Origin: Helicobacter sp. 13S00477-4
Lineage (GTDB): Bacteria; Campylobacterota; Campylobacteria; Campylobacterales; Helicobacteraceae
Reading direction: 5' to 3'
DNA: 64,000 bases
Assembly (NCBI RefSeq): GCF_002272785.1
Contig: NZ_MLAS01000002.1
Coordinates: 1 to 64,000 of the forward strand
Part shown: in pieces, positions 1-64,000 of the stretch
Numbering within the stretch: the stretch's first letter is position 1
How the letters are laid out: each line of letters begins with the position of its first letter
Translations under genes and position numbers: made by a program
The notes under the pieces: model-generated
Databases searched by the model: none
Told to the model about the DNA's origin: nothing
Seen by the model: only the letters and a program-made list of their open reading frames with translations

Positions 1-3000
1 CCCATCCCCCTTGTGCTTTTTGATTTGTCCTGAGTTCTCCTAACCTTTTGTTCAAATCATTGATATTGGATAAGAAGATAGCATAATTAGAACTGATGGC
101 TGATTGGGTGAGGGATTTGGATTTATCTCCAACCACACCATTAGCACTCTTAATATAATAATTTGTCCAAGATTCATCAGCAGTAGGCGTAGTCGATTCA
201 CCAGGAGGCGTTACACCCGAGGTGCTTTCTACTCTTTTTTCAAATACCGTAGTGATAACATCATAACCTTGCTCAACAACAGAAACCTCATTGAAATTAA
301 GCCCTGCAACACCACCATTATTGTTTTTCACCGAAGCCACTAAAATATTCTTATCACTCAAATCCCCCAATATAGGAGAAGAAACATTTTGATAAGCTTG
401 GAGATAATTGCTTAAAGGAGCATAATTTACGGTATTTGTAGTAGCATTGATAATGATATGATCAGCTTTTTCAGTATTTGGCAAGTCAATACTCACAGTT
501 GGACTATAACTGATACGAAAAATTGCATTATTTACATCTTTAATATTATCAATTGTTAAAGTTGAAAAAGATTCTTTGATATTGCCCCCTATAGATGGCA
601 TACCACCTGTTGCCAAATCTATAATTGTATTGGTTTGAAGCAATGTATCACCCTGAATATTTTGAGAATTCAAAACAAAATTATCACTTGAAGAAAGTGT
701 AGCTATCTTAGATCCATTTTCAAGCACAAGCTTACTGCCTTGTGCTAGTTTGACAGAAACATTACGATCAGTGATGTTGAGTTTACCGATGAAGACAGAA
801 TCTGTATTGAAAATGGCTTCATAAGATTTTGGAATAATTGGTGTATCCCCTTCTGCCAAAGTGATTGGTGAAGTAGTAGCCAAAGAATGGACTTCGCCTA
901 CTACTATCCCAGTGATAGTGGCTGTATATATATCTGGATTGGTGATTTTATCGACTGAAATTTTTGCTGTGTTGGTTTTAAAAAATTTTCGATAAGGAGA
1001 TAACAAAGTATTTGCCTTCAAACCATCAAGAGAAACCAAAACCCCATCTTCATAGGTCTGTCCATTGATAGTGGTGCTATAAACTATAGGAGCAAGAGCA
1101 TCGGAAGATTTAAAGACTGGATTAATAGAATAAGATTCCTCCAAAGCATCGCCAGATAAAGCATCTCCAGCGCTGACACGATCAGCAAATACTAGATTTG
1201 TAACACCACCTTGATAATTAATATTAGCCATACCCTTAAAACTACCTGTCAATGCTATATTTGCTGTACCACCACTCGTAAGGATATTAAATTCTGGACC
1301 CGATCCACTTGTCAAAAAAGCCTTTGTAACTTCACTTTCTTTGAGTTTTTGGACAAAAGCATCAGAAAAAGATAAAGTAACATTAGAAACCCCATCAATT
1401 GTGTTGATAGAGCCACCTATATAAATAGAATCCTTGAAGTCAACATTATTCACTCCACCAACAGTAAAAACATTACCTGAATATGCAGATATGTTAGATT
1501 TTTGCAAATACCCAAGTATTCCTGTTTCTGGAAGGATATCATCAGTTAGAGAGATTTTAGAAACATCTGAACTAAACGCAACATTCGAAACACCTCCTTG
1601 TGTCTGAATCTCATTCCCTGAAAAAATAGCATTTTGGATCGTGATATTTGAAGTACCCCCTATAGTATAAATATTTCCATCTAAGGATGATTCAATAATA
1701 TCAATATTTGTATTTCCAGCTTGCGTCAAAACCTTATCTGTTATTTGTGATTTATCTTGGACTTTCATTGCCATACTTCCACCGCTTGTGACGATAGTTC
1801 CAACAATCTTAGAAGCACTAAGCGTAATAGTAGCATTACCCCCTTTTGTCAAAATACCTTCTTTTATTTGCGAATCCGCTATTAAGTTAATATTTGTATT
1901 TCCAGTTGTAGTTAAAACACCTCCTTGCAATATAGATGCACTTGCATTTATCTTAGCAACCCCTCCATCAACAGAAAGAGTTCCTAAGGAAGATTGATTT
2001 TTTGCATTGATATTAATTGTGCCTTCCTTTAAATAAATAAGCTTAATCAATTCAGCTCCATTATCTAAATTCAAAGTTCCTTCAGTATCTTTGCCATTGA
2101 TTACAATATTGCCTGCCACACTAGAATTATCTAAATTAATAGTTGATTTTCCCGATGTAATGGATAAATTTTCAATTTGACTTTTTGATTTTAAATAAAA
2201 ATCTGTCCCTGTACCACTTAAAGTCATGCTTTTAAATGTTGTTTGATGAACCGTTCCACTGAGCTTGCCAGCATAAACAAGATTACCATTTTCACGATAA
2301 GTATCTGTAACTATTGGTGTTGTCTCATCGCTTCCTTCATCAGATGAAGGTGCAGTATTTTCTATTACTAAATCTGAATTAGCATTAGTATTGAGGATAT
2401 CGCCAAAAGTAGAATTTTTAAGAGTCCCCTTTAAAACACCACTAAAAGCAAGATCATCAATTTTCACATTTTCTCCTAAAGTTAAAGAAGAACTGACATT
2501 AGTATTAACAATATTTTTCAAAGTAGAATTACTAACAGCAAGTGTCCAAACATTATCTCCTGTCATGCTATCTATAGTTGTATTTTGAATCGTCCCATTT
2601 ATTTTACCTTTGAAACCCTCAATACTATTGATTGTAAGGCTATCAATATTATCAGTATTAGCAAAAGTGATAATTGAATTAACATTTTCATTCACAATAC
2701 TACCTACCGAAGAACCATCAATTGTAACATCAACCTTGCCCACTCCACTGATTTGATTTATGTTGGATTTTTTTGAAAGGTTAATCGTGGCTGATGATGA
2801 ACCCATAAGATAAATACCAGATTTTATGTTAGAATTGATGAGACTAAAAGTATTTTGATCACCAAGTAAATTGATAGAACCACTCATGATAGTATCATTG
2901 GCTGTTATTGTAAATTTGCCTGTAGTTACTGCAATACTTCCTCCAAAAACGGTGTTATCAGTTTCTAAAGCCAATTCTCCTCCCTTTACCACAATATCAC

Positions 3001-4117
3001 CTTTAATCGTTCCATTATTCTTTAATTTTAAAGTTGTATTGCCACCTTGTGAAACAATATTACCTTCAATTAAACTCCTAAAGCCGACAAAAATATTTGC
3101 TTTGCCACCCGTAATACCAATATTTCCTTTCATATTCCCAGTATTGGCTAAATTTAAAGTTGTATCACCACCTTCAAAAACAGCATTACCAGCAAACAAA
3201 CTATTATTAAAATCTATAGTCGACTTCCCTCCTTTTAAATTCAAGTTGCCTTCCATTGTCGATTTATTGGCAAATTTGATTGAGAAAATTCCTGATTGGA
3301 TATTTGCATTGCCTAACCATTTTGCTTCTGAATCAAAAGAAATCTTAATATCACTTTTTTCACCCTTTAAAGAAGTATTCAAATCTCCTTTCCAAGCATA
3401 CCCATCACTAGAATGGTTATTGACAAACCCCAATGATGCTTTTAAAGTACTGTTATAATCTGAATTGAAGTTTAAATTGACATCCCCAGTAAGAGAACCT
3501 GTATTCAGTTTAAGATCTAAAATAGTCGGTTTGTCAGCATCAGTACTTTGACCAAGTATAATATCTCCAATCATATTCGCATCATTACTAAATGACACAT
3601 TCATTATGCCCATACTATTTTCAATATTACCCTTAAATGCATAATCATTAGAAGCATTAGTGCCACTAAAACTTACTGTCGTACTTAGAGTTGTTCTTGC
3701 ACCAGGAAATGGAATATTTTTTATATTTCCAAGCATAGAAGAATTATCAAATTTTACTGTGGTAGTTGCTACAACATTGTAACCAACTCTTCCGTGTCGT
3801 GTAATAATATCGCCATTCAATTGAGAATTATTATTAAAATTTACTGATAAATTAGATGTAATGTTAAGAACTTTTCCATTTACTGTTTGATCATTTAAGT
3901 CATAATTTTTCGTATCTCCAGGATTTTCAGAAGTTATGTCACCTCCGGTATAATCTAGCTTTGGACTCCTCTCTACCTCAGTAGCACTCATTATCGTATC
4001 TGCTTGAAGCTCTCCGGAAAATGGAAATAAAAATGCAGATAAAATAATAGAAGCCGCCGAACACAATGTCTTTGTCGAATAACTATTTTCTTTTAAATCT
4101 TTTTTATTCATATCCAT
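1..4117 (-). CDS. Giant autotransporter adhesin, passenger domain (3' end beyond window)
   Basis: Read codon by codon, this frame is open from an ATG at 4117 to the window edge (1372 codons, no stop), so it is the 5' part of one very large gene. An AAGGA box lies 7 nt before the ATG; a second ATG two codons later is a weaker alternative. Residues 1-39 form a long signal peptide ending near GELQA, as in autotransporters. The remainder is Asn/Gly/Ser/Thr-rich and built of degenerate repeats of about 20 residues, with a GG pair, alternating hydrophobics, an N, then G-N or G-D, as expected for a right-handed beta-helix. The last visible residues include NINDLNKRLGELR followed by GGW, a junction typical of Helicobacter VacA-like autotransporters just before the C-terminal barrel. 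Inference: a surface-exposed or secreted adhesin-like protein exported through the outer membrane. The substrate or ligand is unknown. Confidence 0.88.
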   Translation of the reverse strand, partial: MDMNKKDLKENSYSTKTLCSAASIILSAFLFPFSGELQADTIMSATEVERSPKLDYTGGDITSENPGDTKNYDLNDQTVNGKVLNITSNLSVNFNNNSQLNGDIITRHGRVGYNVVATTTVKFDNSSMLGNIKNIPFPGARTTLSTTVSFSGTNASNDYAFKGNIENSMGIMNVSFSNDANMIGDIILGQSTDADKPTILDLKLNTGSLTGDVNLNFNSDYNSTLKASLGFVNNHSSDGYAWKGDLNTSLKGEKSDIKISFDSEAKWLGNANIQSGIFSIKFANKSTMEGNLNLKGGKSTIDFNNSLFAGNAVFEGGDTTLNLANTGNMKGNIGITGGKANIFVGFRSLIEGNIVSQGGNTTLKLKNNGTIKGDIVVKGGELALETDNTVFGGSIAVTTGKFTITANDTIMSGSINLLGDQNTFSLINSNIKSGIYLMGSSSATINLSKKSNINQISGVGKVDVTIDGSSVGSIVNENVNSIITFANTDNIDSLTINSIEGFKGKINGTIQNTTIDSMTGDNVWTLAVSNSTLKNIVNTNVSSSLTLGENVKIDDLAFSGVLKGTLKNSTFGDILNTNANSDLVIENTAPSSDEGSDETTPIVTDTYRENGNLVYAGKLSGTVHQTTFKSMTLSGTGTDFYLKSKSQIENLSITSGKSTINLDNSSVAGNIVINGKDTEGTLNLDNGAELIKLIYLKEGTININAKNQSSLGTLSVDGGVAKINASASILQGGVLTTTGNTNINLIADSQIKEGILTKGGNATITLSASKIVGTIVTSGGSMAMKVQDKSQITDKVLTQAGNTNIDIIESSLDGNIYTIGGTSNITIQNAIFSGNEIQTQGGVSNVAFSSDVSKISLTDDILPETGILGYLQKSNISAYSGNVFTVGGVNNVDFKDSIYIGGSINTIDGVSNVTLSFSDAFVQKLKESEVTKAFLTSGSGPEFNILTSGGTANIALTGSFKGMANINYQGGVTNLVFADRVSAGDALSGDALEESYSINPVFKSSDALAPIVYSTTINGQTYEDGVLVSLDGLKANTLLSPYRKFFKTNTAKISVDKITNPDIYTATITGIVVGEVHSLATTSPITLAEGDTPIIPKSYEAIFNTDSVFIGKLNITDRNVSVKLAQGSKLVLENGSKIATLSSSDNFVLNSQNIQGDTLLQTNTIIDLATGGMPSIGGNIKESFSTLTIDNIKDVNNAIFRISYSPTVSIDLPNTEKADHIIINATTNTVNYAPLSNYLQAYQNVSSPILGDLSDKNILVASVKNNNGGVAGLNFNEVSVVEQGYDVITTVFEKRVESTSGVTPPGESTTPTADESWTNYYIKSANGVVGDKSKSLTQSAISSNYAIFLSNINDLNKRLGELRTNQKAQGGW

Positions 4118-4192
4118 AATTAATCCTTGATATTTATAGCAAAATTTATAATTTTAAAATTCAAATCAAATTCTTTATGCGTAATTTAATCT

Positions 4193-4198
4193 ATTATA
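4193..4198 (-). promoter_or_regulatory. Candidate -10 box of the autotransporter gene
   Basis: TATAAT on the minus strand in the context GCATATAATAG, about 75 bases upstream of the ATG at 4117. No clear -35 box is visible, which is normal for epsilonproteobacterial housekeeping promoters. Confidence 0.5.
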
Positions 4199-4224
4199 TG
4201 CTTAATTAAAACTTAAATTTATTA

Positions 4225-4289
4225 TATATCAATAAAAGTAAATTATTTATTATTACTAATATAATTTATAATTTACTTTTATTGATATA
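4225..4289. repeat. Perfect 22-bp inverted repeat
   Basis: Bases 4225-4246 are the exact reverse complement of 4268-4289, separated by 21 bases. The arms contain AAAAGTAAATTAT and its complement. The element lies 27 bp upstream of the candidate -10 box of the autotransporter, on the downstream side of the TonB receptor gene. It could be a transcription terminator, an operator or a mobile-element remnant. The sequence does not decide. Confidence 0.75.
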
Positions 4290-4647
4290 ATCGTATTATA
4301 AATCTTGATTTATTCTATAAAATGCTTGATAAAGTAGGAAAGTATACAGATGAATTTTATTTGTAAAATTGATTTATTTTAAGCCTATAATATTATATTT
4401 TATGTATTTTTAGGTATATTATGATTAAAAAATAATATCAGAATGATTTTTTAATCATGGGGTAATTTTACTATAATATCAAGTTAAATAATATAATTAT
4501 TAAAAATTAATTTAATAATTTATTATCTAAAATAACTATTTTTAATATTCTATTTAAATCAGATTCTTCTGAATGTTTATCAAGCAATACAATGCAATGT
4601 TCTACAATAAATCAGTTATTCTTCTTTCAGCGTTAAGTTTAAATACA

Positions 4648-6648
4648 TTACAATTCATACCTCAAAGACAACCCTATATTCCTCACATCTCCGATATAAT
4701 GCCTCACACCGCTAGCACCATAATCCCAAGCATATCGATTATAAAATTCATTAAATACATTACCGATTGAAAGATTCATCACAAACTTATCATATTCCAT
4801 ACGCAAAGCTGTATCAAGTAAAAAATAAGGCTTTTGAGCTGAATTTTCATTATCATCATCTTGAAAATAAATCTTAGAATAAAAATTTCCATTCAGATTG
4901 AGGAAAAATTTTGCTTTAGCAATATTAATAAAATTCCAATTTATATTTGCATTCACACTCGCATTTGGAGCAAATACCAAAGTTTTGTTATTGTAGTTTT
5001 GTTTGGTTATAGGGTCTTCTGCCTTTATGAATGCAGCATGTCCAAACGCACCTCCTAAAGACAACATCAAAGAAGGAATAGGGATGCTTTTAATAGAAAA
5101 CTCAAGTCCTGCAGAATAAGCATTCCCAGCATTGCTCAAAAACTTCCTGTTGACTTCATCAGGATTGGTAATAAAAATCTGTTTATCAGTGATATAAATA
5201 CCATAAATATCAGCACTCAAATCAACTTTATTCCCCCACAAACTACTATAAATACCTATTTCCAGATTGTGAGATAGTTCTGCTTTGTAAGGTTTAGCAG
5301 CAGTGGCATTAGAAGCATAATACAAAAATCCTCCAGGAGAATACCCAGAAGAATACAATGTATAAAAACGATTATTCTCATTCAAAGTATAACCTAATGC
5401 GAGCTTTGGGGTCAAAATATGCTGGATAAAATCTCCATTCAAAGAAGGGTTTATTGCATCACCCTCATAGTCCAATAAAGAGCGATTAAAATTATAACGC
5501 AAACCTAATGTTGCATCAAAATTTCCAAATACCATCTTACCCTCTCCATAAAGAGCAATCGTATGGTTATAAGTATTTGTATCTGCACCACTAGTACTCT
5601 TAAACCCACCATATTGATAATAAAACCCAAAAATAGAATAACCACCATTATCATACAAAGTACTTAGCCTTAATTCTTCATTCACATTTTTCCTTTTTTC
5701 ATAGGCAAAGTAAGTTTTTGAAGGATGCCATCCAAAATCATAATCTTGATAAGAAGTTGTATTTGAAAGGATTGATTGTCCTATTTTTTGCTCAATCCTC
5801 AAAGAATAAGTTTGTGTATTGGTATTATTATAAGGGATAAAAGACCCTGTTGCAATATCAAGGTCTTTTTTATCAAAAGCATCCTGAAGGATATAAAAAA
5901 TATAATGATTATCCCTCAAAATATAATGACTATATTTAAACAAAGCTTTGAATCCACTCCCATCTGGCACAAAGGCAAGACTACCAGTTCCACTCCAAGT
6001 GTCTCCATTATCAACTCTTTGATGTCTAGAAATATCTGTAAGCATCCCATTATTATGCACATAAGCAAAATTTCCACCTGCATAAAACCAACCTGACACA
6101 ACTGGAGAAGAGGCTGAAAGTGTAATATTTTCTGACAAATAGCTCACTTCAGATTTACCCCTGATGCGAAGTATGGGTGAGTCAATATTATGGGTGATAA
6201 TATTGATAAGTCCCGCATAGCTACCCACTCCATAGAGCGTACCTTGAGGACCTCGAAGCATTTCTACACTTTTTACATCACTAAGCTCTTGAGACAAAAA
6301 GGCAGAATCTTGTGGGATTCCATCTACATAGATGGCTAATCGTGCATTCCTAAAAAGGGTCGTGCCAAGCCCACGAATAGCCCCACCTACATATCCAGCA
6401 CCATTACCAACTTTTAGTTGCAAACCAGGAAATATTTTTTCAAGCTGTGTGGTATTGCTGATAGATAAATCCTCAAGCTCCTTTCCAGAAACAGAAAGTA
6501 CAGATCCGGATACTTCGTGATAGTTTTGAGAAAATTTTGTCGCTGATGTGATGATTGGACTCAAAAAATAATTTTTATCATTTTCTTGACTATTTAGGAT
6601 TACGCTCATTCCGACAAAACAAATGGTGATAATGCTTATAAATTTCAT
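4648..6648 (-). CDS. TonB-dependent outer membrane receptor (FyuA-like group)
   Basis: Ligand-gated outer membrane channel for an iron chelate or a similar compound. The start is set at ATG 6648 because AAGGA sits 8 nt upstream and the protein then begins with a signal peptide (MKFISIITICFVGMSVI). An in-frame ATG at 6681 lacks these features. The mature N terminus carries a TonB-box-like stretch (SPIITSATK) and a plug domain with RLAIYVDGIPQ and VEMLRGPQGTLYGVGSYAG, the classic plug motif. A long beta-barrel follows, ending in LSLRYEL. The plug resembles siderophore receptors of the pesticin/yersiniabactin (FyuA) type more than the other two receptors in this window. It stands alone, with purH divergent upstream. 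The ligand is not identified. Confidence 0.9.
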   Translation of the reverse strand: MKFISIITICFVGMSVILNSQENDKNYFLSPIITSATKFSQNYHEVSGSVLSVSGKELEDLSISNTTQLEKIFPGLQLKVGNGAGYVGGAIRGLGTTLFRNARLAIYVDGIPQDSAFLSQELSDVKSVEMLRGPQGTLYGVGSYAGLINIITHNIDSPILRIRGKSEVSYLSENITLSASSPVVSGWFYAGGNFAYVHNNGMLTDISRHQRVDNGDTWSGTGSLAFVPDGSGFKALFKYSHYILRDNHYIFYILQDAFDKKDLDIATGSFIPYNNTNTQTYSLRIEQKIGQSILSNTTSYQDYDFGWHPSKTYFAYEKRKNVNEELRLSTLYDNGGYSIFGFYYQYGGFKSTSGADTNTYNHTIALYGEGKMVFGNFDATLGLRYNFNRSLLDYEGDAINPSLNGDFIQHILTPKLALGYTLNENNRFYTLYSSGYSPGGFLYYASNATAAKPYKAELSHNLEIGIYSSLWGNKVDLSADIYGIYITDKQIFITNPDEVNRKFLSNAGNAYSAGLEFSIKSIPIPSLMLSLGGAFGHAAFIKAEDPITKQNYNNKTLVFAPNASVNANINWNFINIAKAKFFLNLNGNFYSKIYFQDDDNENSAQKPYFLLDTALRMEYDKFVMNLSIGNVFNEFYNRYAWDYGASGVRHYIGDVRNIGLSLRYEL

Positions 6649-6828
6649 ATCAAAATTCCTTATTAATAATTTTAATAACAATTATTATTATATAATAAAT
6701 ACAAATTTTTTAATCAAAAAGACACAGATAAAAACAAGTACAACACGACCCCTAAAACCAAAATCCTAATTGAAGTTCTCTAGTGCACTATCAAATATAA
6801 ATTCTTTATTTGTATTTAACTTTTTTGA

Positions 6829-6834
6829 TATAAT
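6829..6834 (+). promoter_or_regulatory. -10 box of purH
   Basis: TATAAT in the context TTTGATATAATTTA, 26 bases before the ATG of purH. An AAGGA ribosome binding site lies between the two. Confidence 0.6.
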
Positions 6835-6859
6835 TTAAAATAATATTTTAAGGAAAACA

Positions 6860-8398
6860 ATGTATGCCCTTCTAAGCGTGAGTGACAAAACAGGTATCAT
6901 TGATTTTGCCAGAAGCCTCCAAGCACTTGGTTATAATATTTTGAGTACAGGAGGGACATTCAAACTCCTTTTGAAAGATTCTATACCTGCTATTGATATA
7001 GAAGATTTCACTCAAAGTCCAGAGCTTTTTGATGGCAGAGTAAAAACCCTTCACCCCAAAATACATGGGGGGATACTTTATCGTAGAGATAATCAAAATG
7101 ATATACAAACAGCGAAAAAATACGATATTCCTTCTATTGATATTGTCTGTGTGAACCTTTACCCCTTCAAAAACACAACACAAAAAACTGAGGACATAAA
7201 TACTATCATAGAAAATATTGATATTGGAGGACCTGCAATGATAAGGGCAGCTGCCAAAAATTTCAAAAATGTACTTATCATTACCGATATTAATGATTAT
7301 GCTCCTACAATCAATGCCATAAAAAACAATCAAAACACCATAGAATTTCGTCGTAATATGATGATAAAAGCATTTGAACACACTGCACAATATGATTCCT
7401 TTATCGCAAACTACCTCAATCATCGCTTCCACAATGACATAGGTGAAAAAATCTTCATTTCAGGCAACAAAGTTTGTCAAACGCGATACGGGGAAAACCC
7501 TCATCAAAAAGGAGTTTTATATGAATTTAATGATTTTTATCAAAATACATTTAAAGCCTTAAAAGGTGAAGTGAGTTTTAACAACCTCACTGATATGAAT
7601 GCTGCATTAAAAATTGCCACAAGCTTCCCAGAAGGTGTTGCTGTATGTATCATCAAACACGGAAATCCTTGCGGCTTCGCACTCAAAGAAACTGCTCATC
7701 AAAGCTATACTCAAGCCCTCAAATGTGATCCTGTCAGTTCCTATGGCGGTGTCGTTGCTATCAATGGTATTGTAGATGAAACCCTAGCCATACAAATCAA
7801 TCAAACTTTTATTGAAGTCCTTATTGCTGCAAATTTTACGCCTCAAGCACTCAAAATTTTTGAAAACAAAAAAAGAATGAAAATTTTTCAATGTTCAAAA
7901 GATTTAAAAACCCTTAATTTTCCAAGAGACTCTTTTGATTTCAAGCACATAGAAGGAGGATTTGTTTATCAAGATGCTGACAAAGTTGATGATGAGGAAA
8001 TCTTACAAGCTTCATTAATGAGCAATACACCCGCGACTAAAAAACAATTCAAAGATATGCAAATCGCCTATAAAATTTCAGCTTTGACCAAATCAAATTG
8101 TGTCGTGTATATAAAAGATTCAACCTTACTCGCGATTGGGATGGGTATGACAAGCCGTGTAGATGCTGCTAAAGTTGCGATCTCAAAAGCGAAGGATTTT
8201 GAATTAGACATACAAGGAGCAGTCTTAGCTTCTGAGGCATTTTTTCCTTTTCGTGATAGCATTGATATAGCAGCAAAAGTAGGCGTAGCTGTTATCATAG
8301 AACCAGGAGGCAGTATACGGGATGATGAAGTGATCCAAAGTGCTAATGAGCATAATATTGCCTTGTATTTCACTGGTATCAGGCATTTTTTACATTAG
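6860..8398 (+). CDS. purH: Bifunctional AICAR formyltransferase / IMP cyclohydrolase
   Basis: Catalyses the last two steps of de novo IMP synthesis in the cytosol. The 512 residues match the usual length. The N-terminal MGS-like cyclohydrolase domain starts with [12 protein letters not shown] and carries the [15 protein letters not shown] motif near residues 65-79. The C-terminal transformylase domain carries the KHGNPCG motif near residue 267 and ends with GGSIRDDE and the FTGIRHF tail. It has its own promoter and an AAGGAAAACA ribosome binding site and appears to be monocistronic. Together with purB at 37.4 kb it indicates de novo purine synthesis, which H. pylori lacks; this helps exclude that species. 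Confidence 0.97.
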
Positions 8399-8431
8399 AT
8401 TCATTAAAAGTTACCAATCAAAGGCATGCAA

Positions 8432-8450
8432 AATTATTTAAAAAATAATT
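8432..8450 (+). terminator. Weak AT-only hairpin after purH
   Basis: AATTATTT and AAATAATT flank a 3-base loop, followed by CTTATATTTTT. It lies 34 bases after the purH stop. There is no GC pair, so this is only a possible terminator. Confidence 0.3.
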
Positions 8451-8553
8451 CTTATATTTTTATAAAAAACATAAAATAATAAAGATATTTGTTAGCCATT
8501 AATTATTCTTAAGTAAAGTAAAAAAGCTAGATTAAATTCTTAAGGAGAATAAA

Positions 8554-9117
8554 ATGAAAAAATCTATAGCAAGTATTTTAATGATAGCAGCATTTGGAAT
8601 GTTAGCCAATGCTACAACAATTGACACTTCAAAAGCACAGACAACTTGGACAGCTTACAAAACTACAGATAAAGTCGCTGTTTCTGGGACATTTGACAAT
8701 ATCCAATATAAATTTGGTAAAAAAAACAACAGCATTTCTACGACATTAGAAGGTGCTACAGCTACTATTGATCCAATGAAAGTAAACCTTCATGATGATG
8801 TCAAAAATAAAAATGTAAAAGACTTTTTCTTTTCTCAATTCAAAAAAGGTGGCATAAAAGTTACTTTCAAAAATGTAATGGAAGGTAAAGATCAAGGCAC
8901 TATTTTAGCAATGGTAAAAATGAATGAAAAAAATGTAAAAGTTCCTATGCAATATACCATTAAAGATGGAAAATTTATCGCTACTGGTGTACTTGATATT
9001 ATGGAATTTGCACTCAATGATGCATTCAAAAAACTTGCACTAGGCTGTCATGATCTTCATGAAGGTGTTACATGGTCGCAAGTAACTATCACTTTTTCAG
9101 CTCCAATCAAAAATTAA
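8554..9117 (+). CDS. YceI-family periplasmic lipid-binding protein
   Basis: The 187-residue protein has a clear signal peptide (MKKSIASILMIAAFGMLANA) followed by a single YceI domain: TTWTAYKTTDKVAVSGTF at the start, a lipocalin-like strand pattern, and a C-terminal WSQVTITF. YceI proteins are periplasmic beta-barrels that bind isoprenoid or fatty-acid-like molecules. H. pylori has a characterised secreted homologue, HP1286. The ribosome binding site is AAGGAGAATAAA before the ATG. The gene is flanked by its own hairpin downstream and a long leader upstream, so it looks monocistronic. Its precise ligand cannot be read from the sequence. Confidence 0.9.
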   Translation: MKKSIASILMIAAFGMLANATTIDTSKAQTTWTAYKTTDKVAVSGTFDNIQYKFGKKNNSISTTLEGATATIDPMKVNLHDDVKNKNVKDFFFSQFKKGGIKVTFKNVMEGKDQGTILAMVKMNEKNVKVPMQYTIKDGKFIATGVLDIMEFALNDAFKKLALGCHDLHEGVTWSQVTITFSAPIKN

Positions 9118-9128
9118 ATCCATCCTAA

Positions 9129-9150
9129 AATTAGGGCTTAAGCCCTAATT
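9129..9150 (+). terminator. Palindromic terminator-like hairpin after yceI-like gene
   Basis: A perfect 22-base palindrome centred on GGGCTTAAGCCC, 11 bases after the stop codon. It folds as a 9-bp stem with a UUAA loop. The downstream sequence is AAAATATTT rather than a good U tract, so efficiency is uncertain. Confidence 0.6.
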
Positions 9151-9177
9151 AAAATATTTCAAATCCTAAATAAATGC

Positions 9178-9183
9178 TATAAT
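9178..9183 (+). promoter_or_regulatory. -10 box of the hemL operon
   Basis: TATAAT in the context TGCTATAATCC, 31 bases before the TTG start codon of hemL. Confidence 0.55.
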
Positions 9184-9214
9184 CCTCACAAATTATAAAA
9201 TAGGAGATAATATT

Positions 9215-10519
9215 TTGGATTTATTACACAGTATTAATGACTTCAATGAAGCCAAACAAGTCATTCCTGGTGGTGTAAATTCTCCTGTAAGAGCTTTTAA
9301 AAGCGTTGGAGGTACACCACCATTTATCTCAAAAGGGAAAGGTTGTCATCTTTTTGATGCTGATGGGAACTGCTATATTGACTTTGTCCAAAGCTGGGGA
9401 CCACTGATTTTTGGACATTGTGATGCAGATATTCAAAAAAATGTATCCCTTGCAATCCAAAATGGTCTGAGTTTTGGTGCCCCTACAGAACTTGAAACTA
9501 CACTCGCTAAAGAAATCATATCTCTTTATGAAGGCATAGAAAAAATTCGCTTGGTCAATAGTGGCACGGAAGCTACAATGAGTGCAATTCGTCTAGCTAG
9601 AGCCTATAGTCAGAAAGATGATATTATAAAATTTGAAGGCTGTTATCATGGGCACAGTGATTCTTTATTAGTAAGTGCTGGGAGTGGTTGTGCTACCTTT
9701 GGCTTCCCTTCTTCTCCGGGTGTCCCGAAAGATTTTAGTAAACACACTCTTGTAGCAAGATACAACGATATTGATTCTGTAAAATCATGTTTTGAAGTCG
9801 GTGAAGTAGGCTGTGTCATCATAGAACCTATTGCTGGAAATATGGGCTTAGTCCCTGCGGATGCCAATTTTCTAAAAGAACTGAGGATTTTATGTGATAA
9901 ATATAAAGCTGTGTTAATTTTTGATGAAGTCATGAGTGGTTTTAGAGCTTCCATAAAAGGTACACAAGGATATTATGATACCATCCCAGATATGGCAACT
10001 TTTGGTAAAGTCATTGGAGGAGGAATGCCATTAGCAGCCTTTGGAGGTAAAAGCGAGATAATGAACATCCTCTCACCTCTTGGATCTGTATATCAAGCAG
10101 GTACCCTCAGCGGGAATCCTATTGCCGTATCAGCAGGCATTGCTTCTGTATGCAAAATCAAGCAAAACCCCCAAATTTATCCCCAATTAGAAAAGCTTGC
10201 CAATACCCTTATGTCAGGATTCAAAAACAACGCAGAAAAATATGGATTTTCATTACAAACCTCTGTACGTGGCAGTATGTTTGGATTTTTCTTCAACAAT
10301 TCTACAGTCAAAAATTTCCAAGATGCACAAAAAAGTGATACTGCCTTATTTGCAAAATTCCATCAAAAAATGCTAGAACAAAAAATCTACCTTGCCTGTT
10401 CACAATTTGAAACTGGCTTCATTTGCACTCCAATGAATGAATCAATCATACAAACTGCCATAAAAGCAGCAGAAAATTCATTCGCACAAATGGCTAAAGA
10501 CAATGTCAAAAGAACCTAG
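9215..10519 (+). CDS. hemL: Glutamate-1-semialdehyde 2,1-aminomutase
   Basis: PLP enzyme converting glutamate-1-semialdehyde to 5-aminolevulinate in the C5 heme pathway. The start codon is TTG, supported by TAGGAG 8 nt upstream. The 434 residues match the family. Motifs include the N-terminal [37 protein letters not shown], and the PLP-lysine motif [16 protein letters not shown] with lysine near residue 265. It is the first gene of a tight cluster: the next gene overlaps it by 17 bases, in a different frame. The cluster has a recognisable -10 box upstream. Confidence 0.97.
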
Positions 10520-10772
10520 ACTAAAGAAAATCATCGTAGGTGCCAATGACCTTAGTCTAGGTATTTCCATTGTCATAGCTACCTTGATTGGCATTGGTAT
10601 TGGTTGGGGGCTTTATAAAATCACTGGCATTGTCTGGCTGCTTTGGCTAGGTATTTTTTGGGGTATAGGTGCAGCCTTACTCAATATCTATAAGGCTTAT
10701 AAAAAAACAAAAAAAGAACTTGATGAATTGGCAAAAGACCCTAAATACAGCTATCAAAAAGAAAATAATTGA
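10503..10772 (+). CDS. AtpZ/AtpI-family small membrane protein
   Basis: An 89-residue protein with two predicted transmembrane helices (residues about 16-37 and 42-62) and a charged C-terminal tail. The pattern ([20 protein letters not shown], then [15 protein letters not shown]) is that of the AtpZ/AtpI putative F0F1-ATPase accessory family. These are proposed to act in ATP synthase assembly or in Mg2+/Ca2+ transport. It overlaps the end of hemL and its own stop overlaps the next start as ATGA, so the three genes are probably translationally coupled. No ATP synthase genes lie nearby, so the family role is not supported by context. Confidence 0.75.
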
Positions 10773-11221
10773 TGAATTGTAAATACCGCTGTTTGATTAT
10801 TTTTATCCTTATGAATATTTTTTTTGGCATATGCTGTATCTTTTTGTGGGGCAAGATAGGTTTGATAAATTTTGAATCTGGATTTTTAAGTTTTTTGGCA
10901 GTGATTTATAGCACTTACTTTAGCTTAAAAAGAAAAATCAAAAAAGAACTTTCCAACATACAACCCATAGATGAGGAAGATACCAATAAACCTAAATCAA
11001 AATTTAGTTTTTCAAATGTCATCTTGGGCTTGCAAGTATCAATGGGTATTTTTAGACTTTGTTCTTATTTGATTTTGCTTCTTTTACTTCTATTTTTAAT
11101 GTCAAAAAAGATATTTTTAGCGATACCTTACATCATCGGAGTTATAATCTGCTTGAATGTTGTCGTGGTGTTAAAATACTTGAGTCAAAAATACCACGAT
11201 AAAAAATCTAATCATAAATAA
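10769..11221 (+). CDS. Uncharacterised inner membrane protein
   Basis: 150 residues with about four hydrophobic segments: residues 8-27, 35-50, 90-110 and 116-138. A positively charged loop lies near residues 53-57 and an acidic stretch near 65-72, with a basic C terminus. It overlaps the preceding AtpZ-like gene by four bases (ATGA), so it belongs to the hemL cluster. I do not recognise a family, and nothing suggests a catalytic activity. Small membrane proteins in this position occur in other Helicobacter as far as I recall, but I cannot assign a role. Confidence 0.75.
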   Translation: MMNCKYRCLIIFILMNIFFGICCIFLWGKIGLINFESGFLSFLAVIYSTYFSLKRKIKKELSNIQPIDEEDTNKPKSKFSFSNVILGLQVSMGIFRLCSYLILLLLLLFLMSKKIFLAIPYIIGVIICLNVVVVLKYLSQKYHDKKSNHK

Positions 11222-11290
11222 TTTTAACCCTACGATTTTATGATATATGTTAAATTTTAGAGTTTTGTATACAAAAAATATGGAGATAAA

Positions 11291-12406
11291 ATGATTTGTA
11301 AAAGTTTTTTTGAATGTGGGGGATGTATCTTAGATATGGATTATACATCACAATTAGAATACAAAATCCAAACATTCCAAAATCTCTTTGAATATCAACT
11401 CAAGAAAGAAGAAATTTTTACATCTCCCACGAAAGGTTACCGAGCAAGGGCTGAATTTCGGCTACATAGAGAAAACTCTAAAGTTTATCTCTCCATGAAC
11501 TCTTATGGAAAAAACAACCGCATTAAAATTTCCTCTTGTCCAATATTGCTACCAATACTACAAGAAAAACTCTCATTGCTTTTGGATTTTATCAATTCAG
11601 TATCTATCATTGAACACAAACTCTATGGGGTAAAAATACTTGGTAGTTTGAATTCAGAGGTAATAATCACTTTGATTTATCATAAAAAACTATCACAAGA
11701 ATGGCAAGATAAAGCCAATGAGCTTTCTGAAAAAATAAACTGTCATATCATCGGCAGGAGTAGAGGTCAAAAAATAATCATCACACAAGATTTTATCAAT
11801 GAAACCCTCCAAATCAACCACAAAAAATATTTCTATATCCAAAAAGAAGGCAGCTTCTCTCAGCCCAACCCTTTTATGAATATCCAAATGATAGAATTTA
11901 TCCTCTCAAAGCTCCCTGAAGCACCTCAAAGCGATTTGTTAGAATTGTATTGCGGGAGTGGAAATTTCACCCTGCCAATTTCAAAAAGATTCAAAAAAAT
12001 CTTAAGCACAGAAATTGTCAAATCAGCCATAAGCACATTACAACTCAATATAAAAAATAACCATATCAATAATATCACTCCTGTTAGACTTAGCGGATTA
12101 GAAACGATAGAAGCCTTGAGCTATAAAAGGGATTTTTTTCGACTTAAAAATATTGACCTAAAAGTTTTTGATTTCTCTCATATTTTTCTAGATCCACCAA
12201 GAAATGGTATTTCGGATATAGAAATGCTACAATTCATACAAAATTTTGAAAACATCATCTACATATCTTGCAACCCAAATAGCCTCAAAAAAGACTTGGA
12301 AATATTATTAAAAACTCACTCTATCAAACATCAAGCTATTTTTGATCAATTCCCATACACACATCATCTTGAATGTGGGTTTATCTTAAACAAAAACAAA
12401 CTCTAA
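11291..12406 (+). CDS. trmA: tRNA (uracil-5-)-methyltransferase
   Basis: SAM-dependent methylation of U54 in tRNA to ribothymidine. The 371 residues are close to the E. coli TrmA length. It has the SAM-binding motif LLELYCGSGNFTLPI near 216-230, FLDPPRNG near 298-305, the catalytic-cysteine motif YISCNPNS near 323-330, and the terminal glutamate motif HHLECGF near 360. An N-terminal cluster of cysteines (CKSFFECGGCIL) resembles the iron-sulfur site of RlmD/RumA relatives but is shorter, so an rRNA methyltransferase of the same superfamily is a weaker alternative. Overall length and the absence of a TRAM domain favour TrmA. It stands alone with its own leader. Confidence 0.88.
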   Translation: MICKSFFECGGCILDMDYTSQLEYKIQTFQNLFEYQLKKEEIFTSPTKGYRARAEFRLHRENSKVYLSMNSYGKNNRIKISSCPILLPILQEKLSLLLDFINSVSIIEHKLYGVKILGSLNSEVIITLIYHKKLSQEWQDKANELSEKINCHIIGRSRGQKIIITQDFINETLQINHKKYFYIQKEGSFSQPNPFMNIQMIEFILSKLPEAPQSDLLELYCGSGNFTLPISKRFKKILSTEIVKSAISTLQLNIKNNHINNITPVRLSGLETIEALSYKRDFFRLKNIDLKVFDFSHIFLDPPRNGISDIEMLQFIQNFENIIYISCNPNSLKKDLEILLKTHSIKHQAIFDQFPYTHHLECGFILNKNKL

Positions 12407-12473
12407 TATTCTTCATCAAATATGATAATATGCAGACTAAATTTCCAACATCATAAAACATAAGGAGAATACA

Positions 12474-12713
12474 ATGAAAAAAAATCTTTTGCTATACTTA
12501 GCAATCTGTCCATTCCTCTTAGGTGCTCCTGCTAATAAAGAGTCAAAATTTCCAAATCATATTGATAAATGTATAGATGGGTATTTATACAGAGTATTCA
12601 TTGACGAAAATAATAAAATCATTCCTTCATCTATCCATCAAGTCTTAGAAAAGAGTGCTTTGCACCACAAAATGCTACCTAAATCTTGCTCCAAAATTCC
12701 AAAATCTAAATAG
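12474..12713 (+). CDS. Small exported protein, unknown function
   Basis: 79 residues: signal peptide (MKKNLLLYLAICPFLLGA) and a mature part of about 60 residues with two cysteines (CIDGYLYRVF and SCSKIPK) that could form a disulfide in the periplasm. It is preceded by AAGGAGAATACA, a strong ribosome binding site, which supports real translation despite its size. Its end overlaps the end of the convergent MATE gene by eight bases. I do not recognise a family. Confidence 0.7.
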   Translation: MKKNLLLYLAICPFLLGAPANKESKFPNHIDKCIDGYLYRVFIDENNKIIPSSIHQVLEKSALHHKMLPKSCSKIPKSK

Positions 12714-14040
12714 TCTTGCCAGGACGTTTCCAAACTCCTGTGCGGAAAGCAAACCAAAAAAACAATGCCCTGATATAAGTCTCAATAAAAATCATCACAA
12801 AAATCCACTCTACCCCAAAACCAAAATGCAAAAAAAGCCACATAGGAAATATACGAAACGCCCAAACGCTCAAAGCATTAATACCTAATGAAATCTTTGT
12901 AATACCAGCTCCCCTCAATGCACCATCAAGGACAAAAACCCAAATAAGAGGTATCTGGGAAAGCCCCACAGCCCAAAGATAAAGTTTAGATATATAAAGA
13001 ACATTGGACTCTTGTGAAAAAATTGAAGAAAATTGCACAGCAAATATCGCCATTATAAGACCCAAAACACCCATAATTAACGAAGATACTTTTAAAATTG
13101 TTTTGATAAAATCATTAGCAACTTCTATACGATTTGCACCCAAACTCTGTCCCATCAACGCCATTGCAGCTACCATAAACCCAAAACCAGGCATAAATGA
13201 AAAAGCTTCAATACGAGTACCAATTTGACTGCCTGCCAAAACGCTATCCCCATATCCAGATAAAAATTTTGTCGTCAATACTAAAGAAAATAATGTTAAA
13301 AGTCTCTCTAATCCTGCTGGCGTACCGATTTTAAGTGCATTTTTAAAAAACTCATAGCAAAACTTCAAACGAAAACACAAATACCTGCTTCTTGAAAGCA
13401 TCAAAATCAACAAAACAATCAATTCTAAATAAGCAATGATAATATTCGCATAAGCTGCACCGACAATTTCAAGACGTGGCAAGCCAAACTTGCCAAATAT
13501 CAAAACATAATTAAGCCCAACACAAATAATTGTAGTAAAAATACGGATCATAAAAACACTTATAGTATCACCAATAGCAGCCAAAGCAGAAATCATAATA
13601 TTTTTTAAAAACATAGCAGGCAAAGAAAAAACAACAACCTTAAGATAAATCCCTGCAAGCTCTCTAGCCTTTGCTCCTGTGTTTATCCAATCTAAAAATC
13701 TTGGATACCCCCAAAAAGCAAGTGCCAAAACAGGAATACAAACAAAAAATGTCCCGATCAAAAGTGTAGAAAAAACTAGATTTGATTTCTCTCTATCTTT
13801 AGCACCATAAAATCTCGAAATTTGTGCATTTGTACCTATATAAAAAATTGCATTAAAGGTATAAAAAAGCATAAAAAAATTCATCCCTACACCAATAGCT
13901 ACAATATGTTCATCTGAAAGTCTTCCCATAAAAAACATTGAAATAGCGATGACAAAAATATCTAAAAATGAATTTGCCCCCGAAGGCAAAGCAATCTTAA
14001 AAATTTTTTTGAGTTTTTGAGGTAAACTATAATGTTGCAT
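12706..14040 (-). CDS. MATE-family efflux transporter
   Basis: 444 residues with about twelve transmembrane segments and the internal two-fold arrangement of the MATE (NorM/DinF) family. Typical early sequence: KIALPSGANSFLDIFVIAISMFFMGRL; a second-half repeat begins near GTPAGLERLLTLFSLVL. The members are Na+- or H+-coupled exporters of organic cations and drugs. The start codon overlaps the stop of the upstream methyltransferase by one base (TAATG), indicating an operon. A second, more distant MATE protein is encoded at 42.9 kb. The substrate is unknown. Confidence 0.9.
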   Translation of the reverse strand: MQHYSLPQKLKKIFKIALPSGANSFLDIFVIAISMFFMGRLSDEHIVAIGVGMNFFMLFYTFNAIFYIGTNAQISRFYGAKDREKSNLVFSTLLIGTFFVCIPVLALAFWGYPRFLDWINTGAKARELAGIYLKVVVFSLPAMFLKNIMISALAAIGDTISVFMIRIFTTIICVGLNYVLIFGKFGLPRLEIVGAAYANIIIAYLELIVLLILMLSRSRYLCFRLKFCYEFFKNALKIGTPAGLERLLTLFSLVLTTKFLSGYGDSVLAGSQIGTRIEAFSFMPGFGFMVAAMALMGQSLGANRIEVANDFIKTILKVSSLIMGVLGLIMAIFAVQFSSIFSQESNVLYISKLYLWAVGLSQIPLIWVFVLDGALRGAGITKISLGINALSVWAFRIFPMWLFLHFGFGVEWIFVMIFIETYIRALFFWFAFRTGVWKRPGKTI

Positions 14041-14582
14041 TATATTTTGCGTGCTCCAAATACAATAATTTTGACTTCTCTGCCAAGATGTTTTTTCAAT
14101 CGCTCCTCTTTAAAAAAGATTTCAAAATCATAAAATATTTTTTCAAGTTCCCCATTATTCAATATTTTTTGGCTATCTAAGCCAATACAATCATTATCAG
14201 CTAAAAATGTTTCCATCAAAAATACACCTCCTACTTTTAAGCCTTTTTTAATCCCTGAAAAAAGCCTCCTATCTAAGAAATAAAAATCTAAAATCGCTTC
14301 ATAATAATCTGCATTAATTTTATAATCATCTAAATCAACACAAATAGGTTTCAAACCCTTTAATCCTATAAGAGGAGCAAGCGCGACTTTGGAAATATCT
14401 ACACATTCACATTCAAAACCCTTTTGAGCCAAAAACTTTGAATGCCTCCCATTTCCTCCAGCAATATCTAAAACCCTTCCTTGAGATAAAAAATCAACCA
14501 TTTCCAACAAAAAATTACTTGGGGTATGAGGCATGAGATCTTGTGAATATTTTTTATCCCACTTCATAGCATCTGCTTGCAT
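14040..14582 (-). CDS. Class I SAM-dependent methyltransferase (TehB-like)
   Basis: 180 residues with a Rossmann methyltransferase core: motif I VLDIAGGNGRHSKFLA near residues 37-52, the acidic strand end FECECVDIS, and YEAILDFYFLDR as motif IV. The length and the KWDKKY N terminus resemble TehB/thiopurine-type methyltransferases, which act on tellurite or small thiols. It is coupled to the MATE exporter by a one-base overlap, so a detoxify-and-export pair is an attractive inference, but the substrate is not known. The first ATG has a GGGG-containing upstream stretch; an internal ATG five codons in (14567) is possible. Confidence 0.75.
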   Translation of the reverse strand: MQADAMKWDKKYSQDLMPHTPSNFLLEMVDFLSQGRVLDIAGGNGRHSKFLAQKGFECECVDISKVALAPLIGLKGLKPICVDLDDYKINADYYEAILDFYFLDRRLFSGIKKGLKVGGVFLMETFLADNDCIGLDSQKILNNGELEKIFYDFEIFFKEERLKKHLGREVKIIVFGARKI

Positions 14583-14641
14583 GTTAACCCCAATAAAGTT
14601 TTATCAATCATACCTAAAAACTCTAAAAAAGAATTTTTAAA

Positions 14642-15138
14642 TCATTTACTAACCTTACCTGCACTCAAAATATAAAACAATATTATAAAAATATTCTCAT
14701 AAATAAAATCAATCAAAAACCTCAAATCTTTAACCTGAACCAAATCAAGGATAGAAATCCTACTCCCATAAGGATATTTTTTTAATAATTTTGATTGTAA
14801 TTCCAAAGCCATGCTTGCAGGGAATAACATAAAAAGAGAATTCAGATTGAAAGGCACAGGCACAAAACAACCATTTACATAAACCTTCACTTCATGCATA
14901 TAAGGATAAAAATATGTGAATTTTTTCAAATAATCCCATATTTCTTGATGATTGGTGTGAAAAATATGGGCACCATATTGATAGATAAAATACCTTCTTT
15001 ATCATAATCATAAATATTCCCACCAATATCATTACGTCTATGAATGATGAGGACTTTTTCTTTAAGATCATTAACAATCCTCTCTGCAAGGACTAATCCA
15101 GAAATTTCAGCACCAACAATCAAATTCCTTATCTTCAT
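14642..15138 (-). pseudogene. glf: UDP-galactopyranose mutase remnant, frameshifted and truncated
   Basis: The first frame (15138 to about 14976) reads the FAD-binding N terminus of Glf: RNLIVGAEISGLVLAERI, then the NDIGGNIYDYDKEGI motif. From about 14974 the homology continues in the next frame as YGAHIFHTNHQEIWDYLKKF, then YVNGCFVPVPFNLNSL and FLIDFIYENIF. One missing A in the run before TATGGTGCC restores the frame on paper. Homology ends near 14690, so the C-terminal half or more of the usual 370-390 residues is absent. Glf makes UDP-galactofuranose for surface glycans; that function is clearly lost here. It directly follows the antiporter gene. Confidence 0.88.
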
Positions 15139-15139
15139 A

Positions 15140-16444
15140 TCAACCTAACACCATTGCTCCACCAACCCCAAAAATCATTAAGGGAATATTATAAACAATA
15201 AAAGTTGGAATGCAAGTATCACGAATATGATCGTGGAGTCCATCAGCATTGAGTCCTGAAGTAGGACCCATCGTACTATCTGAAGCTGGAGAACCCGCAT
15301 CCCCCAAAGCACCTGCTATACCAAGCAACAAAATCGTAGCTTCACTCCCAAAACCAAGCTGTATGCACAAAGGACAATAAAAAGCAGCTATCACTGGGAT
15401 AGTTCCAAAAGAAGTCCCAATACCTAAGGTAATAAAAAGCCCTACAAGTAGCATCAATACAGCAGCTCCAAATTTTCCACCAATCATACTTGTTGTCATA
15501 TTCACCAATTCGCCAATCGCTCCACTTTGCTTGAGTACTTCGGCAAAACCTGCTGCAATAAGCATTACAAATGCTATAAACGCCATCATCTTCATGCCTT
15601 CATCAAGAACGCTATCCATTTCATTCCACTTGATAGCCTTCCCTCCAAGCATTATTGCTAATCCTAAAAATGCACCAAATGGCAAAGAGCCTGTATATAC
15701 CTGGGTAACAAAGGCAACCACAATCCCTAGAATCGTAAAATAATCTTGAATATTTAAACGAGCATTTTGAAGCTTGATCTCTTGCTGGATAAAAATCTCT
15801 TCACGATATTCTCTAGGTTTTCTATATAATACCAATATCGCAATTACTAGACCAAAAAACATGCCCAAACCACCTATCCACATCACACTAGCAACATCAG
15901 ACAAACTCACATTAAAACCATTTTGATTCATCTGGTCTCTAAGTATTGTATGATAAATGAGTCCAAACCCTACAGGGATAGCAATATAAGGAGCTTCAAG
16001 CCCAAAAGTTAATGCACAAGCTACCGCCCTACGATCAATTTTAAGCTTATTCATCAAACCCAATAAAGGAGGGATAAGGATTGGAATAAATGCAATATGA
16101 ACTGGAATAAGATTTTGAGAAAAACAAGCAATAAAAGCGATAAAAAAACATAAAAATACTGCTTTCTTATCAATAAATTTCGTCATTTTATAAATCAATA
16201 TTTTTGTAAAATTTCCACGTGCAATACCTACTGCCAAAGCACCCAAAAGCACATAACTCAAAGCAGTTTCAAGATTTCCCTTCATTCCTCCTATCATTAT
16301 TGACATAGTATCAACAACATTCATCCCTGATAACAAACCAGCTACAAGAGCAGCTGCGATAATAGCAAGCAATACATTCAAGCGAAATAAACATAAAATA
16401 CACATCAAAATAACAGCAATCACTACAGGATTGAACAATAACAA
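15140..16444 (-). CDS. Na+/H+ antiporter family membrane protein (NhaC superfamily)
   Basis: 434 residues with about eleven transmembrane helices. The motif GALAVGIARGNFTKI in the first half and the C-terminal GDAGSPASDSTMGPTSGLNA, with helix-breaking polar residues, are characteristic of the NhaC/YuiF-like Na+/H+ antiporter family. It probably exchanges Na+ or carries an organic substrate across the inner membrane. It follows aguB by 12 bases in what looks like the tcdA-acidic ORF-aguB-antiporter operon, an order I recall around HP0755-HP0758 in H. pylori. Ion specificity is not determined by sequence. Confidence 0.85.
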   Translation of the reverse strand: MLLFNPVVIAVILMCILCLFRLNVLLAIIAAALVAGLLSGMNVVDTMSIMIGGMKGNLETALSYVLLGALAVGIARGNFTKILIYKMTKFIDKKAVFLCFFIAFIACFSQNLIPVHIAFIPILIPPLLGLMNKLKIDRRAVACALTFGLEAPYIAIPVGFGLIYHTILRDQMNQNGFNVSLSDVASVMWIGGLGMFFGLVIAILVLYRKPREYREEIFIQQEIKLQNARLNIQDYFTILGIVVAFVTQVYTGSLPFGAFLGLAIMLGGKAIKWNEMDSVLDEGMKMMAFIAFVMLIAAGFAEVLKQSGAIGELVNMTTSMIGGKFGAAVLMLLVGLFITLGIGTSFGTIPVIAAFYCPLCIQLGFGSEATILLLGIAGALGDAGSPASDSTMGPTSGLNADGLHDHIRDTCIPTFIVYNIPLMIFGVGGAMVLG

Positions 16445-16456
16445 ATTCCTCTCCTT

Positions 16457-17338
16457 TTAATCACAAAATCTTTTTAAAATATCTCCATATGCATCAATGC
16501 GTCTGTCACGCAAAAATGGCCAAATACGACGAATTTCTTCGCATTTTTTTAAATCAATCTCCGCACTTAGGATTTCATCTTTTTCTACACTTCCCATAGC
16601 AAGAAGTTCTCCTTGTGCTCCAAAAATAAAACTAGATCCCCAAAATCGTATCCCTTCTAAAACACCTGAAAGATCCTTTTCAAAGCCTACACGATTTACT
16701 GCTACTACAGGTAAAGAATTTGCAACACTATGACCTCTTTGCACCGCAATCCACGCATCTTTTTGCCTGTTTTTTTCATCTTCACTGTCAGTATCAAACC
16801 AACCAATAGCAGTCGGATAAATCAGAATATCTGCACCCTTAAGTGCCATGATTCTAGCTGCTTCAGGATACCATTGATCCCAACATATCAAAACACCAAG
16901 CTTGCCTAAACTTGTAGGAATTGGGTTAAAACCCAAATCACCCGGTGCAAAATAAAATTTTTCATAAAATCCTGGATCGTCAGGAATGTGCATCTTCCTG
17001 TATTTCCCAGCAATACTACCATCTTTTTCAAATATGACAGCTGTATTATGATACAGCCCATTAGTACGTCTTTCAAATAAAGAACTTACCAAAACCACCT
17101 CATATTCTTTAGCAGCTTTGCTAAAGAAATCTATATCCTCATCATAAAAAGCAGCATAATCAAATTTAGCCACATCCTCAATTTGACAAAAATATTCACT
17201 AGAATGCAACTCTTGAAGGATTACCAATTTTGCACCACCCTCAGAGGCTTTTTTTATCATTGATTTTATATAAGAAATCGTCTCAAGTCTATTGCTTTTA
17301 AAACTATGTTGCAAAGCAGCGATCTTTAAAATACTCAT
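16457..17338 (-). CDS. aguB: Carbon-nitrogen hydrolase, probable N-carbamoylputrescine amidase
   Basis: Nitrilase-superfamily amidase with the Glu-Lys-Cys triad visible: E in VILQELHSSEYFC (about residue 43), K in GKYRKMHIPDDPGF (about 115) and C in LGVLICWDQWYPEAARI (about 152). The CWDQWYPE context is typical of AguB, which converts N-carbamoylputrescine to putrescine. The ATG at 17338 is preferred over the TTG one codon upstream. The gene starts three bases after the stop of a tiny acidic ORF and probably depends on coupled translation. No agmatine deiminase gene is nearby, so pathway placement is inferred from family likeness. Confidence 0.87.
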   Translation of the reverse strand: MSILKIAALQHSFKSNRLETISYIKSMIKKASEGGAKLVILQELHSSEYFCQIEDVAKFDYAAFYDEDIDFFSKAAKEYEVVLVSSLFERRTNGLYHNTAVIFEKDGSIAGKYRKMHIPDDPGFYEKFYFAPGDLGFNPIPTSLGKLGVLICWDQWYPEAARIMALKGADILIYPTAIGWFDTDSEDEKNRQKDAWIAVQRGHSVANSLPVVAVNRVGFEKDLSGVLEGIRFWGSSFIFGAQGELLAMGSVEKDEILSAEIDLKKCEEIRRIWPFLRDRRIDAYGDILKRFCD

Positions 17339-17341
17339 CAA

Positions 17342-17512
17342 TCAATCTTCTTCATATTCATCATCAGAGTTTTGATAATCATCATCATCATAACCCCTAT
17401 AAAATGGAGATTCTTCATCTTCTTCTTCATATTCAGGAAAATCATCATCATAACCATCATCTACTATTGATTCATCATCTCCATACATTTTGTATATAAA
17501 ATCCCTTGACAT
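17342..17512 (-). CDS. Small very acidic protein (56 residues)
   Basis: ATG at 17512 overlaps the stop of tcdA (TGATG) and is preceded by AGGAGG five bases upstream, the strongest ribosome binding site nearby; the stop is at 17342-17344, three bases before the aguB start. The product begins MSRDFIYKMYGDDES and continues with four D/E clusters separated by Y, F and P. Roughly half the residues are D or E, with no hydrophobic segment. It is too short for ordinary gene filters. I do not recognise a domain. H. pylori has a short gene in the same place (HP0756) as I recall. Such proteins can act as nucleic-acid mimics, metal buffers or partners of basic proteins, but that is speculation. Confidence 0.8.
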   Translation of the reverse strand: MSRDFIYKMYGDDESIVDDGYDDDFPEYEEEDEESPFYRGYDDDDYQNSDDEYEED

Positions 17513-18171
17513 CATTTCCTCCTGCTTAAAATATCTCTAATCACTTCACTCCCAATTTGTAAACCAAAACTTCCAGTCACTGCACTAAAACTACCTAATG
17601 GTTTACACTTTGGATTTTCAGGACTAAATATTACCTTAAAATCACCAAAAAAAGATTCTTTTTTAAGCAAAACTCTAAATTTCGCTGCGAACTTATCGCC
17701 GTAACTCTTCCATATAGAATCCACCTTGATTTCTAAAGGATTTAATTTTTTTGCACTACCTGTTGAACAAATATACTTGCCATAAGCTATATGGCTACAT
17801 TTTTTTGCCAGCTCCACTTTAGCAGGAATATCATCAATAGCATCAATAATATAATCATAACTTTGTGGGTCAAAATCTTTCAAAAACTCCCTATTTAAAA
17901 TATCTTTTATAGGGATTACTCCAGGATACATTCCAGCCAAAACATCTACCTTATTTTGACCAACTTGATGGGAGCCAATTTGTCGATTTTGATTAGTGAT
18001 ATCAAAAGTATCTTTATCTACAATCGTTATTTGTCCAATCCCTGTACGATATAGACAATCTAGAGCAAAACCACCCACACCCCCAAGACCAAAAATAATT
18101 ACCTTTTTATCTCTAAAAAGTTCAAAATCATCACCAAACAAAAATCTTGTCCGTGTGAAACAATCCTCCAT
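17512..18171 (-). CDS. tcdA: tRNA threonylcarbamoyladenosine dehydratase (ThiF/MoeB superfamily)
   Basis: 219 residues with the E1-like adenylation fold: FGLGGVGGFALDCLYRTGIG near residues 27-46, the metal/ATP-binding DKDTFDITNQNRQ, and the DAIDDIPAKVEL segment. TcdA uses ATP to cyclise the t6A modification at position 37 of ANN-decoding tRNAs. It is shorter than E. coli TcdA (about 268 residues), and MoeB/ThiF functions cannot be excluded by sequence alone. However, no sulfur-carrier gene lies next to it and the two zinc CxxC pairs of MoeB are absent. The ribosome binding site AAAGGG lies 8 nt before the ATG. First gene of a four-gene operon. Confidence 0.82.
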   Translation of the reverse strand: MEDCFTRTRFLFGDDFELFRDKKVIIFGLGGVGGFALDCLYRTGIGQITIVDKDTFDITNQNRQIGSHQVGQNKVDVLAGMYPGVIPIKDILNREFLKDFDPQSYDYIIDAIDDIPAKVELAKKCSHIAYGKYICSTGSAKKLNPLEIKVDSIWKSYGDKFAAKFRVLLKKESFFGDFKVIFSPENPKCKPLGSFSAVTGSFGLQIGSEVIRDILSRRK

Positions 18172-18264
18172 TTGTATTTCCCTTTAATTTTTATTATTAT
18201 TTTATCATACACAAAAGCCTAATCATTAGGAAGCTCTATAAAATATATCATCAAAAGGATAAAC

Positions 18265-19236
18265 TTGAAGAAAATATTTTTTTTATCACTCATCATCTTA
18301 GGCTTATCATCAGGCAATGATTCTGTGAGCGTGAAAGACTACTTTGGAGTCCAAACATTCAAAGAACCTATAAACCGTGTCATTTATCTAGGGAGTTATG
18401 CGGAAGTACCTGCAATGCTTGGCATCTGGGATAAAGTAGTAGGAATGGCGGCTTATGGATTCAAAAGTGATATCGTCAAAGCCACAGCAAAAAATCTAAA
18501 TAAAATCAAAAAACTCAGCGATGATCATTATGCTGCCCTCAATATTGAACAATTAAAAAGCCTTTCTCCTGATATCATCATCACCTATGTAGGCAATCCT
18601 CAATCAGTAGAATTTGCCAAAAAATTTGGTATCAATTTCTTATCTTTTCAAGATAGGAGTGTTCAAGGCATCATTGATAATATCAAAACACAAGCTAAAG
18701 TCCTCCAAAAAGAAGCTCAAGCTAATATCAAAATAGCCAAAATGGAAGAAATCCTAGCTATCATCAAAGAAAAAACAAAAAATATCACTCACAAAAAACG
18801 AGTCATTGAAATCTTTCACAAACCTAATCAAATTAGCGGTAAAAAAAGCCTTGATTCAGATATTTTAAACTATGGAGAAGTAGAAAATATTGGATTAAAA
18901 TATATTGATAATGGTCGCTCAGAAATTAGCCTAGAAAGAATAATTTCTGAAAACCCTGATATTATATATATCTGGTGGCTTAGCCCTTATAACCCTCAAG
19001 ATTTACTTCAAAATCCACAGCTCCAAACTATCAATGCGATCAAAAACCATCAAGTCTACAAACTCCCTCCTATTGATATTGGTGGTCCTAGAACACCACT
19101 CATTTCATTATTCATTGCACTCAAAGCTTACCCTCAAGCCTTCAAAGACACAGACATAAACACACTTTTAAAAGATTACTATCAAGTCGTTTTTGACCTT
19201 AAAGATACTCAAATCAAACCCTTCCTTTGGGAATAA
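18265..19236 (+). CDS. ABC transporter periplasmic binding protein (iron/siderophore or cobalamin type)
   Basis: 323 residues starting at TTG with AAAGGAT four bases upstream. Signal peptide MKKIFFLSLIILGLSSG has no lipobox cysteine, so the protein is probably free in the periplasm. The mature part is a class III binding protein: VIYLGSYAEVPAMLGIWDKVVG, the LNIEQLKSLSPDIIIT motif, a long connecting helix and a C-terminal VYKLPPIDIGGPRTP. H. pylori CeuE-like proteins (HP1561/HP1562) are of this class. No permease or ATPase is adjacent, but two TonB receptor genes lie 2-6 kb away. It ends convergently with miaA, overlapping by 28 bases. Confidence 0.85.
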   Translation: MKKIFFLSLIILGLSSGNDSVSVKDYFGVQTFKEPINRVIYLGSYAEVPAMLGIWDKVVGMAAYGFKSDIVKATAKNLNKIKKLSDDHYAALNIEQLKSLSPDIIITYVGNPQSVEFAKKFGINFLSFQDRSVQGIIDNIKTQAKVLQKEAQANIKIAKMEEILAIIKEKTKNITHKKRVIEIFHKPNQISGKKSLDSDILNYGEVENIGLKYIDNGRSEISLERIISENPDIIYIWWLSPYNPQDLLQNPQLQTINAIKNHQVYKLPPIDIGGPRTPLISLFIALKAYPQAFKDTDINTLLKDYYQVVFDLKDTQIKPFLWE

Positions 19237-20135
19237 GCAAGAATAGATTCATAGATTTGTTCCTTACTCTCTAAAATTATATCTTTAAATTGAGTACGAT
19301 TAAAGGTATCTTGTCGTTTTGCTAATTGTGCAGTATGAGTGAAAATCAAGTATTTTAACTCTTCTAATTTATCAATATCACCCTTCAAATATGCAATGCA
19401 TTCTTTAGGACCAATAGCCCTAAAAGGTTGTGAATCTAAAGGATATTTTTGCACCAAAGCAGAAATCTCTTCAACTATTCCTTCTTCTAGCATTTTAGAA
19501 GTGCGTGATTGGATATTTTCTCTGAGGAGTTTTCGATCTGTTTTGATGACATAAATTTTGATAGGATAAGGGAATGGGATTCTTGGATGGGACTTAAAAT
19601 AAAGGGTTGGAGGCATATTAGTGATAAAATATATTTCAAGAGCTTTATAAATACGATAGGTATCAGTAGGTTTGATCACTGCAGCATAAACAGGATCAAT
19701 TTGAAGTAAAAAATCATAATTATGATTTTTGATAAAAGCCTCAAATCCTTGTTTTTGTGCTACATCAAGCGAGGGTATTGGACTTAAACCTTCAATGATT
19801 GATTTGAGATAAAAACTACTGCCTCCAGTTATAATAAGTGTTTTTTTGCCTGTATTTGTGATAGCAAAATCTAAAAGATTTTTAAAGATTATTGCATTAT
19901 TGACTTGAGGTATTCTAAGCTCATCAATTCCATAATGCTTGATTGTTTGAAGTTGATTTTTTTTAGGTTTGGCAGAGGCGATATTTATCTCTTGATATAT
20001 ACTCAAAGAATCCAAAGAAAAAATTTCAGCATCAATATCTTGAGCAATCCTTATGGCTAAATCAGACTTTCCGCTTGCAGTAGGACCCAAAATCCCAATA
20101 AAATTGATTTTTTTTTGTTTAAGCATTCGACTCAC
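19209..20135 (-). CDS. miaA: tRNA dimethylallyltransferase
   Basis: Adds a dimethylallyl group to A37 of UNN-decoding tRNAs. The 308 residues match the family. It has the P-loop GILGPTASGKSDLA at residues 14-27, SLDSLSIYQEINIASAKP, the H-Y-G motif KHYGIDEL, and QPFRAIGPKE near 245, followed by a C-terminal TAQLAKRQDTFNR motif (usual form AKRQxTWFR). The final bases overlap the end of the convergent binding-protein gene. No operon partner is visible. Confidence 0.96.
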   Translation of the reverse strand: MSRMLKQKKINFIGILGPTASGKSDLAIRIAQDIDAEIFSLDSLSIYQEINIASAKPKKNQLQTIKHYGIDELRIPQVNNAIIFKNLLDFAITNTGKKTLIITGGSSFYLKSIIEGLSPIPSLDVAQKQGFEAFIKNHNYDFLLQIDPVYAAVIKPTDTYRIYKALEIYFITNMPPTLYFKSHPRIPFPYPIKIYVIKTDRKLLRENIQSRTSKMLEEGIVEEISALVQKYPLDSQPFRAIGPKECIAYLKGDIDKLEELKYLIFTHTAQLAKRQDTFNRTQFKDIILESKEQIYESILAYSQRKGLI

Positions 20136-20210
20136 TTTAAGATATTCAAAGAAAAATTATACTAGCCTGCATTTGTAAAATCTATCAAATCATACAAATC
20201 CATTATGAAT

Positions 20211-20969
20211 TTATTTTTGTGCTACTATCAAAAACATTGGTGTTGAGGCAAACATAATTTTTTCTTCTTCATTCCAAATTTGCTGATAAAAATTTTTATC
20301 GCAAACAAGGATTTCAAATCCAATATTTTTGAGTATTTTTTCATCCCATTCTGGGCGATGAATCTTGCTTAATGGAAGAGATTTGGCAATTTCTTCCATT
20401 TTTTTAGCATTAGGATAGAGTGTGGTCATATGATCGGGTATGCCTATTTTTTGTGTTTTTTCTCTATCTTTTTCATAAGCCTTCTTTTGCCCATCATCAT
20501 AAAGCTGCAAATACCAATTTGCATCAAAGTTCAAAAATCTTCCCCCCTGTTTGAGTACTCGATGCCATTCTTTATAAGCCTTTTGAGGATGACTTAGATT
20601 CCAAGTAAGGTTTCTAGACACCACCAAATCAAAACAATCATTTTCAAAAGCAAGATTTTGAGCATCTGCTTGAAAAAAGTTTATTTTTGTTTTGTAACTT
20701 GAAGCATTTTTCTTAGCAAAGTCTAACATTTTTGGCGTGTAGTCGACAGCACTGACTTTTGCACCAAGCAAAGCAAGTAAAATAGAGAAAATTCCAGGAC
20801 CACATCCCACATCTAAAACTTTCATTTTTTCAAAAGCAATGGGAGCATAGGTTTTAAAAACCTCTTGCCATTTTTTCCCTCTATGATCTAAAATTTCAGC
20901 TAGATTCTCATTTGCATAGCTTTCTGAACGATCGCTCCAATATTTTTTTATTTCATCTAGCACATTCAT
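20211..20969 (-). CDS. Class I SAM-dependent methyltransferase coupled to a TonB receptor
   Basis: 252 residues. Motif I is KVLDVGCGPGIFSILLA (about residues 49-65), followed by KVSAVDYTPKML, DLVVSRNLTWNLSHPQKAY and VLKQGGRFLNFDANW. The N terminus (EIKKYWSDRSESYANEN) is of a kind I associate with methyltransferases encoded beside metal or metallophore uptake genes. The ATG lies four bases after the stop of the upstream TonB receptor, so the two are surely cotranscribed. Inference: it may modify the imported ligand or a metallophore. UbiE/BioC-like functions cannot be excluded. No metallophore biosynthesis gene is seen in the window. Confidence 0.85.
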   Translation of the reverse strand: MNVLDEIKKYWSDRSESYANENLAEILDHRGKKWQEVFKTYAPIAFEKMKVLDVGCGPGIFSILLALLGAKVSAVDYTPKMLDFAKKNASSYKTKINFFQADAQNLAFENDCFDLVVSRNLTWNLSHPQKAYKEWHRVLKQGGRFLNFDANWYLQLYDDGQKKAYEKDREKTQKIGIPDHMTTLYPNAKKMEEIAKSLPLSKIHRPEWDEKILKNIGFEILVCDKNFYQQIWNEEEKIMFASTPMFLIVAQK

Positions 20970-20973
20970 CCTT

Positions 20974-23154
20974 TTAAAATTTTACACTCGCTTGTGCAAA
21001 AAAGGATGCTCCAGCAACCTGATAATAATCATAATATCTATTATTGGTAAAATTTAAAAAACTAATATTCAAATCCAAATTATTTTTTAACACATAACCC
21101 AACCTCGCATCAAAATAAAGCTGTGTATCATGATAACCAAAAGTATGTGTGTATATAGTGCTATTGGTATCATCATTGTAAGCAGCAGATTGAAAATTTC
21201 CTGCCACCGATCCATAAAATCCATACCCCCCTCCATAAAGCAAAGCAATATGTGCCATATGTTCAGGAGTATTTGGGATAAATTTTCCTTCTATAGATGG
21301 CTTAGCAGAATTTTTTATTATTTTTGCATTTGTCCAAGTATAACTCACATTCAAGCTCAATTTTTGACCAAAAGGCTGAATATAGCCAATTTCAACACCA
21401 TTTATCCGACCATGACCTGCATTTTCATTCTTAAAAGGATTAGTAATCTTACCTGCACCACTCCTATAAATAATATTATCAAGCTCTGTTTGAAAATAAT
21501 AAACTTTAAACAAACCATCCAAAAATGTATTTATATCCGCACCAATATCAAAAGAAATACCATATTCTGGACGTAAATTTGTATTATATTCCCATTTTTG
21601 AGTCGAAGTACTTATCCTAAAAATCTCTCTTAAAGTTGGTACACGGAATGCTGAACCAGCAGAAGCTTTAACAACAAACCCTTCAAACAAATTATAATTA
21701 ATAGAAGCTTTAGGCGAAAAAGAATTTTGAGTGATATTATTTACAGGTATTTTTTCATTTGTCTGTATATAATTATCAAAATTTTGCCAATAATCATAAC
21801 GCAACCCGAGCGTTGTACTTAAATTAGGCAACCAATTGCTATCTAATTGCATAAACCCTGCTGCCAAAAACGCCTTACCACCAAATGCATTTTGTAACCC
21901 CAAATCATAATCACGCACTTTCCAATCACTCAATCCATAATTAAGCTGATCAAGCCACATATATCTTCCCTGTAAAGCTACACTCAAAATATGATATTCG
22001 AAATTCTTTGTATAAATAATATCAAGATAATTACTTGAAGTATCAATATCTTGGGAATATCCCCTACCACCAGCTAAATTTGGAGCAGGAGTTGCCGAAA
22101 TCTGTGCATCCAACCAATAACTATCAAGATTTACGCTTGAAAAAGTAGTCTTAAGGGTAGCATCATTGCTAAAATTATGGGTATGATAAACTGAAGCAAT
22201 ATAATGTGTATAACTCCCTATACCTTCATATCCACTCCCTATAAATGGATTGTATTCACTATTGCCATAAACAGGTTGTCCTTCTAGATTCTTCAAATTA
22301 CTCTTAGGGTCAACAAAATTGTAATGATGATTAGATACCGAAGCCATCACACCTGTCGTATCATTATCTCCCCAATCATACTCTAACTTGACCCTGCCAT
22401 CATTAAGCACATATTCTCTCCTCCCAGTATCCCCTGCTATATATTTCCCTGCTTTATCAATAAAATATCCATCAATACCTACTAGTTTATCAAAATAACT
22501 TTTTCCTCCAAAAGCAGGCACGCTTGGATATCCCCCTGAATTAGTAAAACCATAACTTGCCTTTACTCTCAATCTTTTATCAAAAAATACATCCCCCACA
22601 CTCACATAGCCACGTACTAAATTCATATCTGCTTCTCTATTCTTAAAGGCATTCCCATACCCCAGCAATGCCATACTTTCAAATTTGACAGGCATTGAAG
22701 TCATAAAGTTGACTACACCTCCAATTGCCCCAGTCCCATAGAGGCTAGAAAATGGACCCCTGACCACTTCAACACGTTCAATGTCATAAAGAGACAGTTC
22801 ATCAAGGATTCTATTTTCTCCTTCTAAATCACTTAATATTATTCCATCAAGCATAACCAAAGTTCCTTTAGAAATACCTCTTATAGTAACAGCTGGACGA
22901 GGATTAAGCCCTGCATCATTAATGATGTGGATGCCCTCATAATTTTTTATAAAATCATTAACTTTCTGAGGACTCCTTTCTTTCATTTCTTTAGAGGTGA
23001 TAACACTTATATTCCCAGGTGCTTTTTCTGTAGTTGTTTCTATTCTGGTAGCAGTACTGACTTGACGGTTGAGTAAATAACTTTCAGATTCCTCACCCTC
23101 CATACTTGCCATTGTGGCTAAAATTGATGCTATTGATGCACGAAAAAATTTCAT
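20974..23154 (-). CDS. TonB-dependent outer membrane receptor (CirA/BtuB-like), paralogue 1
   Basis: 726 residues. The signal peptide is short and unusual (MKFFRASIASILATMASM), with cleavage perhaps near SMEGE. A TonB-box-like stretch (RQVSTATRIE) is followed by a plug with LVMLDGIILSDLEGENR and VEVVRGPFSSLYGTGAIGG. The barrel ends in YYDYYQVAGASFFAQASVKF, with a terminal phenylalanine as expected for outer membrane insertion. AAGGAACGCC precedes the ATG and TATTAT upstream is a possible -10 box. It is clearly a paralogue of the receptor at 24.3 kb, including near-identical DNA around the plug motif. The ligand is probably an iron, heme or other metal chelate. It is cotranscribed with a methyltransferase. 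Confidence 0.92.
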   Translation of the reverse strand: MKFFRASIASILATMASMEGEESESYLLNRQVSTATRIETTTEKAPGNISVITSKEMKERSPQKVNDFIKNYEGIHIINDAGLNPRPAVTIRGISKGTLVMLDGIILSDLEGENRILDELSLYDIERVEVVRGPFSSLYGTGAIGGVVNFMTSMPVKFESMALLGYGNAFKNREADMNLVRGYVSVGDVFFDKRLRVKASYGFTNSGGYPSVPAFGGKSYFDKLVGIDGYFIDKAGKYIAGDTGRREYVLNDGRVKLEYDWGDNDTTGVMASVSNHHYNFVDPKSNLKNLEGQPVYGNSEYNPFIGSGYEGIGSYTHYIASVYHTHNFSNDATLKTTFSSVNLDSYWLDAQISATPAPNLAGGRGYSQDIDTSSNYLDIIYTKNFEYHILSVALQGRYMWLDQLNYGLSDWKVRDYDLGLQNAFGGKAFLAAGFMQLDSNWLPNLSTTLGLRYDYWQNFDNYIQTNEKIPVNNITQNSFSPKASINYNLFEGFVVKASAGSAFRVPTLREIFRISTSTQKWEYNTNLRPEYGISFDIGADINTFLDGLFKVYYFQTELDNIIYRSGAGKITNPFKNENAGHGRINGVEIGYIQPFGQKLSLNVSYTWTNAKIIKNSAKPSIEGKFIPNTPEHMAHIALLYGGGYGFYGSVAGNFQSAAYNDDTNSTIYTHTFGYHDTQLYFDARLGYVLKNNLDLNISFLNFTNNRYYDYYQVAGASFFAQASVKF

Positions 23155-23255
23155 TGGCGTTCCTTATTATGGTTTGTCTAAAAATAATACCATTAGTAAG
23201 AAAATAAAGAATCGCATTGGACTCTTTATGTGGTTTGTTAAAGCTTTATGAAAAG

Positions 23256-24197
23256 TTATTGTCTTTTCTGATGAGTGATTTCATATGTTTGATTACGGAA
23301 TTCAAATACAGGATCAATAGGAGACTTTACTCCTGTAGGCAAAATACCAGGTAAAAATACATCTAAATTACAAGAACTCCCCTCAAACTTAGAAAGTTTC
23401 AAAGTGCCTAAAAAGATTTTTTTATTTGTATTTTCCCAAACCGCACTGATATCATCAACAGCATCTTTAGGATTTGCCACTAATAAATACATATAATAAT
23501 TCACACTGCCTTTTTTCAAATCATCTTGAAATCTTTTTTGCAAAAAATTATCCCCAATTTTTTGAACTTCTTTGGGAGAAAGCTCAATAATTCCTGCCTG
23601 AGGAACAAAAATGATTTTAGCATTGATGAATTTATCATTAGCATTTAAGATTCTATATACATGTTGAGAATTAAACTGAACATTTGCAAGACTAATTGGC
23701 ACACCAATAGTTTTGTTATATTCTAAGACTTGCTTCACACTTGGATATTTTTTTGCCAATGCTTCAAGTTCCTTATTTTTAGCAGGATCGCCAACAACCT
23801 CTAAAAATTTTAAAATAATTTCAGGAGTTTTTCCAGCATTGATAACACCATTAAGTGTTGCAAAATCCCAACTCTCTTTTCCATTTGTAAACTTTAAAGC
23901 TAAGCCATGGGCACTAAAAATATCACTAGCATTAGGATTGCCTCCTCCTGTAGAATACCTTGCCAAAACCTTAGTTTTACCTACAAGCAATGGGATTCTT
24001 ACAAACTCATTGATATCTATACGTGCATCAAATTCACCACTCACGCAAAAACCTTTAGTATGATTGACCTTTTTATGCACATTGGTTTTATCCCCAAAAC
24101 GTTTATAAAAAAAGTCAGCAGCTTCATTAGGAGTAACATTTTGAACAGCAAAAGCTATATTGAAAAAAAATACTAAAAATAAACAAATACCTTTCAT
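23256..24197 (-). CDS. Periplasmic catalase-family peroxidase (catalase-like, short form)
   Basis: 313 residues with a signal peptide (MKGICLFLVFFFNIAFA), so exported, unlike ordinary cytosolic catalase. The catalase core is recognisable: the distal-histidine motif VNHTKGFCVSGEF (His about 46), STGGGNPNASD, GLALKF, and a proximal region near DPVFEFRNQTYEIT with a possible heme-ligand tyrosine. The length is about 60 percent of a monofunctional catalase and fits the SrpA/catalase-related group, which are heme peroxidases. H. pylori has a similar catalase-like protein (HP0485). It sits between two TonB receptors with a Fur-box-like site upstream, suggesting iron-linked oxidative defence. Confidence 0.85.
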   Translation of the reverse strand: MKGICLFLVFFFNIAFAVQNVTPNEAADFFYKRFGDKTNVHKKVNHTKGFCVSGEFDARIDINEFVRIPLLVGKTKVLARYSTGGGNPNASDIFSAHGLALKFTNGKESWDFATLNGVINAGKTPEIILKFLEVVGDPAKNKELEALAKKYPSVKQVLEYNKTIGVPISLANVQFNSQHVYRILNANDKFINAKIIFVPQAGIIELSPKEVQKIGDNFLQKRFQDDLKKGSVNYYMYLLVANPKDAVDDISAVWENTNKKIFLGTLKLSKFEGSSCNLDVFLPGILPTGVKSPIDPVFEFRNQTYEITHQKRQ

Positions 24198-24223
24198 TTG
24201 GTTGTCCTTTTATAATAAATTTC

Positions 24224-24241
24224 TAATAATATTAATTATTA
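24224..24241 (-). promoter_or_regulatory. Candidate Fur box upstream of the catalase-like gene
   Basis: TAATAATATTAATTATTA (identical in form on both strands apart from the centre) 27 bases upstream of the start codon. It has two TAATAAT half-sites in inverted orientation, close to the published Helicobacter Fur consensus TAATAATnATTATTA but with wider spacing. In DNA this AT-rich a chance match is possible. Confidence 0.4.
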
Positions 24242-24299
24242 AATATAATATTGTAACTAAAATTTTTCAGTTGGGGTCAAATCATATAAAATCAGCAAA

Positions 24300-26531
24300 T
24301 TAAAAAAATTTGCTGGCAATCTGAACATAAAAAGAAGCTCCTGCAGTTTTATAGTAATCATAATATTGTGCATTTGTAAAATTTAAAAAACTCAATGAAA
24401 GTGATGTTTTGTTTGGAAATTCATAACCTAATTTTGCATCAAAAGTCACTCTTGAATCAATAGAACCAAAAGTATGGCTTGGTTTCTTGATATTATCAAT
24501 ATTTGTATAGGCTCCAGATTGTGCATTCATTTGCAAAGAACCAAAAAAACCTACCTTATCTTCTCCGCCATAAAGTAAAGCTAAATGTCCCATATGTGGA
24601 GGAATAGAAGGAATATAATGCCCATCCGTATCAGGTCTATGGATATTCTTTATTACTTTTGCATTCGTATAGGTATAATTAGCCATCACACTCAAATCAC
24701 TATAAATTTTTTGATCAAACTCCAATTCTACTCCATTAATACGTTCATGTCCACCATTGATATTTTCATAAGGATCATCAACACTCCCTATACCATTTTT
24801 ATAAATAGCATTAAACATTTCGGTTTGATAATAATAAACTTTAAACAATCCTCCATATCTATTCCCTTGCTCAACCCCTAAATCAAATTCCAAGCCATAT
24901 TCAGGAGAAAGCAAAGGATTACTCACCTGATAATCCCCACTATGAGCATGAGCATACATTTCTCTAGTATTAGGAGCACGAAAGGCTAAGCCTATTGAAC
25001 CCTTTAAAACAGTATGAGAAAATGGTTTATAATTAATAGCAAATTTTGGTGAAGGGAAAAATTTCTTAATACCTTTTAAATTCTGTTTGGTAGGATTATG
25101 AACATCAGTTATATCTAATGTACTCATATTATAAGTTTGCCAATAATCTAATCGTAATCCAAAATTTGTGCTAATTTTTCTATTCCATTTACTGCTAAAT
25201 TGTGTCCAAATAGCTCCTGTCCAAGCACTGCTTTTATCTTGTGCATAAAGCCCGGTATAATCGTGCCAAAAATCTTGTTGTGTCCAATTTCCTATATAAT
25301 GACGTTCATTAGAAACTGACATTATTCTTCCTTGAAGACCTATCATTAAAGTATGTTTATCCGAAATATTATTTTGATAAATCATATCCAAATAATTACT
25401 CGTAGCATTATTATCCAAAGATTCTCCAGGACCTCCAAAAATACTAGTAATAGGACTTTTTGAATCACCATCAGCAAAATGTGATACTAAATCCACAGTT
25501 GAAAACTTAGCCATCAAAGACTGATTTTCTGTAAAATAATGCTTATGTGAAATTGAAGCAATATAATTTTCCTCAAAACGAAACCCTGCCCAACCAATCC
25601 CATAAAATGGACTATAAAATCCTGAACTAGTCAATCCTCCATAAACAGGTTGTCCCTGTAGATTTTTCAAATTTGTCGTGGTTGAATTTTGATTTTCATT
25701 GATTGTTGAAATATTGAATGAAATATTTGTAGTGTCATTATCACTCCAATCATAAGCTATTTTAATATGCCCATTATTGGTAATATAACCACTACGACCT
25801 AATTTCCCTACAATATCTCCTTTTGCAGGAGTTTGACCATTTATCGTAATATTGTCAGTTGAATTAAAAGTCTTAGACATCACTGCTGGAACCCTTGCAT
25901 ACCCATCGCTTAATGTAAACCCATAGCTTGCCTTTACTCTTAATCTTTTATCAAAAAATGCATCACCAATACTAAAATAACCCCTTGTCCTATTTTTTTC
26001 CGCACCTCCAGAAACAATCTCATTACCATAGCCAAGTTCAGCTCTTGATTCAAGTTTAGTAGGCATTGATGTAATAAAATTAATCACACCGCCTATTCCT
26101 CCAGTCCCATAGAGACTAGAAAATGGACCCCTGACCACTTCAACATGATCGATATCCATACTAGAGATAGATTGAATAACTCGAGTTTCACCCTCAAGAT
26201 CATTTAAAATCACTCCATCAAGCATTATCAAAGTCCCATAAGGAATCCCACGCATAAAAACTTGAGGTCGACCATTATATCCAGCATCTTTATCAACCTT
26301 CACGCCTGCCATCACCCTCAACATATCACTAAGCTGCTGAGAAGTTCTATCTTTTATTTCTTTTTTATCCATTATCGTGACATTACCTGGAGCATCTGAA
26401 ATAATAGTTGGCATACGATTAGAAGAAGTAACCACTTTATTGAGTTGATAATCCTTAGTTTCTTGTGCTTGTGCAGAATAAACATTCCCCATTGTGATAC
26501 AAATCAATGATAATAAAAAACCTTTTTTCAC
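24300..26531 (-). CDS. TonB-dependent outer membrane receptor (CirA/BtuB-like), paralogue 2
   Basis: About 743 residues. The start is set at GTG 26531 because it yields a proper signal peptide (VKKGFLLSLICITMG, cleavage near AQAQE) and follows AAGGAG; an in-frame ATG 11 codons upstream (26564) lies before that ribosome binding site. A TonB-box-like NKVVTSSNR is followed by a plug with GTLIMLDGVILNDLEGETR and VEVVRGPFSSLYGTGGIGG. The barrel ends in YYDYYKTAGASFYVQ and terminal FF. It shares its architecture and many short stretches with paralogue 1. The start region is embedded in a strong inverted repeat. Ligand unknown. Confidence 0.92.
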   Translation of the reverse strand: MKKGFLLSLICITMGNVYSAQAQETKDYQLNKVVTSSNRMPTIISDAPGNVTIMDKKEIKDRTSQQLSDMLRVMAGVKVDKDAGYNGRPQVFMRGIPYGTLIMLDGVILNDLEGETRVIQSISSMDIDHVEVVRGPFSSLYGTGGIGGVINFITSMPTKLESRAELGYGNEIVSGGAEKNRTRGYFSIGDAFFDKRLRVKASYGFTLSDGYARVPAVMSKTFNSTDNITINGQTPAKGDIVGKLGRSGYITNNGHIKIAYDWSDNDTTNISFNISTINENQNSTTTNLKNLQGQPVYGGLTSSGFYSPFYGIGWAGFRFEENYIASISHKHYFTENQSLMAKFSTVDLVSHFADGDSKSPITSIFGGPGESLDNNATSNYLDMIYQNNISDKHTLMIGLQGRIMSVSNERHYIGNWTQQDFWHDYTGLYAQDKSSAWTGAIWTQFSSKWNRKISTNFGLRLDYWQTYNMSTLDITDVHNPTKQNLKGIKKFFPSPKFAINYKPFSHTVLKGSIGLAFRAPNTREMYAHAHSGDYQVSNPLLSPEYGLEFDLGVEQGNRYGGLFKVYYYQTEMFNAIYKNGIGSVDDPYENINGGHERINGVELEFDQKIYSDLSVMANYTYTNAKVIKNIHRPDTDGHYIPSIPPHMGHLALLYGGEDKVGFFGSLQMNAQSGAYTNIDNIKKPSHTFGSIDSRVTFDAKLGYEFPNKTSLSLSFLNFTNAQYYDYYKTAGASFYVQIASKFF

Positions 26532-26549
26532 AACCTTAACTTCTCCTTG

Positions 26550-26596
26550 TATTTTGTTAATCATATTTTTTTATAAATAATATGATTAACAAAATA
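26550..26596 (-). promoter_or_regulatory. 18-bp inverted repeat in the leader of TonB receptor paralogue 2
   Basis: TATTTTGTTAATCATATT (26550-26567) is the exact reverse complement of 26579-26596, with an 11-base loop. In the mRNA the hairpin ends immediately before CAAGGAG, the presumed ribosome binding site, so it could affect translation or act as an operator or terminator. Upstream, ATTAACAAAAT is directly repeated. Confidence 0.6.
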
Positions 26597-26624
26597 TTAA
26601 CAAAATATTATCAATATCTTGATG

Positions 26625-26637
26625 ATTGATTATCAAT
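26625..26637 (-). promoter_or_regulatory. Candidate Fur-type operator upstream of TonB receptor paralogue 2
   Basis: ATTGATAATCAAT, a perfect 6-1-6 palindrome resembling the GATAAT/ATTATC half-sites of Fur boxes. It lies just after the stop of the transporter gene and about 95-106 bases before the receptor start. Confidence 0.35.
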
Positions 26638-26639
26638 GA

Positions 26640-28010
26640 CTAAAATGAAATCATAAAGCCACTGATAAAAATTATTAAAATAATAATAGGGATAATATAT
26701 TTAACATAACCAAACCAAATTTTTATCAATCCATCCCCTAAAGTATTACCACTTTTTATTTCAAAAATAGCCTCTTTTCCTAAAATCCAGCCAACAAAAA
26801 TACTTGCCCCTAATGCAGTTAAAACAAAAAAAACATTCCCACTAATAAAATCAAAAGCATCAAAAATATTCTTTCCAAGAATTTCCACTCTATTCCAGGG
26901 TCCATAAGCCAATACACAAGGGATATTTCCAAAAATAAATACAAAACCCAAAGTCACAAGAATAGCATTTTTACGTCTCCATTTGAGTTTCTCTACTATT
27001 GCAGTGATGATAACTTCATAAATAGGTAAAGATGTTGTCAAAGCTGCAATAATAAGCAGTAAGAAAAAAACAACTCCAAAAAAATTCCCAAAATGCATAT
27101 ACGAGAAAACAATTGGCAAAGTTTTAAAAACAAGAGAAGGTCCAGAATCAGGACTCAAACCAAAACTAAACAAAGAAGGAAATATCATAAATCCTGCCAT
27201 AATAGCAATACAAGTGTTCAAAATTCCAGTTGTTATAGCAGTTTTTATCAAATCTTCATTTTTATCAAGATAAGATGAAAGCGTTATCATCACTCCAAAT
27301 CCCAAAGACAAAGCAAAAAATACCTGTCCTAACACTAATATAAAAAGTTTGGGTGTTATCTTAGAAAAATCAGGAGAAAGATAAAATTTTACCCCTTCAA
27401 TTGCACCTGGCATTGTCAAATTACGGATTACCATTAAAAGCAAACACAAAAAAAGCAAAGGCATCAAATATTTCATTGATCGTTCAATGCCATCAATAAT
27501 ACCCTGAGATAAAATCAACCAATTCACACTTACAAAAATAAACGTAAAAATCCCTATAGTCATTGGAGAGTTTTCAATATGAATTGTATAAAATCCTGAA
27601 GCAATCTCTTTTGTAACAGGGGCAGAAAGATTCAAACTCCCACTTAAAATACTCACAATATAATCAATAACCCATCCACCAAGCACCATATAATATGCAA
27701 GGATGCCAAAAGATCCTAATAATCCCATATAGCCAATAATTTTCCAATACTTTGATATTTTTTTGCCTCTTATCATGCCTCCAAAAGCATCTATAGAATT
27801 CATATGAGCTCGCCTACCAATAACGTTTTCGACCAAAATAACCGGTATACCAACCACCAACATTGCTATAATAAAAGTCAACACATATGCCCCTCCTCCA
27901 TTTTCTCCAACCAAATAAGGGAATCTCCAAGTAGCTCCAAATCCTACAGTAGCTCCTGCCACAGTCAAAATATAAGTGAGGCGATTTGACCAAAGCTGCC
28001 TTTTTTGCAT
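26640..28010 (-). CDS. Neurotransmitter:sodium symporter (NSS) family transporter
   Basis: 456 residues, about twelve transmembrane helices. The N-terminal helix 1 motif TVAGATVGFGATWRFPYLVGENGGGAY contains the unwound, substrate- and Na+-binding GxGxxWRFPY signature of the LeuT/NSS family. Members import amino acids or related compounds with Na+. It is divergent from the tandem pair at 48.7-51.3 kb, for example in its N terminus and tail. It lies between asparaginase and a TonB receptor, all on the minus strand; asparaginase next door makes amino-acid uptake plausible, but the substrate is not known. Confidence 0.93.
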   Translation of the reverse strand: MQKRQLWSNRLTYILTVAGATVGFGATWRFPYLVGENGGGAYVLTFIIAMLVVGIPVILVENVIGRRAHMNSIDAFGGMIRGKKISKYWKIIGYMGLLGSFGILAYYMVLGGWVIDYIVSILSGSLNLSAPVTKEIASGFYTIHIENSPMTIGIFTFIFVSVNWLILSQGIIDGIERSMKYLMPLLFLCLLLMVIRNLTMPGAIEGVKFYLSPDFSKITPKLFILVLGQVFFALSLGFGVMITLSSYLDKNEDLIKTAITTGILNTCIAIMAGFMIFPSLFSFGLSPDSGPSLVFKTLPIVFSYMHFGNFFGVVFFLLLIIAALTTSLPIYEVIITAIVEKLKWRRKNAILVTLGFVFIFGNIPCVLAYGPWNRVEILGKNIFDAFDFISGNVFFVLTALGASIFVGWILGKEAIFEIKSGNTLGDGLIKIWFGYVKYIIPIIILIIFISGFMISF

Positions 28011-28096
28011 CTATAATCTCCTTAAATATTAAAAACCCTTCATAGAAAGTATATGTAAATTAGGACTTTTAATCAAGATACTATGAATTTATCCTC

Positions 28097-29077
28097 TCAA
28101 CACACAAGCATTTTTGAATAGTCCTTAAAAATCTCAATATCTAAACCATTATTAACAATAGCCCACAAAAGAATTCTAGCTTTTTTTGCACTCAAATAAC
28201 CTCCCATTATCACACCTGATTTAATAAGTCCAATTTCAGCCCCTTCATAACCATAAGTATTATAAACAGTAGGACCATCGGTTGTGCCAGTGCAAATAAC
28301 AACAGGTATTTTTTGAACAATACTACCAATAAGCCTATTTGTTTCTATATCCACATGTCCAGCTCCAAATCCTGAAATGACTAATCCATCCTGATAATCT
28401 TCAATCCATTCCAAAACTCTAGCATCTCCACTTAATGTCTGTTCCCATAAAAATATCTTTTTCTCACAAGTTGAGGGTTTTGGTAAAACCATTCTTTTTA
28501 TAGCAGGATAAAAATATTCCACCTTCCCCTCAGCTATAAATCCATAGTTCTTTCCACCAGAACAAAAAGCATCTACCGAAAGACTGTGAGATTTCCTCGC
28601 CCATCTTGCCATATGAATTTTATCGTTCATCACTATCATCACACCTCTATCCCTACTATTAGGACTTATAGCACAAAGGATTGAACAATACAGATTCCTC
28701 ATTCCCTCTGCTCCAATCTCTTCATGTCCTCTCATTGCACCCATTAAGATTAAAGGTTCGGGCTTATCCCAAAACAATTCACAAAAAAATGCACTCTCTT
28801 CTAATGTATCTGTTCCTTGTGTAAGGATGACTCCACTAGCACCATTTTCTACCTGTTTGACTGCCCATTGAATACTTTGTAACAATATTTCAAACTTCAA
28901 ATGTCCACTAGGCAAATTAAAAAGACTTTCTCCATAAAGTTGCACAACATTGTCTATCCCATTAAGCATCCCTACAAAATCTTTCGCATCAAGTTTTGGA
29001 GCAATGCCTCTAGATTTACTTTCAGAAATCATACCAATTGTCCCACCTAAAGAACCAATCGCAACTTTTGGCTTCAT
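28097..29077 (-). CDS. Asparaginase-family amidohydrolase, without signal peptide
   Basis: 326 residues. The first catalytic threonine lies in GSLGGTIGM (Thr13) and the second in ILTQGTDTLEES (Thr89-Asp90). The conserved NDKIHMARWARKSHSLSVDAF segment supplies the catalytic lysine. Near DGPTVYNTYGYEGAEIG the C-terminal subunit-interface region is recognisable. It hydrolyses asparagine, and perhaps glutamine, to the acid plus ammonia. No export signal is present, so the enzyme should be cytosolic, unlike the periplasmic type II asparaginase described for H. pylori. The HEEIGAEG stretch replaces the more usual proline-rich sequence after GAMR. An NSS transporter follows by 86 bases and may be cotranscribed. 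Confidence 0.9.
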   Translation of the reverse strand: MKPKVAIGSLGGTIGMISESKSRGIAPKLDAKDFVGMLNGIDNVVQLYGESLFNLPSGHLKFEILLQSIQWAVKQVENGASGVILTQGTDTLEESAFFCELFWDKPEPLILMGAMRGHEEIGAEGMRNLYCSILCAISPNSRDRGVMIVMNDKIHMARWARKSHSLSVDAFCSGGKNYGFIAEGKVEYFYPAIKRMVLPKPSTCEKKIFLWEQTLSGDARVLEWIEDYQDGLVISGFGAGHVDIETNRLIGSIVQKIPVVICTGTTDGPTVYNTYGYEGAEIGLIKSGVIMGGYLSAKKARILLWAIVNNGLDIEIFKDYSKMLVC

Positions 29078-29260
29078 TTCTTCTCCCTCAACATTCTTAT
29101 TTGAAAATTCAATCTTCTTGTAAAGTTTATAATTTTATCAATTTTTTTAAGCCTGATGAAAATTTGTAAAACGCCATATAAAATAGAGGTCATTTGCAGC
29201 TTAAAATCTAAGCAAATACATCTACTTTGATTTTAGGTTATACAATCAACCAAGAAGACA

Positions 29261-29647
29261 CTAATATCTTTTACTTTTTGCGAACATTGAAAACACAAAA
29301 ATTATCAAAGATACAATCAAACTCAAGAAATATAAAATAACCAAAGATGTTGGAAAGACTAAATGTATTTGCATATAGTTAACCAAAATTGCATACAGGC
29401 AGAAGGGGAAATAGAACAATACCCAGTAACCACTACAACCAGCATCACGCAAACGACGAACATTTAAAGAAAAAAATGGCACGATGGTGATGAGGAGATA
29501 GATGAATCCAACCCATTCTATAAGTCCAAATAAAATAACTAAATCTATTAATACAAACCAATTAAATTCACTCCTATTAGCACGACCTCTAAAATTAAAA
29601 TAATTTTTAAAAGCTTGAAAATAATATTCTAATTCTTTCAATTTCAT
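29261..29647 (-). CDS. DUF805 membrane protein
   Basis: 128 residues with FxGRAxRSEF near the N terminus (YFNFRGRANRSEFNWFVL), RRLRDAGCSGYW in the middle and about four transmembrane segments. This is the recognisable pattern of the YhaH/DUF805 inner-membrane family, whose biochemical role is not established. It stands alone between the asparaginase gene and a non-coding region. Start is the first ATG. Confidence 0.88.
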   Translation of the reverse strand: MKLKELEYYFQAFKNYFNFRGRANRSEFNWFVLIDLVILFGLIEWVGFIYLLITIVPFFSLNVRRLRDAGCSGYWVLFYFPFCLYAILVNYMQIHLVFPTSLVILYFLSLIVSLIIFVFSMFAKSKRY

Positions 29648-29826
29648 TTACCTCATTAAAAATATCATCAAACACTGCAATAAAATCTTTGTGATTGGTT
29701 GTTTATAAAAGCTCTAAAGCTTGTCCATAAATTTTATAATAAAGGGTTATATTTTTATTTTTTGAAACAATAACTATAAAAATAAAAACTATCTTGAACT
29801 TTTAAAATCTGAATTATAATCTAAAT

Positions 29827-29837
29827 GGGGGGGGGGG
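29827..29837. repeat. G11 homopolymer tract
   Basis: Eleven consecutive G in otherwise very AT-rich DNA. Tracts of this length are slippage-prone and mark phase-variable genes or promoters in Helicobacter and Campylobacter. Here no intact reading frame crosses it. Confidence 0.95.
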
Positions 29838-30022
29838 TAGTCAAGAAAATTTTAATGAATCGTTAATAAACAAATAAGTAAAAAATAAAAATACCTCATA
29901 AAATTAAGATTAATTCCCATAAATAGGAGAAAAAATAATTAAATATCTAAGTTACAAAATTACACAAATAGATATTTTTGAGTTTTATGGACAAAAAAAT
30001 TAGAATCTGAAACTTAAAACTT

Positions 30023-30046
30023 AAAATCTTATCAATATAAGATTTT
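30023..30046 (-). terminator. Hairpin directly after the decayed gene
   Basis: AAAATCTTAT pairs with ATAAGATTTT across a 4-base loop. On the minus strand it follows the TGA of the remnant at once and is succeeded by TTTTAAGTTTTAAG, fitting a weak terminator. Confidence 0.5.
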
Positions 30047-30390
30047 CATACTATGTTATTAATATAATCTCTAAAATAATAAAAATTACTTTGGATAGTG
30101 TTTTGATATTCTTGAGATAATCTTAATTCTTTACTGAAGATTAAAGGACAATTTTTAAAATAATTTTCAGTATTTTTTATATTTCCGCCCTTAGAATTAA
30201 TAATTTGATAAATATTTCCTTTTGATTTGAGTTCTTGAGAATTTTTACAACTAAGCTTTTGAGCTAGTTTTTCTTTTTAATAACTGGATTAAAATGATAT
30301 CTCAGTTTTTTAAAAATCCTGACATACCTAAACATCCTTAAAGCCAAATCAGAACCACTTTTATAGACTGCAATATGATTAAGCAATATT
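30046..30390 (-). pseudogene. Frameshifted remnant of an unknown gene (C-terminal part)
   Basis: On the minus strand one frame reads NHIAVYKSGSDLALRMFRY and RIFKKLRYHFNPVIKK. After an A-rich run near 30270 the neighbouring frame continues as KEKLAQKLSCKNSQ, FKNCPLIFSKELRLSQEY and NFYYFRDYINNIV before TGA at 30046-30048. The join at AAAAAGAAAAA needs a one-base shift. Composition and continuity suggest one decayed protein of at least 110 residues, with the 5' part missing. A glycosyltransferase or other surface-polysaccharide enzyme would fit the nearby G tract, but I do not recognise the family. Confidence 0.55.
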
Positions 30391-30486
30391 TAAGAATAAA
30401 ATGCCTGAATGAGGAAATTTGAAGCTAAAAATGTGTATCAATATGTAGTGAAATGTAATGAAAGAGTATGAATAAGTAAGAAAAAA

Positions 30487-30563
30487 TGGTGTCCTCGACG
30501 GGATTCGAACCCATGACCTTATGATTAGGAATCATACGCTCTATCCTGCTGAGCTACGGGGAC
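30487..30563 (-). tRNA. tRNA-Arg (anticodon CCU)
   Basis: A 77-base cloverleaf read on the minus strand: acceptor GTCCCCG, D arm GCTC/GAGC, anticodon stem TATGA/TCATA with loop TTCCTAA, T arm with TTCGAAT, and an encoded CCA end after discriminator A. Anticodon CCT reads AGG. Position 5 (C) faces A68 in the acceptor stem, a mismatch in an otherwise paired helix. It lies about ten bases after the HU terminator. Confidence 0.95.
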
Positions 30564-30571
30564 GATTGCAT

Positions 30572-30612
30572 AAAAAAACCGCATTCAAGCTTTTATAAGC
30601 TTAAAATGCGGT
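30572..30612 (-). terminator. Rho-independent terminator of hup
   Basis: The stem ACCGCATT/AATGCGGT with inner AAGCTT pairing (30578-30612) is followed on the minus strand by seven T, just after the HU stop codon. It is the strongest terminator in the window. Confidence 0.9.
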
Positions 30613-30617
30613 AAAAA

Positions 30618-30905
30618 TTATTTTTTTGCTTTGGCAACGAGATCTTTAAGACCTTTACCTGGTTTGAATTTTGGAACCATTTTATCAGTTGTTTTATAAG
30701 TTTTATTACTTCCAGGAACTTTGCCTGTTTTGCCTTTTTGAAGAACTGTTTCAAATTTTCCAAAACCTACAAGCTCTACACTTTGTTTTTTTGAAAGAGC
30801 TTTTTCTACAGCTGCTACGAAAGCATTTACTGCATTTTCAGCCTCTTTTTTTGTAGAGAACTCGCCTGCTTCTTTTACGAAGTCTACAAATTCTGCTTTA
30901 TTCAT
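30618..30905 (-). CDS. hup: DNA-binding protein HU
   Basis: 95 residues. The start is ATG 30905, with GGAGG six bases before it; an upstream in-frame start would add 15 residues not seen in the family. HU motifs: MNKAEFVDFV at the N terminus, VELVGFGKFE, and the C-terminal GKVPGSNKTYKTTDKMVPKFKPG arm region. It binds and bends DNA nonspecifically as a nucleoid-associated dimer. It is followed by a strong terminator and a tRNA gene, and is divergent from gapA. Confidence 0.96.
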   Translation of the reverse strand: MNKAEFVDFVKEAGEFSTKKEAENAVNAFVAAVEKALSKKQSVELVGFGKFETVLQKGKTGKVPGSNKTYKTTDKMVPKFKPGKGLKDLVAKAKK

Positions 30906-31048
30906 AATAAACCTCCAGTTTAAAATAGGAATTTTTTTGTTTTTATTCAAAACATACTTATTCTACATATATTTTGTTTTAAAATCAAGTATTTTAGGGA
31001 ATTTTATAAAACTTATTGAGAATTTTGCGACTTTTTAAGACATTTTAA

Positions 31049-31054
31049 TATAAA
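31049..31054 (+). promoter_or_regulatory. Candidate -10 box of the gapA operon
   Basis: TATAAA in the context TAATATAAAATACC, 38 bases before the gapA start codon. Confidence 0.4.
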
Positions 31055-31091
31055 ATACCATTCAAAAACACTCTATCAATAAGGACATTAA

Positions 31092-32084
31092 ATGCCTATA
31101 AAAGTTGCTATCAATGGAACTGGAAGGATTGGTCTTTGTGCAAGCAGGATTATTGGACTGAGAGAAGACATTGAGCTAGTAGCTATCAATACAACTGCTG
31201 ATATTGATACCCTCTTACACCTCATCCGTTATGATTCTGTCCATAGGCACTACAATGCTCAAAAAATTGATGAGGATACATTGCAAATTGGTAAAAGTAA
31301 AAATGTAAAAATATTATCTGATAGAGACCCTGCCAATTTGAATTTTTCTAAATATGATGCTATTGGAGTGATTGAATGCACAGGTAAATTCAACTCTTTA
31401 GAAAAATCTTCTATTCATATAAAAAATAATATCAAAAAAGTCATAATTTCTGCACCTGCAGACAATACTCCGACTTTTGTCTACGGCGTAAACCACACTT
31501 CATATAAAGGAGAAAGTGTCATATCAAATTCTTCTTGCACTACTAATTGTCTTGCTACTATTGCAAAAGTCTTGCATGAAAATTTTGGTATAGAAAATGG
31601 CTTGATGAGTACAATCCATAGTTATACCAATGATCAAAATATCCTAGATGTCAAACACAAAGATATTCGACGTGCTAGAGCTGCTGCACTCAATATGATA
31701 CCAACAACAACAGGTGCTGCTAAATCAATCGGCCTGATCATACCAGAACTTGAAGGTAAACTCAATGGATTTTCCATCCGTGTACCTACCGCTGATGTAA
31801 GTTTGGTAGACTTGAGCGTGAATCTATCTAAAAAAACAAATAAAGATTCTATCAATGAAATATTCAATTATGCTGCTCAACATTCAATGAAAGACCTCAT
31901 CAAAATAGATGAAGATAAATGTGTCTCTAGCGACTTTATCGGATCACCTTATAGTGCGATTTTTATACCAGACAAAACGATTGTTGTCAAAGAAAAAAGT
32001 GCAAAAATACTCGCTTGGTATGACAATGAAATGGGTTATAGTCATAGACTTGTAGATATGAGCATATGGGCTTTGACTCACTAA
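31092..32084 (+). CDS. gapA: Glyceraldehyde-3-phosphate dehydrogenase
   Basis: 330 residues. NAD-binding start [17 protein letters not shown], catalytic cysteine in [11 protein letters not shown] (about residue 150), a conserved [30 protein letters not shown] and the C-terminal [14 protein letters not shown]. It interconverts glyceraldehyde-3-phosphate and 1,3-bisphosphoglycerate in the cytosol. It heads a plus-strand series gapA-pgi-pgk-corA-terC, with pgi starting seven bases after its stop. The same gapA/pgk/corA/terC order occurs in H. pylori as I recall, but with pgi elsewhere. Confidence 0.97.
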
Positions 32085-32090
32085 ATTAAA

Positions 32091-33359
32091 ATGTTAACTT
32101 TCAACCAATATTTTGATAAAAATCCTGAACTTAAGCATCTATCTCACCCAACCAAAAAAGCTCTGGATAATGTTTTTGATATTATTTGTATGGAAAGACA
32201 AGAAAAAAAAAGTGCTTATTTTGAACTCCCTTTTGAAAAAAAAGCACTCCAAGATTCTATAAACTATATCCAACAAAATCAATCCTTTTTAAAAAATATC
32301 AAAAATATCGTTATTATTGGGATAGGTGGCAGTTCTTTAGGGGTTAAGGCAATTGAGGGTATTTTATCGCACTTGCCCTGTCGGAAAGATATTTTGTTGA
32401 CATTTTTGGAACATACCGATCCAATTGAAATTGAAAAATCTCTCATTGAAATTGAAATGAACAACTCATTATTCCTTATTATTTCAAAATCTGGCACAAC
32501 AATTGAAACTTCATCTTTGATGAAATATGTTATTGAACGTTATAGTCTCTTGGAAAACTTAAATAAAACCCATCTTGTATTTATCACTGATGAAAACTCT
32601 CCACTTCATTTTTTGGCTAAAGATGAAAATATTAATGTTTTAACTATAGACAAAAATATTGGTGGAAGATTTTCAGTTTTAAGTACTGTAGGCATATTCC
32701 CACTAATGCTCTTAGGATATGATGTAAAAGCACTCTTAAAAGGAGCTGGGGATTTTGAAAAAAGATTTTTTGAACGCAAAGAAGAACATTTGCTTAAAAA
32801 AGCTATTTTTTTAGCCAAAAATCGCGACCGATTCCCTATCAATATACTTTTTTCTTATTCAAGTGCTTTTAGGGATTTTAATTCTTGGTATGTTCAATTA
32901 TGGGGAGAATCATTAGGTAAACTTGATATTTATGGTAAAAAAGTTGGGCTAACCCCTATAAGTCTTATAGGTAGCATTGATCAACACTCTTTTTTACAGC
33001 TCATCACACAAGGATTAATGGATAAAACTATCACTTTTATTAGCCTTAATCGCAATAAATATACCGAACCTATCATCCCTAATATCAAACTCAAATACCT
33101 AGAATCTACAGATTTTGTAAACAAAACCTCATTTGCAAAATTACTCAATCTACAACAAATAGCTACAATGGAGACTATACAAAATGAAGGTATCCCTACC
33201 GATCAAATTGAAATTGACGAATTATGTGAAGAAAGCATAGGGAAACTCATTATCTATTTTGAGTTACTCACCTCTTGTGTAGGAGGGATTTTCAACATCA
33301 ATTCTTATGATCAACCTGGTGTAGAATTTGGAAAAATTCGCCTCCGTGAAATGTTTTAA
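32091..33359 (+). CDS. pgi: Glucose-6-phosphate isomerase, short form
   Basis: 422 residues, noticeably shorter than the 545-550 residues of the H. pylori and E. coli enzymes but like the short Campylobacter-type form. GIGGSSLGVKAIEG near residue 76, the sugar-phosphate signature ISKSGTTIETSS near 127, GGRFSVLSTVG, a late QHSFLQL and the C-terminal NSYDQPGVEFGKI are all present. It interconverts glucose-6-phosphate and fructose-6-phosphate. It starts six bases after gapA without a strong ribosome binding site, suggesting coupling. Confidence 0.95.
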   Translation: MLTFNQYFDKNPELKHLSHPTKKALDNVFDIICMERQEKKSAYFELPFEKKALQDSINYIQQNQSFLKNIKNIVIIGIGGSSLGVKAIEGILSHLPCRKDILLTFLEHTDPIEIEKSLIEIEMNNSLFLIISKSGTTIETSSLMKYVIERYSLLENLNKTHLVFITDENSPLHFLAKDENINVLTIDKNIGGRFSVLSTVGIFPLMLLGYDVKALLKGAGDFEKRFFERKEEHLLKKAIFLAKNRDRFPINILFSYSSAFRDFNSWYVQLWGESLGKLDIYGKKVGLTPISLIGSIDQHSFLQLITQGLMDKTITFISLNRNKYTEPIIPNIKLKYLESTDFVNKTSFAKLLNLQQIATMETIQNEGIPTDQIEIDELCEESIGKLIIYFELLTSCVGGIFNINSYDQPGVEFGKIRLREMF

Positions 33360-33443
33360 AAACTTATCAAAAGTTTAAATTTGTTAAAATCTCAAATAAA
33401 TTTCAATCACTTAATTTAATTGCTAATTTTTTAAGGAGACAAA

Positions 33444-34655
33444 ATGCTACAAGTAGCTGGTATTACATTGATGCAACAAACAAAAAGCATCCGTGATATT
33501 GATATCAATGATAAAAAAATACTCATTAGAGTAGATTTTAATGTCCCTATGGACAAAGATTTCAATATTTCTGATGACACACGTATCAGAGAGGCTTTAC
33601 CAACTATCAATCATTGCATTGATAACAATATCAAATCAATTGTCTTAGTCAGTCACTTAGGACGTCCAAAAGATAAGAATCCTGAATTTTCTCTGATTTA
33701 TGTATTAAAGAGACTTGAACGACTATTAGGAAAAAATGTCGCTTTTGCTGACAGTATTGAATCTGCCCAAGTCCTTCAAAACACATTGCCAAAAGGCAGT
33801 GTTATTTTGCTAGAAAATATCCGCTTTTACGAGGGAGAAGAGAAGAACTCTAAAGATTTGAGTCAAAAACTTGCTAGTTTATGTGATGTTTATGTCAATG
33901 ATGCTTTTGGAACTAGCCATCGTGCCCATGCAAGCACATATGGCATAGCAGAATTTGCTAAAGAAAAGGTTGCAGGGATTTTACTCAAAAAAGAAATTGA
34001 TTCTTTTGCCAAAGCTTTGGCAAATCCACTCAAACCTGTATTACTCATCGTAGGTGGAAGCAAAGTAAGCTCAAAGCTTGAATTATTATCTAATATCTTA
34101 GATGTGGTTGATAAAATCATCATTGGTGGTGCAATGAGCAATACATTCCTCAAAGCAATGGGTTATAATATGCAAAAATCTTTCACAGAAGACGCTCTGA
34201 TAAAAGATGCTATCAAGATACTAGAACTAGCAAAAACAAAAAATGTCAAAATCTATCTACCTGTAGATGTTGTAAATACAGATAATATTGAAGAACATAA
34301 AAATATCAAAATCACCCCTTCTCAAGATATACCTGAAAGCTATATGGCAGTAGACATAGGACCAGCAAGCACAAAATTATTCACTGAAGTTATCCATTCA
34401 GCCCAGACAATTATCTGGAATGGACCTTTAGGCATTTATGAGATTTCTCAATTTTCACGTGGTACATTTCATATTGCACATTCTATTTCTGACACCTATG
34501 CTTTTTCTCTGATTGGTGGTGGTGATACTGCTGATGCTATTGATAAGGCTGGTGAAAGAGATAATATGAGCTTTATTTCTACAGGTGGTGGGGCTTCATT
34601 AGAATTACTTGAAGGTAAAATCCTCCCAGCATTTGAAGTCTTGGACAAAAAATAA
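33444..34655 (+). CDS. pgk: Phosphoglycerate kinase
   Basis: 403 residues. ILIRVDFNVPMD, the substrate-binding SHLGRPK, NDAFGTSHRAHAS, GGSKVSSKLELL and the C-terminal GGGDTADAI plus STGGGASLELLEGK define the enzyme. It makes ATP and 3-phosphoglycerate from 1,3-bisphosphoglycerate. An N-terminal extension of about ten residues before QQTKSIRDID is retained as the start because TTAAGGAGACAAA precedes the first ATG. It is the third gene of the glycolytic series. Confidence 0.97.
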   Translation: MLQVAGITLMQQTKSIRDIDINDKKILIRVDFNVPMDKDFNISDDTRIREALPTINHCIDNNIKSIVLVSHLGRPKDKNPEFSLIYVLKRLERLLGKNVAFADSIESAQVLQNTLPKGSVILLENIRFYEGEEKNSKDLSQKLASLCDVYVNDAFGTSHRAHASTYGIAEFAKEKVAGILLKKEIDSFAKALANPLKPVLLIVGGSKVSSKLELLSNILDVVDKIIIGGAMSNTFLKAMGYNMQKSFTEDALIKDAIKILELAKTKNVKIYLPVDVVNTDNIEEHKNIKITPSQDIPESYMAVDIGPASTKLFTEVIHSAQTIIWNGPLGIYEISQFSRGTFHIAHSISDTYAFSLIGGGDTADAIDKAGERDNMSFISTGGGASLELLEGKILPAFEVLDKK

Positions 34656-34717
34656 GATTATGAGGATAATTTTGGTTTTATAAACTTGTTGGAAATTTTC
34701 TTAATAAAGGTATTGAT

Positions 34718-35680
34718 ATGATGAATGTATTTATGAAAAAAAAATCGCTTGTAGCTAGGGAAAGTTTCCAAAATACTCAACATATTCACTTTGAAGAAGG
34801 AATCATCCTTTGGATTGATCTCTTACATCCTACGATTGAAGAAGTTTCTTATATTGCCAAAACATATATGCTTGATATTCCAACCAAAGAAGAAAGAGAA
34901 GAGATTGAACAAAGTGCAAGGTATTGGGAAGATAGCACCAGTATAACCATCAATACCTATTTTTTGATACGCAGTTCAGAATTTGAACTCCACAATAAGA
35001 CCGTTACATTTATCCTATATAAAGGCATCCTATTCACTATCCGATACAATGAATTTAAAGTATTTGATGAAATTCAAGAAAGAGTTTTAGCCAGTCCAAA
35101 AAACTTTGAAGATGGATTTGATCTTTTGAGTAAAATCTTTGAAGTTCGTATTGAAAAAGATGCTGATATGTTAGAAGGTGCTGGTAGAGAGACAAGTGAA
35201 TTAAGAAAAAATGTGGTTTTCAATGACAAAAATATTAATCATGATATTATCCTCACCAAGCTCTCAATCCTACAAGAAATCAATATGAATCTACGTGACT
35301 CCTTATTTGACAAACGTCGTGCCATTACTGCATTGCTAAAAAGCGATAAAGTCGATATGGATGTCAAAAAAAATCTTACCATCGTCCTCAAAGATATCAA
35401 TTCACTCGTAGAATTTACAACCGTAAATATGAACGTCTTAGATAATATTCAAAATCTATTCACCAGCCAAATCAATGTCGAGCAAAACAAAATAATCAAG
35501 GTTTTCACAGTTGCTACGATGGCAATGATGCCTCCTACTCTCATTGGCACAATTTATGGGATGAATTTTGAACATATGCCTGAGCTGCATTGGGAATTTG
35601 GATATCCTATTGCCATTATTGTGATGATAATTTCTACAATACTCCCTGTGATTTATTTTAAAAAGAAGGGTTGGTTGTGA
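34718..35680 (+). CDS. corA: CorA-family magnesium transporter
   Basis: 320 residues. An N-terminal cytosolic domain is followed by a long helix and two C-terminal membrane segments; the first ends in the GMN signature ([18 protein letters not shown]), the loop that selects Mg2+. It is an inner-membrane pentameric channel for Mg2+ (also Ni2+ or Co2+). AAAGG lies seven bases before the first ATG. The stop overlaps the start of terC. Its position after pgk matches the H. pylori arrangement. Confidence 0.95.
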
Positions 35681-36393
35681 CCACTTGGCTTATAGATCCA
35701 AATGCTTGGGCTGCTTTAGCGACACTAACCCTTCTTGAAATCATACTTGGTATTGATAATATTATTTTTATTGCTATCATTGTAGGAAAGCTTCCAGAAC
35801 ATCAGAGGAATAAAGCTAGGATTTTAGGATTGATGTTAGCGATGATCACTCGCATAGCATTACTAGCATCTCTTTTTTGGATAATGAAACTTACTGATCC
35901 AATTTTTGAGCTTCTTGGTAATCAAATTTCAGGCAAAGATATTATCCTCATTCTTGGTGGTTTGTTTTTGATATATAAAAGCACAAAAGAAATCCATACT
36001 CAACTTACCCCTAACCAACAAGAAAAAAATAAATACATCAAATCACCAAATTTTTTCATTGCACTTCTTCAGATAGCTATCTTAGATATTATATTCTCGC
36101 TTGATTCAGTTGTTACTGCAGTGGGGATGGCTGAACATTTATCTGTGATGGTTATTGCCATTATATTAGCTGTGATCATAATGATGATCGCTTCAAAAAG
36201 CATTTCAGATTTTGTAGAATCTTATCCAACGATAAAAACACTTGCATTAGCTTTTTTACTCATCATAGGTATTGCTCTTTTAGCCGATGGTTTTGACTTC
36301 CATATCCCTAAAGGCTATATATATTTTGCAATGGCTTTCTCACTCATAGTTGAATGCATCAATATTTACACAAGAAAAAATTCAAAAAAATAA
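35677..36393 (+). CDS. TerC-family integral membrane protein
   Basis: About 238 residues with seven or eight membrane segments. It has the family sequence [16 protein letters not shown] near the N terminus, and a second copy of the motif, [18 protein letters not shown], in the second half. The GTG at 35677 is preferred over the TTG two codons upstream because AAGGG lies seven bases before it and it overlaps the corA stop as GTGA. TerC proteins are linked to metal (Mn2+) export or tellurite resistance. Its coupling with corA suggests a role in divalent metal balance. Confidence 0.88.
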
Positions 36394-36447
36394 AACCTTC
36401 ATTGATGATAGTTTTATGAATTAATTTATTCTTAAAACTACATCTTC

Positions 36448-36453
36448 TATAAT
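36448..36453 (+). promoter_or_regulatory. -10 box of the outer membrane protein gene
   Basis: TATAAT in the context TTCTATAATCAT, 42 bases before the start codon, with AAGGAA as the ribosome binding site. Confidence 0.55.
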
Positions 36454-36494
36454 CATAAATTATTTTATAAAAATATCTTCAAGGAAATAAGTTT

Positions 36495-37406
36495 ATGAAA
36501 AAAATATTTTATTGTGTAATTTTGATTTCTTCAATCCTTTCAGTTAATGCACAAGAAAAACCACCAGCTTCACCCCCAGCACCTACAAAAGTTTCTGATG
36601 ATGAGCCTAAGGAAAATAATATTACCGGAGGTTTATTCATAGGATTTAGCTACGGAGGAGATCTGATATATGATGATGTTAAGCTTCCAAATAATTTATA
36701 CACCTACAATGTCAAAGACAAAAAACCAAATTATTTAGACTCCTTTAACCCTGATGGTATTGGATTTGAAGCAAGATTAGGATTGATAAAAACCTTCAAA
36801 AATATAGGTCTTCGTGCGTATGCTTATTATGGAAAAAGTTGGCTTAGTTATGAGAGTTTAGGATTCAACGAAAGAATATCTAGCTTGATTGTTGGGACTG
36901 ATGACTTTATTCAAACAGGGTATCTTGATGTGCAGTATTATGGTGGGATAATCGATCTGATGCTTGGTGCTTTTCAAAGCAAGGGTTTTAGTGCATATTT
37001 CACACTCGGTGGGGGTTATCAATATACAAACTACACCTCAGCTGGAACATTTTCTGTTGGGGATAAAAACAATGATGCTACAAGCATATTCAGTGGAAAA
37101 ACAGTTACAGATATCTATAGCGGTAGGAATAAAGCAAGTGTAGTAGAATATGCAAGTCCTGTTGTGAGTCTAGGACTTGGAGCTATTTCTGGCAAACACC
37201 ATATGCTTGAAGCTAATATGCGCTACATCATCAACACACCAACAATTGATGCTTACACTACGGTTGCCTATGAAGGAACTGCTTACAAAGGGATAGATCT
37301 TACCACTACTCATACAAAAAGATATAATGATGATGAACACATTATGATTCAAAACAACATCATGATACATCTTAATTTTATGTTAAGTTATTCGTATATA
37401 TTCTAA
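36495..37406 (+). CDS. Outer membrane beta-barrel protein, Helicobacter type
   Basis: 303 residues. Signal peptide MKKIFYCVILISSILSVNAQ, a proline-rich linker (PPASPPAPTK) and then alternating strands that start with GGLFIGFSYGG and end in LNFMLSYSYIF, with a terminal phenylalanine typical of barrel insertion. It resembles the small Helicobacter outer membrane proteins; H. pylori has one beside purB (HP1113) as I recall. The ligand or function is unknown. It converges on purB. Confidence 0.82.
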   Translation: MKKIFYCVILISSILSVNAQEKPPASPPAPTKVSDDEPKENNITGGLFIGFSYGGDLIYDDVKLPNNLYTYNVKDKKPNYLDSFNPDGIGFEARLGLIKTFKNIGLRAYAYYGKSWLSYESLGFNERISSLIVGTDDFIQTGYLDVQYYGGIIDLMLGAFQSKGFSAYFTLGGGYQYTNYTSAGTFSVGDKNNDATSIFSGKTVTDIYSGRNKASVVEYASPVVSLGLGAISGKHHMLEANMRYIINTPTIDAYTTVAYEGTAYKGIDLTTTHTKRYNDDEHIMIQNNIMIHLNFMLSYSYIF

Positions 37407-37412
37407 ATATTC

Positions 37413-37459
37413 AAAAAAATATTATTCTAAGATATTCCAAAAACCCTTTGGAATATCTT
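37413..37459 (-). terminator. purB terminator overlapping its stop codon
   Basis: AAGATATTCCAAA (37429-37441) pairs perfectly with 37447-37459 across a 5-base loop, and on the minus strand a run of seven T follows at 37413-37419. The stop codon TAG (37427-37429) and the last codons of purB lie in the stem. Confidence 0.8.
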
Positions 37460-38761
37460 ATCCACATTCTTAGTATAATAATCATAATTAAAGCACTCTT
37501 TAATAGATTTTTCATCTATAATACTTAATAATTCAGTATCTTTTAATAAATGTTGCAAATAAAGACTTTCTCCTTTTTCGTTCAATGCACTTTTCCCATG
37601 TCCTAAATCCTCCCATACCTTCATTGCATTCCTTTGGACTATTTTATAACTATCCTCTCTACTCAATCCTTTTTTAGGTAACTCAAGCAATATCCTTTGG
37701 GAAAATACTAATCCACCTGTAAGATTGAGATTTTTCATCATATTTTTTGGATATACAACCAAATTTTCAATCAACCCCTTCAAACGATCAAGCATAAAAT
37801 CACTTGTGATAAAAGCATCAGGCAAAATAAATCTCTCGACAGAACTATGACTAATATCACGCTCATGCCACAAAGCGACATTCTCCATCGCAGGAATAGA
37901 ATAACTCCGTATGACACGGCATAACCCTGTAATATTCTCACTTAAAACAGGGTTTCGTTTATGAGGCATAGCAGAACTTCCTTTTTGTCCGGGAGAAAAA
38001 TATTCTTCAGCTTCATAAACCTCTGTTCGCTGATAATGCCTAATAGCAACAGCAATCTTTTCACAACTAGAAGCCAATAAAGCCAAGTCATTTATCAATC
38101 TAGCATACCTATCCCTTTGGATAATTTGGTTGCTTGCAGGTGCGGGCAAAAGGTCTAGTTCTTCACATACTATCTCTTCAAGCTCCATAGGAGTATGTGC
38201 CATATTACCCATTGCACCACTAATAGCACCTACTGAAATAACTCTCATTGTTTGATTCAAAGATTCTAAATGTCTATTTATCTCATCATACCATATTGCT
38301 AAGACCAAACCAAAAGTAATTGGCTCACCATGTATGCCATGACTACGACCTACCATCAAAGTATTTTTGTATTCAAAGGCTCTTTTTTTTATAGCTTCTT
38401 TTAAAAATTCAACATCCTCTAAAATTATCTTCAAACTATCCCTAATCTGCAATGCCATAGCCGTATCAATACAATCACTAGAAGTAATCCCATAATGTAC
38501 AAACCTTGATTCTTCGCCTAAACTTTCAGCAACAGAAGTTGTAAAAGCAATCAAATCATGCTTAGTAACAGTTTCAATCTCATTGATCCTATCAATATCA
38601 AACGAAGCATTTTTACAAATCTTTTGACAATCATCATCAGGTATAAAACCTAATTTATTCCAACCTTTCACGACTGCTTTTTCAACCTCAAGCCAAGCAG
38701 AATATTTTGCCTTCAAGCTCCATATTTGTTTCATTTTTTCCCTAGCATATCGTTCAACCAT
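37427..38761 (-). CDS. purB: Adenylosuccinate lyase
   Basis: 444 residues. Fumarase/aspartase superfamily with the signature GSSAMPHKRNP near residue 262, the early MVGRSHGIHGEPITFG and SDCIDTAMALQ. It catalyses two steps of purine synthesis: SAICAR to AICAR, and adenylosuccinate to AMP. It follows porB by about 93 bases but has its own -10 box and AAGGGAT ribosome binding site, so it may be transcribed both with and without the por operon. The stop lies in a strong terminator stem. Confidence 0.97.
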   Translation of the reverse strand: MVERYAREKMKQIWSLKAKYSAWLEVEKAVVKGWNKLGFIPDDDCQKICKNASFDIDRINEIETVTKHDLIAFTTSVAESLGEESRFVHYGITSSDCIDTAMALQIRDSLKIILEDVEFLKEAIKKRAFEYKNTLMVGRSHGIHGEPITFGLVLAIWYDEINRHLESLNQTMRVISVGAISGAMGNMAHTPMELEEIVCEELDLLPAPASNQIIQRDRYARLINDLALLASSCEKIAVAIRHYQRTEVYEAEEYFSPGQKGSSAMPHKRNPVLSENITGLCRVIRSYSIPAMENVALWHERDISHSSVERFILPDAFITSDFMLDRLKGLIENLVVYPKNMMKNLNLTGGLVFSQRILLELPKKGLSREDSYKIVQRNAMKVWEDLGHGKSALNEKGESLYLQHLLKDTELLSIIDEKSIKECFNYDYYTKNVDKIFQRVFGIS

Positions 38762-38806
38762 AAGAATCCCTTAAAAATTTATGAATCAAATCAATGAAGT
38801 CAAAAA

Positions 38807-38812
38807 AGTATA
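38807..38812 (-). promoter_or_regulatory. -10 box of purB
   Basis: TATACT in the context GATTATACTTT on the minus strand, 46 bases upstream of the purB start codon. Confidence 0.5.
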
Positions 38813-38854
38813 ATCAAAATTAGAAGAAAAATCCAATAAAATCAAAAAACCAAA

Positions 38855-39802
38855 TCAGACTTTGGCTTCTTCTCTCTTCTGTAAATATTCCCACCTAGAA
38901 TCAACATCTTTTTGAAATTGTTCAATGATATGTTCATTTTCAGGCTTGAAAAGATGCTTAAATCTACCCTGTGCAGCTAAATAATCTTTCACTGGAATAA
39001 CATTTTTAGGACGATAAGTAATCCTAACCTCAGTACCATTAATGATTTCAAAAAGTGGGAAAACAAGGCTATCTACAGCTAAATCACTTATTTCTACTGT
39101 CTGATTAGCATCAAATCTCCATTCTGTCGTGCAAGCACTCATAGCGTTGATAAAAGTAGGTCCTTGTGTATCAATGGCTTGTTTTATTTTTTTATTCATA
39201 TCTTTCCACTTATTTGGAGCAACTTGAGCTACATAAGGTGATCCATGTGCAGCCATTACGAATAAAATATCTTTCTTTTTTTCTTTTTTACCATAGCTAA
39301 CCCTACCAGCAGGCGTAGTAGAAGTACTTGCTCCAATGGGTGTAGAACCACTCCTTTGTCCACCTGTATTCGCATAAACTTCATTGTCCAAACAAATATA
39401 AGTCATATCATGACCTCGCTCAAAACAACCACTAATCCATTGAAAACCTATATCATAAGTAGAGCCATCACCACCAAAGGCAATAAACTTAGGTTTTTGT
39501 CCATTATATTTACCTTTTCTTGCCAAAGCCTTATACATTGCTTCTACACCAGCCACAGCAGTAGAACCATTTTCAAATCCAATATGTATCCAAGGAACAT
39601 CCCAAGAAGTATGAGGATACACTGCTGTTGATACTTCTACACAACCTGTAGAATTTCCCAAAACAACAGGACCATCTACTGCATTAAGCACTTCTCTAAT
39701 AATCATCCCATGAGCACATCCCGGACACAAAAGATGAGAACCTTCAAATTTTTCTGCTGATTTGCTAAATTGCTTCAAATTTTTTATTTCTTTTACCATC
39801 AA
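38855..39802 (-). CDS. porB: Pyruvate:ferredoxin/flavodoxin oxidoreductase, beta subunit
   Basis: 315 residues. This subunit binds thiamine diphosphate: GGDGSTYDIGFQWISGCFERG and the LDNEVYANTGGQRSGSTP segment are typical. The early cysteines in LLCPGCAHG and NSTGCVEV, and one later, coordinate a [4Fe-4S] cluster. With PorA, PorC and PorD it oxidises pyruvate to acetyl-CoA, passing electrons to flavodoxin or ferredoxin, as shown for the four-subunit H. pylori enzyme. It is the last gene of porCDAB, seven bases after porA. Confidence 0.96.
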   Translation of the reverse strand: MMVKEIKNLKQFSKSAEKFEGSHLLCPGCAHGMIIREVLNAVDGPVVLGNSTGCVEVSTAVYPHTSWDVPWIHIGFENGSTAVAGVEAMYKALARKGKYNGQKPKFIAFGGDGSTYDIGFQWISGCFERGHDMTYICLDNEVYANTGGQRSGSTPIGASTSTTPAGRVSYGKKEKKKDILFVMAAHGSPYVAQVAPNKWKDMNKKIKQAIDTQGPTFINAMSACTTEWRFDANQTVEISDLAVDSLVFPLFEIINGTEVRITYRPKNVIPVKDYLAAQGRFKHLFKPENEHIIEQFQKDVDSRWEYLQKREEAKV

Positions 39803-39809
39803 TTCTCCT

Positions 39810-41036
39810 TTAGCAAAAGCTTAGCTTAGGACCTCTAAGTCCTATAAATTGCTGTGTAGGGTGAGTGAGTTTTCCTAAATTAGCATTATTTTGAAGTTCA
39901 TTATAGATATTAACTAAATCAACTTGCCTCAAATCCCTCTCACCCAAACCATAAATATAATTAGAAAGGACAGGATGTTGCGTACCTTGAGCCTGATAAA
40001 GAGAAGCTGCAACTTCATTGAATAATGCCCCCATAGCACCTGCTGGCAAACTTTTATCCATAATCGCAAGTGCTTTGAGCCCCTTAAGGACATTCCCTAG
40101 CTTCAAATATGGAAAGGGTCTAAACACACGAATGGTCACCACTCCTGCTTTAATCCCCTGTTCTTGACGAACTTTCTTTGCTGCAACACGAGCAGATTCC
40201 ACCGTAGTACCTAATGCAAAAATAGCAACATCTGCATCTTCTATGTCATAAGTTTCAATAAGATTATACTTACGACCTGTAAGTTCGGCAAAATCATTAA
40301 ATACTTCTTCAATCACTATATCAGAATGCATCAAAGAATTATGCAACTGGGCTTTATGTTCAAAATGCCAATCTTCTTCAGCTTGTGCACCATAAGTAGC
40401 GGGTTTTTCAAAATCAAGTAAAGGATTTTTACTCTGATAATCACCAATAAAAGAATAGGCAACCTCATCACTCAAAGGACGAACATTCTGAGCAGTGTGA
40501 GAACTTAAAAATCCATCTTGATTGACAATAGTAGGTATTCTTACCTTCATATTTTCTGCAATTTTAAAAGCCATTAAACCAAAATCATATGCTTCTTGAG
40601 GATTACAAGTACAAAGATTTATCCAGCCTGCATCTCTTCCTAAATACATATCTGAGTGATCCCCATGAATATTCAAAGGAGAAGCAAGTGCTCTATTTAC
40701 TAAATTAAGCACTATAGGCAAACGCATCCCTGAAGCTTGATACAAAACTTCAATCATCAATGCAAAGCCCTGTGAACTTGTAGCTGTAGCAACTCTTCCT
40801 CCTGCTGCTGCTGCACCAACACAAGCACTCATAGCAGCATGTTCTGATTCTACCATTACAAATTCACCATCAACATAACCATTACCTATAAAACTACCAT
40901 AATTTTGCACAATGGGGGTAGAAGGTGTGATGGGATAAGCAGCCACTACATCAATACGAGCTTGTCTAAGGGCGTGAGAAGCAGCCATATTTCCATCCCA
41001 AACCTCTACTTCTTGTAATTCAATCGGATTTGCCAT
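39810..41036 (-). CDS. porA: Pyruvate:ferredoxin/flavodoxin oxidoreductase, alpha subunit
   Basis: 408 residues. VAAYPITPSTPIVQ near the N terminus, VESEHAAMSACVGAAAAGGRVATATSSQG, and the C-terminal domain with FALGTTVESARVAAK and IRVFRPFPYL. It contributes the pyrimidine-binding and pyruvate-binding half of the active site. It stands between porD and porB in the operon, ten bases after porD. Confidence 0.97.
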   Translation of the reverse strand: MANPIELQEVEVWDGNMAASHALRQARIDVVAAYPITPSTPIVQNYGSFIGNGYVDGEFVMVESEHAAMSACVGAAAAGGRVATATSSQGFALMIEVLYQASGMRLPIVLNLVNRALASPLNIHGDHSDMYLGRDAGWINLCTCNPQEAYDFGLMAFKIAENMKVRIPTIVNQDGFLSSHTAQNVRPLSDEVAYSFIGDYQSKNPLLDFEKPATYGAQAEEDWHFEHKAQLHNSLMHSDIVIEEVFNDFAELTGRKYNLIETYDIEDADVAIFALGTTVESARVAAKKVRQEQGIKAGVVTIRVFRPFPYLKLGNVLKGLKALAIMDKSLPAGAMGALFNEVAASLYQAQGTQHPVLSNYIYGLGERDLRQVDLVNIYNELQNNANLGKLTHPTQQFIGLRGPKLSFC

Positions 41037-41046
41037 TATCTCTCCT

Positions 41047-41454
41047 TCAATCCCTTTTTTTCTCTTCTTTTTTAGGCCAGTTATTCAAAGCAGATACATT
41101 ATCTTGATGATCACTAAACATCAATAAAGATTTTGGATTTGTAGGGCATACACTCACACAGATTCCACACCCTTTACAATGAACATAATCAATCCCACTA
41201 AGCTTTTCATTCCTAGAAAGGATTGCAGCATCAGGGCAATAAACCCAGCAATTAAAACAATTTATACAAATTTCGCTATTGTGAACAGGTTTTTCAACCC
41301 TCCAATGAGCAACACTAGCCTTAAAAGAGCTTTCTTGAGTATAATCACGCTCATCATTATGAAAATCTAATGCTTCTTGACCTTTTTCTTCAAAAGGAAA
41401 CAAAATAGCACCAATTTCAAAATCATTCCAACCCTTCATTACAGACTCCTTCAT
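41047..41454 (-). CDS. porD: Pyruvate:ferredoxin/flavodoxin oxidoreductase, delta (ferredoxin) subunit
   Basis: 135 residues with two [4Fe-4S] motifs: CINCFNCWVYCP and CKGCGICVSVCP. It carries electrons from the catalytic subunits to the external acceptor. The ATG overlaps the porC stop by four bases. The N-terminal stretch of about 50 residues before the clusters is typical of the separate delta subunit in epsilonproteobacteria and archaea. Confidence 0.96.
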   Translation of the reverse strand: MKESVMKGWNDFEIGAILFPFEEKGQEALDFHNDERDYTQESSFKASVAHWRVEKPVHNSEICINCFNCWVYCPDAAILSRNEKLSGIDYVHCKGCGICVSVCPTNPKSLLMFSDHQDNVSALNNWPKKEEKKRD

Positions 41455-42011
41455 TTCACTTCATCATAAGCCCGCTGGATAGCAAGCATATTTGCATCAA
41501 TTATTTTTTGTGGTAATTTTTTGCCTAAAACTTTTTTAAACGCTTCTTTAAAAAACTCAATTTCAAGCATACCTGAAACCTTTATAAATGCTCCTAGCAT
41601 AGGAGCATTTGGAATAGGTTTACCTAAAGTATCAATAGAAATCTGAATGCAATCTAAAATATATATTTTCTTGCCTTCAAGATCAGGTTTTTTATTTATC
41701 AATTCTTCTTTGCTTAAATGTGTCGAAATGATATATTGCGTAGTTGGTTTTTCATCCACACAAATATCTGTGATAAAAGTGAGTCCAGGATCAATCACCA
41801 AAATATAATCAGGACTCATAAACTTTTCGTGATTCAAGATAGGTTCAGAATCAATACGATTGTAAGCTGTCATAGCAGCCCCTCTCTTTGCAGAACCATA
41901 CAAAGCAAAAGCTTGGACTTCCTTCCCAGTTCCAGCGACGACATCAGCTAAACCTTTTGCACCAGTTATAGCTCCTTGTCCGGCACGCGAATGCCATCTG
42001 ATTTCAAACAT
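41451..42011 (-). CDS. porC: Pyruvate:ferredoxin/flavodoxin oxidoreductase, gamma subunit
   Basis: 186 residues. RWHSRAGQGAITGAKGLADV at the N terminus and the FALYGSAKRGAAMTAYNRID segment are characteristic. It belongs to the CoA-binding domain of the enzyme. It is the first gene of the operon, with an AAGGAG ribosome binding site seven bases upstream. A Fur-box-like palindrome lies about 80 bases upstream. Confidence 0.96.
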   Translation of the reverse strand: MFEIRWHSRAGQGAITGAKGLADVVAGTGKEVQAFALYGSAKRGAAMTAYNRIDSEPILNHEKFMSPDYILVIDPGLTFITDICVDEKPTTQYIISTHLSKEELINKKPDLEGKKIYILDCIQISIDTLGKPIPNAPMLGAFIKVSGMLEIEFFKEAFKKVLGKKLPQKIIDANMLAIQRAYDEVK

Positions 42012-42088
42012 ACACTATCTCCTTGCCTGTATTTTCAAGTTGCTGTTGTTTTAAATAATCTAAATGCAGATAATCGTAACTCTGCCTA

Positions 42089-42105
42089 AGAATGAATATC
42101 ATTCT
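42089..42105 (-). promoter_or_regulatory. Candidate Fur-type operator upstream of porCDAB
   Basis: AGAATGATATTCATTCT on the minus strand, a perfect palindrome (7-3-7), 78 bases upstream of porC. The GATATTCATTC half resembles Fur half-sites. The enzyme is rich in iron-sulfur clusters, so iron control would be logical, but no binding data can be read from DNA. Confidence 0.4.
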
Positions 42106-42123
42106 AATTTGTAAAAACGATAC

Positions 42124-42149
42124 AATTCTAAACTATTTCTTTTAGAATT
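42124..42149 (-). terminator. Hairpin after the HAD phosphatase gene
   Basis: AATTCTAAA (42124-42132) pairs with TTTAGAATT (42141-42149). On the minus strand it is followed by GTATCGTTTTTAC. It separates the MATE-HAD pair from the por operon. Confidence 0.5.
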
Positions 42150-42230
42150 CTACTTTATTTTGTCTAAACAATCAAAATCTGTAAAAATATAAGTTTAAAT
42201 AATAATTTATTTTGTATAAAATTGTAACAT

Positions 42231-42881
42231 TTAAAGAGTTTTGATGTATTCTAAAGCCTCTAAAGTATCTTCAAATAAATCCTCACAAACCTTATTCAGA
42301 GCCTCATAATCTCCATATCCACTCCTTACCCCTATAGGGAACACTTTAGCATCAATGGCTGATTGGACATCTAAAATAGTATCCCCTATCATAAAAACTT
42401 TGTAATCTAAAATATTTGCATTCATCTTTTCAAGAGCTTTTAATATAGGTTCTTTATGAGGTTTTGGAAATTTCACATCTTCAATACCAATGATGACCTC
42501 AAAATACTCTAAAATACCCAAATATTCTAACAATTCTTTGGAGTATTTCGCAGTTTTTGTAGTCACAATACCTAATCTTGAAAATCCACTTGCTATCTGA
42601 ATAGATTTTGTTGCATTAGGTAACATTTTTGTCTTTTGCAGGTAAATACTTTTATAATACAACCTATAAGCCTCTACACAAAAATTAATATTATTATCAC
42701 AAGCCCCTAGAGTGAAAAACATATCTTCTAAAGTATATCCTATCACCTTCCTTACAGAATCTAAAGTTGGTATTTGTATGTGATTTTTTTCACATGCAAC
42801 ACAACAACTTTCATAAATTGATTCTACAGAATCAATAAGCGTCCCATCTAAATCAAATAAAATTATTTTTTCTTTTTGCAT
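42231..42881 (-). CDS. HAD-superfamily phosphatase (phosphoglycolate phosphatase-like)
   Basis: 216 residues. Motif I ILFDLDGTLIDS (residues 7-18) with both catalytic aspartates, motif II GIVTTKTAKYS, the lysine in FPKPHKEPILKAL and motif IV VFMIGDTILDVQSA. The alpha-helical cap after motif I places it with Gph/PgmB-type HAD hydrolases. The substrate is not determined; phosphoglycolate or a pyrophosphate is plausible. Its start overlaps the end of the MATE gene by 19 bases, indicating a two-gene operon. Confidence 0.9.
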   Translation of the reverse strand: MQKEKIILFDLDGTLIDSVESIYESCCVACEKNHIQIPTLDSVRKVIGYTLEDMFFTLGACDNNINFCVEAYRLYYKSIYLQKTKMLPNATKSIQIASGFSRLGIVTTKTAKYSKELLEYLGILEYFEVIIGIEDVKFPKPHKEPILKALEKMNANILDYKVFMIGDTILDVQSAIDAKVFPIGVRSGYGDYEALNKVCEDLFEDTLEALEYIKTL

Positions 42882-44248
42882 GATAAGTCTTTTTGAATAA
42901 AACCAGCAGAAAAAATCCCATATTTTGTTTCATACCAAATAATTCCCAATACCACCAGAAATGCTAGAAATTGTGAAAATGGATATGAAATCCATACACC
43001 TTCAATACCATAATGCTTGCTTAAAATAGGGAGTAAAATCACTAAAAAGAGCAAAGTATAACAAATAGTAATCAAAAAAGAACTTTTCGTTCTCTGTACA
43101 GATTGAAAAAATATTGCACACACGACATTAATACCTAACAAAATATAACCCAAATAATAAACATTCATTGCCTTAAGTGTATCTTCCAATAAATAAGGAT
43201 CTCGCAAAGCAATATCATCTTTTAAAAACAACCTAACAAGATGAATATCAAGACTATAAAAAATAAAATAAATACCAATACCCACAATCACAGAAACACT
43301 AATACCAAATAAAAAAATATTCCTAACACGTTCCAAGCTCCTTGCACCATAGCTAAAGCTAGCTATAGGCTGAATACCTTGTGCTATAGAAAGAAGCACT
43401 GTAAAAAAAATAATCCCACTATACATCACAATACCATAAATAGAGACACCTCTCTCACCAGCTATCCCCATGATAGTAGTATTGAACAATAACATCACTA
43501 CAGCTGCACTCAACTCAGATACTGATTGTGGGATACCACTTTTTGCAGAAGAAATCACAGAAGCAAAATTAAAACGTCTTATAAAATACAATTTTCCTTT
43601 TTTGAATAAAAAATGTTGCAAAAGAACACAAAAACCTATAGCATGACCTAAAACAGTGGCTAAAGCACTCCCATAAATACCCATTTCAAAAACAAATAAA
43701 AATAAATAATTCAAAATAATGTTCATTAAAGAACCAATAATCATAGCAACCATAGCCAATATAGGTTGTTTATCATTGATAACAAACATATCACTCAAAG
43801 GATGCAATACAAGAAAAATAGAACCCAAAAAAATCACTTTCAAATATTCCACAACCAAAGGTTTTAAATTTTCACTACTGCCAAGCAACAAAGCAATATG
43901 ATCAACAAAAAACCATAAAGTTATGCCTATCACCAAAGTACTGATAATAACAAAATAAAAAACTGAACTAAAAATCAACCTAGCACGATGGACTTCATTT
44001 TTGCCCAAAAAATATGAAATAATTGAAGCAGCACCCAAACTAAAGAGCAATTCATATGATATCAACATAGGAAAAACTGGCCAACAAATACTGATAGCAG
44101 CTAGTGCTTCTTCGCCTAATTTTTTGCCTACAAAAATACCATCAACGGTAGAATAAGTAGAAAGTGCTATCATCGCACACAAAGAAGGAATAAAATAATA
44201 AAAAAATAATTTTTTTATGGGATCATTTCTTAAGTCAATATTAAACAT
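42863..44248 (-). CDS. MATE-family efflux transporter, second copy
   Basis: 461 residues, about twelve membrane helices. FFYYFIPSLCAMIALSTYSTVDGIFVG at the N terminus and the two-fold internal repeat (second half from about FNFASVISSAKSGIPQSVSE) mark a MATE protein of the MepA-like branch. It is only distantly similar to the MATE at 12.7 kb. It is probably a cation-coupled drug or metabolite exporter. The HAD phosphatase gene overlaps its 3' end. Confidence 0.9.
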   Translation of the reverse strand: MFNIDLRNDPIKKLFFYYFIPSLCAMIALSTYSTVDGIFVGKKLGEEALAAISICWPVFPMLISYELLFSLGAASIISYFLGKNEVHRARLIFSSVFYFVIISTLVIGITLWFFVDHIALLLGSSENLKPLVVEYLKVIFLGSIFLVLHPLSDMFVINDKQPILAMVAMIIGSLMNIILNYLFLFVFEMGIYGSALATVLGHAIGFCVLLQHFLFKKGKLYFIRRFNFASVISSAKSGIPQSVSELSAAVVMLLFNTTIMGIAGERGVSIYGIVMYSGIIFFTVLLSIAQGIQPIASFSYGARSLERVRNIFLFGISVSVIVGIGIYFIFYSLDIHLVRLFLKDDIALRDPYLLEDTLKAMNVYYLGYILLGINVVCAIFFQSVQRTKSSFLITICYTLLFLVILLPILSKHYGIEGVWISYPFSQFLAFLVVLGIIWYETKYGIFSAGFIQKDLSCKKKK

Positions 44249-44421
44249 AAAATCACCTAAATATTATCAACTTCAACAATAGTCTAATTTTAAAATCAAA
44301 GCAATAAAAAAGAGAGTCAACTTAGAATTCTACAACTATCATAAGAAATAATCAAATTGGATAACTTTTGAAATTGAGGGTATGGTATACAAAAACTAAA
44401 AGTCTCTGTATATTAAGAAAA

Positions 44422-44811
44422 TTATCTTTTTGAGAATTGAGGACTTCTTCTAGCTTTCTTCTTGCCGTATTTTTTTCTCTCAACTACTCTGGAATCTCTG
44501 GTCAATAGTCCTTTTGGCTTCAAAATAGCACGGAATGATAAATCATAAGCATTCAATGCCTTAGAAATACCATGTCTAAGTGCTTCTGCCTGAGCAGAAT
44601 AGCCACCACCTAAAGTAACTGCTTGAATATCTACTGATTTTTCTTGCTTGGTCAATATCAAAGGTTGCATTACTTTCATTTTAATAGCCTCGTGTCCACC
44701 AAGCCATTCATTCAAATTTTGACCATTGATGATTATTTTTCCACTACCTGAAGCAAGCCAAACTTTTGCTATTGCTGTTTTTCTTTTTCCTGTTGCATAA
44801 ATTTTTGCCAT
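44422..44811 (-). CDS. rpsI: 30S ribosomal protein S9
   Basis: 129 residues. [15 protein letters not shown] at the N terminus, [19 protein letters not shown] in the centre and the basic C-terminal tail [12 protein letters not shown] that reaches the ribosomal P site. It follows rplM by 14 bases, the universal rplM-rpsI pair. Confidence 0.99.
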
Positions 44812-44825
44812 CTTAAGATTCCTTA

Positions 44826-45251
44826 TTATTTACTTTTTGTAATTTGAGCAGTGTGAGGATGTTCACTACTTTTGTAAACTTTGAGTTTTTTGATCATTGC
44901 TCGTCCAAGTTTGGTTTTTGGCAACATCCCTCTAACAGCAAGATGATAAAGCTTTTCAGGCGATTTATCCAACATTTCTTTGAGTGTTTTGCTTTTTGTG
45001 CTACCAAAATAACCAGAATGTGAAAAATATTCCTTATTTTCAAGCTTCATTCCAGAAAACTTAACCGCAGTAGCATTTACAATTACAACAAAATCTCCAC
45101 AATCTACATTTGGTGTATAGCAAGCCTTATGCTTCCCTCTTAAAAGAACAGCTATCTCAGTAATCAGACGACCAAAAGTTTTATCTTTGGCGTCCAAGAC
45201 TACCCAATCACGTTTTATCTCACTAGCTTTAATGGCTTTTGTAATATCCAT
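44826..45251 (-). CDS. rplM: 50S ribosomal protein L13
   Basis: 141 residues. [21 protein letters not shown] at the start (shorter pieces of which define L13), [15 protein letters not shown], and [19 protein letters not shown] near the end. It is an early-assembly protein of the large subunit. First gene of the pair with rpsI; a TATAAT box lies about 57-62 bases upstream. Confidence 0.99.
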
Positions 45252-45307
45252 ATCAATGACCTTTAATTGATTTCATTTTCAAAACTTTTCATAAAAACAA
45301 GATAGCT

Positions 45308-45313
45308 ATTATA
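45308..45313 (-). promoter_or_regulatory. -10 box of rplM-rpsI
   Basis: TATAAT on the minus strand in CTTATAATAGC. It overlaps one arm of a 9-bp AT hairpin at 45309-45330. Confidence 0.5.
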
Positions 45314-45326
45314 AGATAAAAATCTT

Positions 45327-45347
45327 ATAAAAAGCTTAATTTAAGCT
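45327..45347 (-). terminator. Terminator after the uncharacterised gene at 45.4 kb
   Basis: AGCTTAA/TTAAGCT around a single base (45333-45347), followed on the minus strand by a T run. It lies six bases after the stop codon and just before the rplM promoter. Confidence 0.6.
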
Positions 45348-45352
45348 ATATT

Positions 45353-45823
45353 TTATCTAAAAGCTTGTTCTTGATATTCTAAAATCCGCTTATTTTCTGC
45401 ACTAATACAATATTCTTCGTCATAAGTTTTTTGGACAACAGAACGGATAATATCCCTTTGTGTATCACATCCCTTGCCATCAAGCATATCCAATACAATA
45501 GAATAAAATTGAATATCTTGCACGATAGCATTCAAAGCTTTATCCCTATCTTGCATATAAATTTTTTCATCTTTTGTATATTCTAAAACCCTAATCATTA
45601 TACGATCAAAAATTTTCAGGGCTAAATTTTGGGGTTTTATTATATTTTTAACGATTCCTTTAGCTCTATCTAATTGACCTTCTAAATCAGGTCTACCAAT
45701 ATAAACCAACACCGAAAGGATAATGATTGTCGTATCAATCTTGGTGCCTAAAGATCGAGTTTGCCATTTTATTAAAAATTTTTCTATATAAGAAAATTGA
45801 GCTTTTTGTTTAAAATTTATCAA
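45353..45823 (-). CDS. Uncharacterised protein
   Basis: About 156 residues, helical and charged, with no signal peptide. I propose the TTG at 45823 as the start: AAAGGGGG lies nine bases upstream and a TATAAT box at 45855-45860 sits where a promoter should. A longer reading starting at TTG 45877 would place that promoter inside the gene and has no ribosome binding site. The sequence includes KWQTRSLGTKID and a central helix-rich part with RPDLEGQLDRAK. I do not recognise a family. It may match the unnamed gene near rplM/rpsI in other Helicobacter. It is divergent from the dehydrogenase gene. Confidence 0.65.
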   Translation of the reverse strand: MINFKQKAQFSYIEKFLIKWQTRSLGTKIDTTIIILSVLVYIGRPDLEGQLDRAKGIVKNIIKPQNLALKIFDRIMIRVLEYTKDEKIYMQDRDKALNAIVQDIQFYSIVLDMLDGKGCDTQRDIIRSVVQKTYDEEYCISAENKRILEYQEQAFR

Positions 45824-45854
45824 AGGCTTTAGCCCCCTTTCAATAAACTGTGAT

Positions 45855-45860
45855 ATTATA
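45855..45860 (-). promoter_or_regulatory. -10 box that sets the start of the uncharacterised gene
   Basis: TATAAT in TATATAATATCACAG on the minus strand, 32 bases upstream of the proposed TTG start at 45823. Confidence 0.5.
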
Positions 45861-45901
45861 TAAAAAACAGCCTTCAAAGTTATACATAGACAAGGTAAAA
45901 A

Positions 45902-46840
45902 ATGAAAATAGTCTTTCTAGATGCCAAAACACTTGGGCAATCAAATTTAGATCCGATAAAAAAGCTTGGTGAACTCATAGTATATGAGACTACACAGCCA
46001 AATCAAACCCTCCAAAGATGCCAAGAAGCTGATATTGTCCTGACAAATAAAGTTGTCTTGAATGCCTCGACTCTCAATGAATTGCCAAAACTCAAACTTA
46101 TCTGTGTTACAGCTACAGGGACAAATATTATTGATACACAAACAGCACAAAATTTAGGTATTGCAGTAAAAAATGTCGCTGGATACTCTACACAAAGTGT
46201 AGCACAACATACCCTTACGCTTGCCTTAAATTTAATGTCAAGACTAAATTATTATGATGAGTATTGCAAAAGTGGTAAATGGTGCAAAAGTGATATTTTC
46301 ACTCATATCAATGGAGGACTCAATGAATTAGATGGAAAACAATGGGGTATCATAGGTCTTGGAAGCATTGGCAAAAAAACCGCAAGTTTAGCTCAAGCCT
46401 TTGGTGCTCAAATCAGTTATACTTCTACAAGCGGTAAAAATCTTGATGATACTTATACTCAAAAATCACTCTATGGACTTTTGGAAACAAGTGATATTAT
46501 CTCTATCCATGCACCTTTGAATGACAAAACAAAAAATATCATCACCCAAAAAGAATTATCCTTATTAAAAGAAGGAGCCATACTTATCAATGTAGGTCGT
46601 GGAGGTATTGTGAATGAAAATGATATGGCAAACACACTTCAATCAAAAAATATTTTTTTTGCTACAGATGTCTTAGAAGTCGAACCAATGCTTGATGACC
46701 ATCCTTTTTTAAATCCTAAAATTCAAAATAAACTAATCCTCACTCCTCATATTGCTTGGGCTTACGGGAATGCAAGAGAAAAATTATTAGATTTAGTTAT
46801 CCAAAATATCAAAGATTTTATTAAAGAAAATCAATCCTAA
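45902..46840 (+). CDS. D-2-hydroxyacid dehydrogenase (NAD-dependent)
   Basis: 312 residues. The NAD-binding motif GIIGLGSIGKKTASLAQAFG near 147-166, the catalytic arginine in INVGRGGIVNE, a glutamate region DVLEVEPM and the catalytic histidine in LTPHIAWA. The family includes phosphoglycerate, glycerate and lactate dehydrogenases; the substrate is not fixed by sequence. H. pylori has a similar gene beside an S1-domain gene and threonine synthase (HP0096-HP0098) as I recall. The next gene, cvfB-like, begins 44 bases later with its own -10 box. Confidence 0.9.
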   Translation: MKIVFLDAKTLGQSNLDPIKKLGELIVYETTQPNQTLQRCQEADIVLTNKVVLNASTLNELPKLKLICVTATGTNIIDTQTAQNLGIAVKNVAGYSTQSVAQHTLTLALNLMSRLNYYDEYCKSGKWCKSDIFTHINGGLNELDGKQWGIIGLGSIGKKTASLAQAFGAQISYTSTSGKNLDDTYTQKSLYGLLETSDIISIHAPLNDKTKNIITQKELSLLKEGAILINVGRGGIVNENDMANTLQSKNIFFATDVLEVEPMLDDHPFLNPKIQNKLILTPHIAWAYGNAREKLLDLVIQNIKDFIKENQS

Positions 46841-46849
46841 ATCTTTTGA

Positions 46850-46855
46850 TATAAT
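46850..46855 (+). promoter_or_regulatory. -10 box of the S1-domain gene
   Basis: TATAAT in TTTGATATAATCC, 29 bases before the start codon. Confidence 0.5.
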
Positions 46856-46884
46856 CCAAAGACCCAAATATATTAAGGCAATCA

Positions 46885-47718
46885 ATGCAAATAGGAAAAA
46901 TCCAAACACTTCAAATCAATAGACTCACCCAACATGGTGCCTACCTAAAATCTAACGATGATGATGAAGAAATCTTATTGCCCAATAAATTTCTCTCCTC
47001 CACTCTTGATATAGGAGATTTCATAGAAGTATTTTTATATACAGATTCTGAAGACAGACCAGTGGCAACAACACAAAAGCCCTTTGCTATCCTAGGGCAA
47101 ATCTGCCCACTCAAAGTTGTATCGATTCAAGATAATGGATGTTTTTTAGATATGGGGATTGACAAGCATATTTTTATGCCTACAAAAAATCCAAAACGAT
47201 TCAAACTCAATGAAAATATAGTCATCAAAATCAACACAGACAAACAAAACAGACTCATCGCAAGGCTAGGATTCAAAGAATCTTTACTGCCATTCAAAGG
47301 AAATGGAAAACACCTCAAGGTAAATATACTCCCATTTGAAAAAACACCACTTGGGATTGGCTGTGTTGTGAATGAAAAATATTATGGCTTACTTTATCAC
47401 AACCAAATATTTAGCCCTATACAATTAGGTGAATACCAAAATGCCTATATTACAAATATAAGAGCTGATGGCAAACTTGATCTTTGCATAAAATCTCCTC
47501 AGCATTTATCAGAAGAAAAACACCAACTCTTAGAACTCATCAAAGACAAAAAAATCCTAGAACTAGATTTCAATTCTTCACCAGAAATCATTCAAAAAAT
47601 CTGTCGAATGAGCAAAAAAAGCTTCAAAACCATTATCAATACTCTAGTAAAAGAATCAAAAATAAAAATCCTTGATAACCCAAAACAAGTAGGTAAAAAA
47701 ATAATCCAAATAGCTTAA
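46885..47718 (+). CDS. S1 RNA-binding protein, CvfB/YitL family
   Basis: 277 residues. It has several S1-like beta-barrel repeats: LQINRLTQHGAYLKS with EEILLPNKF, LKVVSIQDNGCFLDMGI with HIFMPTK, then a third NAYITNIRADGKLDLCIK. It ends in a winged-helix-like tail with KICRMSKKSFKTIINTLVKE. The order of three S1 domains plus a winged helix is that of CvfB, an RNA-binding regulator described in Staphylococcus and found in epsilonproteobacteria. The RNA target is unknown. Confidence 0.85.
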   Translation: MQIGKIQTLQINRLTQHGAYLKSNDDDEEILLPNKFLSSTLDIGDFIEVFLYTDSEDRPVATTQKPFAILGQICPLKVVSIQDNGCFLDMGIDKHIFMPTKNPKRFKLNENIVIKINTDKQNRLIARLGFKESLLPFKGNGKHLKVNILPFEKTPLGIGCVVNEKYYGLLYHNQIFSPIQLGEYQNAYITNIRADGKLDLCIKSPQHLSEEKHQLLELIKDKKILELDFNSSPEIIQKICRMSKKSFKTIINTLVKESKIKILDNPKQVGKKIIQIA

Positions 47719-47877
47719 AAAATTTTACCTATACATTCCAAGCATGCACAATTTTTATAAACTGATATTTTTTATTGTTTGAGATCCTATGTTATGGTGA
47801 GGGGTGAGATTGAAGGCATTGAATATGAAACATTTCATTACAATATCAAATCTTGCATATTTGTATCCCTTTAGGTA

Positions 47878-47883
47878 TATAAT
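47878..47883 (+). promoter_or_regulatory. -10 box of the SDR gene
   Basis: TATAAT in GTATATAATGC, 33 bases before the start codon, with AAAGGAT as ribosome binding site. Confidence 0.5.
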
Positions 47884-47915
47884 GCTTATCAATAATAGAT
47901 TTCAAAGGATACCAA

Positions 47916-48662
47916 ATGGTAGTTTTTGTCAGTGGAGCATCAAGCGGATTTGGGAAAGAGATTTCAAAAAAATTTATAAAAGAAGGGCATAAAATAATCG
48001 CTCTTGCTAGAAGGAGAGATCTACTCATAGGACTTCAAAATGAGCTTGGGGAAGCTTGTCAAATCATCATCAGTGATGTTAATGATATCTTTTCAATACA
48101 AAATCAACTCAAAAAACTCCCTCAAGATTTCAAATCAGTTGATATACTCATCAATAATGCAGGATTAGCACTTGGTTTAGAATCTGCAGAAAAAGCTGAT
48201 ATTAATGATTGGGAAAAGATGATTCAAACGAATATAAATGGACTCATAAAGCTCACTCATTTCTTCCTGCCCCAAATGGTGTCAAATAAAAAAGGTCATA
48301 TCATCAATATTGGATCGATTGCAGGGACCTATCCATATCCTGGAGGAAACATATATGGTGCTACAAAAGCATTTGTGAAACAATTCAGCTTAAATCTTCG
48401 TGCAGATTTGTATGATAAAAATATCCGAGTGAGCAATATTGAACCAGGCTTAACCGGAGGGAGTGAATTTTCCCTCATCAGGTTTAAGGGCGATAATAAC
48501 AAAGCAAATAAAGTTTATGAAAATACAAAACCACTCCAACCTAAAGACATTGCTGAAGCTGTATGGTGGGTAGCTTCTTTGCCTGAACACATCAATATCA
48601 ATAGGATTGAAATGATGCCTACAACTCAAGCACCCGCAGCACTGAATGTAGCCAAAAATTAA
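47916..48662 (+). CDS. Short-chain dehydrogenase/reductase (YdfG-like)
   Basis: 248 residues. NADP-binding FVSGASSGFGKEISKKF, the structural NNAG motif INNAGLALG, and the catalytic triad serine in NIGSIAGTYPYPGG with Y-x-x-x-K in YGATKAF. The C-terminal MMPTTQAP matches the YdfG group, which reduce 3-hydroxy acids such as allothreonine or malonic semialdehyde. The specific substrate is not known. It ends two bases from the convergent NSS transporter gene. Confidence 0.92.
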   Translation: MVVFVSGASSGFGKEISKKFIKEGHKIIALARRRDLLIGLQNELGEACQIIISDVNDIFSIQNQLKKLPQDFKSVDILINNAGLALGLESAEKADINDWEKMIQTNINGLIKLTHFFLPQMVSNKKGHIINIGSIAGTYPYPGGNIYGATKAFVKQFSLNLRADLYDKNIRVSNIEPGLTGGSEFSLIRFKGDNNKANKVYENTKPLQPKDIAEAVWWVASLPEHININRIEMMPTTQAPAALNVAKN

Positions 48663-48664
48663 TT

Positions 48665-49993
48665 TTATTTAAAATGCAAAAGCAAAATAGCCAAGATCAC
48701 TAATGGAGCAATATATTTCACAATAAAAAACCATATTTTAAATAACTTTTGACCAAAAAAATGCTTACTAAATTCATAGGCTTTTTTCCTCCCAAGAAAC
48801 CAACCCAAAAAAACTACCGAACAAAGTCCACCCAATGGCATCAAGATACTTGAAGTTACAAAATCTACCCAGTCAAAAAAACTTTTATCAAAAAAAGTCA
48901 ATCTATCAGCATAATGACTATCAATGGAAAATATCACCAAAAGTCCTATGATATATACAAATAAACTTGTCCAAAAAGTAGCACTCAATCGCTTGAATCC
49001 AAAACGATTGATGAGGTATAACACCACAGGTTCTAATAAAGAAACCGTAGAAGTGATGCCTGCAAAAATCAAAGCACAAAAAAATAAAATGGCTATCACA
49101 TTCCCCACTAAACCCATCTTGCCAAAAATAAGGGGTAAAGATACAAAAACCAATCCAGCACCTTCTTCGGGCTTACCTCCATATGCAAATATAAAAGTAA
49201 ATATCATCAATCCGGCTATCAAAGAGATAAGGATACCGGGTATCACAACCCATAAAGAACTTTTCAAAAGATTTTCATTTGATTTTGTAAAAGCAGCATA
49301 AGTAACAATAGTCCCCACTCCAAGACTCAGAGAAAAAAATACCTGCCCTAAAGAAGCAAAAATAACTCCTAAATTGATTTTTTCAGGATGGAAGGCAAAC
49401 ATAAAATCAAAAGCCCTACCAAATGAAGGCATACCCATGGCATAAATGAGCAAACCAATGAAAATAATGAACAACAAAGGCATCAAGACAAAATTAAGCT
49501 TTTCTATGCCGTTTTTGATACCCTTACATACAATCCAAGCAGTCAAAAACAAACAAACACTAAAACCTAAAATCTGCCACCAAAGGCTATTGTCTCTTAG
49601 ATGAGCAAATTGGGCTTGAGAATAATCAAGATTCAAAGGCAAATCAAAACTAACTACGAATAAATAATAAAATATCCAACCAAGCACGACTGCATAAAAA
49701 GATAAAATCAATGGTCCACCAATCAAGAGTATCGCACTAACTTTCCAAAATTTCATAGGCTTAGGACTTAATTGCTCATAACAAGAGACCATATCTTTTT
49801 TGCCTCTATTGCCAATAATCATATCAACTAACAACATTGATACACCTACAGTAAATGTCAAGAATAAATAAAGGATAACAAAAGCTCCTCCTCCATTACT
49901 CCCAGCCATATAGGGGAATCTCCAAATATGCCCTAACCCTATAGAACTCCCTAAAGTCGCCAATATAAAACCAAATTTTGAAAAATTAGCCAA
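48665..49993 (-). CDS. NSS-family sodium-dependent transporter, tandem copy 2
   Basis: 442 residues, about eleven to twelve helices. LATLGSSIGLGHIWRFPYMA contains the NSS helix-1 substrate/Na+ site. It imports an amino acid or similar solute with Na+. It lies nine bases downstream of a paralogue and shares long identical DNA stretches with it, so the pair arose by duplication and is being homogenised. H. pylori has a corresponding tandem pair (HP0497/HP0498). Substrate unknown. Confidence 0.95.
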   Translation of the reverse strand: MANFSKFGFILATLGSSIGLGHIWRFPYMAGSNGGGAFVILYLFLTFTVGVSMLLVDMIIGNRGKKDMVSCYEQLSPKPMKFWKVSAILLIGGPLILSFYAVVLGWIFYYLFVVSFDLPLNLDYSQAQFAHLRDNSLWWQILGFSVCLFLTAWIVCKGIKNGIEKLNFVLMPLLFIIFIGLLIYAMGMPSFGRAFDFMFAFHPEKINLGVIFASLGQVFFSLSLGVGTIVTYAAFTKSNENLLKSSLWVVIPGILISLIAGLMIFTFIFAYGGKPEEGAGLVFVSLPLIFGKMGLVGNVIAILFFCALIFAGITSTVSLLEPVVLYLINRFGFKRLSATFWTSLFVYIIGLLVIFSIDSHYADRLTFFDKSFFDWVDFVTSSILMPLGGLCSVVFLGWFLGRKKAYEFSKHFFGQKLFKIWFFIVKYIAPLVILAILLLHFK

Positions 49994-50002
49994 AATAAAT
50001 CC

Positions 50003-51346
50003 TTATGCAAACAAATCTAAAATCTTAGCAACCCAAATCACAATAACAACAAGTGGAGCAATATAGCGAAGGATAAAAAACCATAATTCAAACATATTTT
50101 TTGATAAAAAGTTTTCAGAAAGCTCATAAACTCTCTTTTTACCCACAATCCATCCTACAAAAATCACGGATAAAAGTCCACCCAATGGCATCACAATAGC
50201 CGAAGAAGAAAAATCTACCCAATCAAAAAGGCTTTTGTGAAAAAATGTAAGCTTTGCCTGATAGTCTGCATTCAAAGATAATATCAACACAATCCCCGCA
50301 ATATATATCCCTAATACAATAAGCCAAGTGGCATTAGCTCTTTTCAATCCAAATCTATCAATAATATACATTACAGAAGGCTCTAGTAAAGAAATTGTCG
50401 AAGTAATACCGGCAAAACCCAATGCACATAAAAATAAAATTGAAATCACACTGCCAATCAAACCCATTTTACCAAAAATAAGAGGTAAAGATACAAAAAC
50501 CAATCCAGCACCTTGTGTAACTTTGGCTCCATATTCAAAAACAAAAGTAAATATCATCAATCCAGCTATCAAAGAGATAAGGATACCGGGTATCACAACC
50601 CAAATAGCACTTTTCAATAGATTTTGCTCTTGAGTGCTTGAAGCTGAATAAGTGATGATAATCCCTACCCCAAGACTCAGAGAAAAAAATACCTGCCCTA
50701 AAGAAGCAACCAAAACATTTGTCGTGATGTCTTCAAAACGAAAGGCAAACATAAAATCAAAAGCCCTCCCAAACGAAGACATACTCATGGCATAAATGAG
50801 CAAACCAATGAAAATAATGAACAACAAAGGCATCAAGACAAAATTAAGCTTTTCTATGCCATTTTTGATACCCCTTGAGACAACCCAACCGGTAATGCCC
50901 AATACTGCAGTGAAACCTAAAATTTGAGGCCAAATTGAATGAGTCAAAAGATTATCAAACCTAGCTTCAGACGCACCTATATCTTGAGGCAAATCAAAAC
51001 TAACTACAAAAAGATAATACAAAACCCATCCAAGCACAATAGAATAAAAAGTCAAAATAAAAGGTCCACCAATAAGGGTGATGCCAGCATATCCCCATCG
51101 CTTTTTTTTACTCGGATCAAGCTGTTTGAAAGCTTCAGTTGTATTTTTCCTCGTGCTTTGACCAATGATCATTTCTGCGACTAACATTGAAATCCCAATA
51201 CTCAAAGACAAGAATAAAAATAAAATTACAAACCCACCTCCTCCACTCACTCCAGCCATATAGGGGAATTTCCAAATATGCCCTAACCCTATAGAACTCC
51301 CTAAAGTCGCCAATATAAAACCAAATTTTGAAAAATTACTCATCAT
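50003..51346 (-). CDS. NSS-family sodium-dependent transporter, tandem copy 1
   Basis: 447 residues. LATLGSSIGLGHIWKFPYMA marks the NSS helix 1, and the rest follows copy 2 closely, with more divergence in the extracellular loops and the C terminus. The second methionine (51343) is an equally possible start. It is upstream of copy 2 by nine bases on the same strand and probably forms one transcript. Loop divergence could reflect different substrates. Confidence 0.95.
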   Translation of the reverse strand: MMSNFSKFGFILATLGSSIGLGHIWKFPYMAGVSGGGGFVILFLFLSLSIGISMLVAEMIIGQSTRKNTTEAFKQLDPSKKKRWGYAGITLIGGPFILTFYSIVLGWVLYYLFVVSFDLPQDIGASEARFDNLLTHSIWPQILGFTAVLGITGWVVSRGIKNGIEKLNFVLMPLLFIIFIGLLIYAMSMSSFGRAFDFMFAFRFEDITTNVLVASLGQVFFSLSLGVGIIITYSASSTQEQNLLKSAIWVVIPGILISLIAGLMIFTFVFEYGAKVTQGAGLVFVSLPLIFGKMGLIGSVISILFLCALGFAGITSTISLLEPSVMYIIDRFGLKRANATWLIVLGIYIAGIVLILSLNADYQAKLTFFHKSLFDWVDFSSSAIVMPLGGLLSVIFVGWIVGKKRVYELSENFLSKNMFELWFFILRYIAPLVVIVIWVAKILDLFA

Positions 51347-51884
51347 TTCGCCTCAAAATAATTTAAAAACAAAAATATACTCAATTATATTTTAAAACTT
51401 GCAGTGGTTTTCAATAAATAATAAAATCAAATACATTGTTTGAAATTATTAAAATACTTTCAATAACCTTGCTCAATAATAAACCAAATATATAATACTT
51501 ATATATCTTGCATAGTTATACCAATCAAATACTATTAATTTTAAATTAATTAAATTTTGATTAAATAAAAAATTTATTACTCAAAACGATACATAAAATG
51601 GATTATGCAAAATACCTAATTTAGATAGCAAAAGGCATTCATTAGTTTGTACTAAATGTGGTAATCCTGCATACTAATTGGAAAAAATATATTATATTTT
51701 GATTTTATTGAAGATTCAAAAACTAATAAAATTTGTAGCAAATGTGAAACATTAGAAAATATAATAATACAATAAAATATAATTTGAGCAATATACACAA
51801 TCCAAGCATCAGATTTTTTAAAAAAATTAAAATATTGCTAAATCAAATTTTATAACCTCTAAAATTTTAAACTTACAACAAAAT
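51347..51884. other. AT-rich 0.54-kb region with a decayed zinc-ribbon ORF
   Basis: No intact gene is found between the NSS pair and the mod gene. On the plus strand, 51600-51775 holds a remnant with two CxxC motifs in different frames, listed separately. The remainder (about 51360-51590 and 51776-51884) is AT-rich without recognisable structure. Confidence 0.65.
51600..51775 (+). pseudogene. Small zinc-ribbon ORF remnant, frameshifted
   Basis: One frame reads KRHSLVCTKCGNPA around 51630-51668. After about 51670 a different frame continues as GKNILYFDFIEDSK and then NKICSKCETLENIIIQ before TAA at 51773-51775. Two CxxC pairs about 28 residues apart, as in zinc ribbons, appear only if a frameshift is allowed. 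No proper start codon or ribosome binding site is seen. Family unknown. Confidence 0.4.
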
Positions 51885-53846
51885 TCAATAAATTATCCTG
51901 ATTTGTTCTTTATTGACAATCGCTAAATTAAGGAAATCCTCCAAATCAATATCACTATAACCATCAATATAAATCACAAAATCTTTCATTATTTGAAGTT
52001 TTTTCCTGACTGCATCATTGATTGATAAAAGATAATAAGAATCCTCACAAAAATAAAGCTTATTTGTTATGATTTCTTCTAAAGGCAAACTCAATATTTT
52101 GCCACTAATAAGGGCAAGATTCCTAGCAATATCCAATGAACTCATCTCATTTCTATTTGAAACAAGCTTCAAGCTACCTAATTCATTAGCTATAATCTTT
52201 GGTTTATCACAAAGGCTATAGACTTTATAGCCAATATCTAAAGATTGATTGATTTTGATCAAATCATTTTCTAAACTTTTCTTAATCTTTTCTCCTGCAC
52301 GATTCACCCTTTCAATCGTAATATCACTGATAACAGGGTTTTTAGAACCTAATTCATTTTTACAAAAATCATAAGCAACCTCATCTTTCTTTTTATCAAT
52401 AGGCTCATCAAGCTGCACTAAGATAAATTGTCTGTTGCCATTATCTTGTTCATTCAGCTCCATTACAGCTTGTGCGGTAGTCCCAGAACCAGCAAAAAAG
52501 TCTAGGATAATATCTGAATGTTTGGCACCTAAACTTATTAAATCTTTAATCAAATATTTAGATTTTGTATAGTTAAAAATATCTTTATTGAAAAGATTTT
52601 TAATTTCTGCACTACTATTTGCCGTTGAATATTTAGGAGAATAAAATGTTGTCTTTCCTCTTTTACTTGGCATATCTCCTAAGCTTGGTCGTTGTTTTTT
52701 ATACAAAGAATAACCTTCTTTTGTTTTTTTAACTATCACTTCAAAAACTTCATTTTGAAATTTTTTTTCGTTCCAATACCAACTCATTTCTTTGTTATCA
52801 GTAATAGGCAATAATTCATAAGTATGTGTAGCATCTTTTTGCAAACTAAAAGTCAAACTTTTTTCATCAATGAAAATTGGAAAAAATAATTTTGGTCTTG
52901 CCGATCTAGGAGCATTTTTTCCTGTCGCTTTTAAGCTCCCACCTTCTTTCCACCAACCTATTTCATCTTGTTCCCACTCACTACTAGAATCTTCATCTAT
53001 GAGTAAAACACCCATTTTAAATAAACCACTATCTTTAGCATAAATCAAGCAATATTCTTGAGTTTCCATCATTCCACTTGAATTATCATTTCCATTAAGT
53101 TTATTAACAATACTCATTGAATAAACAAAATTTCCCTCCCCAAAAATCTCATCACAAAGCAATTTCAAATTTGCTTGCTCATTATCATCAATACTGATGA
53201 ATATCACGCCATCTTCACTTAGTAAATCTCTGGCTAATTTGAGTCTTGGCAACATAAAGGCAAGCCAACCTGTATGGCTCCTAGCAGAAGTGATATTCCT
53301 AAAAAATTTCAAAGCTTCGCTTGGTATTTCTTCATTATTTTCATTGATTTCTAACAACCCTACTTCAATCAGAATCTTTTTATAATCTTTCCTGAAATCA
53401 TCTGGATAAATGAAATTTTCATTTTTAGTATTGTAAGGAGGGTCAATATAAATCATTTTTATTTTTTCATAATAAGCAGATTTAAGGAGTTTCAATACAT
53501 CTAAATTATCCCCCCTGATGATAACATTTTGTGTTTCTTTGCACTTAGATTCTAGGGGGGGGGGGGCTAGTTTACTTTGTGTGATTTCAAGCTTGAGTTC
53601 TTTGTGAATAGGGGTAGAATAGAGTGCATTTGCCAATCCCTTCCCCGTCCAAGTGAGTTCATAACCTTGCATATTAGCATTTTTATTCACACCCAATAAG
53701 GTAGCAATAGCGTCTAAATTCACTTGATTATCAGAATCTATAGTTTGAGGAAAATGTTTTTTGAGGTTTTCAAAAAGAGGATTTTTAGATTCTCTTGAAT
53801 CTATTATTTTGATACCTTGCTTTTGTAAATTGTTTTTATCTATCAT
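51885..53846 (-). CDS. mod: Type III adenine-specific DNA methyltransferase, phase-variable
   Basis: 653 residues. Beta-class N6-adenine methyltransferase order: DPPY motif (MIYIDPPYNTKNENFIYPDD, DPPY at 135-138), a central target-recognition region, then the SAM motif DFFAGSGTTAQAVMEL near residue 450. It methylates one strand of an asymmetric site and gives specificity to the whole complex. A C12 tract (G12 on the plus strand at 53555-53566) encodes the Pro run KLAPPPLES at residues 92-100 and keeps the frame open, so the gene is ON in this sequence. Loss or gain of one base would truncate the protein near residue 100. It begins 11 bases inside the end of res. Confidence 0.95.
   Translation of the reverse strand: MIDKNNLQKQGIKIIDSRESKNPLFENLKKHFPQTIDSDNQVNLDAIATLLGVNKNANMQGYELTWTGKGLANALYSTPIHKELKLEITQSKLAPPPLESKCKETQNVIIRGDNLDVLKLLKSAYYEKIKMIYIDPPYNTKNENFIYPDDFRKDYKKILIEVGLLEINENNEEIPSEALKFFRNITSARSHTGWLAFMLPRLKLARDLLSEDGVIFISIDDNEQANLKLLCDEIFGEGNFVYSMSIVNKLNGNDNSSGMMETQEYCLIYAKDSGLFKMGVLLIDEDSSSEWEQDEIGWWKEGGSLKATGKNAPRSARPKLFFPIFIDEKSLTFSLQKDATHTYELLPITDNKEMSWYWNEKKFQNEVFEVIVKKTKEGYSLYKKQRPSLGDMPSKRGKTTFYSPKYSTANSSAEIKNLFNKDIFNYTKSKYLIKDLISLGAKHSDIILDFFAGSGTTAQAVMELNEQDNGNRQFILVQLDEPIDKKKDEVAYDFCKNELGSKNPVISDITIERVNRAGEKIKKSLENDLIKINQSLDIGYKVYSLCDKPKIIANELGSLKLVSNRNEMSSLDIARNLALISGKILSLPLEEIITNKLYFCEDSYYLLSINDAVRKKLQIMKDFVIYIDGYSDIDLEDFLNLAIVNKEQIRIIY
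53555..53566. repeat. G12/C12 homopolymer in the mod gene
   Basis: Twelve G on the plus strand, C12 in the mod reading direction, inside codons 94-98. The tract is in frame. Slippage would switch the methyltransferase on and off. Confidence 0.97.
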
Positions 53847-56733
53847 TGCTATCTTCTTGTAATGTGGATTTTAATACATCTATAAGTTTTTGTTTATTGA
53901 TTCTTGTTTGAAAAATCACCTTAATATTAGGCAAACGCCTATCTAATCCTTCAAAAAACCTTTTAGCATAATCAATCTTTTTCACTTCGTCATCAGAAAT
54001 TCCTCTGATGCTATCATAGCCTTTTGTCTCACAAACAAAAAAGATTTTACTGCCATTTTTATCTTCTATCAAATAAGCAAAATCAGGCTCATAGTTTTTA
54101 TAAGGTGTTGGGATAGAAAACTTAGGGAGTTTAGCAAAAACTTTAATCGTTTTATCATTTATGTTCATTGGATCATTTACCATAGCTTCTTTTTCAATAT
54201 CACTATCATAAACACATTTTTCATAAAGATAATGTGCTTGAGGGATACTATCTTCATCTACAAAATGCCCTAATTTTTGCACTTCTATCTCTTCTTTTGG
54301 TTTTCCATTTGGATAAAAAAGCAAATCCTGATTGCTTATGTTTAAGATGGGTTCAAAATCATAAGAAACTGACTGGATAATATTTTTATGAATCTGTTCT
54401 TTTATGATATTTTTCAAAACCCCAAAAGCAAACTTTGGATTTTTGGAAAAATGCCTGTGGTTAAGTGCATTATAAACCTTCATCACAAAATCCAAAGATA
54501 AATTTTGCTCTTTTGAAAATTCTAAAATATTTTGGGCAATAAAAGTATTGTTATTAATATCTTTTTGTGGAAGGATTTTTTCTTCTTTTATAGTGATTTT
54601 ATTATTAAAAGTATCATAATGCTTGCTTTGAATAAAAATATAATCTTGTGGGATTTCTTCTTGATTGAAAGCATTTACAATCTCTTCTATAAGTCTTTCT
54701 GTTTGAATATCTTGATAAACTATTTTAGTTTTTGCATTGATATATTCCCAAAGCTCTTTGAATTCTTGTGCTAGATTTTTTTTGATAGAGACTTTTGATT
54801 TTTGTTTATTAGCATTATTTGTTTGGAGATGTTTATTATTACTTGGTCTAAAAATCTCTAAAATAGAATCAAATTTATCGCCCAAAATATCTTTAATTTT
54901 AGAATTTTCATTCATAAGCTCATAAATTGGATTGATAATTTTAAAATTATCTGATTTTTCATCATATACAATAACATTTGCTTCTTCTAACATATTTATT
55001 ATTTTATTGGCTTGCATTTGATTAAGTCCATAAGATTTAAGCATATCAAAATCTAAAGCCTTTTGATTGAAGCTAAAGCTAGATTCTTCAATCTCTTTTT
55101 GCAATCCTTCAATAAAACCTTTTTCCTCTCCGCTTACTACGACATCAAGATAGTTGATATCATAAAACACATTGCTATCACCACCAAGATAATCACATGT
55201 GATTCTTTTCCCTTCATCATTCACGCACAACCTTAAACCACGTCCAATTTGTTGATGACGTGAGATTTCAGAACTTGAGCTTGCGAGTTTTGTGATAGTG
55301 AAGATGTTTGGATTATCCCAACCTTCCTGTAATGCCCATACACTAAAGATAAAACGCAATGGTGTATCCAAATAAAGTAATTTTTCTTTCTGCTCTAAAA
55401 TCAACTTCACGCCTTCTGCTTCTTTTTCTTCCTTACTCTTTCCATCTCCACTAAAATATCCTTGATGGACACACAAATCTCCACTAGAATCAAAATCTTT
55501 TGCCAAGTATTCTCTATAAGCTTTAGGTATATCAAGTTTTAAAATCTCTGCTCTTTTTAGCTTATAAATACGTTCAAATTCATTTTTAATAAATGGATTC
55601 TGTCCACGAAATGATTCAATATCAGGAATAAAAAAGAGTGATAAAGCCTTGATACCTTTTTCAAAAAGGCTTTGTTCTTTTTTGAAATGCAAATCAATAC
55701 TCAAAGCAATAAGCTCTGCAGTTTGAATTTCATCTAATCTGTAGCTATCTTTAGATAAAGGAATGTTGGTTTGATTACTCAATATTGCACCATCTTTAGT
55801 ATTCACCTTTATTAATTCAATCCCATTGAATTTAGGGTAATAAAGATTAGCACCTAAATCCTGTCCATAAAAAATATCTTTTTTATACTCAATATTGTCA
55901 AGAAAATAAGAAAATGTTGCTTTTTTATCCCTTGAATCTATTCTTATAAGCGAAGGTGCTTGATTTTGTCCACAAAGGGTATGAACATAAATCTGCTTGA
56001 CAAGAAAAGTATTAAATGCACTGATAGAATCCAAACAATAAGCAAGATTGCTAAGCTTATGACTTTCTTCTTTAGGAAAGGTCGCACCAAATCGAAAATA
56101 AAGATTTTGGAATTTTTTAAATACATTGTAAAATTTTTCGCCTTTGAGCAAATGAGGCTCATCAATAATGCAAATTGGCTTGAGGGAAATGATTTCTTCA
56201 AAAATACTTTGATTACTAAAAAGATTTTCATTTTGTTTATGAAGAAGATTTTTCTGATCCTTGTCAATAGAGCTATTAGTCAAAATCAAGACTGAAAGTT
56301 CATCAGTATTTTTTATATAATGACTGATGATATTTAATAGACTTTTAGAATCATTATAATAGTATGGTTTCAGATATTTTTTATATTGTGTATAAAAATA
56401 ATTTTTTGTAAGCTTGATATTTTGCTTGACTGACTCTAAAATCGCCTTACGCGGAACAAAAATAATGAATTTATTTTGTGAGTAAATCTTATTGAGTTCA
56501 AAAATAAGATTAAGATAAGTAAAAGTTTTGCCCGTACCTGTTTCCATTAAAATATCAATGTTCAGATTAGGACTCAAATCCCTAAGCGGTATTTTACAAC
56601 GACTTGAATTATAAAATTTTTCTAAACATTCTTTTAGATTTTCATTATTTTGTCTTTTAAAATCAAAATCCTTTAAAATTGAGATGATGTTATCAATACA
56701 ATGCTGTTGGTACTCTTGCTTTTCAAAAATCAC
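53836..56733 (-). CDS. res: Type III restriction enzyme Res subunit
   Basis: 965 residues. Superfamily 2 translocase motifs: Walker A DILMETGTGKTFTYLNL at about 60-76, motif II in CIIDEPHLLKG (DEPH rather than DEAD) near 190, and motif VI QQIGRGLRL near 493. The C-terminal endonuclease has the PD-(D/E)xK pattern in YEPDFAYLIE with later VCETKG, near 880-905. It hydrolyses ATP and cleaves DNA when two head-to-head sites meet, using Mod for recognition. It is upstream of mod and overlaps it by 11 bases. Mod usually precedes res in type III loci, so the order is inverted here. No frameshift is seen. Confidence 0.95.
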   Translation of the reverse strand: MIFEKQEYQQHCIDNIISILKDFDFKRQNNENLKECLEKFYNSSRCKIPLRDLSPNLNIDILMETGTGKTFTYLNLIFELNKIYSQNKFIIFVPRKAILESVKQNIKLTKNYFYTQYKKYLKPYYYNDSKSLLNIISHYIKNTDELSVLILTNSSIDKDQKNLLHKQNENLFSNQSIFEEIISLKPICIIDEPHLLKGEKFYNVFKKFQNLYFRFGATFPKEESHKLSNLAYCLDSISAFNTFLVKQIYVHTLCGQNQAPSLIRIDSRDKKATFSYFLDNIEYKKDIFYGQDLGANLYYPKFNGIELIKVNTKDGAILSNQTNIPLSKDSYRLDEIQTAELIALSIDLHFKKEQSLFEKGIKALSLFFIPDIESFRGQNPFIKNEFERIYKLKRAEILKLDIPKAYREYLAKDFDSSGDLCVHQGYFSGDGKSKEEKEAEGVKLILEQKEKLLYLDTPLRFIFSVWALQEGWDNPNIFTITKLASSSSEISRHQQIGRGLRLCVNDEGKRITCDYLGGDSNVFYDINYLDVVVSGEEKGFIEGLQKEIEESSFSFNQKALDFDMLKSYGLNQMQANKIINMLEEANVIVYDEKSDNFKIINPIYELMNENSKIKDILGDKFDSILEIFRPSNNKHLQTNNANKQKSKVSIKKNLAQEFKELWEYINAKTKIVYQDIQTERLIEEIVNAFNQEEIPQDYIFIQSKHYDTFNNKITIKEEKILPQKDINNNTFIAQNILEFSKEQNLSLDFVMKVYNALNHRHFSKNPKFAFGVLKNIIKEQIHKNIIQSVSYDFEPILNISNQDLLFYPNGKPKEEIEVQKLGHFVDEDSIPQAHYLYEKCVYDSDIEKEAMVNDPMNINDKTIKVFAKLPKFSIPTPYKNYEPDFAYLIEDKNGSKIFFVCETKGYDSIRGISDDEVKKIDYAKRFFEGLDRRLPNIKVIFQTRINKQKLIDVLKSTLQEDSNDR

Positions 56734-56920
56734 AAACCAATCCTTGAATCAAAAATAAAAATATCTTTAATATAAACTTGCTTTTTGAATAATTTTGTCC
56801 ATCCATTTGCTTCCTTATTATAGCATTCACAATATTATATTTAATAGAATAAATTCAATCCACCAACCAAAAATCACAAAAATTTGGCATAATCTTTAAA
56901 ACCAAAAGGATTTTAAGACT

Positions 56921-57295
56921 ATGAAAATCAAAATCTATTATGAAGATACTGATTGTGGTGGGATTGTTTATCACACAAATTATATAAAATATTGCGAACG
57001 GGCAAGGAGTGAAAAATTTTTCTCACTAGGGCTAAGACCTTATGAAAATTCAAATGGTTTTGTTGTACATTCTTTAGAAGCTCATTTTTTAGGTAGTGCG
57101 ACACTCGGAGATGAAATTGATGTATCCACACAAGTCATTCAAGTAAAAAATGTATCTATCTTGCTCAAACAAGAAATACATAAAAATCAAAATAAAATAT
57201 TTGAAATGGAAATCAAACTAGGTTATATCAATCTCAAAACCCACATACCAACTCCTATACCAAAACATTTCTTGGAGGTTTTAAATGCAAAATAA
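56921..57295 (+). CDS. ybgC: Acyl-CoA thioesterase, YbgC type
   Basis: 124 residues. Hotdog fold with YYEDTDCGGIVYHTNYIKYCERARSE in two pieces; the catalytic aspartate lies in EDTDCGGIVYHTNY. It hydrolyses acyl-CoA thioesters. H. pylori YbgC (HP0496) is a characterised relative as I recall. Overlaps the following DUF493 gene by 11 bases. Confidence 0.93.
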   Translation: MKIKIYYEDTDCGGIVYHTNYIKYCERARSEKFFSLGLRPYENSNGFVVHSLEAHFLGSATLGDEIDVSTQVIQVKNVSILLKQEIHKNQNKIFEMEIKLGYINLKTHIPTPIPKHFLEVLNAK

Positions 57296-57557
57296 AGCTA
57301 TAAATATTTTAGAAGGCAAACCAAATATTACTTATCCTTGTGAATGGGAATACCGAATCATTGGAGAAAATGAAGATAAAATCAAAGAAGCTGTCTTTGA
57401 AACAATGCCAAGAGTTTATCAATTAGAAACAAAAAATAGATCTTCTAAAGGTCGCTTCATCAGCTTACACGCAAAAATCATCACTAATAGCGAAGAAGAA
57501 CGTAATGAAATCTTTACAAAACTTTCCAAACACCCAGAAATCAAAATGGTCATCTAA
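57285..57557 (+). CDS. DUF493 (YbeD-like) small protein
   Basis: 90 residues. YPCEWEYRIIGENEDKIKEA and SSKGRFISLHAKI give the ferredoxin-like alpha/beta pattern of the YbeD/DUF493 family, described as a small regulatory-type domain. Start ATG lies in the end of ybgC; AGGAGGT-like GGAGG lies seven bases upstream. It is convergent with, and overlaps by four bases, the gene on the other strand. Confidence 0.9.
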   Translation: MQNKAINILEGKPNITYPCEWEYRIIGENEDKIKEAVFETMPRVYQLETKNRSSKGRFISLHAKIITNSEEERNEIFTKLSKHPEIKMVI

Positions 57558-58312
57558 CCTTTTACATCTAAAAGCCCTTCTTCAAACTCAAACAAAGGTT
57601 CTATAATTGATTTCTTCACTTCAATATTAACAGAGTCAAAGCCACTGAGTTCCCCCTTATGTCTCTCCAAAATCTTCTTAACACTTTCATAAGAAACATA
57701 AATCCAAGCACTCACTCCACTATCATTAAGATATACCTTCCCTTCAAGCGGTCCTAAATGAGGATAAATAGCATAAAATTCCAAACTCTGCTTTTTGAAT
57801 TTGGATGGTTTGATTTGTATCAAACCGTCTTTGTTAGAATCTGAAATGACAAAAGAAAGCACATTTTTATGTAATGAAAGCAATAAATTCCCCAAATTCA
57901 AAAAATCATAACGATTTTGAGCATTTGCAAATTTATCAATCAAAAAATCTTTATAAGCTTCTAATGGTTCTTTTTTAGATTCTTTTAAAATCTTTTCTAA
58001 ATCACTTAAAATAAACTTCAAAGGACTTTTTTCAATCACTTCAATCATTTTAGGCTGTCTAATGAGATCAGACAATATGATAGCACCCACTGAACTACGC
58101 GACATATTTGCCCAATATTTTTGCCCTATCAAAAGCTCTTTATGGCTTTTTGTCCGTATAGTCTTATTACCCAATGTCAAAATATATTCACCATTTTTAT
58201 CCTTGCCCAATACTTTTAACAATAATGGTAAAGTGGCATTAAAGCTAATATCTCCCTTGAGTTCACTTGATAAGGTATTTAAATGAGCAATAGAGGCAAT
58301 TTGTTCTAACAT
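57554..58312 (-). CDS. Uncharacterised protein coupled to coaBC
   Basis: 252 residues, cytosolic by composition. It has a beta-rich N terminus (LPLLLKVLGKDKNGEYILTL) resembling a small beta-barrel and a C-terminal half with GPLEGKVYLND and SAWIYVSYESVKKIL. No catalytic motif is evident. Its ATG overlaps the end of coaBC by seven bases, so it is translated from the same transcript. H. pylori HP0842 is at the same place beside coaBC as I recall. Function unknown; a role linked to flagellar hook-length proteins is conceivable from the beta-barrel but unsupported. Confidence 0.8.
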   Translation of the reverse strand: MLEQIASIAHLNTLSSELKGDISFNATLPLLLKVLGKDKNGEYILTLGNKTIRTKSHKELLIGQKYWANMSRSSVGAIILSDLIRQPKMIEVIEKSPLKFILSDLEKILKESKKEPLEAYKDFLIDKFANAQNRYDFLNLGNLLLSLHKNVLSFVISDSNKDGLIQIKPSKFKKQSLEFYAIYPHLGPLEGKVYLNDSGVSAWIYVSYESVKKILERHKGELSGFDSVNIEVKKSIIEPLFEFEEGLLDVKG

Positions 58313-59577
58313 AGTGTTCGTTTGACAAAATCAGCAATTTCAAAACTAATTTCAAACTTTGATTTCAATCCAGTATGATGAACACTATCCTTAGAAAAAA
58401 GTATCATTTCATTATTTTGCGATCCAAATGGATTATGCTTGCCAATGATATTCAAGCATACTATATCACAGCTTTTCCCACCCTTGTGGATATTTTCTAA
58501 CATCTTTTTTGCACTCTCTTGAGGTTCCTGGCTATCAGATTCTGCTTTGAATCCAATCTTAAAGAGATTTTCATCATCAAGTTCTTTAAGAATATCTATA
58601 TTTTTTTTACAATCTATCTGCCAATCATCACCAATTTTGTCTTTTTTCAATTTGGATTCAAAACGTATTTTTGGAACATAATCACTGATAGCTGCTGCCA
58701 TAAACAAAATCACTTTTTTATCTACAGGTATCCTTTCTTTAATAGCCATCAAATAAGAAGATGTATCATCAACCTCGACTCTATGCACCCCTAAGGGCAA
58801 TTCAAATGGAAAACCTGAAGACACCAAACTTACCTTTGCACCTAACATATAAAGAGCTAAAGCTAAAGTGCTTGCCTGAAGACCACTAGAATGATTTGAA
58901 AGGTAACGAACTGAATCTATACATTCAACACTTCCCCCGCCCGTGATGATAACCTCTCTATCCTTCCAATATACAGAAGTTATTAACCTTTGACATACCC
59001 TAAAGACTATTTCAAGGACTTCTTGCATAGCCCCCTTGCCATATATATTACAAGCAAGCAAGCCAACCCTAGGCTCAATAATATCAAATCCAAAATCCAC
59101 CAATCGCCTCAAACTCTCTTGAACTTGTTTGGATTCAAACATCACTGTATTCATAGCAGGAGCCAATATTTTAGGTGCTTTACAAGCCAAAACAGTACTC
59201 AAAATCAAGCTATCAGCAATACCTACAGAGAGTTTTGATAATGTATTGGCACTAGCAGGTGCGATGATAGCTACATCAGCCCATCTAGCATAAGCAATGT
59301 GATTACAAGCAATCCCATCAATCTCATCTGCCCAACTTTCTGTCTGCTCATGCAAAACTTGGGTATGTGCTATAGCTTCAAAACTAAGCGGAGTAACAAA
59401 TCTTTTGGCTTCCTCACTCATCACCACTCGGACTTTTGCACCAAGTTTTTTGAACATACTGACAAGTTCTATAGCTTTATATACAGCAATAGAGCCACTC
59501 ACCAAAATCAATATATTTTTATTATCCAAAACATTGAGATTTTGCATCATTGTCATTACATTTGAGTTATTTTTCAA
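58306..59577 (-). CDS. coaBC: Phosphopantothenoylcysteine decarboxylase / phosphopantothenate-cysteine ligase
   Basis: About 423 residues. The N-terminal CoaC half has ILVSGSIAVYKAIELVSMFK, the active-site histidine in CNHIAYARWADVAIIAPASA and the PAMN motif in APAMNTVMFESK, plus ACNIYGKGAM. The C-terminal CoaB half has VIITGGGSVECIDSVRYLSN and the KLKKDK loop. It converts 4'-phosphopantothenate to 4'-phosphopantetheine for coenzyme A. The TTG at 59577 is preferred: AGGAT lies eight bases upstream, whereas an ATG three codons earlier would overlap the ribosome binding site. It follows pseB. Confidence 0.94.
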   Translation of the reverse strand: MKNNSNVMTMMQNLNVLDNKNILILVSGSIAVYKAIELVSMFKKLGAKVRVVMSEEAKRFVTPLSFEAIAHTQVLHEQTESWADEIDGIACNHIAYARWADVAIIAPASANTLSKLSVGIADSLILSTVLACKAPKILAPAMNTVMFESKQVQESLRRLVDFGFDIIEPRVGLLACNIYGKGAMQEVLEIVFRVCQRLITSVYWKDREVIITGGGSVECIDSVRYLSNHSSGLQASTLALALYMLGAKVSLVSSGFPFELPLGVHRVEVDDTSSYLMAIKERIPVDKKVILFMAAAISDYVPKIRFESKLKKDKIGDDWQIDCKKNIDILKELDDENLFKIGFKAESDSQEPQESAKKMLENIHKGGKSCDIVCLNIIGKHNPFGSQNNEMILFSKDSVHHTGLKSKFEISFEIADFVKRTLC

Positions 59578-59595
59578 ACAGCCCATCCTGTGGAA

Positions 59596-60612
<1,017 letters not shown>

Positions 60613-62199
60613 TTACCAGCGATAACCTAAACTCATTGTAGCAATTTTGAGCTGTCCTAACCCATCAGATTGATACATACTCCGTCGATTATCCTTAAAA
60701 GTTACTGAATACGCTACACCCAAATCAAATCCTCTGAAATTAAATTTTGCCCCCAAACCTACCATATAACCATCTGAATCTGGGATACCTATTTTATCTT
60801 GTGGGCTAGGTGCCTCATCATAAGCCAAAGAACCCATCAAACGCACTAAACTATTGGTATAAGTAACACCTAAACGATAAGTATTGGTGTCCCTCCAGCC
60901 AGCACCCATATTCATCACGCCAGCAAAATCAGCAAGTCCAACCATATTTTTCAAAGTATTGCTTGTGAAAACATTTTGATTAGCCACCATACCACTGAGT
61001 CCAGTATAAGTTGCATTAGCAAAATCAGGTGTGACTAAAAATTTACTCCCACGACTCCAAAATGTCCTCTCATACACACCTTCGATCCGTAATCTATCTT
61101 TAAAAAATGTCTGTGCATAGGCAATAGTCAATATCTCTGGCATTGTAACAGCAATATTAAGATCACCTGTAGTCAAAACATTCCCTATAGCCCCACCAAT
61201 ATAAGTAGTCGCAGATAAATTACCTTTCATATCAAATTTTACAGGTGAATTATACACGACTGAAAACATCCCATGATCAAAAACCTTTAAAGAAGCAGCC
61301 ACACGATATCCGCCGGATAGGGCTTTACCATCAGATTTTTGATAAACTTTCGCAGTGCCATAAAGATTAGTAGTTTCAGACTCAAGAGAACCCATCAAAT
61401 CCTTCATTGTACAATCAAATACCTTACAAAACTTTAATGCTAAATTTATCAATGGATTATCTTTGGGTATCAAGGCATTCAATTGATCATCATCAAGATT
61501 TAAAACCTGATCTTTGCTCAATGAAATGCCTGTGCCATCTTTGTCCAAAGGGACATAAACCACATTATTAAAACTCCCCATTGCATATAAAAGTCTTGGT
61601 GCAAAGCCTATAGAAAATCGATTTCCTATCGTATAGCTTATACTGGGTGCAAATTCAACCATCATGATAAAAACATCTTGCAAAAACTCTCCACCCTTAC
61701 CCTCCCAATTCATTGCCAAACCCGAAGGAGCAACAAAACTAGCTCCAAATGTGAATCCATTATGAGTCTTTGACTTATAAAAAAACTTTGGTAAGATAAA
61801 GTTCGTATCACCTGTAGAGCCAAAGACTACCTGCTCATCTGGAGAAGAATGATATAAATTGATAGGATCTTTCATAATCCCTGAAGCAATTTTTCCAATC
61901 TTGCTATCATCAAATTTTAAGCTTGTAGACGAATACAATCCTTGATTAGTCGTAGGCACGTCAAATTTAAATCCTGGTATTGTGATGATAGAAGTAGCGA
62001 TCTCAAACTCGCTTTTATTTTCTCCCCAATCATTTTTAAATCCCATATTAGCAGGATTATAATAGGTTGCATCTGCTCCTCTAGCCCCTGCAACATAGGC
62101 AGAACTGAGGGCTGTGGCATTAAGACTTTGTTCTTGGATTTTAAATCCATTTCCAAGAGCAAAAGAAGACAGTACAAGCAATGATAAAATCTTTTTCAT
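60613..62199 (-). CDS. FadL/OMPP1-family outer membrane transporter
   Basis: 528 residues. Signal peptide MKKILSLLVLSSFALG, the plug-like N terminus GFKIQEQSLNATALSSAY and ADATYYNPANMGF (the NPA motif of FadL), then a 14-strand barrel ending in ATMSLGYRW, aromatic at the C terminus. FadL-type channels take up long-chain fatty acids or other hydrophobic molecules. H. pylori has a homologue (HP0839). A TATAAT box lies 26 bases upstream of the start, making it the probable first gene of fadL-pseB-coaBC. Confidence 0.93.
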   Translation of the reverse strand: MKKILSLLVLSSFALGNGFKIQEQSLNATALSSAYVAGARGADATYYNPANMGFKNDWGENKSEFEIATSIITIPGFKFDVPTTNQGLYSSTSLKFDDSKIGKIASGIMKDPINLYHSSPDEQVVFGSTGDTNFILPKFFYKSKTHNGFTFGASFVAPSGLAMNWEGKGGEFLQDVFIMMVEFAPSISYTIGNRFSIGFAPRLLYAMGSFNNVVYVPLDKDGTGISLSKDQVLNLDDDQLNALIPKDNPLINLALKFCKVFDCTMKDLMGSLESETTNLYGTAKVYQKSDGKALSGGYRVAASLKVFDHGMFSVVYNSPVKFDMKGNLSATTYIGGAIGNVLTTGDLNIAVTMPEILTIAYAQTFFKDRLRIEGVYERTFWSRGSKFLVTPDFANATYTGLSGMVANQNVFTSNTLKNMVGLADFAGVMNMGAGWRDTNTYRLGVTYTNSLVRLMGSLAYDEAPSPQDKIGIPDSDGYMVGLGAKFNFRGFDLGVAYSVTFKDNRRSMYQSDGLGQLKIATMSLGYRW

Positions 62200-62224
62200 C
62201 TCATCCCAAATAATTATATTAGAT

Positions 62225-62230
62225 ATTATA
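62225..62230 (-). promoter_or_regulatory. -10 box of the fadL-pseB-coaBC series
   Basis: TATAAT in AACTATAATATC on the minus strand, followed by GGGATGAG just before the ATG. Confidence 0.5.
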
Positions 62231-62263
62231 GTTGCATAGACAACTGAATTTTGCTGACTATTT

Positions 62264-62269
62264 TATAAT
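62264..62269 (+). promoter_or_regulatory. -10 box of the small G11-containing ORF
   Basis: TATAAT in TTTTATAATAAT on the plus strand, 52 bases before the ATG at 62321. Confidence 0.45.
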
Positions 62270-62320
62270 AATATCGTTAAAATTCCTATTATCTAAAAAA
62301 CATCTATCTTAAGGAAAAAA

Positions 62321-62503
62321 ATGAAAGAAATACAAGAATTGCTAAAAGCAATGAATGAGAGAGGGGGGGGGGGCGTATGAAAGCAGCATAAAAATATCAT
62401 TGATAAAATCAAAGATTTAGGATTAAAACTACTCTACTTTAAGGGATTCATTGATATGAATGAATTTATTAAAACACTCCCTAATCCCCACACAAATGGA
62501 TAG
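62321..62503 (+). pseudogene. Small ORF with promoter, G11 tract and internal TGA
   Basis: The ATG at 62321 has AAGGA six bases upstream. Sixty codons run in one frame to TAG at 62501-62503, except for a TGA at codon 20 (62378-62380). The first part reads MKEIQELLKAMNERG, then four glycines from G11 (62363-62373), valine and TGA; the second part (KQHKNIIDKIKDLGLKLLYF) is convincing protein sequence. One base fewer in the tract plus one extra A in the following GAAAG would give a continuous reading (GGGAYEKQHKN). It is either decayed or held in an OFF state. The family is unknown. Confidence 0.6.
62363..62373. repeat. G11 homopolymer tract in the small ORF
   Basis: Eleven consecutive G in the plus-strand coding direction at codons 15-18 of the small ORF, a typical slippage tract. 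Confidence 0.95.
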
Positions 62504-63097
62504 TCATTCTTGTTCAGGAGGATTTGTAACTTCATCATAATCATCAATAGAAATCGCTACACCTGTACTCATATTACGAAAAAGCACATGACCAGGCTTC
62601 CTTTCATAAAATATAATTTCACCACTTTTTTGGAATCTTTGTATCATTGCATCATTTGGTCCTATCTGTTTGCCAATCCCTCCAAAAATATCTTTACCCA
62701 ACAAAATATCATCAAACAAATCTCCATAACTCACTTTACCAAAAAAATTTTTTGCAGCAGGCCATTTTGGAGCACAATCATTCAAAAAACATATTTTAGT
62801 TTTTTTCACACGAATACTACCAATGCTTTTGCCTAACTGAAAAAGCTCTAATTTTATCTCATTAGGTTCAACATCTAAAATACCATAATCATAAAATCTA
62901 AACATCGCAGTCTTAATATAAACTAGCTTGAATTTTGGTTTTTGGGTTTGAGTTTGGATGTTAGTTTTTTGAGATTCCTTGGGAGATTTATTTAAAAAAA
63001 AATCCCCAAGAGAAGCACAAGAAGCAAGTATCAAACAAAGTAAACTTGCTCCAAAAACTAAACTGAGTTTATTTAAGAATGTTTTATAAAAAGGCAT
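62504..63097 (-). CDS. Lipoprotein downstream of flgP
   Basis: 197 residues. The signal sequence ends in LCLILASC, a lipobox, so the cysteine near residue 27 is lipidated. The mature part starts with a polar linker and contains KLVYIKTAMFRFYDYGILD and later ILLGKDIFGGIGKQIGPND. It begins three bases after the stop of flgP and matches the position of HP0838 in H. pylori as I recall. In Campylobacter jejuni, flgP is followed by flgQ, needed for motility, but the sequences are not obviously alike in length. A flagellar envelope role is inferred from context only. Confidence 0.78.
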   Translation of the reverse strand: MPFYKTFLNKLSLVFGASLLCLILASCASLGDFFLNKSPKESQKTNIQTQTQKPKFKLVYIKTAMFRFYDYGILDVEPNEIKLELFQLGKSIGSIRVKKTKICFLNDCAPKWPAAKNFFGKVSYGDLFDDILLGKDIFGGIGKQIGPNDAMIQRFQKSGEIIFYERKPGHVLFRNMSTGVAISIDDYDEVTNPPEQE

Positions 63098-63099
63098 TT

Positions 63100-63741
63100 T
63101 TAAGCACGACCACCACTAAGGGCACGATACCATATCCTTCCATCAAGCTTAAGCTCCATACTCACTTGACATAAACCATCTTTATAAACAGTTTCAGTAA
63201 TCTCAGCATTCCTAATAAGGGCTTGGACTTTTGTCTTAACAGTAGAATTTTGCAATACCATATCTCTTACAGTATCTTGTGCATTCACTCGGATACCATA
63301 CATCTTTTCACCAAGCTGTCTATAAGCATCCACGATAGCTGCACGTTTTGCTAAAGCCAAAGCTTGAGAAGGAGAAATAGTAGATTCTGGAGCCACACCC
63401 ATACCTACTGCACTAAGCTCAATGACATTTGTAGGTGTCAAAATAGGAGCATTAGGTATCATCGGATCAGAATTTTTAGGTGCTAATGATTCATTAGAAT
63501 TATCAAATCGAGTATCCGGAGGGGGCAAATCATCATTCCTTGAAGAACGAATATTACCTGCATTCAAGTTTGGATTACTAAAACCTGTAGGAGGATAAAT
63601 AGGGGCTTGGACACCGGGTTGATAAACTGCTGATGGAGGTATCAGGCTTGTATCATCTGAAGGATTTACCAAAGAATTACACCCTGCCAATACTAAACTT
63701 ACCGCTAAAAAAGCTGAACCGCTCAATAACCTTCTTGTCAT
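63100..63741 (-). CDS. flgP: LPP20-family lipoprotein, FlgP-like
   Basis: 213 residues. Lipobox LVLAGC (cysteine about 21). A proline-rich region follows, then the conserved LPP20/FlgP domain with AKRAAIVDAYRQLGEKMYG, VNAQDTVRDMVLQNSTVK and GLCQVSMELKLDG. FlgP forms the basal disk of the polar flagellar motor in epsilonproteobacteria, beneath the outer membrane, and is required for motility. It is followed at once by a second lipoprotein gene. The longer proline-rich N-terminal region is unlike the short C. jejuni protein. Distinguishing FlgP from other LPP20 lipoproteins needs alignment. Confidence 0.82.
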   Translation of the reverse strand: MTRRLLSGSAFLAVSLVLAGCNSLVNPSDDTSLIPPSAVYQPGVQAPIYPPTGFSNPNLNAGNIRSSRNDDLPPPDTRFDNSNESLAPKNSDPMIPNAPILTPTNVIELSAVGMGVAPESTISPSQALALAKRAAIVDAYRQLGEKMYGIRVNAQDTVRDMVLQNSTVKTKVQALIRNAEITETVYKDGLCQVSMELKLDGRIWYRALSGGRA

Positions 63742-63796
63742 AAAAACATCCTTTGAAATATTGTTTGGAATGTATAAAGCAAAATCTATGCCAATT

Positions 63797-64000
63797 TTAT
63801 AAAGCCACGATCATAGGATTGAATGCTTTTGTTATAACAGCGACCTGATCACCTTCTTTAAACCTAGCAGCCTCATTTTCATCCAAAACAACCCTGACAA
63901 TAGATTGATTGATAAGCACATCAGCAATAAAAACAATAGAATTTTTCACAATCTGCAATATTTCTCCTGTAATTTGTATTTTAGCACTCAGCCGTTCATT
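63797..64000 (-). CDS. TOBE-domain protein, C-terminal fragment (5' end beyond window)
   Basis: The last 67 codons are read from the window edge to TAA at 63797-63799. The sequence ERLSAKIQITGEILQIV, then VVLDENEAARFKEGDQVAVI and KAFNPMIVAL resembles the TOBE/Mop domain that binds molybdate or forms the C-terminal part of ModC- or ModE-like proteins. The upstream portion is not visible, so the whole protein cannot be named. Confidence 0.55.
   Translation of the reverse strand, partial: NERLSAKIQITGEILQIVKNSIVFIADVLINQSIVRVVLDENEAARFKEGDQVAVITKAFNPMIVAL

What the first reader, a model, noticed from the sequence alone, without database searches (positions are those of the whole stretch)
53555..53566. 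Phase-variable Type III methyltransferase (putative phasevarion) captured in the ON state
The mod gene has C12 in its reading direction at codons 94-98, and the tract keeps the DPPY and FAGSGT motifs in frame. One base lost or gained would stop translation near residue 100. In Helicobacter, Neisseria and Haemophilus, such mod genes control many genes through methylation. Res is intact and would lose its specificity partner when Mod is off.
Basis: partly seen in the sequence, partly recalled or inferred. Interest (0 to 1): 0.85.

Follow-up and report, generated by a model that had tools for sequence, protein, structure and literature searches.

The report
Switchable Type III DNA methyltransferase in Helicobacteraceae
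A bacterium of the Helicobacter family carries a DNA-marking (and DNA-cutting) enzyme whose gene holds an error-prone run of twelve identical bases that can turn it on and off at random; this is a new example of a well-known kind of switch, and this genome seems to hold at least five more switchable DNA-marking genes.

Summary
A pure 12-base G run lies at 53555-53566 (C12 in the gene), inside a full-length Type III mod gene (51885-53846, minus strand, 653 aa) at codons 94-98. Tract lengths 9, 12 and 15 keep the frame; the other lengths tested (8-16) stop at 96-101 aa. About 0.001 such runs are expected in the window by chance. The protein is a beta-class Type III Mod by sequence and fold. Its partner Res (965 aa, all motifs present) lies upstream of mod and overlaps it by 11 bp, so switching Mod off should leave res translation intact. 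A congeneric species has C13 at the same codon, also in frame. Another has no tract in mod but an out-of-frame C11 in res; a third keeps only a decayed remnant at the same site. The assembly holds 53 long G/C runs; of 28 inside ORFs, 14 are in frame and 14 out, as expected for slippage switches. At least five other DNA-methyltransferase or R-M genes carry such runs. Slippage ON/OFF switching of this R-M system is therefore very likely. A gene-regulating phasevarion is plausible but untested: no reads, methylome or transcriptome. New member of a known kind.

The parts
53555..53566 (-). C12 homopolymer (G12 on + strand), codons 94-98 of mod: candidate slipped-strand switch
   Evidence: same position C13 in congeneric genome G001
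51885..53846 (-). mod: Type III beta-class N6-adenine DNA methyltransferase, 653 aa, in frame as assembled
   Evidence: PF01555 E=9.7e-35; PADLOC MTase_III E=3.6e-136; PDB 6k0w, 4zcf, 7dsu by sequence and fold
53836..56733 (-). res: Type III restriction subunit, 965 aa, upstream of mod with 11-bp overlap; TGTGKT 65, DEPH 191, PD...ExK endonuclease motif 882-905
   Evidence: PF04851, PF19778; REase_III; EcoP15I Res 4zcf_C E=6.5e-82; motifs
52611..53030 (-). target recognition domain of Mod (about residues 273-412), the specificity region
   Evidence: 27% identity to congeneric G001 while flanks are 62-73%; 70-71% to a Mod of another subfamily in genome G107
53532..53576 (-). Mod linker (residues about 91-105) that carries the tract: low-confidence coil between N-terminal region and catalytic domain
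   Evidence: AF2 pLDDT <50 at 96-103; length-variable in homologues

Best explanation
A Type III restriction-modification operon (res then mod) whose Mod subunit is switched ON/OFF by slipped-strand mispairing in a C12 tract at codons 94-98. ON (tract length a multiple of 3): Mod is made, one strand of its (unknown) asymmetric site is methylated at adenine, and with Res the cell restricts unmodified DNA. OFF: a stub of about 97-100 aa, no methylation; Res is still translated because it lies upstream, but is inactive (and perhaps unstable) without Mod. The population is thus a mixture of restricting/methylated and permissive/unmethylated cells, and methylation changes may also alter expression of some genes. 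Shown: the tract, the frame arithmetic, gene identities and order, the same-position tract in a sister species, and the genome-wide even mix of in- and out-of-frame tracts. Inferred: slippage in vivo, co-transcription, methylation activity, any effect on gene expression.
For: C12 and frame simulation. Type III Mod by families, sequence and fold; intact Res. G001, a congeneric species with the locus at the same chromosomal site, has C13 at codon 95 with a different flank and is also in frame, with ON lengths n = 1 mod 3, although fourfold sites of the two genes are only 46% identical (28 of 61). The tract borders a low-confidence linker likely to tolerate 2, 3 or 4 prolines. Genome-wide: 53 tracts of 9 or more, 28 inside ORFs, 14 in frame and 14 out. 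Homologous mods in other genera carry G tracts elsewhere, some in frame and some out of frame.
Against: No read-level or multi-isolate evidence: the genome collections used hold one genome per species, so length variation within this species is unseen. Tract length may be an assembly consensus. No evidence on methylation, target motif or transcription. In EcoP1I/EcoP15I Mod raises the amount of Res (PMC3874151), so in OFF cells Res may be degraded rather than just idle.
Confidence: 0.85

Rival explanations
1. Phase-variable restriction (phage/DNA defence), not gene regulation, is the selected function: ON/OFF switching hedges between phage resistance and DNA uptake, and any transcriptome change is incidental. 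(A rival about the purpose of the switch, compatible with the best explanation's mechanism.)
For: Res is intact with all motifs; in congeneric G005 the tract is in res and out of frame while mod is intact, which switches restriction without switching methylation; five other R-M/MTase genes in this genome carry tracts.
Against: Literature phasevarions in H. pylori show expression changes with modH (PMC3230613); nothing here measures either effect.
Confidence: 0.5
2. A true phasevarion: switching of this Mod reproducibly changes expression of a set of unlinked genes through methylation. (Also about purpose; compatible with the best explanation's mechanism.)
For: Analogy with modH5 (PMC3230613) and modA/modB/modD/modM (PMC5149525); one-strand adenine methylation is expected of this family.
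Against: Not tested; the intact Res gives the system an obvious other role.
Confidence: 0.4
3. The tract is stable or a consensus/assembly artefact, and Mod is simply constitutively expressed.
For: Draft genome of 45 contigs; homopolymer calls of this length can be wrong; G005 and most other homologues have no tract at this codon.
Against: A tract of another length at the same place in G001; 14 of 28 intragenic tracts in this genome are out of frame; chance expectation about 1e-3.
Confidence: 0.07
4. OFF cells still make an active N-truncated Mod by internal initiation (TTG118 or ATG131), so the tract changes the form of Mod rather than switching it off.
For: In-frame TTG at 118 with a G-rich stretch upstream and ATG at 131.
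Against: Such starts remove the invariant G112-D113-N114 block and begin close to the DPPY motif at 135, and the N-terminal region is well conserved in res-then-mod relatives (54-71%).
Confidence: 0.05

Closest known systems
H. pylori HP0592/HP0593-type system (M.HpyAXI, 5'-GCAG-3'), with PDB 6k0w as nearest solved Mod
   Same: Same Mod fold and motif order; 6k0w is the best match by sequence (E=2.9e-149) and fold. A res-then-mod relative, 48% identical over full length, is present in genus g2 (L068). GCAG assignment of hp0593 from PMC3936762. That L068 or 6k0w is HP0593 itself was not tested.
   Different: L068 carries no G/C run of 8 or more in or near mod, and the TRD is different (24%), so GCAG should not be assumed here.
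H. pylori modH phasevarion (HP1522 / JHP1411)
   Same: Type III Mod switched by a homopolymer run (9-15 G in modH, PMC3230613) with a variable TRD
   Different: The modH-like genes recovered here have mod-then-res order, a G tract near residues 465-473 after motif I, and about 35% identity; they form a separate clade.
Neisseria/Haemophilus modA and Moraxella modM phasevarions
   Same: Repeat tract inside mod, ON/OFF by frame, allelic TRDs (PMC5149525, PMC3311624)
   Different: Tetra- or pentanucleotide repeats in those; mononucleotide here (repeat types in part from own knowledge).
Congeneric G001 and G005 res-mod loci
   Same: Same chromosomal site beside the SNF-type transporters; same operon order
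   Different: G001: C13 in mod, 56% identity overall, unrelated TRD (27%). G005: no tract in mod, but out-of-frame C11 in res.

Membership tests
Type III restriction-modification system | Mod of the N6_N4_Mtase (beta) class with motif IV (DPPY), then TRD, then motif I (FxGxG) | tested here: met
   DPPY 135-138, TRD about 273-412, FAGSGT 451-456; fold match to 6k0w and EcoP15I Mod
Type III restriction-modification system | Adjacent Res with SF2 helicase motifs and endonuclease domain | tested here: met
Type III restriction-modification system | One-strand N6-adenine methylation of an asymmetric site; ATP-dependent cleavage | not testable with these tools
   needs methylome and biochemical assays
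Phase-variable mod gene | Long simple sequence repeat inside the ORF whose unit length is not a multiple of 3, so that length changes shift the frame | tested here: met
Phase-variable mod gene | Tract length differs among isolates or cells | tested here: inconclusive
   C12 here against C13 at the same position in a congeneric species; no within-species data
Phasevarion | Expression of unlinked genes changes with the ON/OFF state | not testable with these tools
   needs ON/OFF populations and RNA-seq
modH (H. pylori) subfamily | mod-then-res order, G tract after motif I, clade with HP1522-like genes | tested here: not met
   res-then-mod order, tract at codon 94, separate clade (which clade is modH was judged from gene order and tract position, not from named sequences)

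The most novel reading that the evidence does not exclude
The conserved res-mod locus of this genus is a relocating switch: in two species slippage controls Mod (methylation and restriction together), in a third it controls only Res, and the TRD is swapped with other Mod subfamilies. In this genome the Type III switch is one of at least six independently switching DNA-methyltransferase genes, so cells of one clone could carry dozens of combinatorial methylomes.
Probability: 0.4. Interest if true: 0.5.

Novelty: new member of a known kind. Interest (0 to 1): 0.35.

Why it matters
It extends phase-variable Type III modification to a res-then-mod subfamily in a non-pylori Helicobacteraceae genus. 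It also offers a clean natural comparison, in orthologous loci of sister species, of switching Mod (methylation plus restriction) against switching Res alone. That could help separate the defence and gene-regulation explanations for why R-M systems are phase-variable. By itself the locus is ordinary: a published survey cited in PMC7394358 puts repeats in 17.4% of Type III mod genes.

Tried and rejected
Treating it as a modH allele: rejected on gene order, tract position and tree. Chance or codon-usage origin of the tract: rejected. Assigning GCAG specificity from HP0593: rejected, the TRD differs (24%) from that of the g2 res-then-mod relative. Local enrichment of tracts near mod: not seen; the window has 3 runs of 9 or more in 64 kb, and the genome 53 in 1.78 Mb. 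The Atack 2018 mod survey is not held; its 17.4% figure is cited through PMC7394358. Rfam found only a tRNA in the window.

Full report
What is there. The run of 12 G at 53555-53566 is exact. It lies in a 653-codon ORF on the minus strand (51885-53846) as C12 at codons 94-98. Simulated lengths of 9, 12 and 15 keep the ORF open (652-654 aa); 8, 10, 11, 13, 14 and 16 stop after 96-101 aa. A first-order model expects about 3e-5 (G) and 1e-3 (C) runs of 12 or more in the window. CCC is 18 of 193 proline codons in 14 ORFs of the window, so ordinary codon choice does not explain it.

What the gene is. The protein matches Pfam N6_N4_Mtase (9.7e-35) and PADLOC Type III MTase (3.6e-136). Among solved structures it matches 6k0w (Mod), EcoP15I Mod and Mbo45V by sequence, and the same three lead the fold search of an AlphaFold2 model (mean pLDDT 72.5). 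DPPY is at 135-138 and FAGSGT at 451-456. The tract-encoded residues border a coil segment with pLDDT below 50 (96-103), between the N-terminal region and the catalytic domain. That linker varies in length among homologues, so two, three or four prolines should be tolerated. Upstream, overlapping by 11 bp, is a 965-aa Res with TGTGKT (65), DEPH (191) and an intact endonuclease domain.

Operon logic. Because res precedes mod, loss of the mod frame should not stop res translation. Work on EcoP1I and EcoP15I, as reviewed in PMC3874151, shows that Mod raises the amount of Res and suggests that it protects Res from proteolysis. The expected OFF state therefore has no methylation and no restriction. 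This is inference.

Sister species. The res-mod pair sits beside the two SNF-type transporters in this genome, in G001 and in G005. G001 has C13 at codon 95, in frame, with ON lengths of 10, 13 and 16. Outside the TRD and tract the two genes share 70% of nucleotides, and 46% of fourfold third sites (28 of 61). Retention of a long C run at the same point suggests that the switch was kept, although slippage itself helps keep such runs pure. In G005 mod has no tract and is intact, but res has C11 that puts it out of frame. In G006 only a mod fragment of about 44 codons remains at the site.

Family view. Among the mod homologues fetched from the family and from named genomes, tracts occur near codon 53, at 94, near 409, at about 440-455 and at about 465-473, in separate branches. 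Codon 94 is used only by the G000/G001 pair (support 0.996). Several homologues with tracts are out of frame as assembled, for example L079 and L084. Switch tracts therefore appear to have arisen repeatedly in this enzyme family. Genes of the H. pylori modH type (9-15 G, PMC3230613) form a different clade with mod-then-res order.

Specificity. The TRD (about 273-412) is 27% identical to the sister species' TRD while the flanks are 62-73% identical. It is 70-71% identical to the TRD of a Mod of another subfamily in genome G107, and 47-49% to those in G063 and G012. Movement of Type III TRDs between non-orthologous genes and across species is already described for Helicobacter (PMC3983042 citing Furuta and Kobayashi). 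The recognition site here is unknown.

Genome context. The assembly (45 contigs, 1.78 Mb) holds 53 G/C runs of 9 or more. By a mechanical test, 28 are inside ORFs open on both sides, 14 in frame and 14 out of frame. That mixture fits free slippage, though it is not proof for any one gene. Besides the Type III mod, tracts lie in a Type IIG enzyme (out of frame), a Type ISP enzyme with two tracts (one in frame; one out of frame inside its specificity domain), an N6-MTase followed by an S-like piece (out of frame), an HsdS between its two TRDs (out of frame), and a PglX/MTase-like gene (out of frame). As assembled, the Type III mod is the only one of these six with every tract in frame.

Verdict. 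Phase-variable Type III R-M is very likely; 'phasevarion' remains a hypothesis. This is a new member of a known kind. The more interesting points are the sister-species contrast (switch in Mod against switch in Res) and the number of tract-bearing DNA methyltransferase genes in one genome.

Noticed in passing
Own genome G000:C13:15625, C15:172101 and 173116, C22:2184, C26:74864 and 75500, C37:7738 (loci L160, L162, L163, L135, L153): Five further R-M/DNA-methyltransferase genes with long G/C tracts, all with at least one tract out of frame as assembled: Type IIG, Type ISP (two tracts, one in its specificity domain), N6-MTase plus S-like piece, HsdS between its two TRDs, PglX/MTase-like. Possible combinatorial methylome switching.
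   Followed up: partly
L125, L126, L127, L128, L129, L130 (contig ends of C4, C14, C15, C36, C45): A multi-copy block of about 150 bp flanked by a C10-11 tract and a G10-11 tract, carrying a shared promoter region and leader (MKKTYLKISTIVCLIAYGGG...) in front of different exported proteins; the G tract sits in the leader, some copies in frame and some not. Looks like a family of phase-variable exported proteins with a shared switch cassette.
   Followed up: partly
L134, L147, L158, L161 (G000 C18, C15, C11, C13): Large exported, autotransporter-like ORFs with G/C tracts just before the signal peptide (e.g. ...FIPIISLVLSAFLTSFTAQLKADD...), one at a contig end.
   Followed up: no
G005:C2, L121:6262-9300: Orthologous res in a congeneric species carries C11 that puts it out of frame (636 aa against 994-995 aa at lengths 10 or 13) while mod is intact: switch on restriction only.
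   Followed up: yes
window 62363-62373 and 29827-29837: Two further G11 runs in intergenic DNA; the first lies about 165 bp upstream of a FadL-like outer-membrane protein gene (60613-62199, -), possibly affecting its promoter.
   Followed up: no
G006:C7, L122:7494-7610: Decayed mod fragment between ybgC and the SNF transporters: loss of the R-M system in a sister species.
   Followed up: yes
G000 C45:20000-37000 (L136): Six C10-11 tracts within 17 kb that includes surface-sugar/biosynthesis-type genes (AMP-binding, formyltransferase, glycosyltransferase family 8), several out of frame.
   Followed up: no
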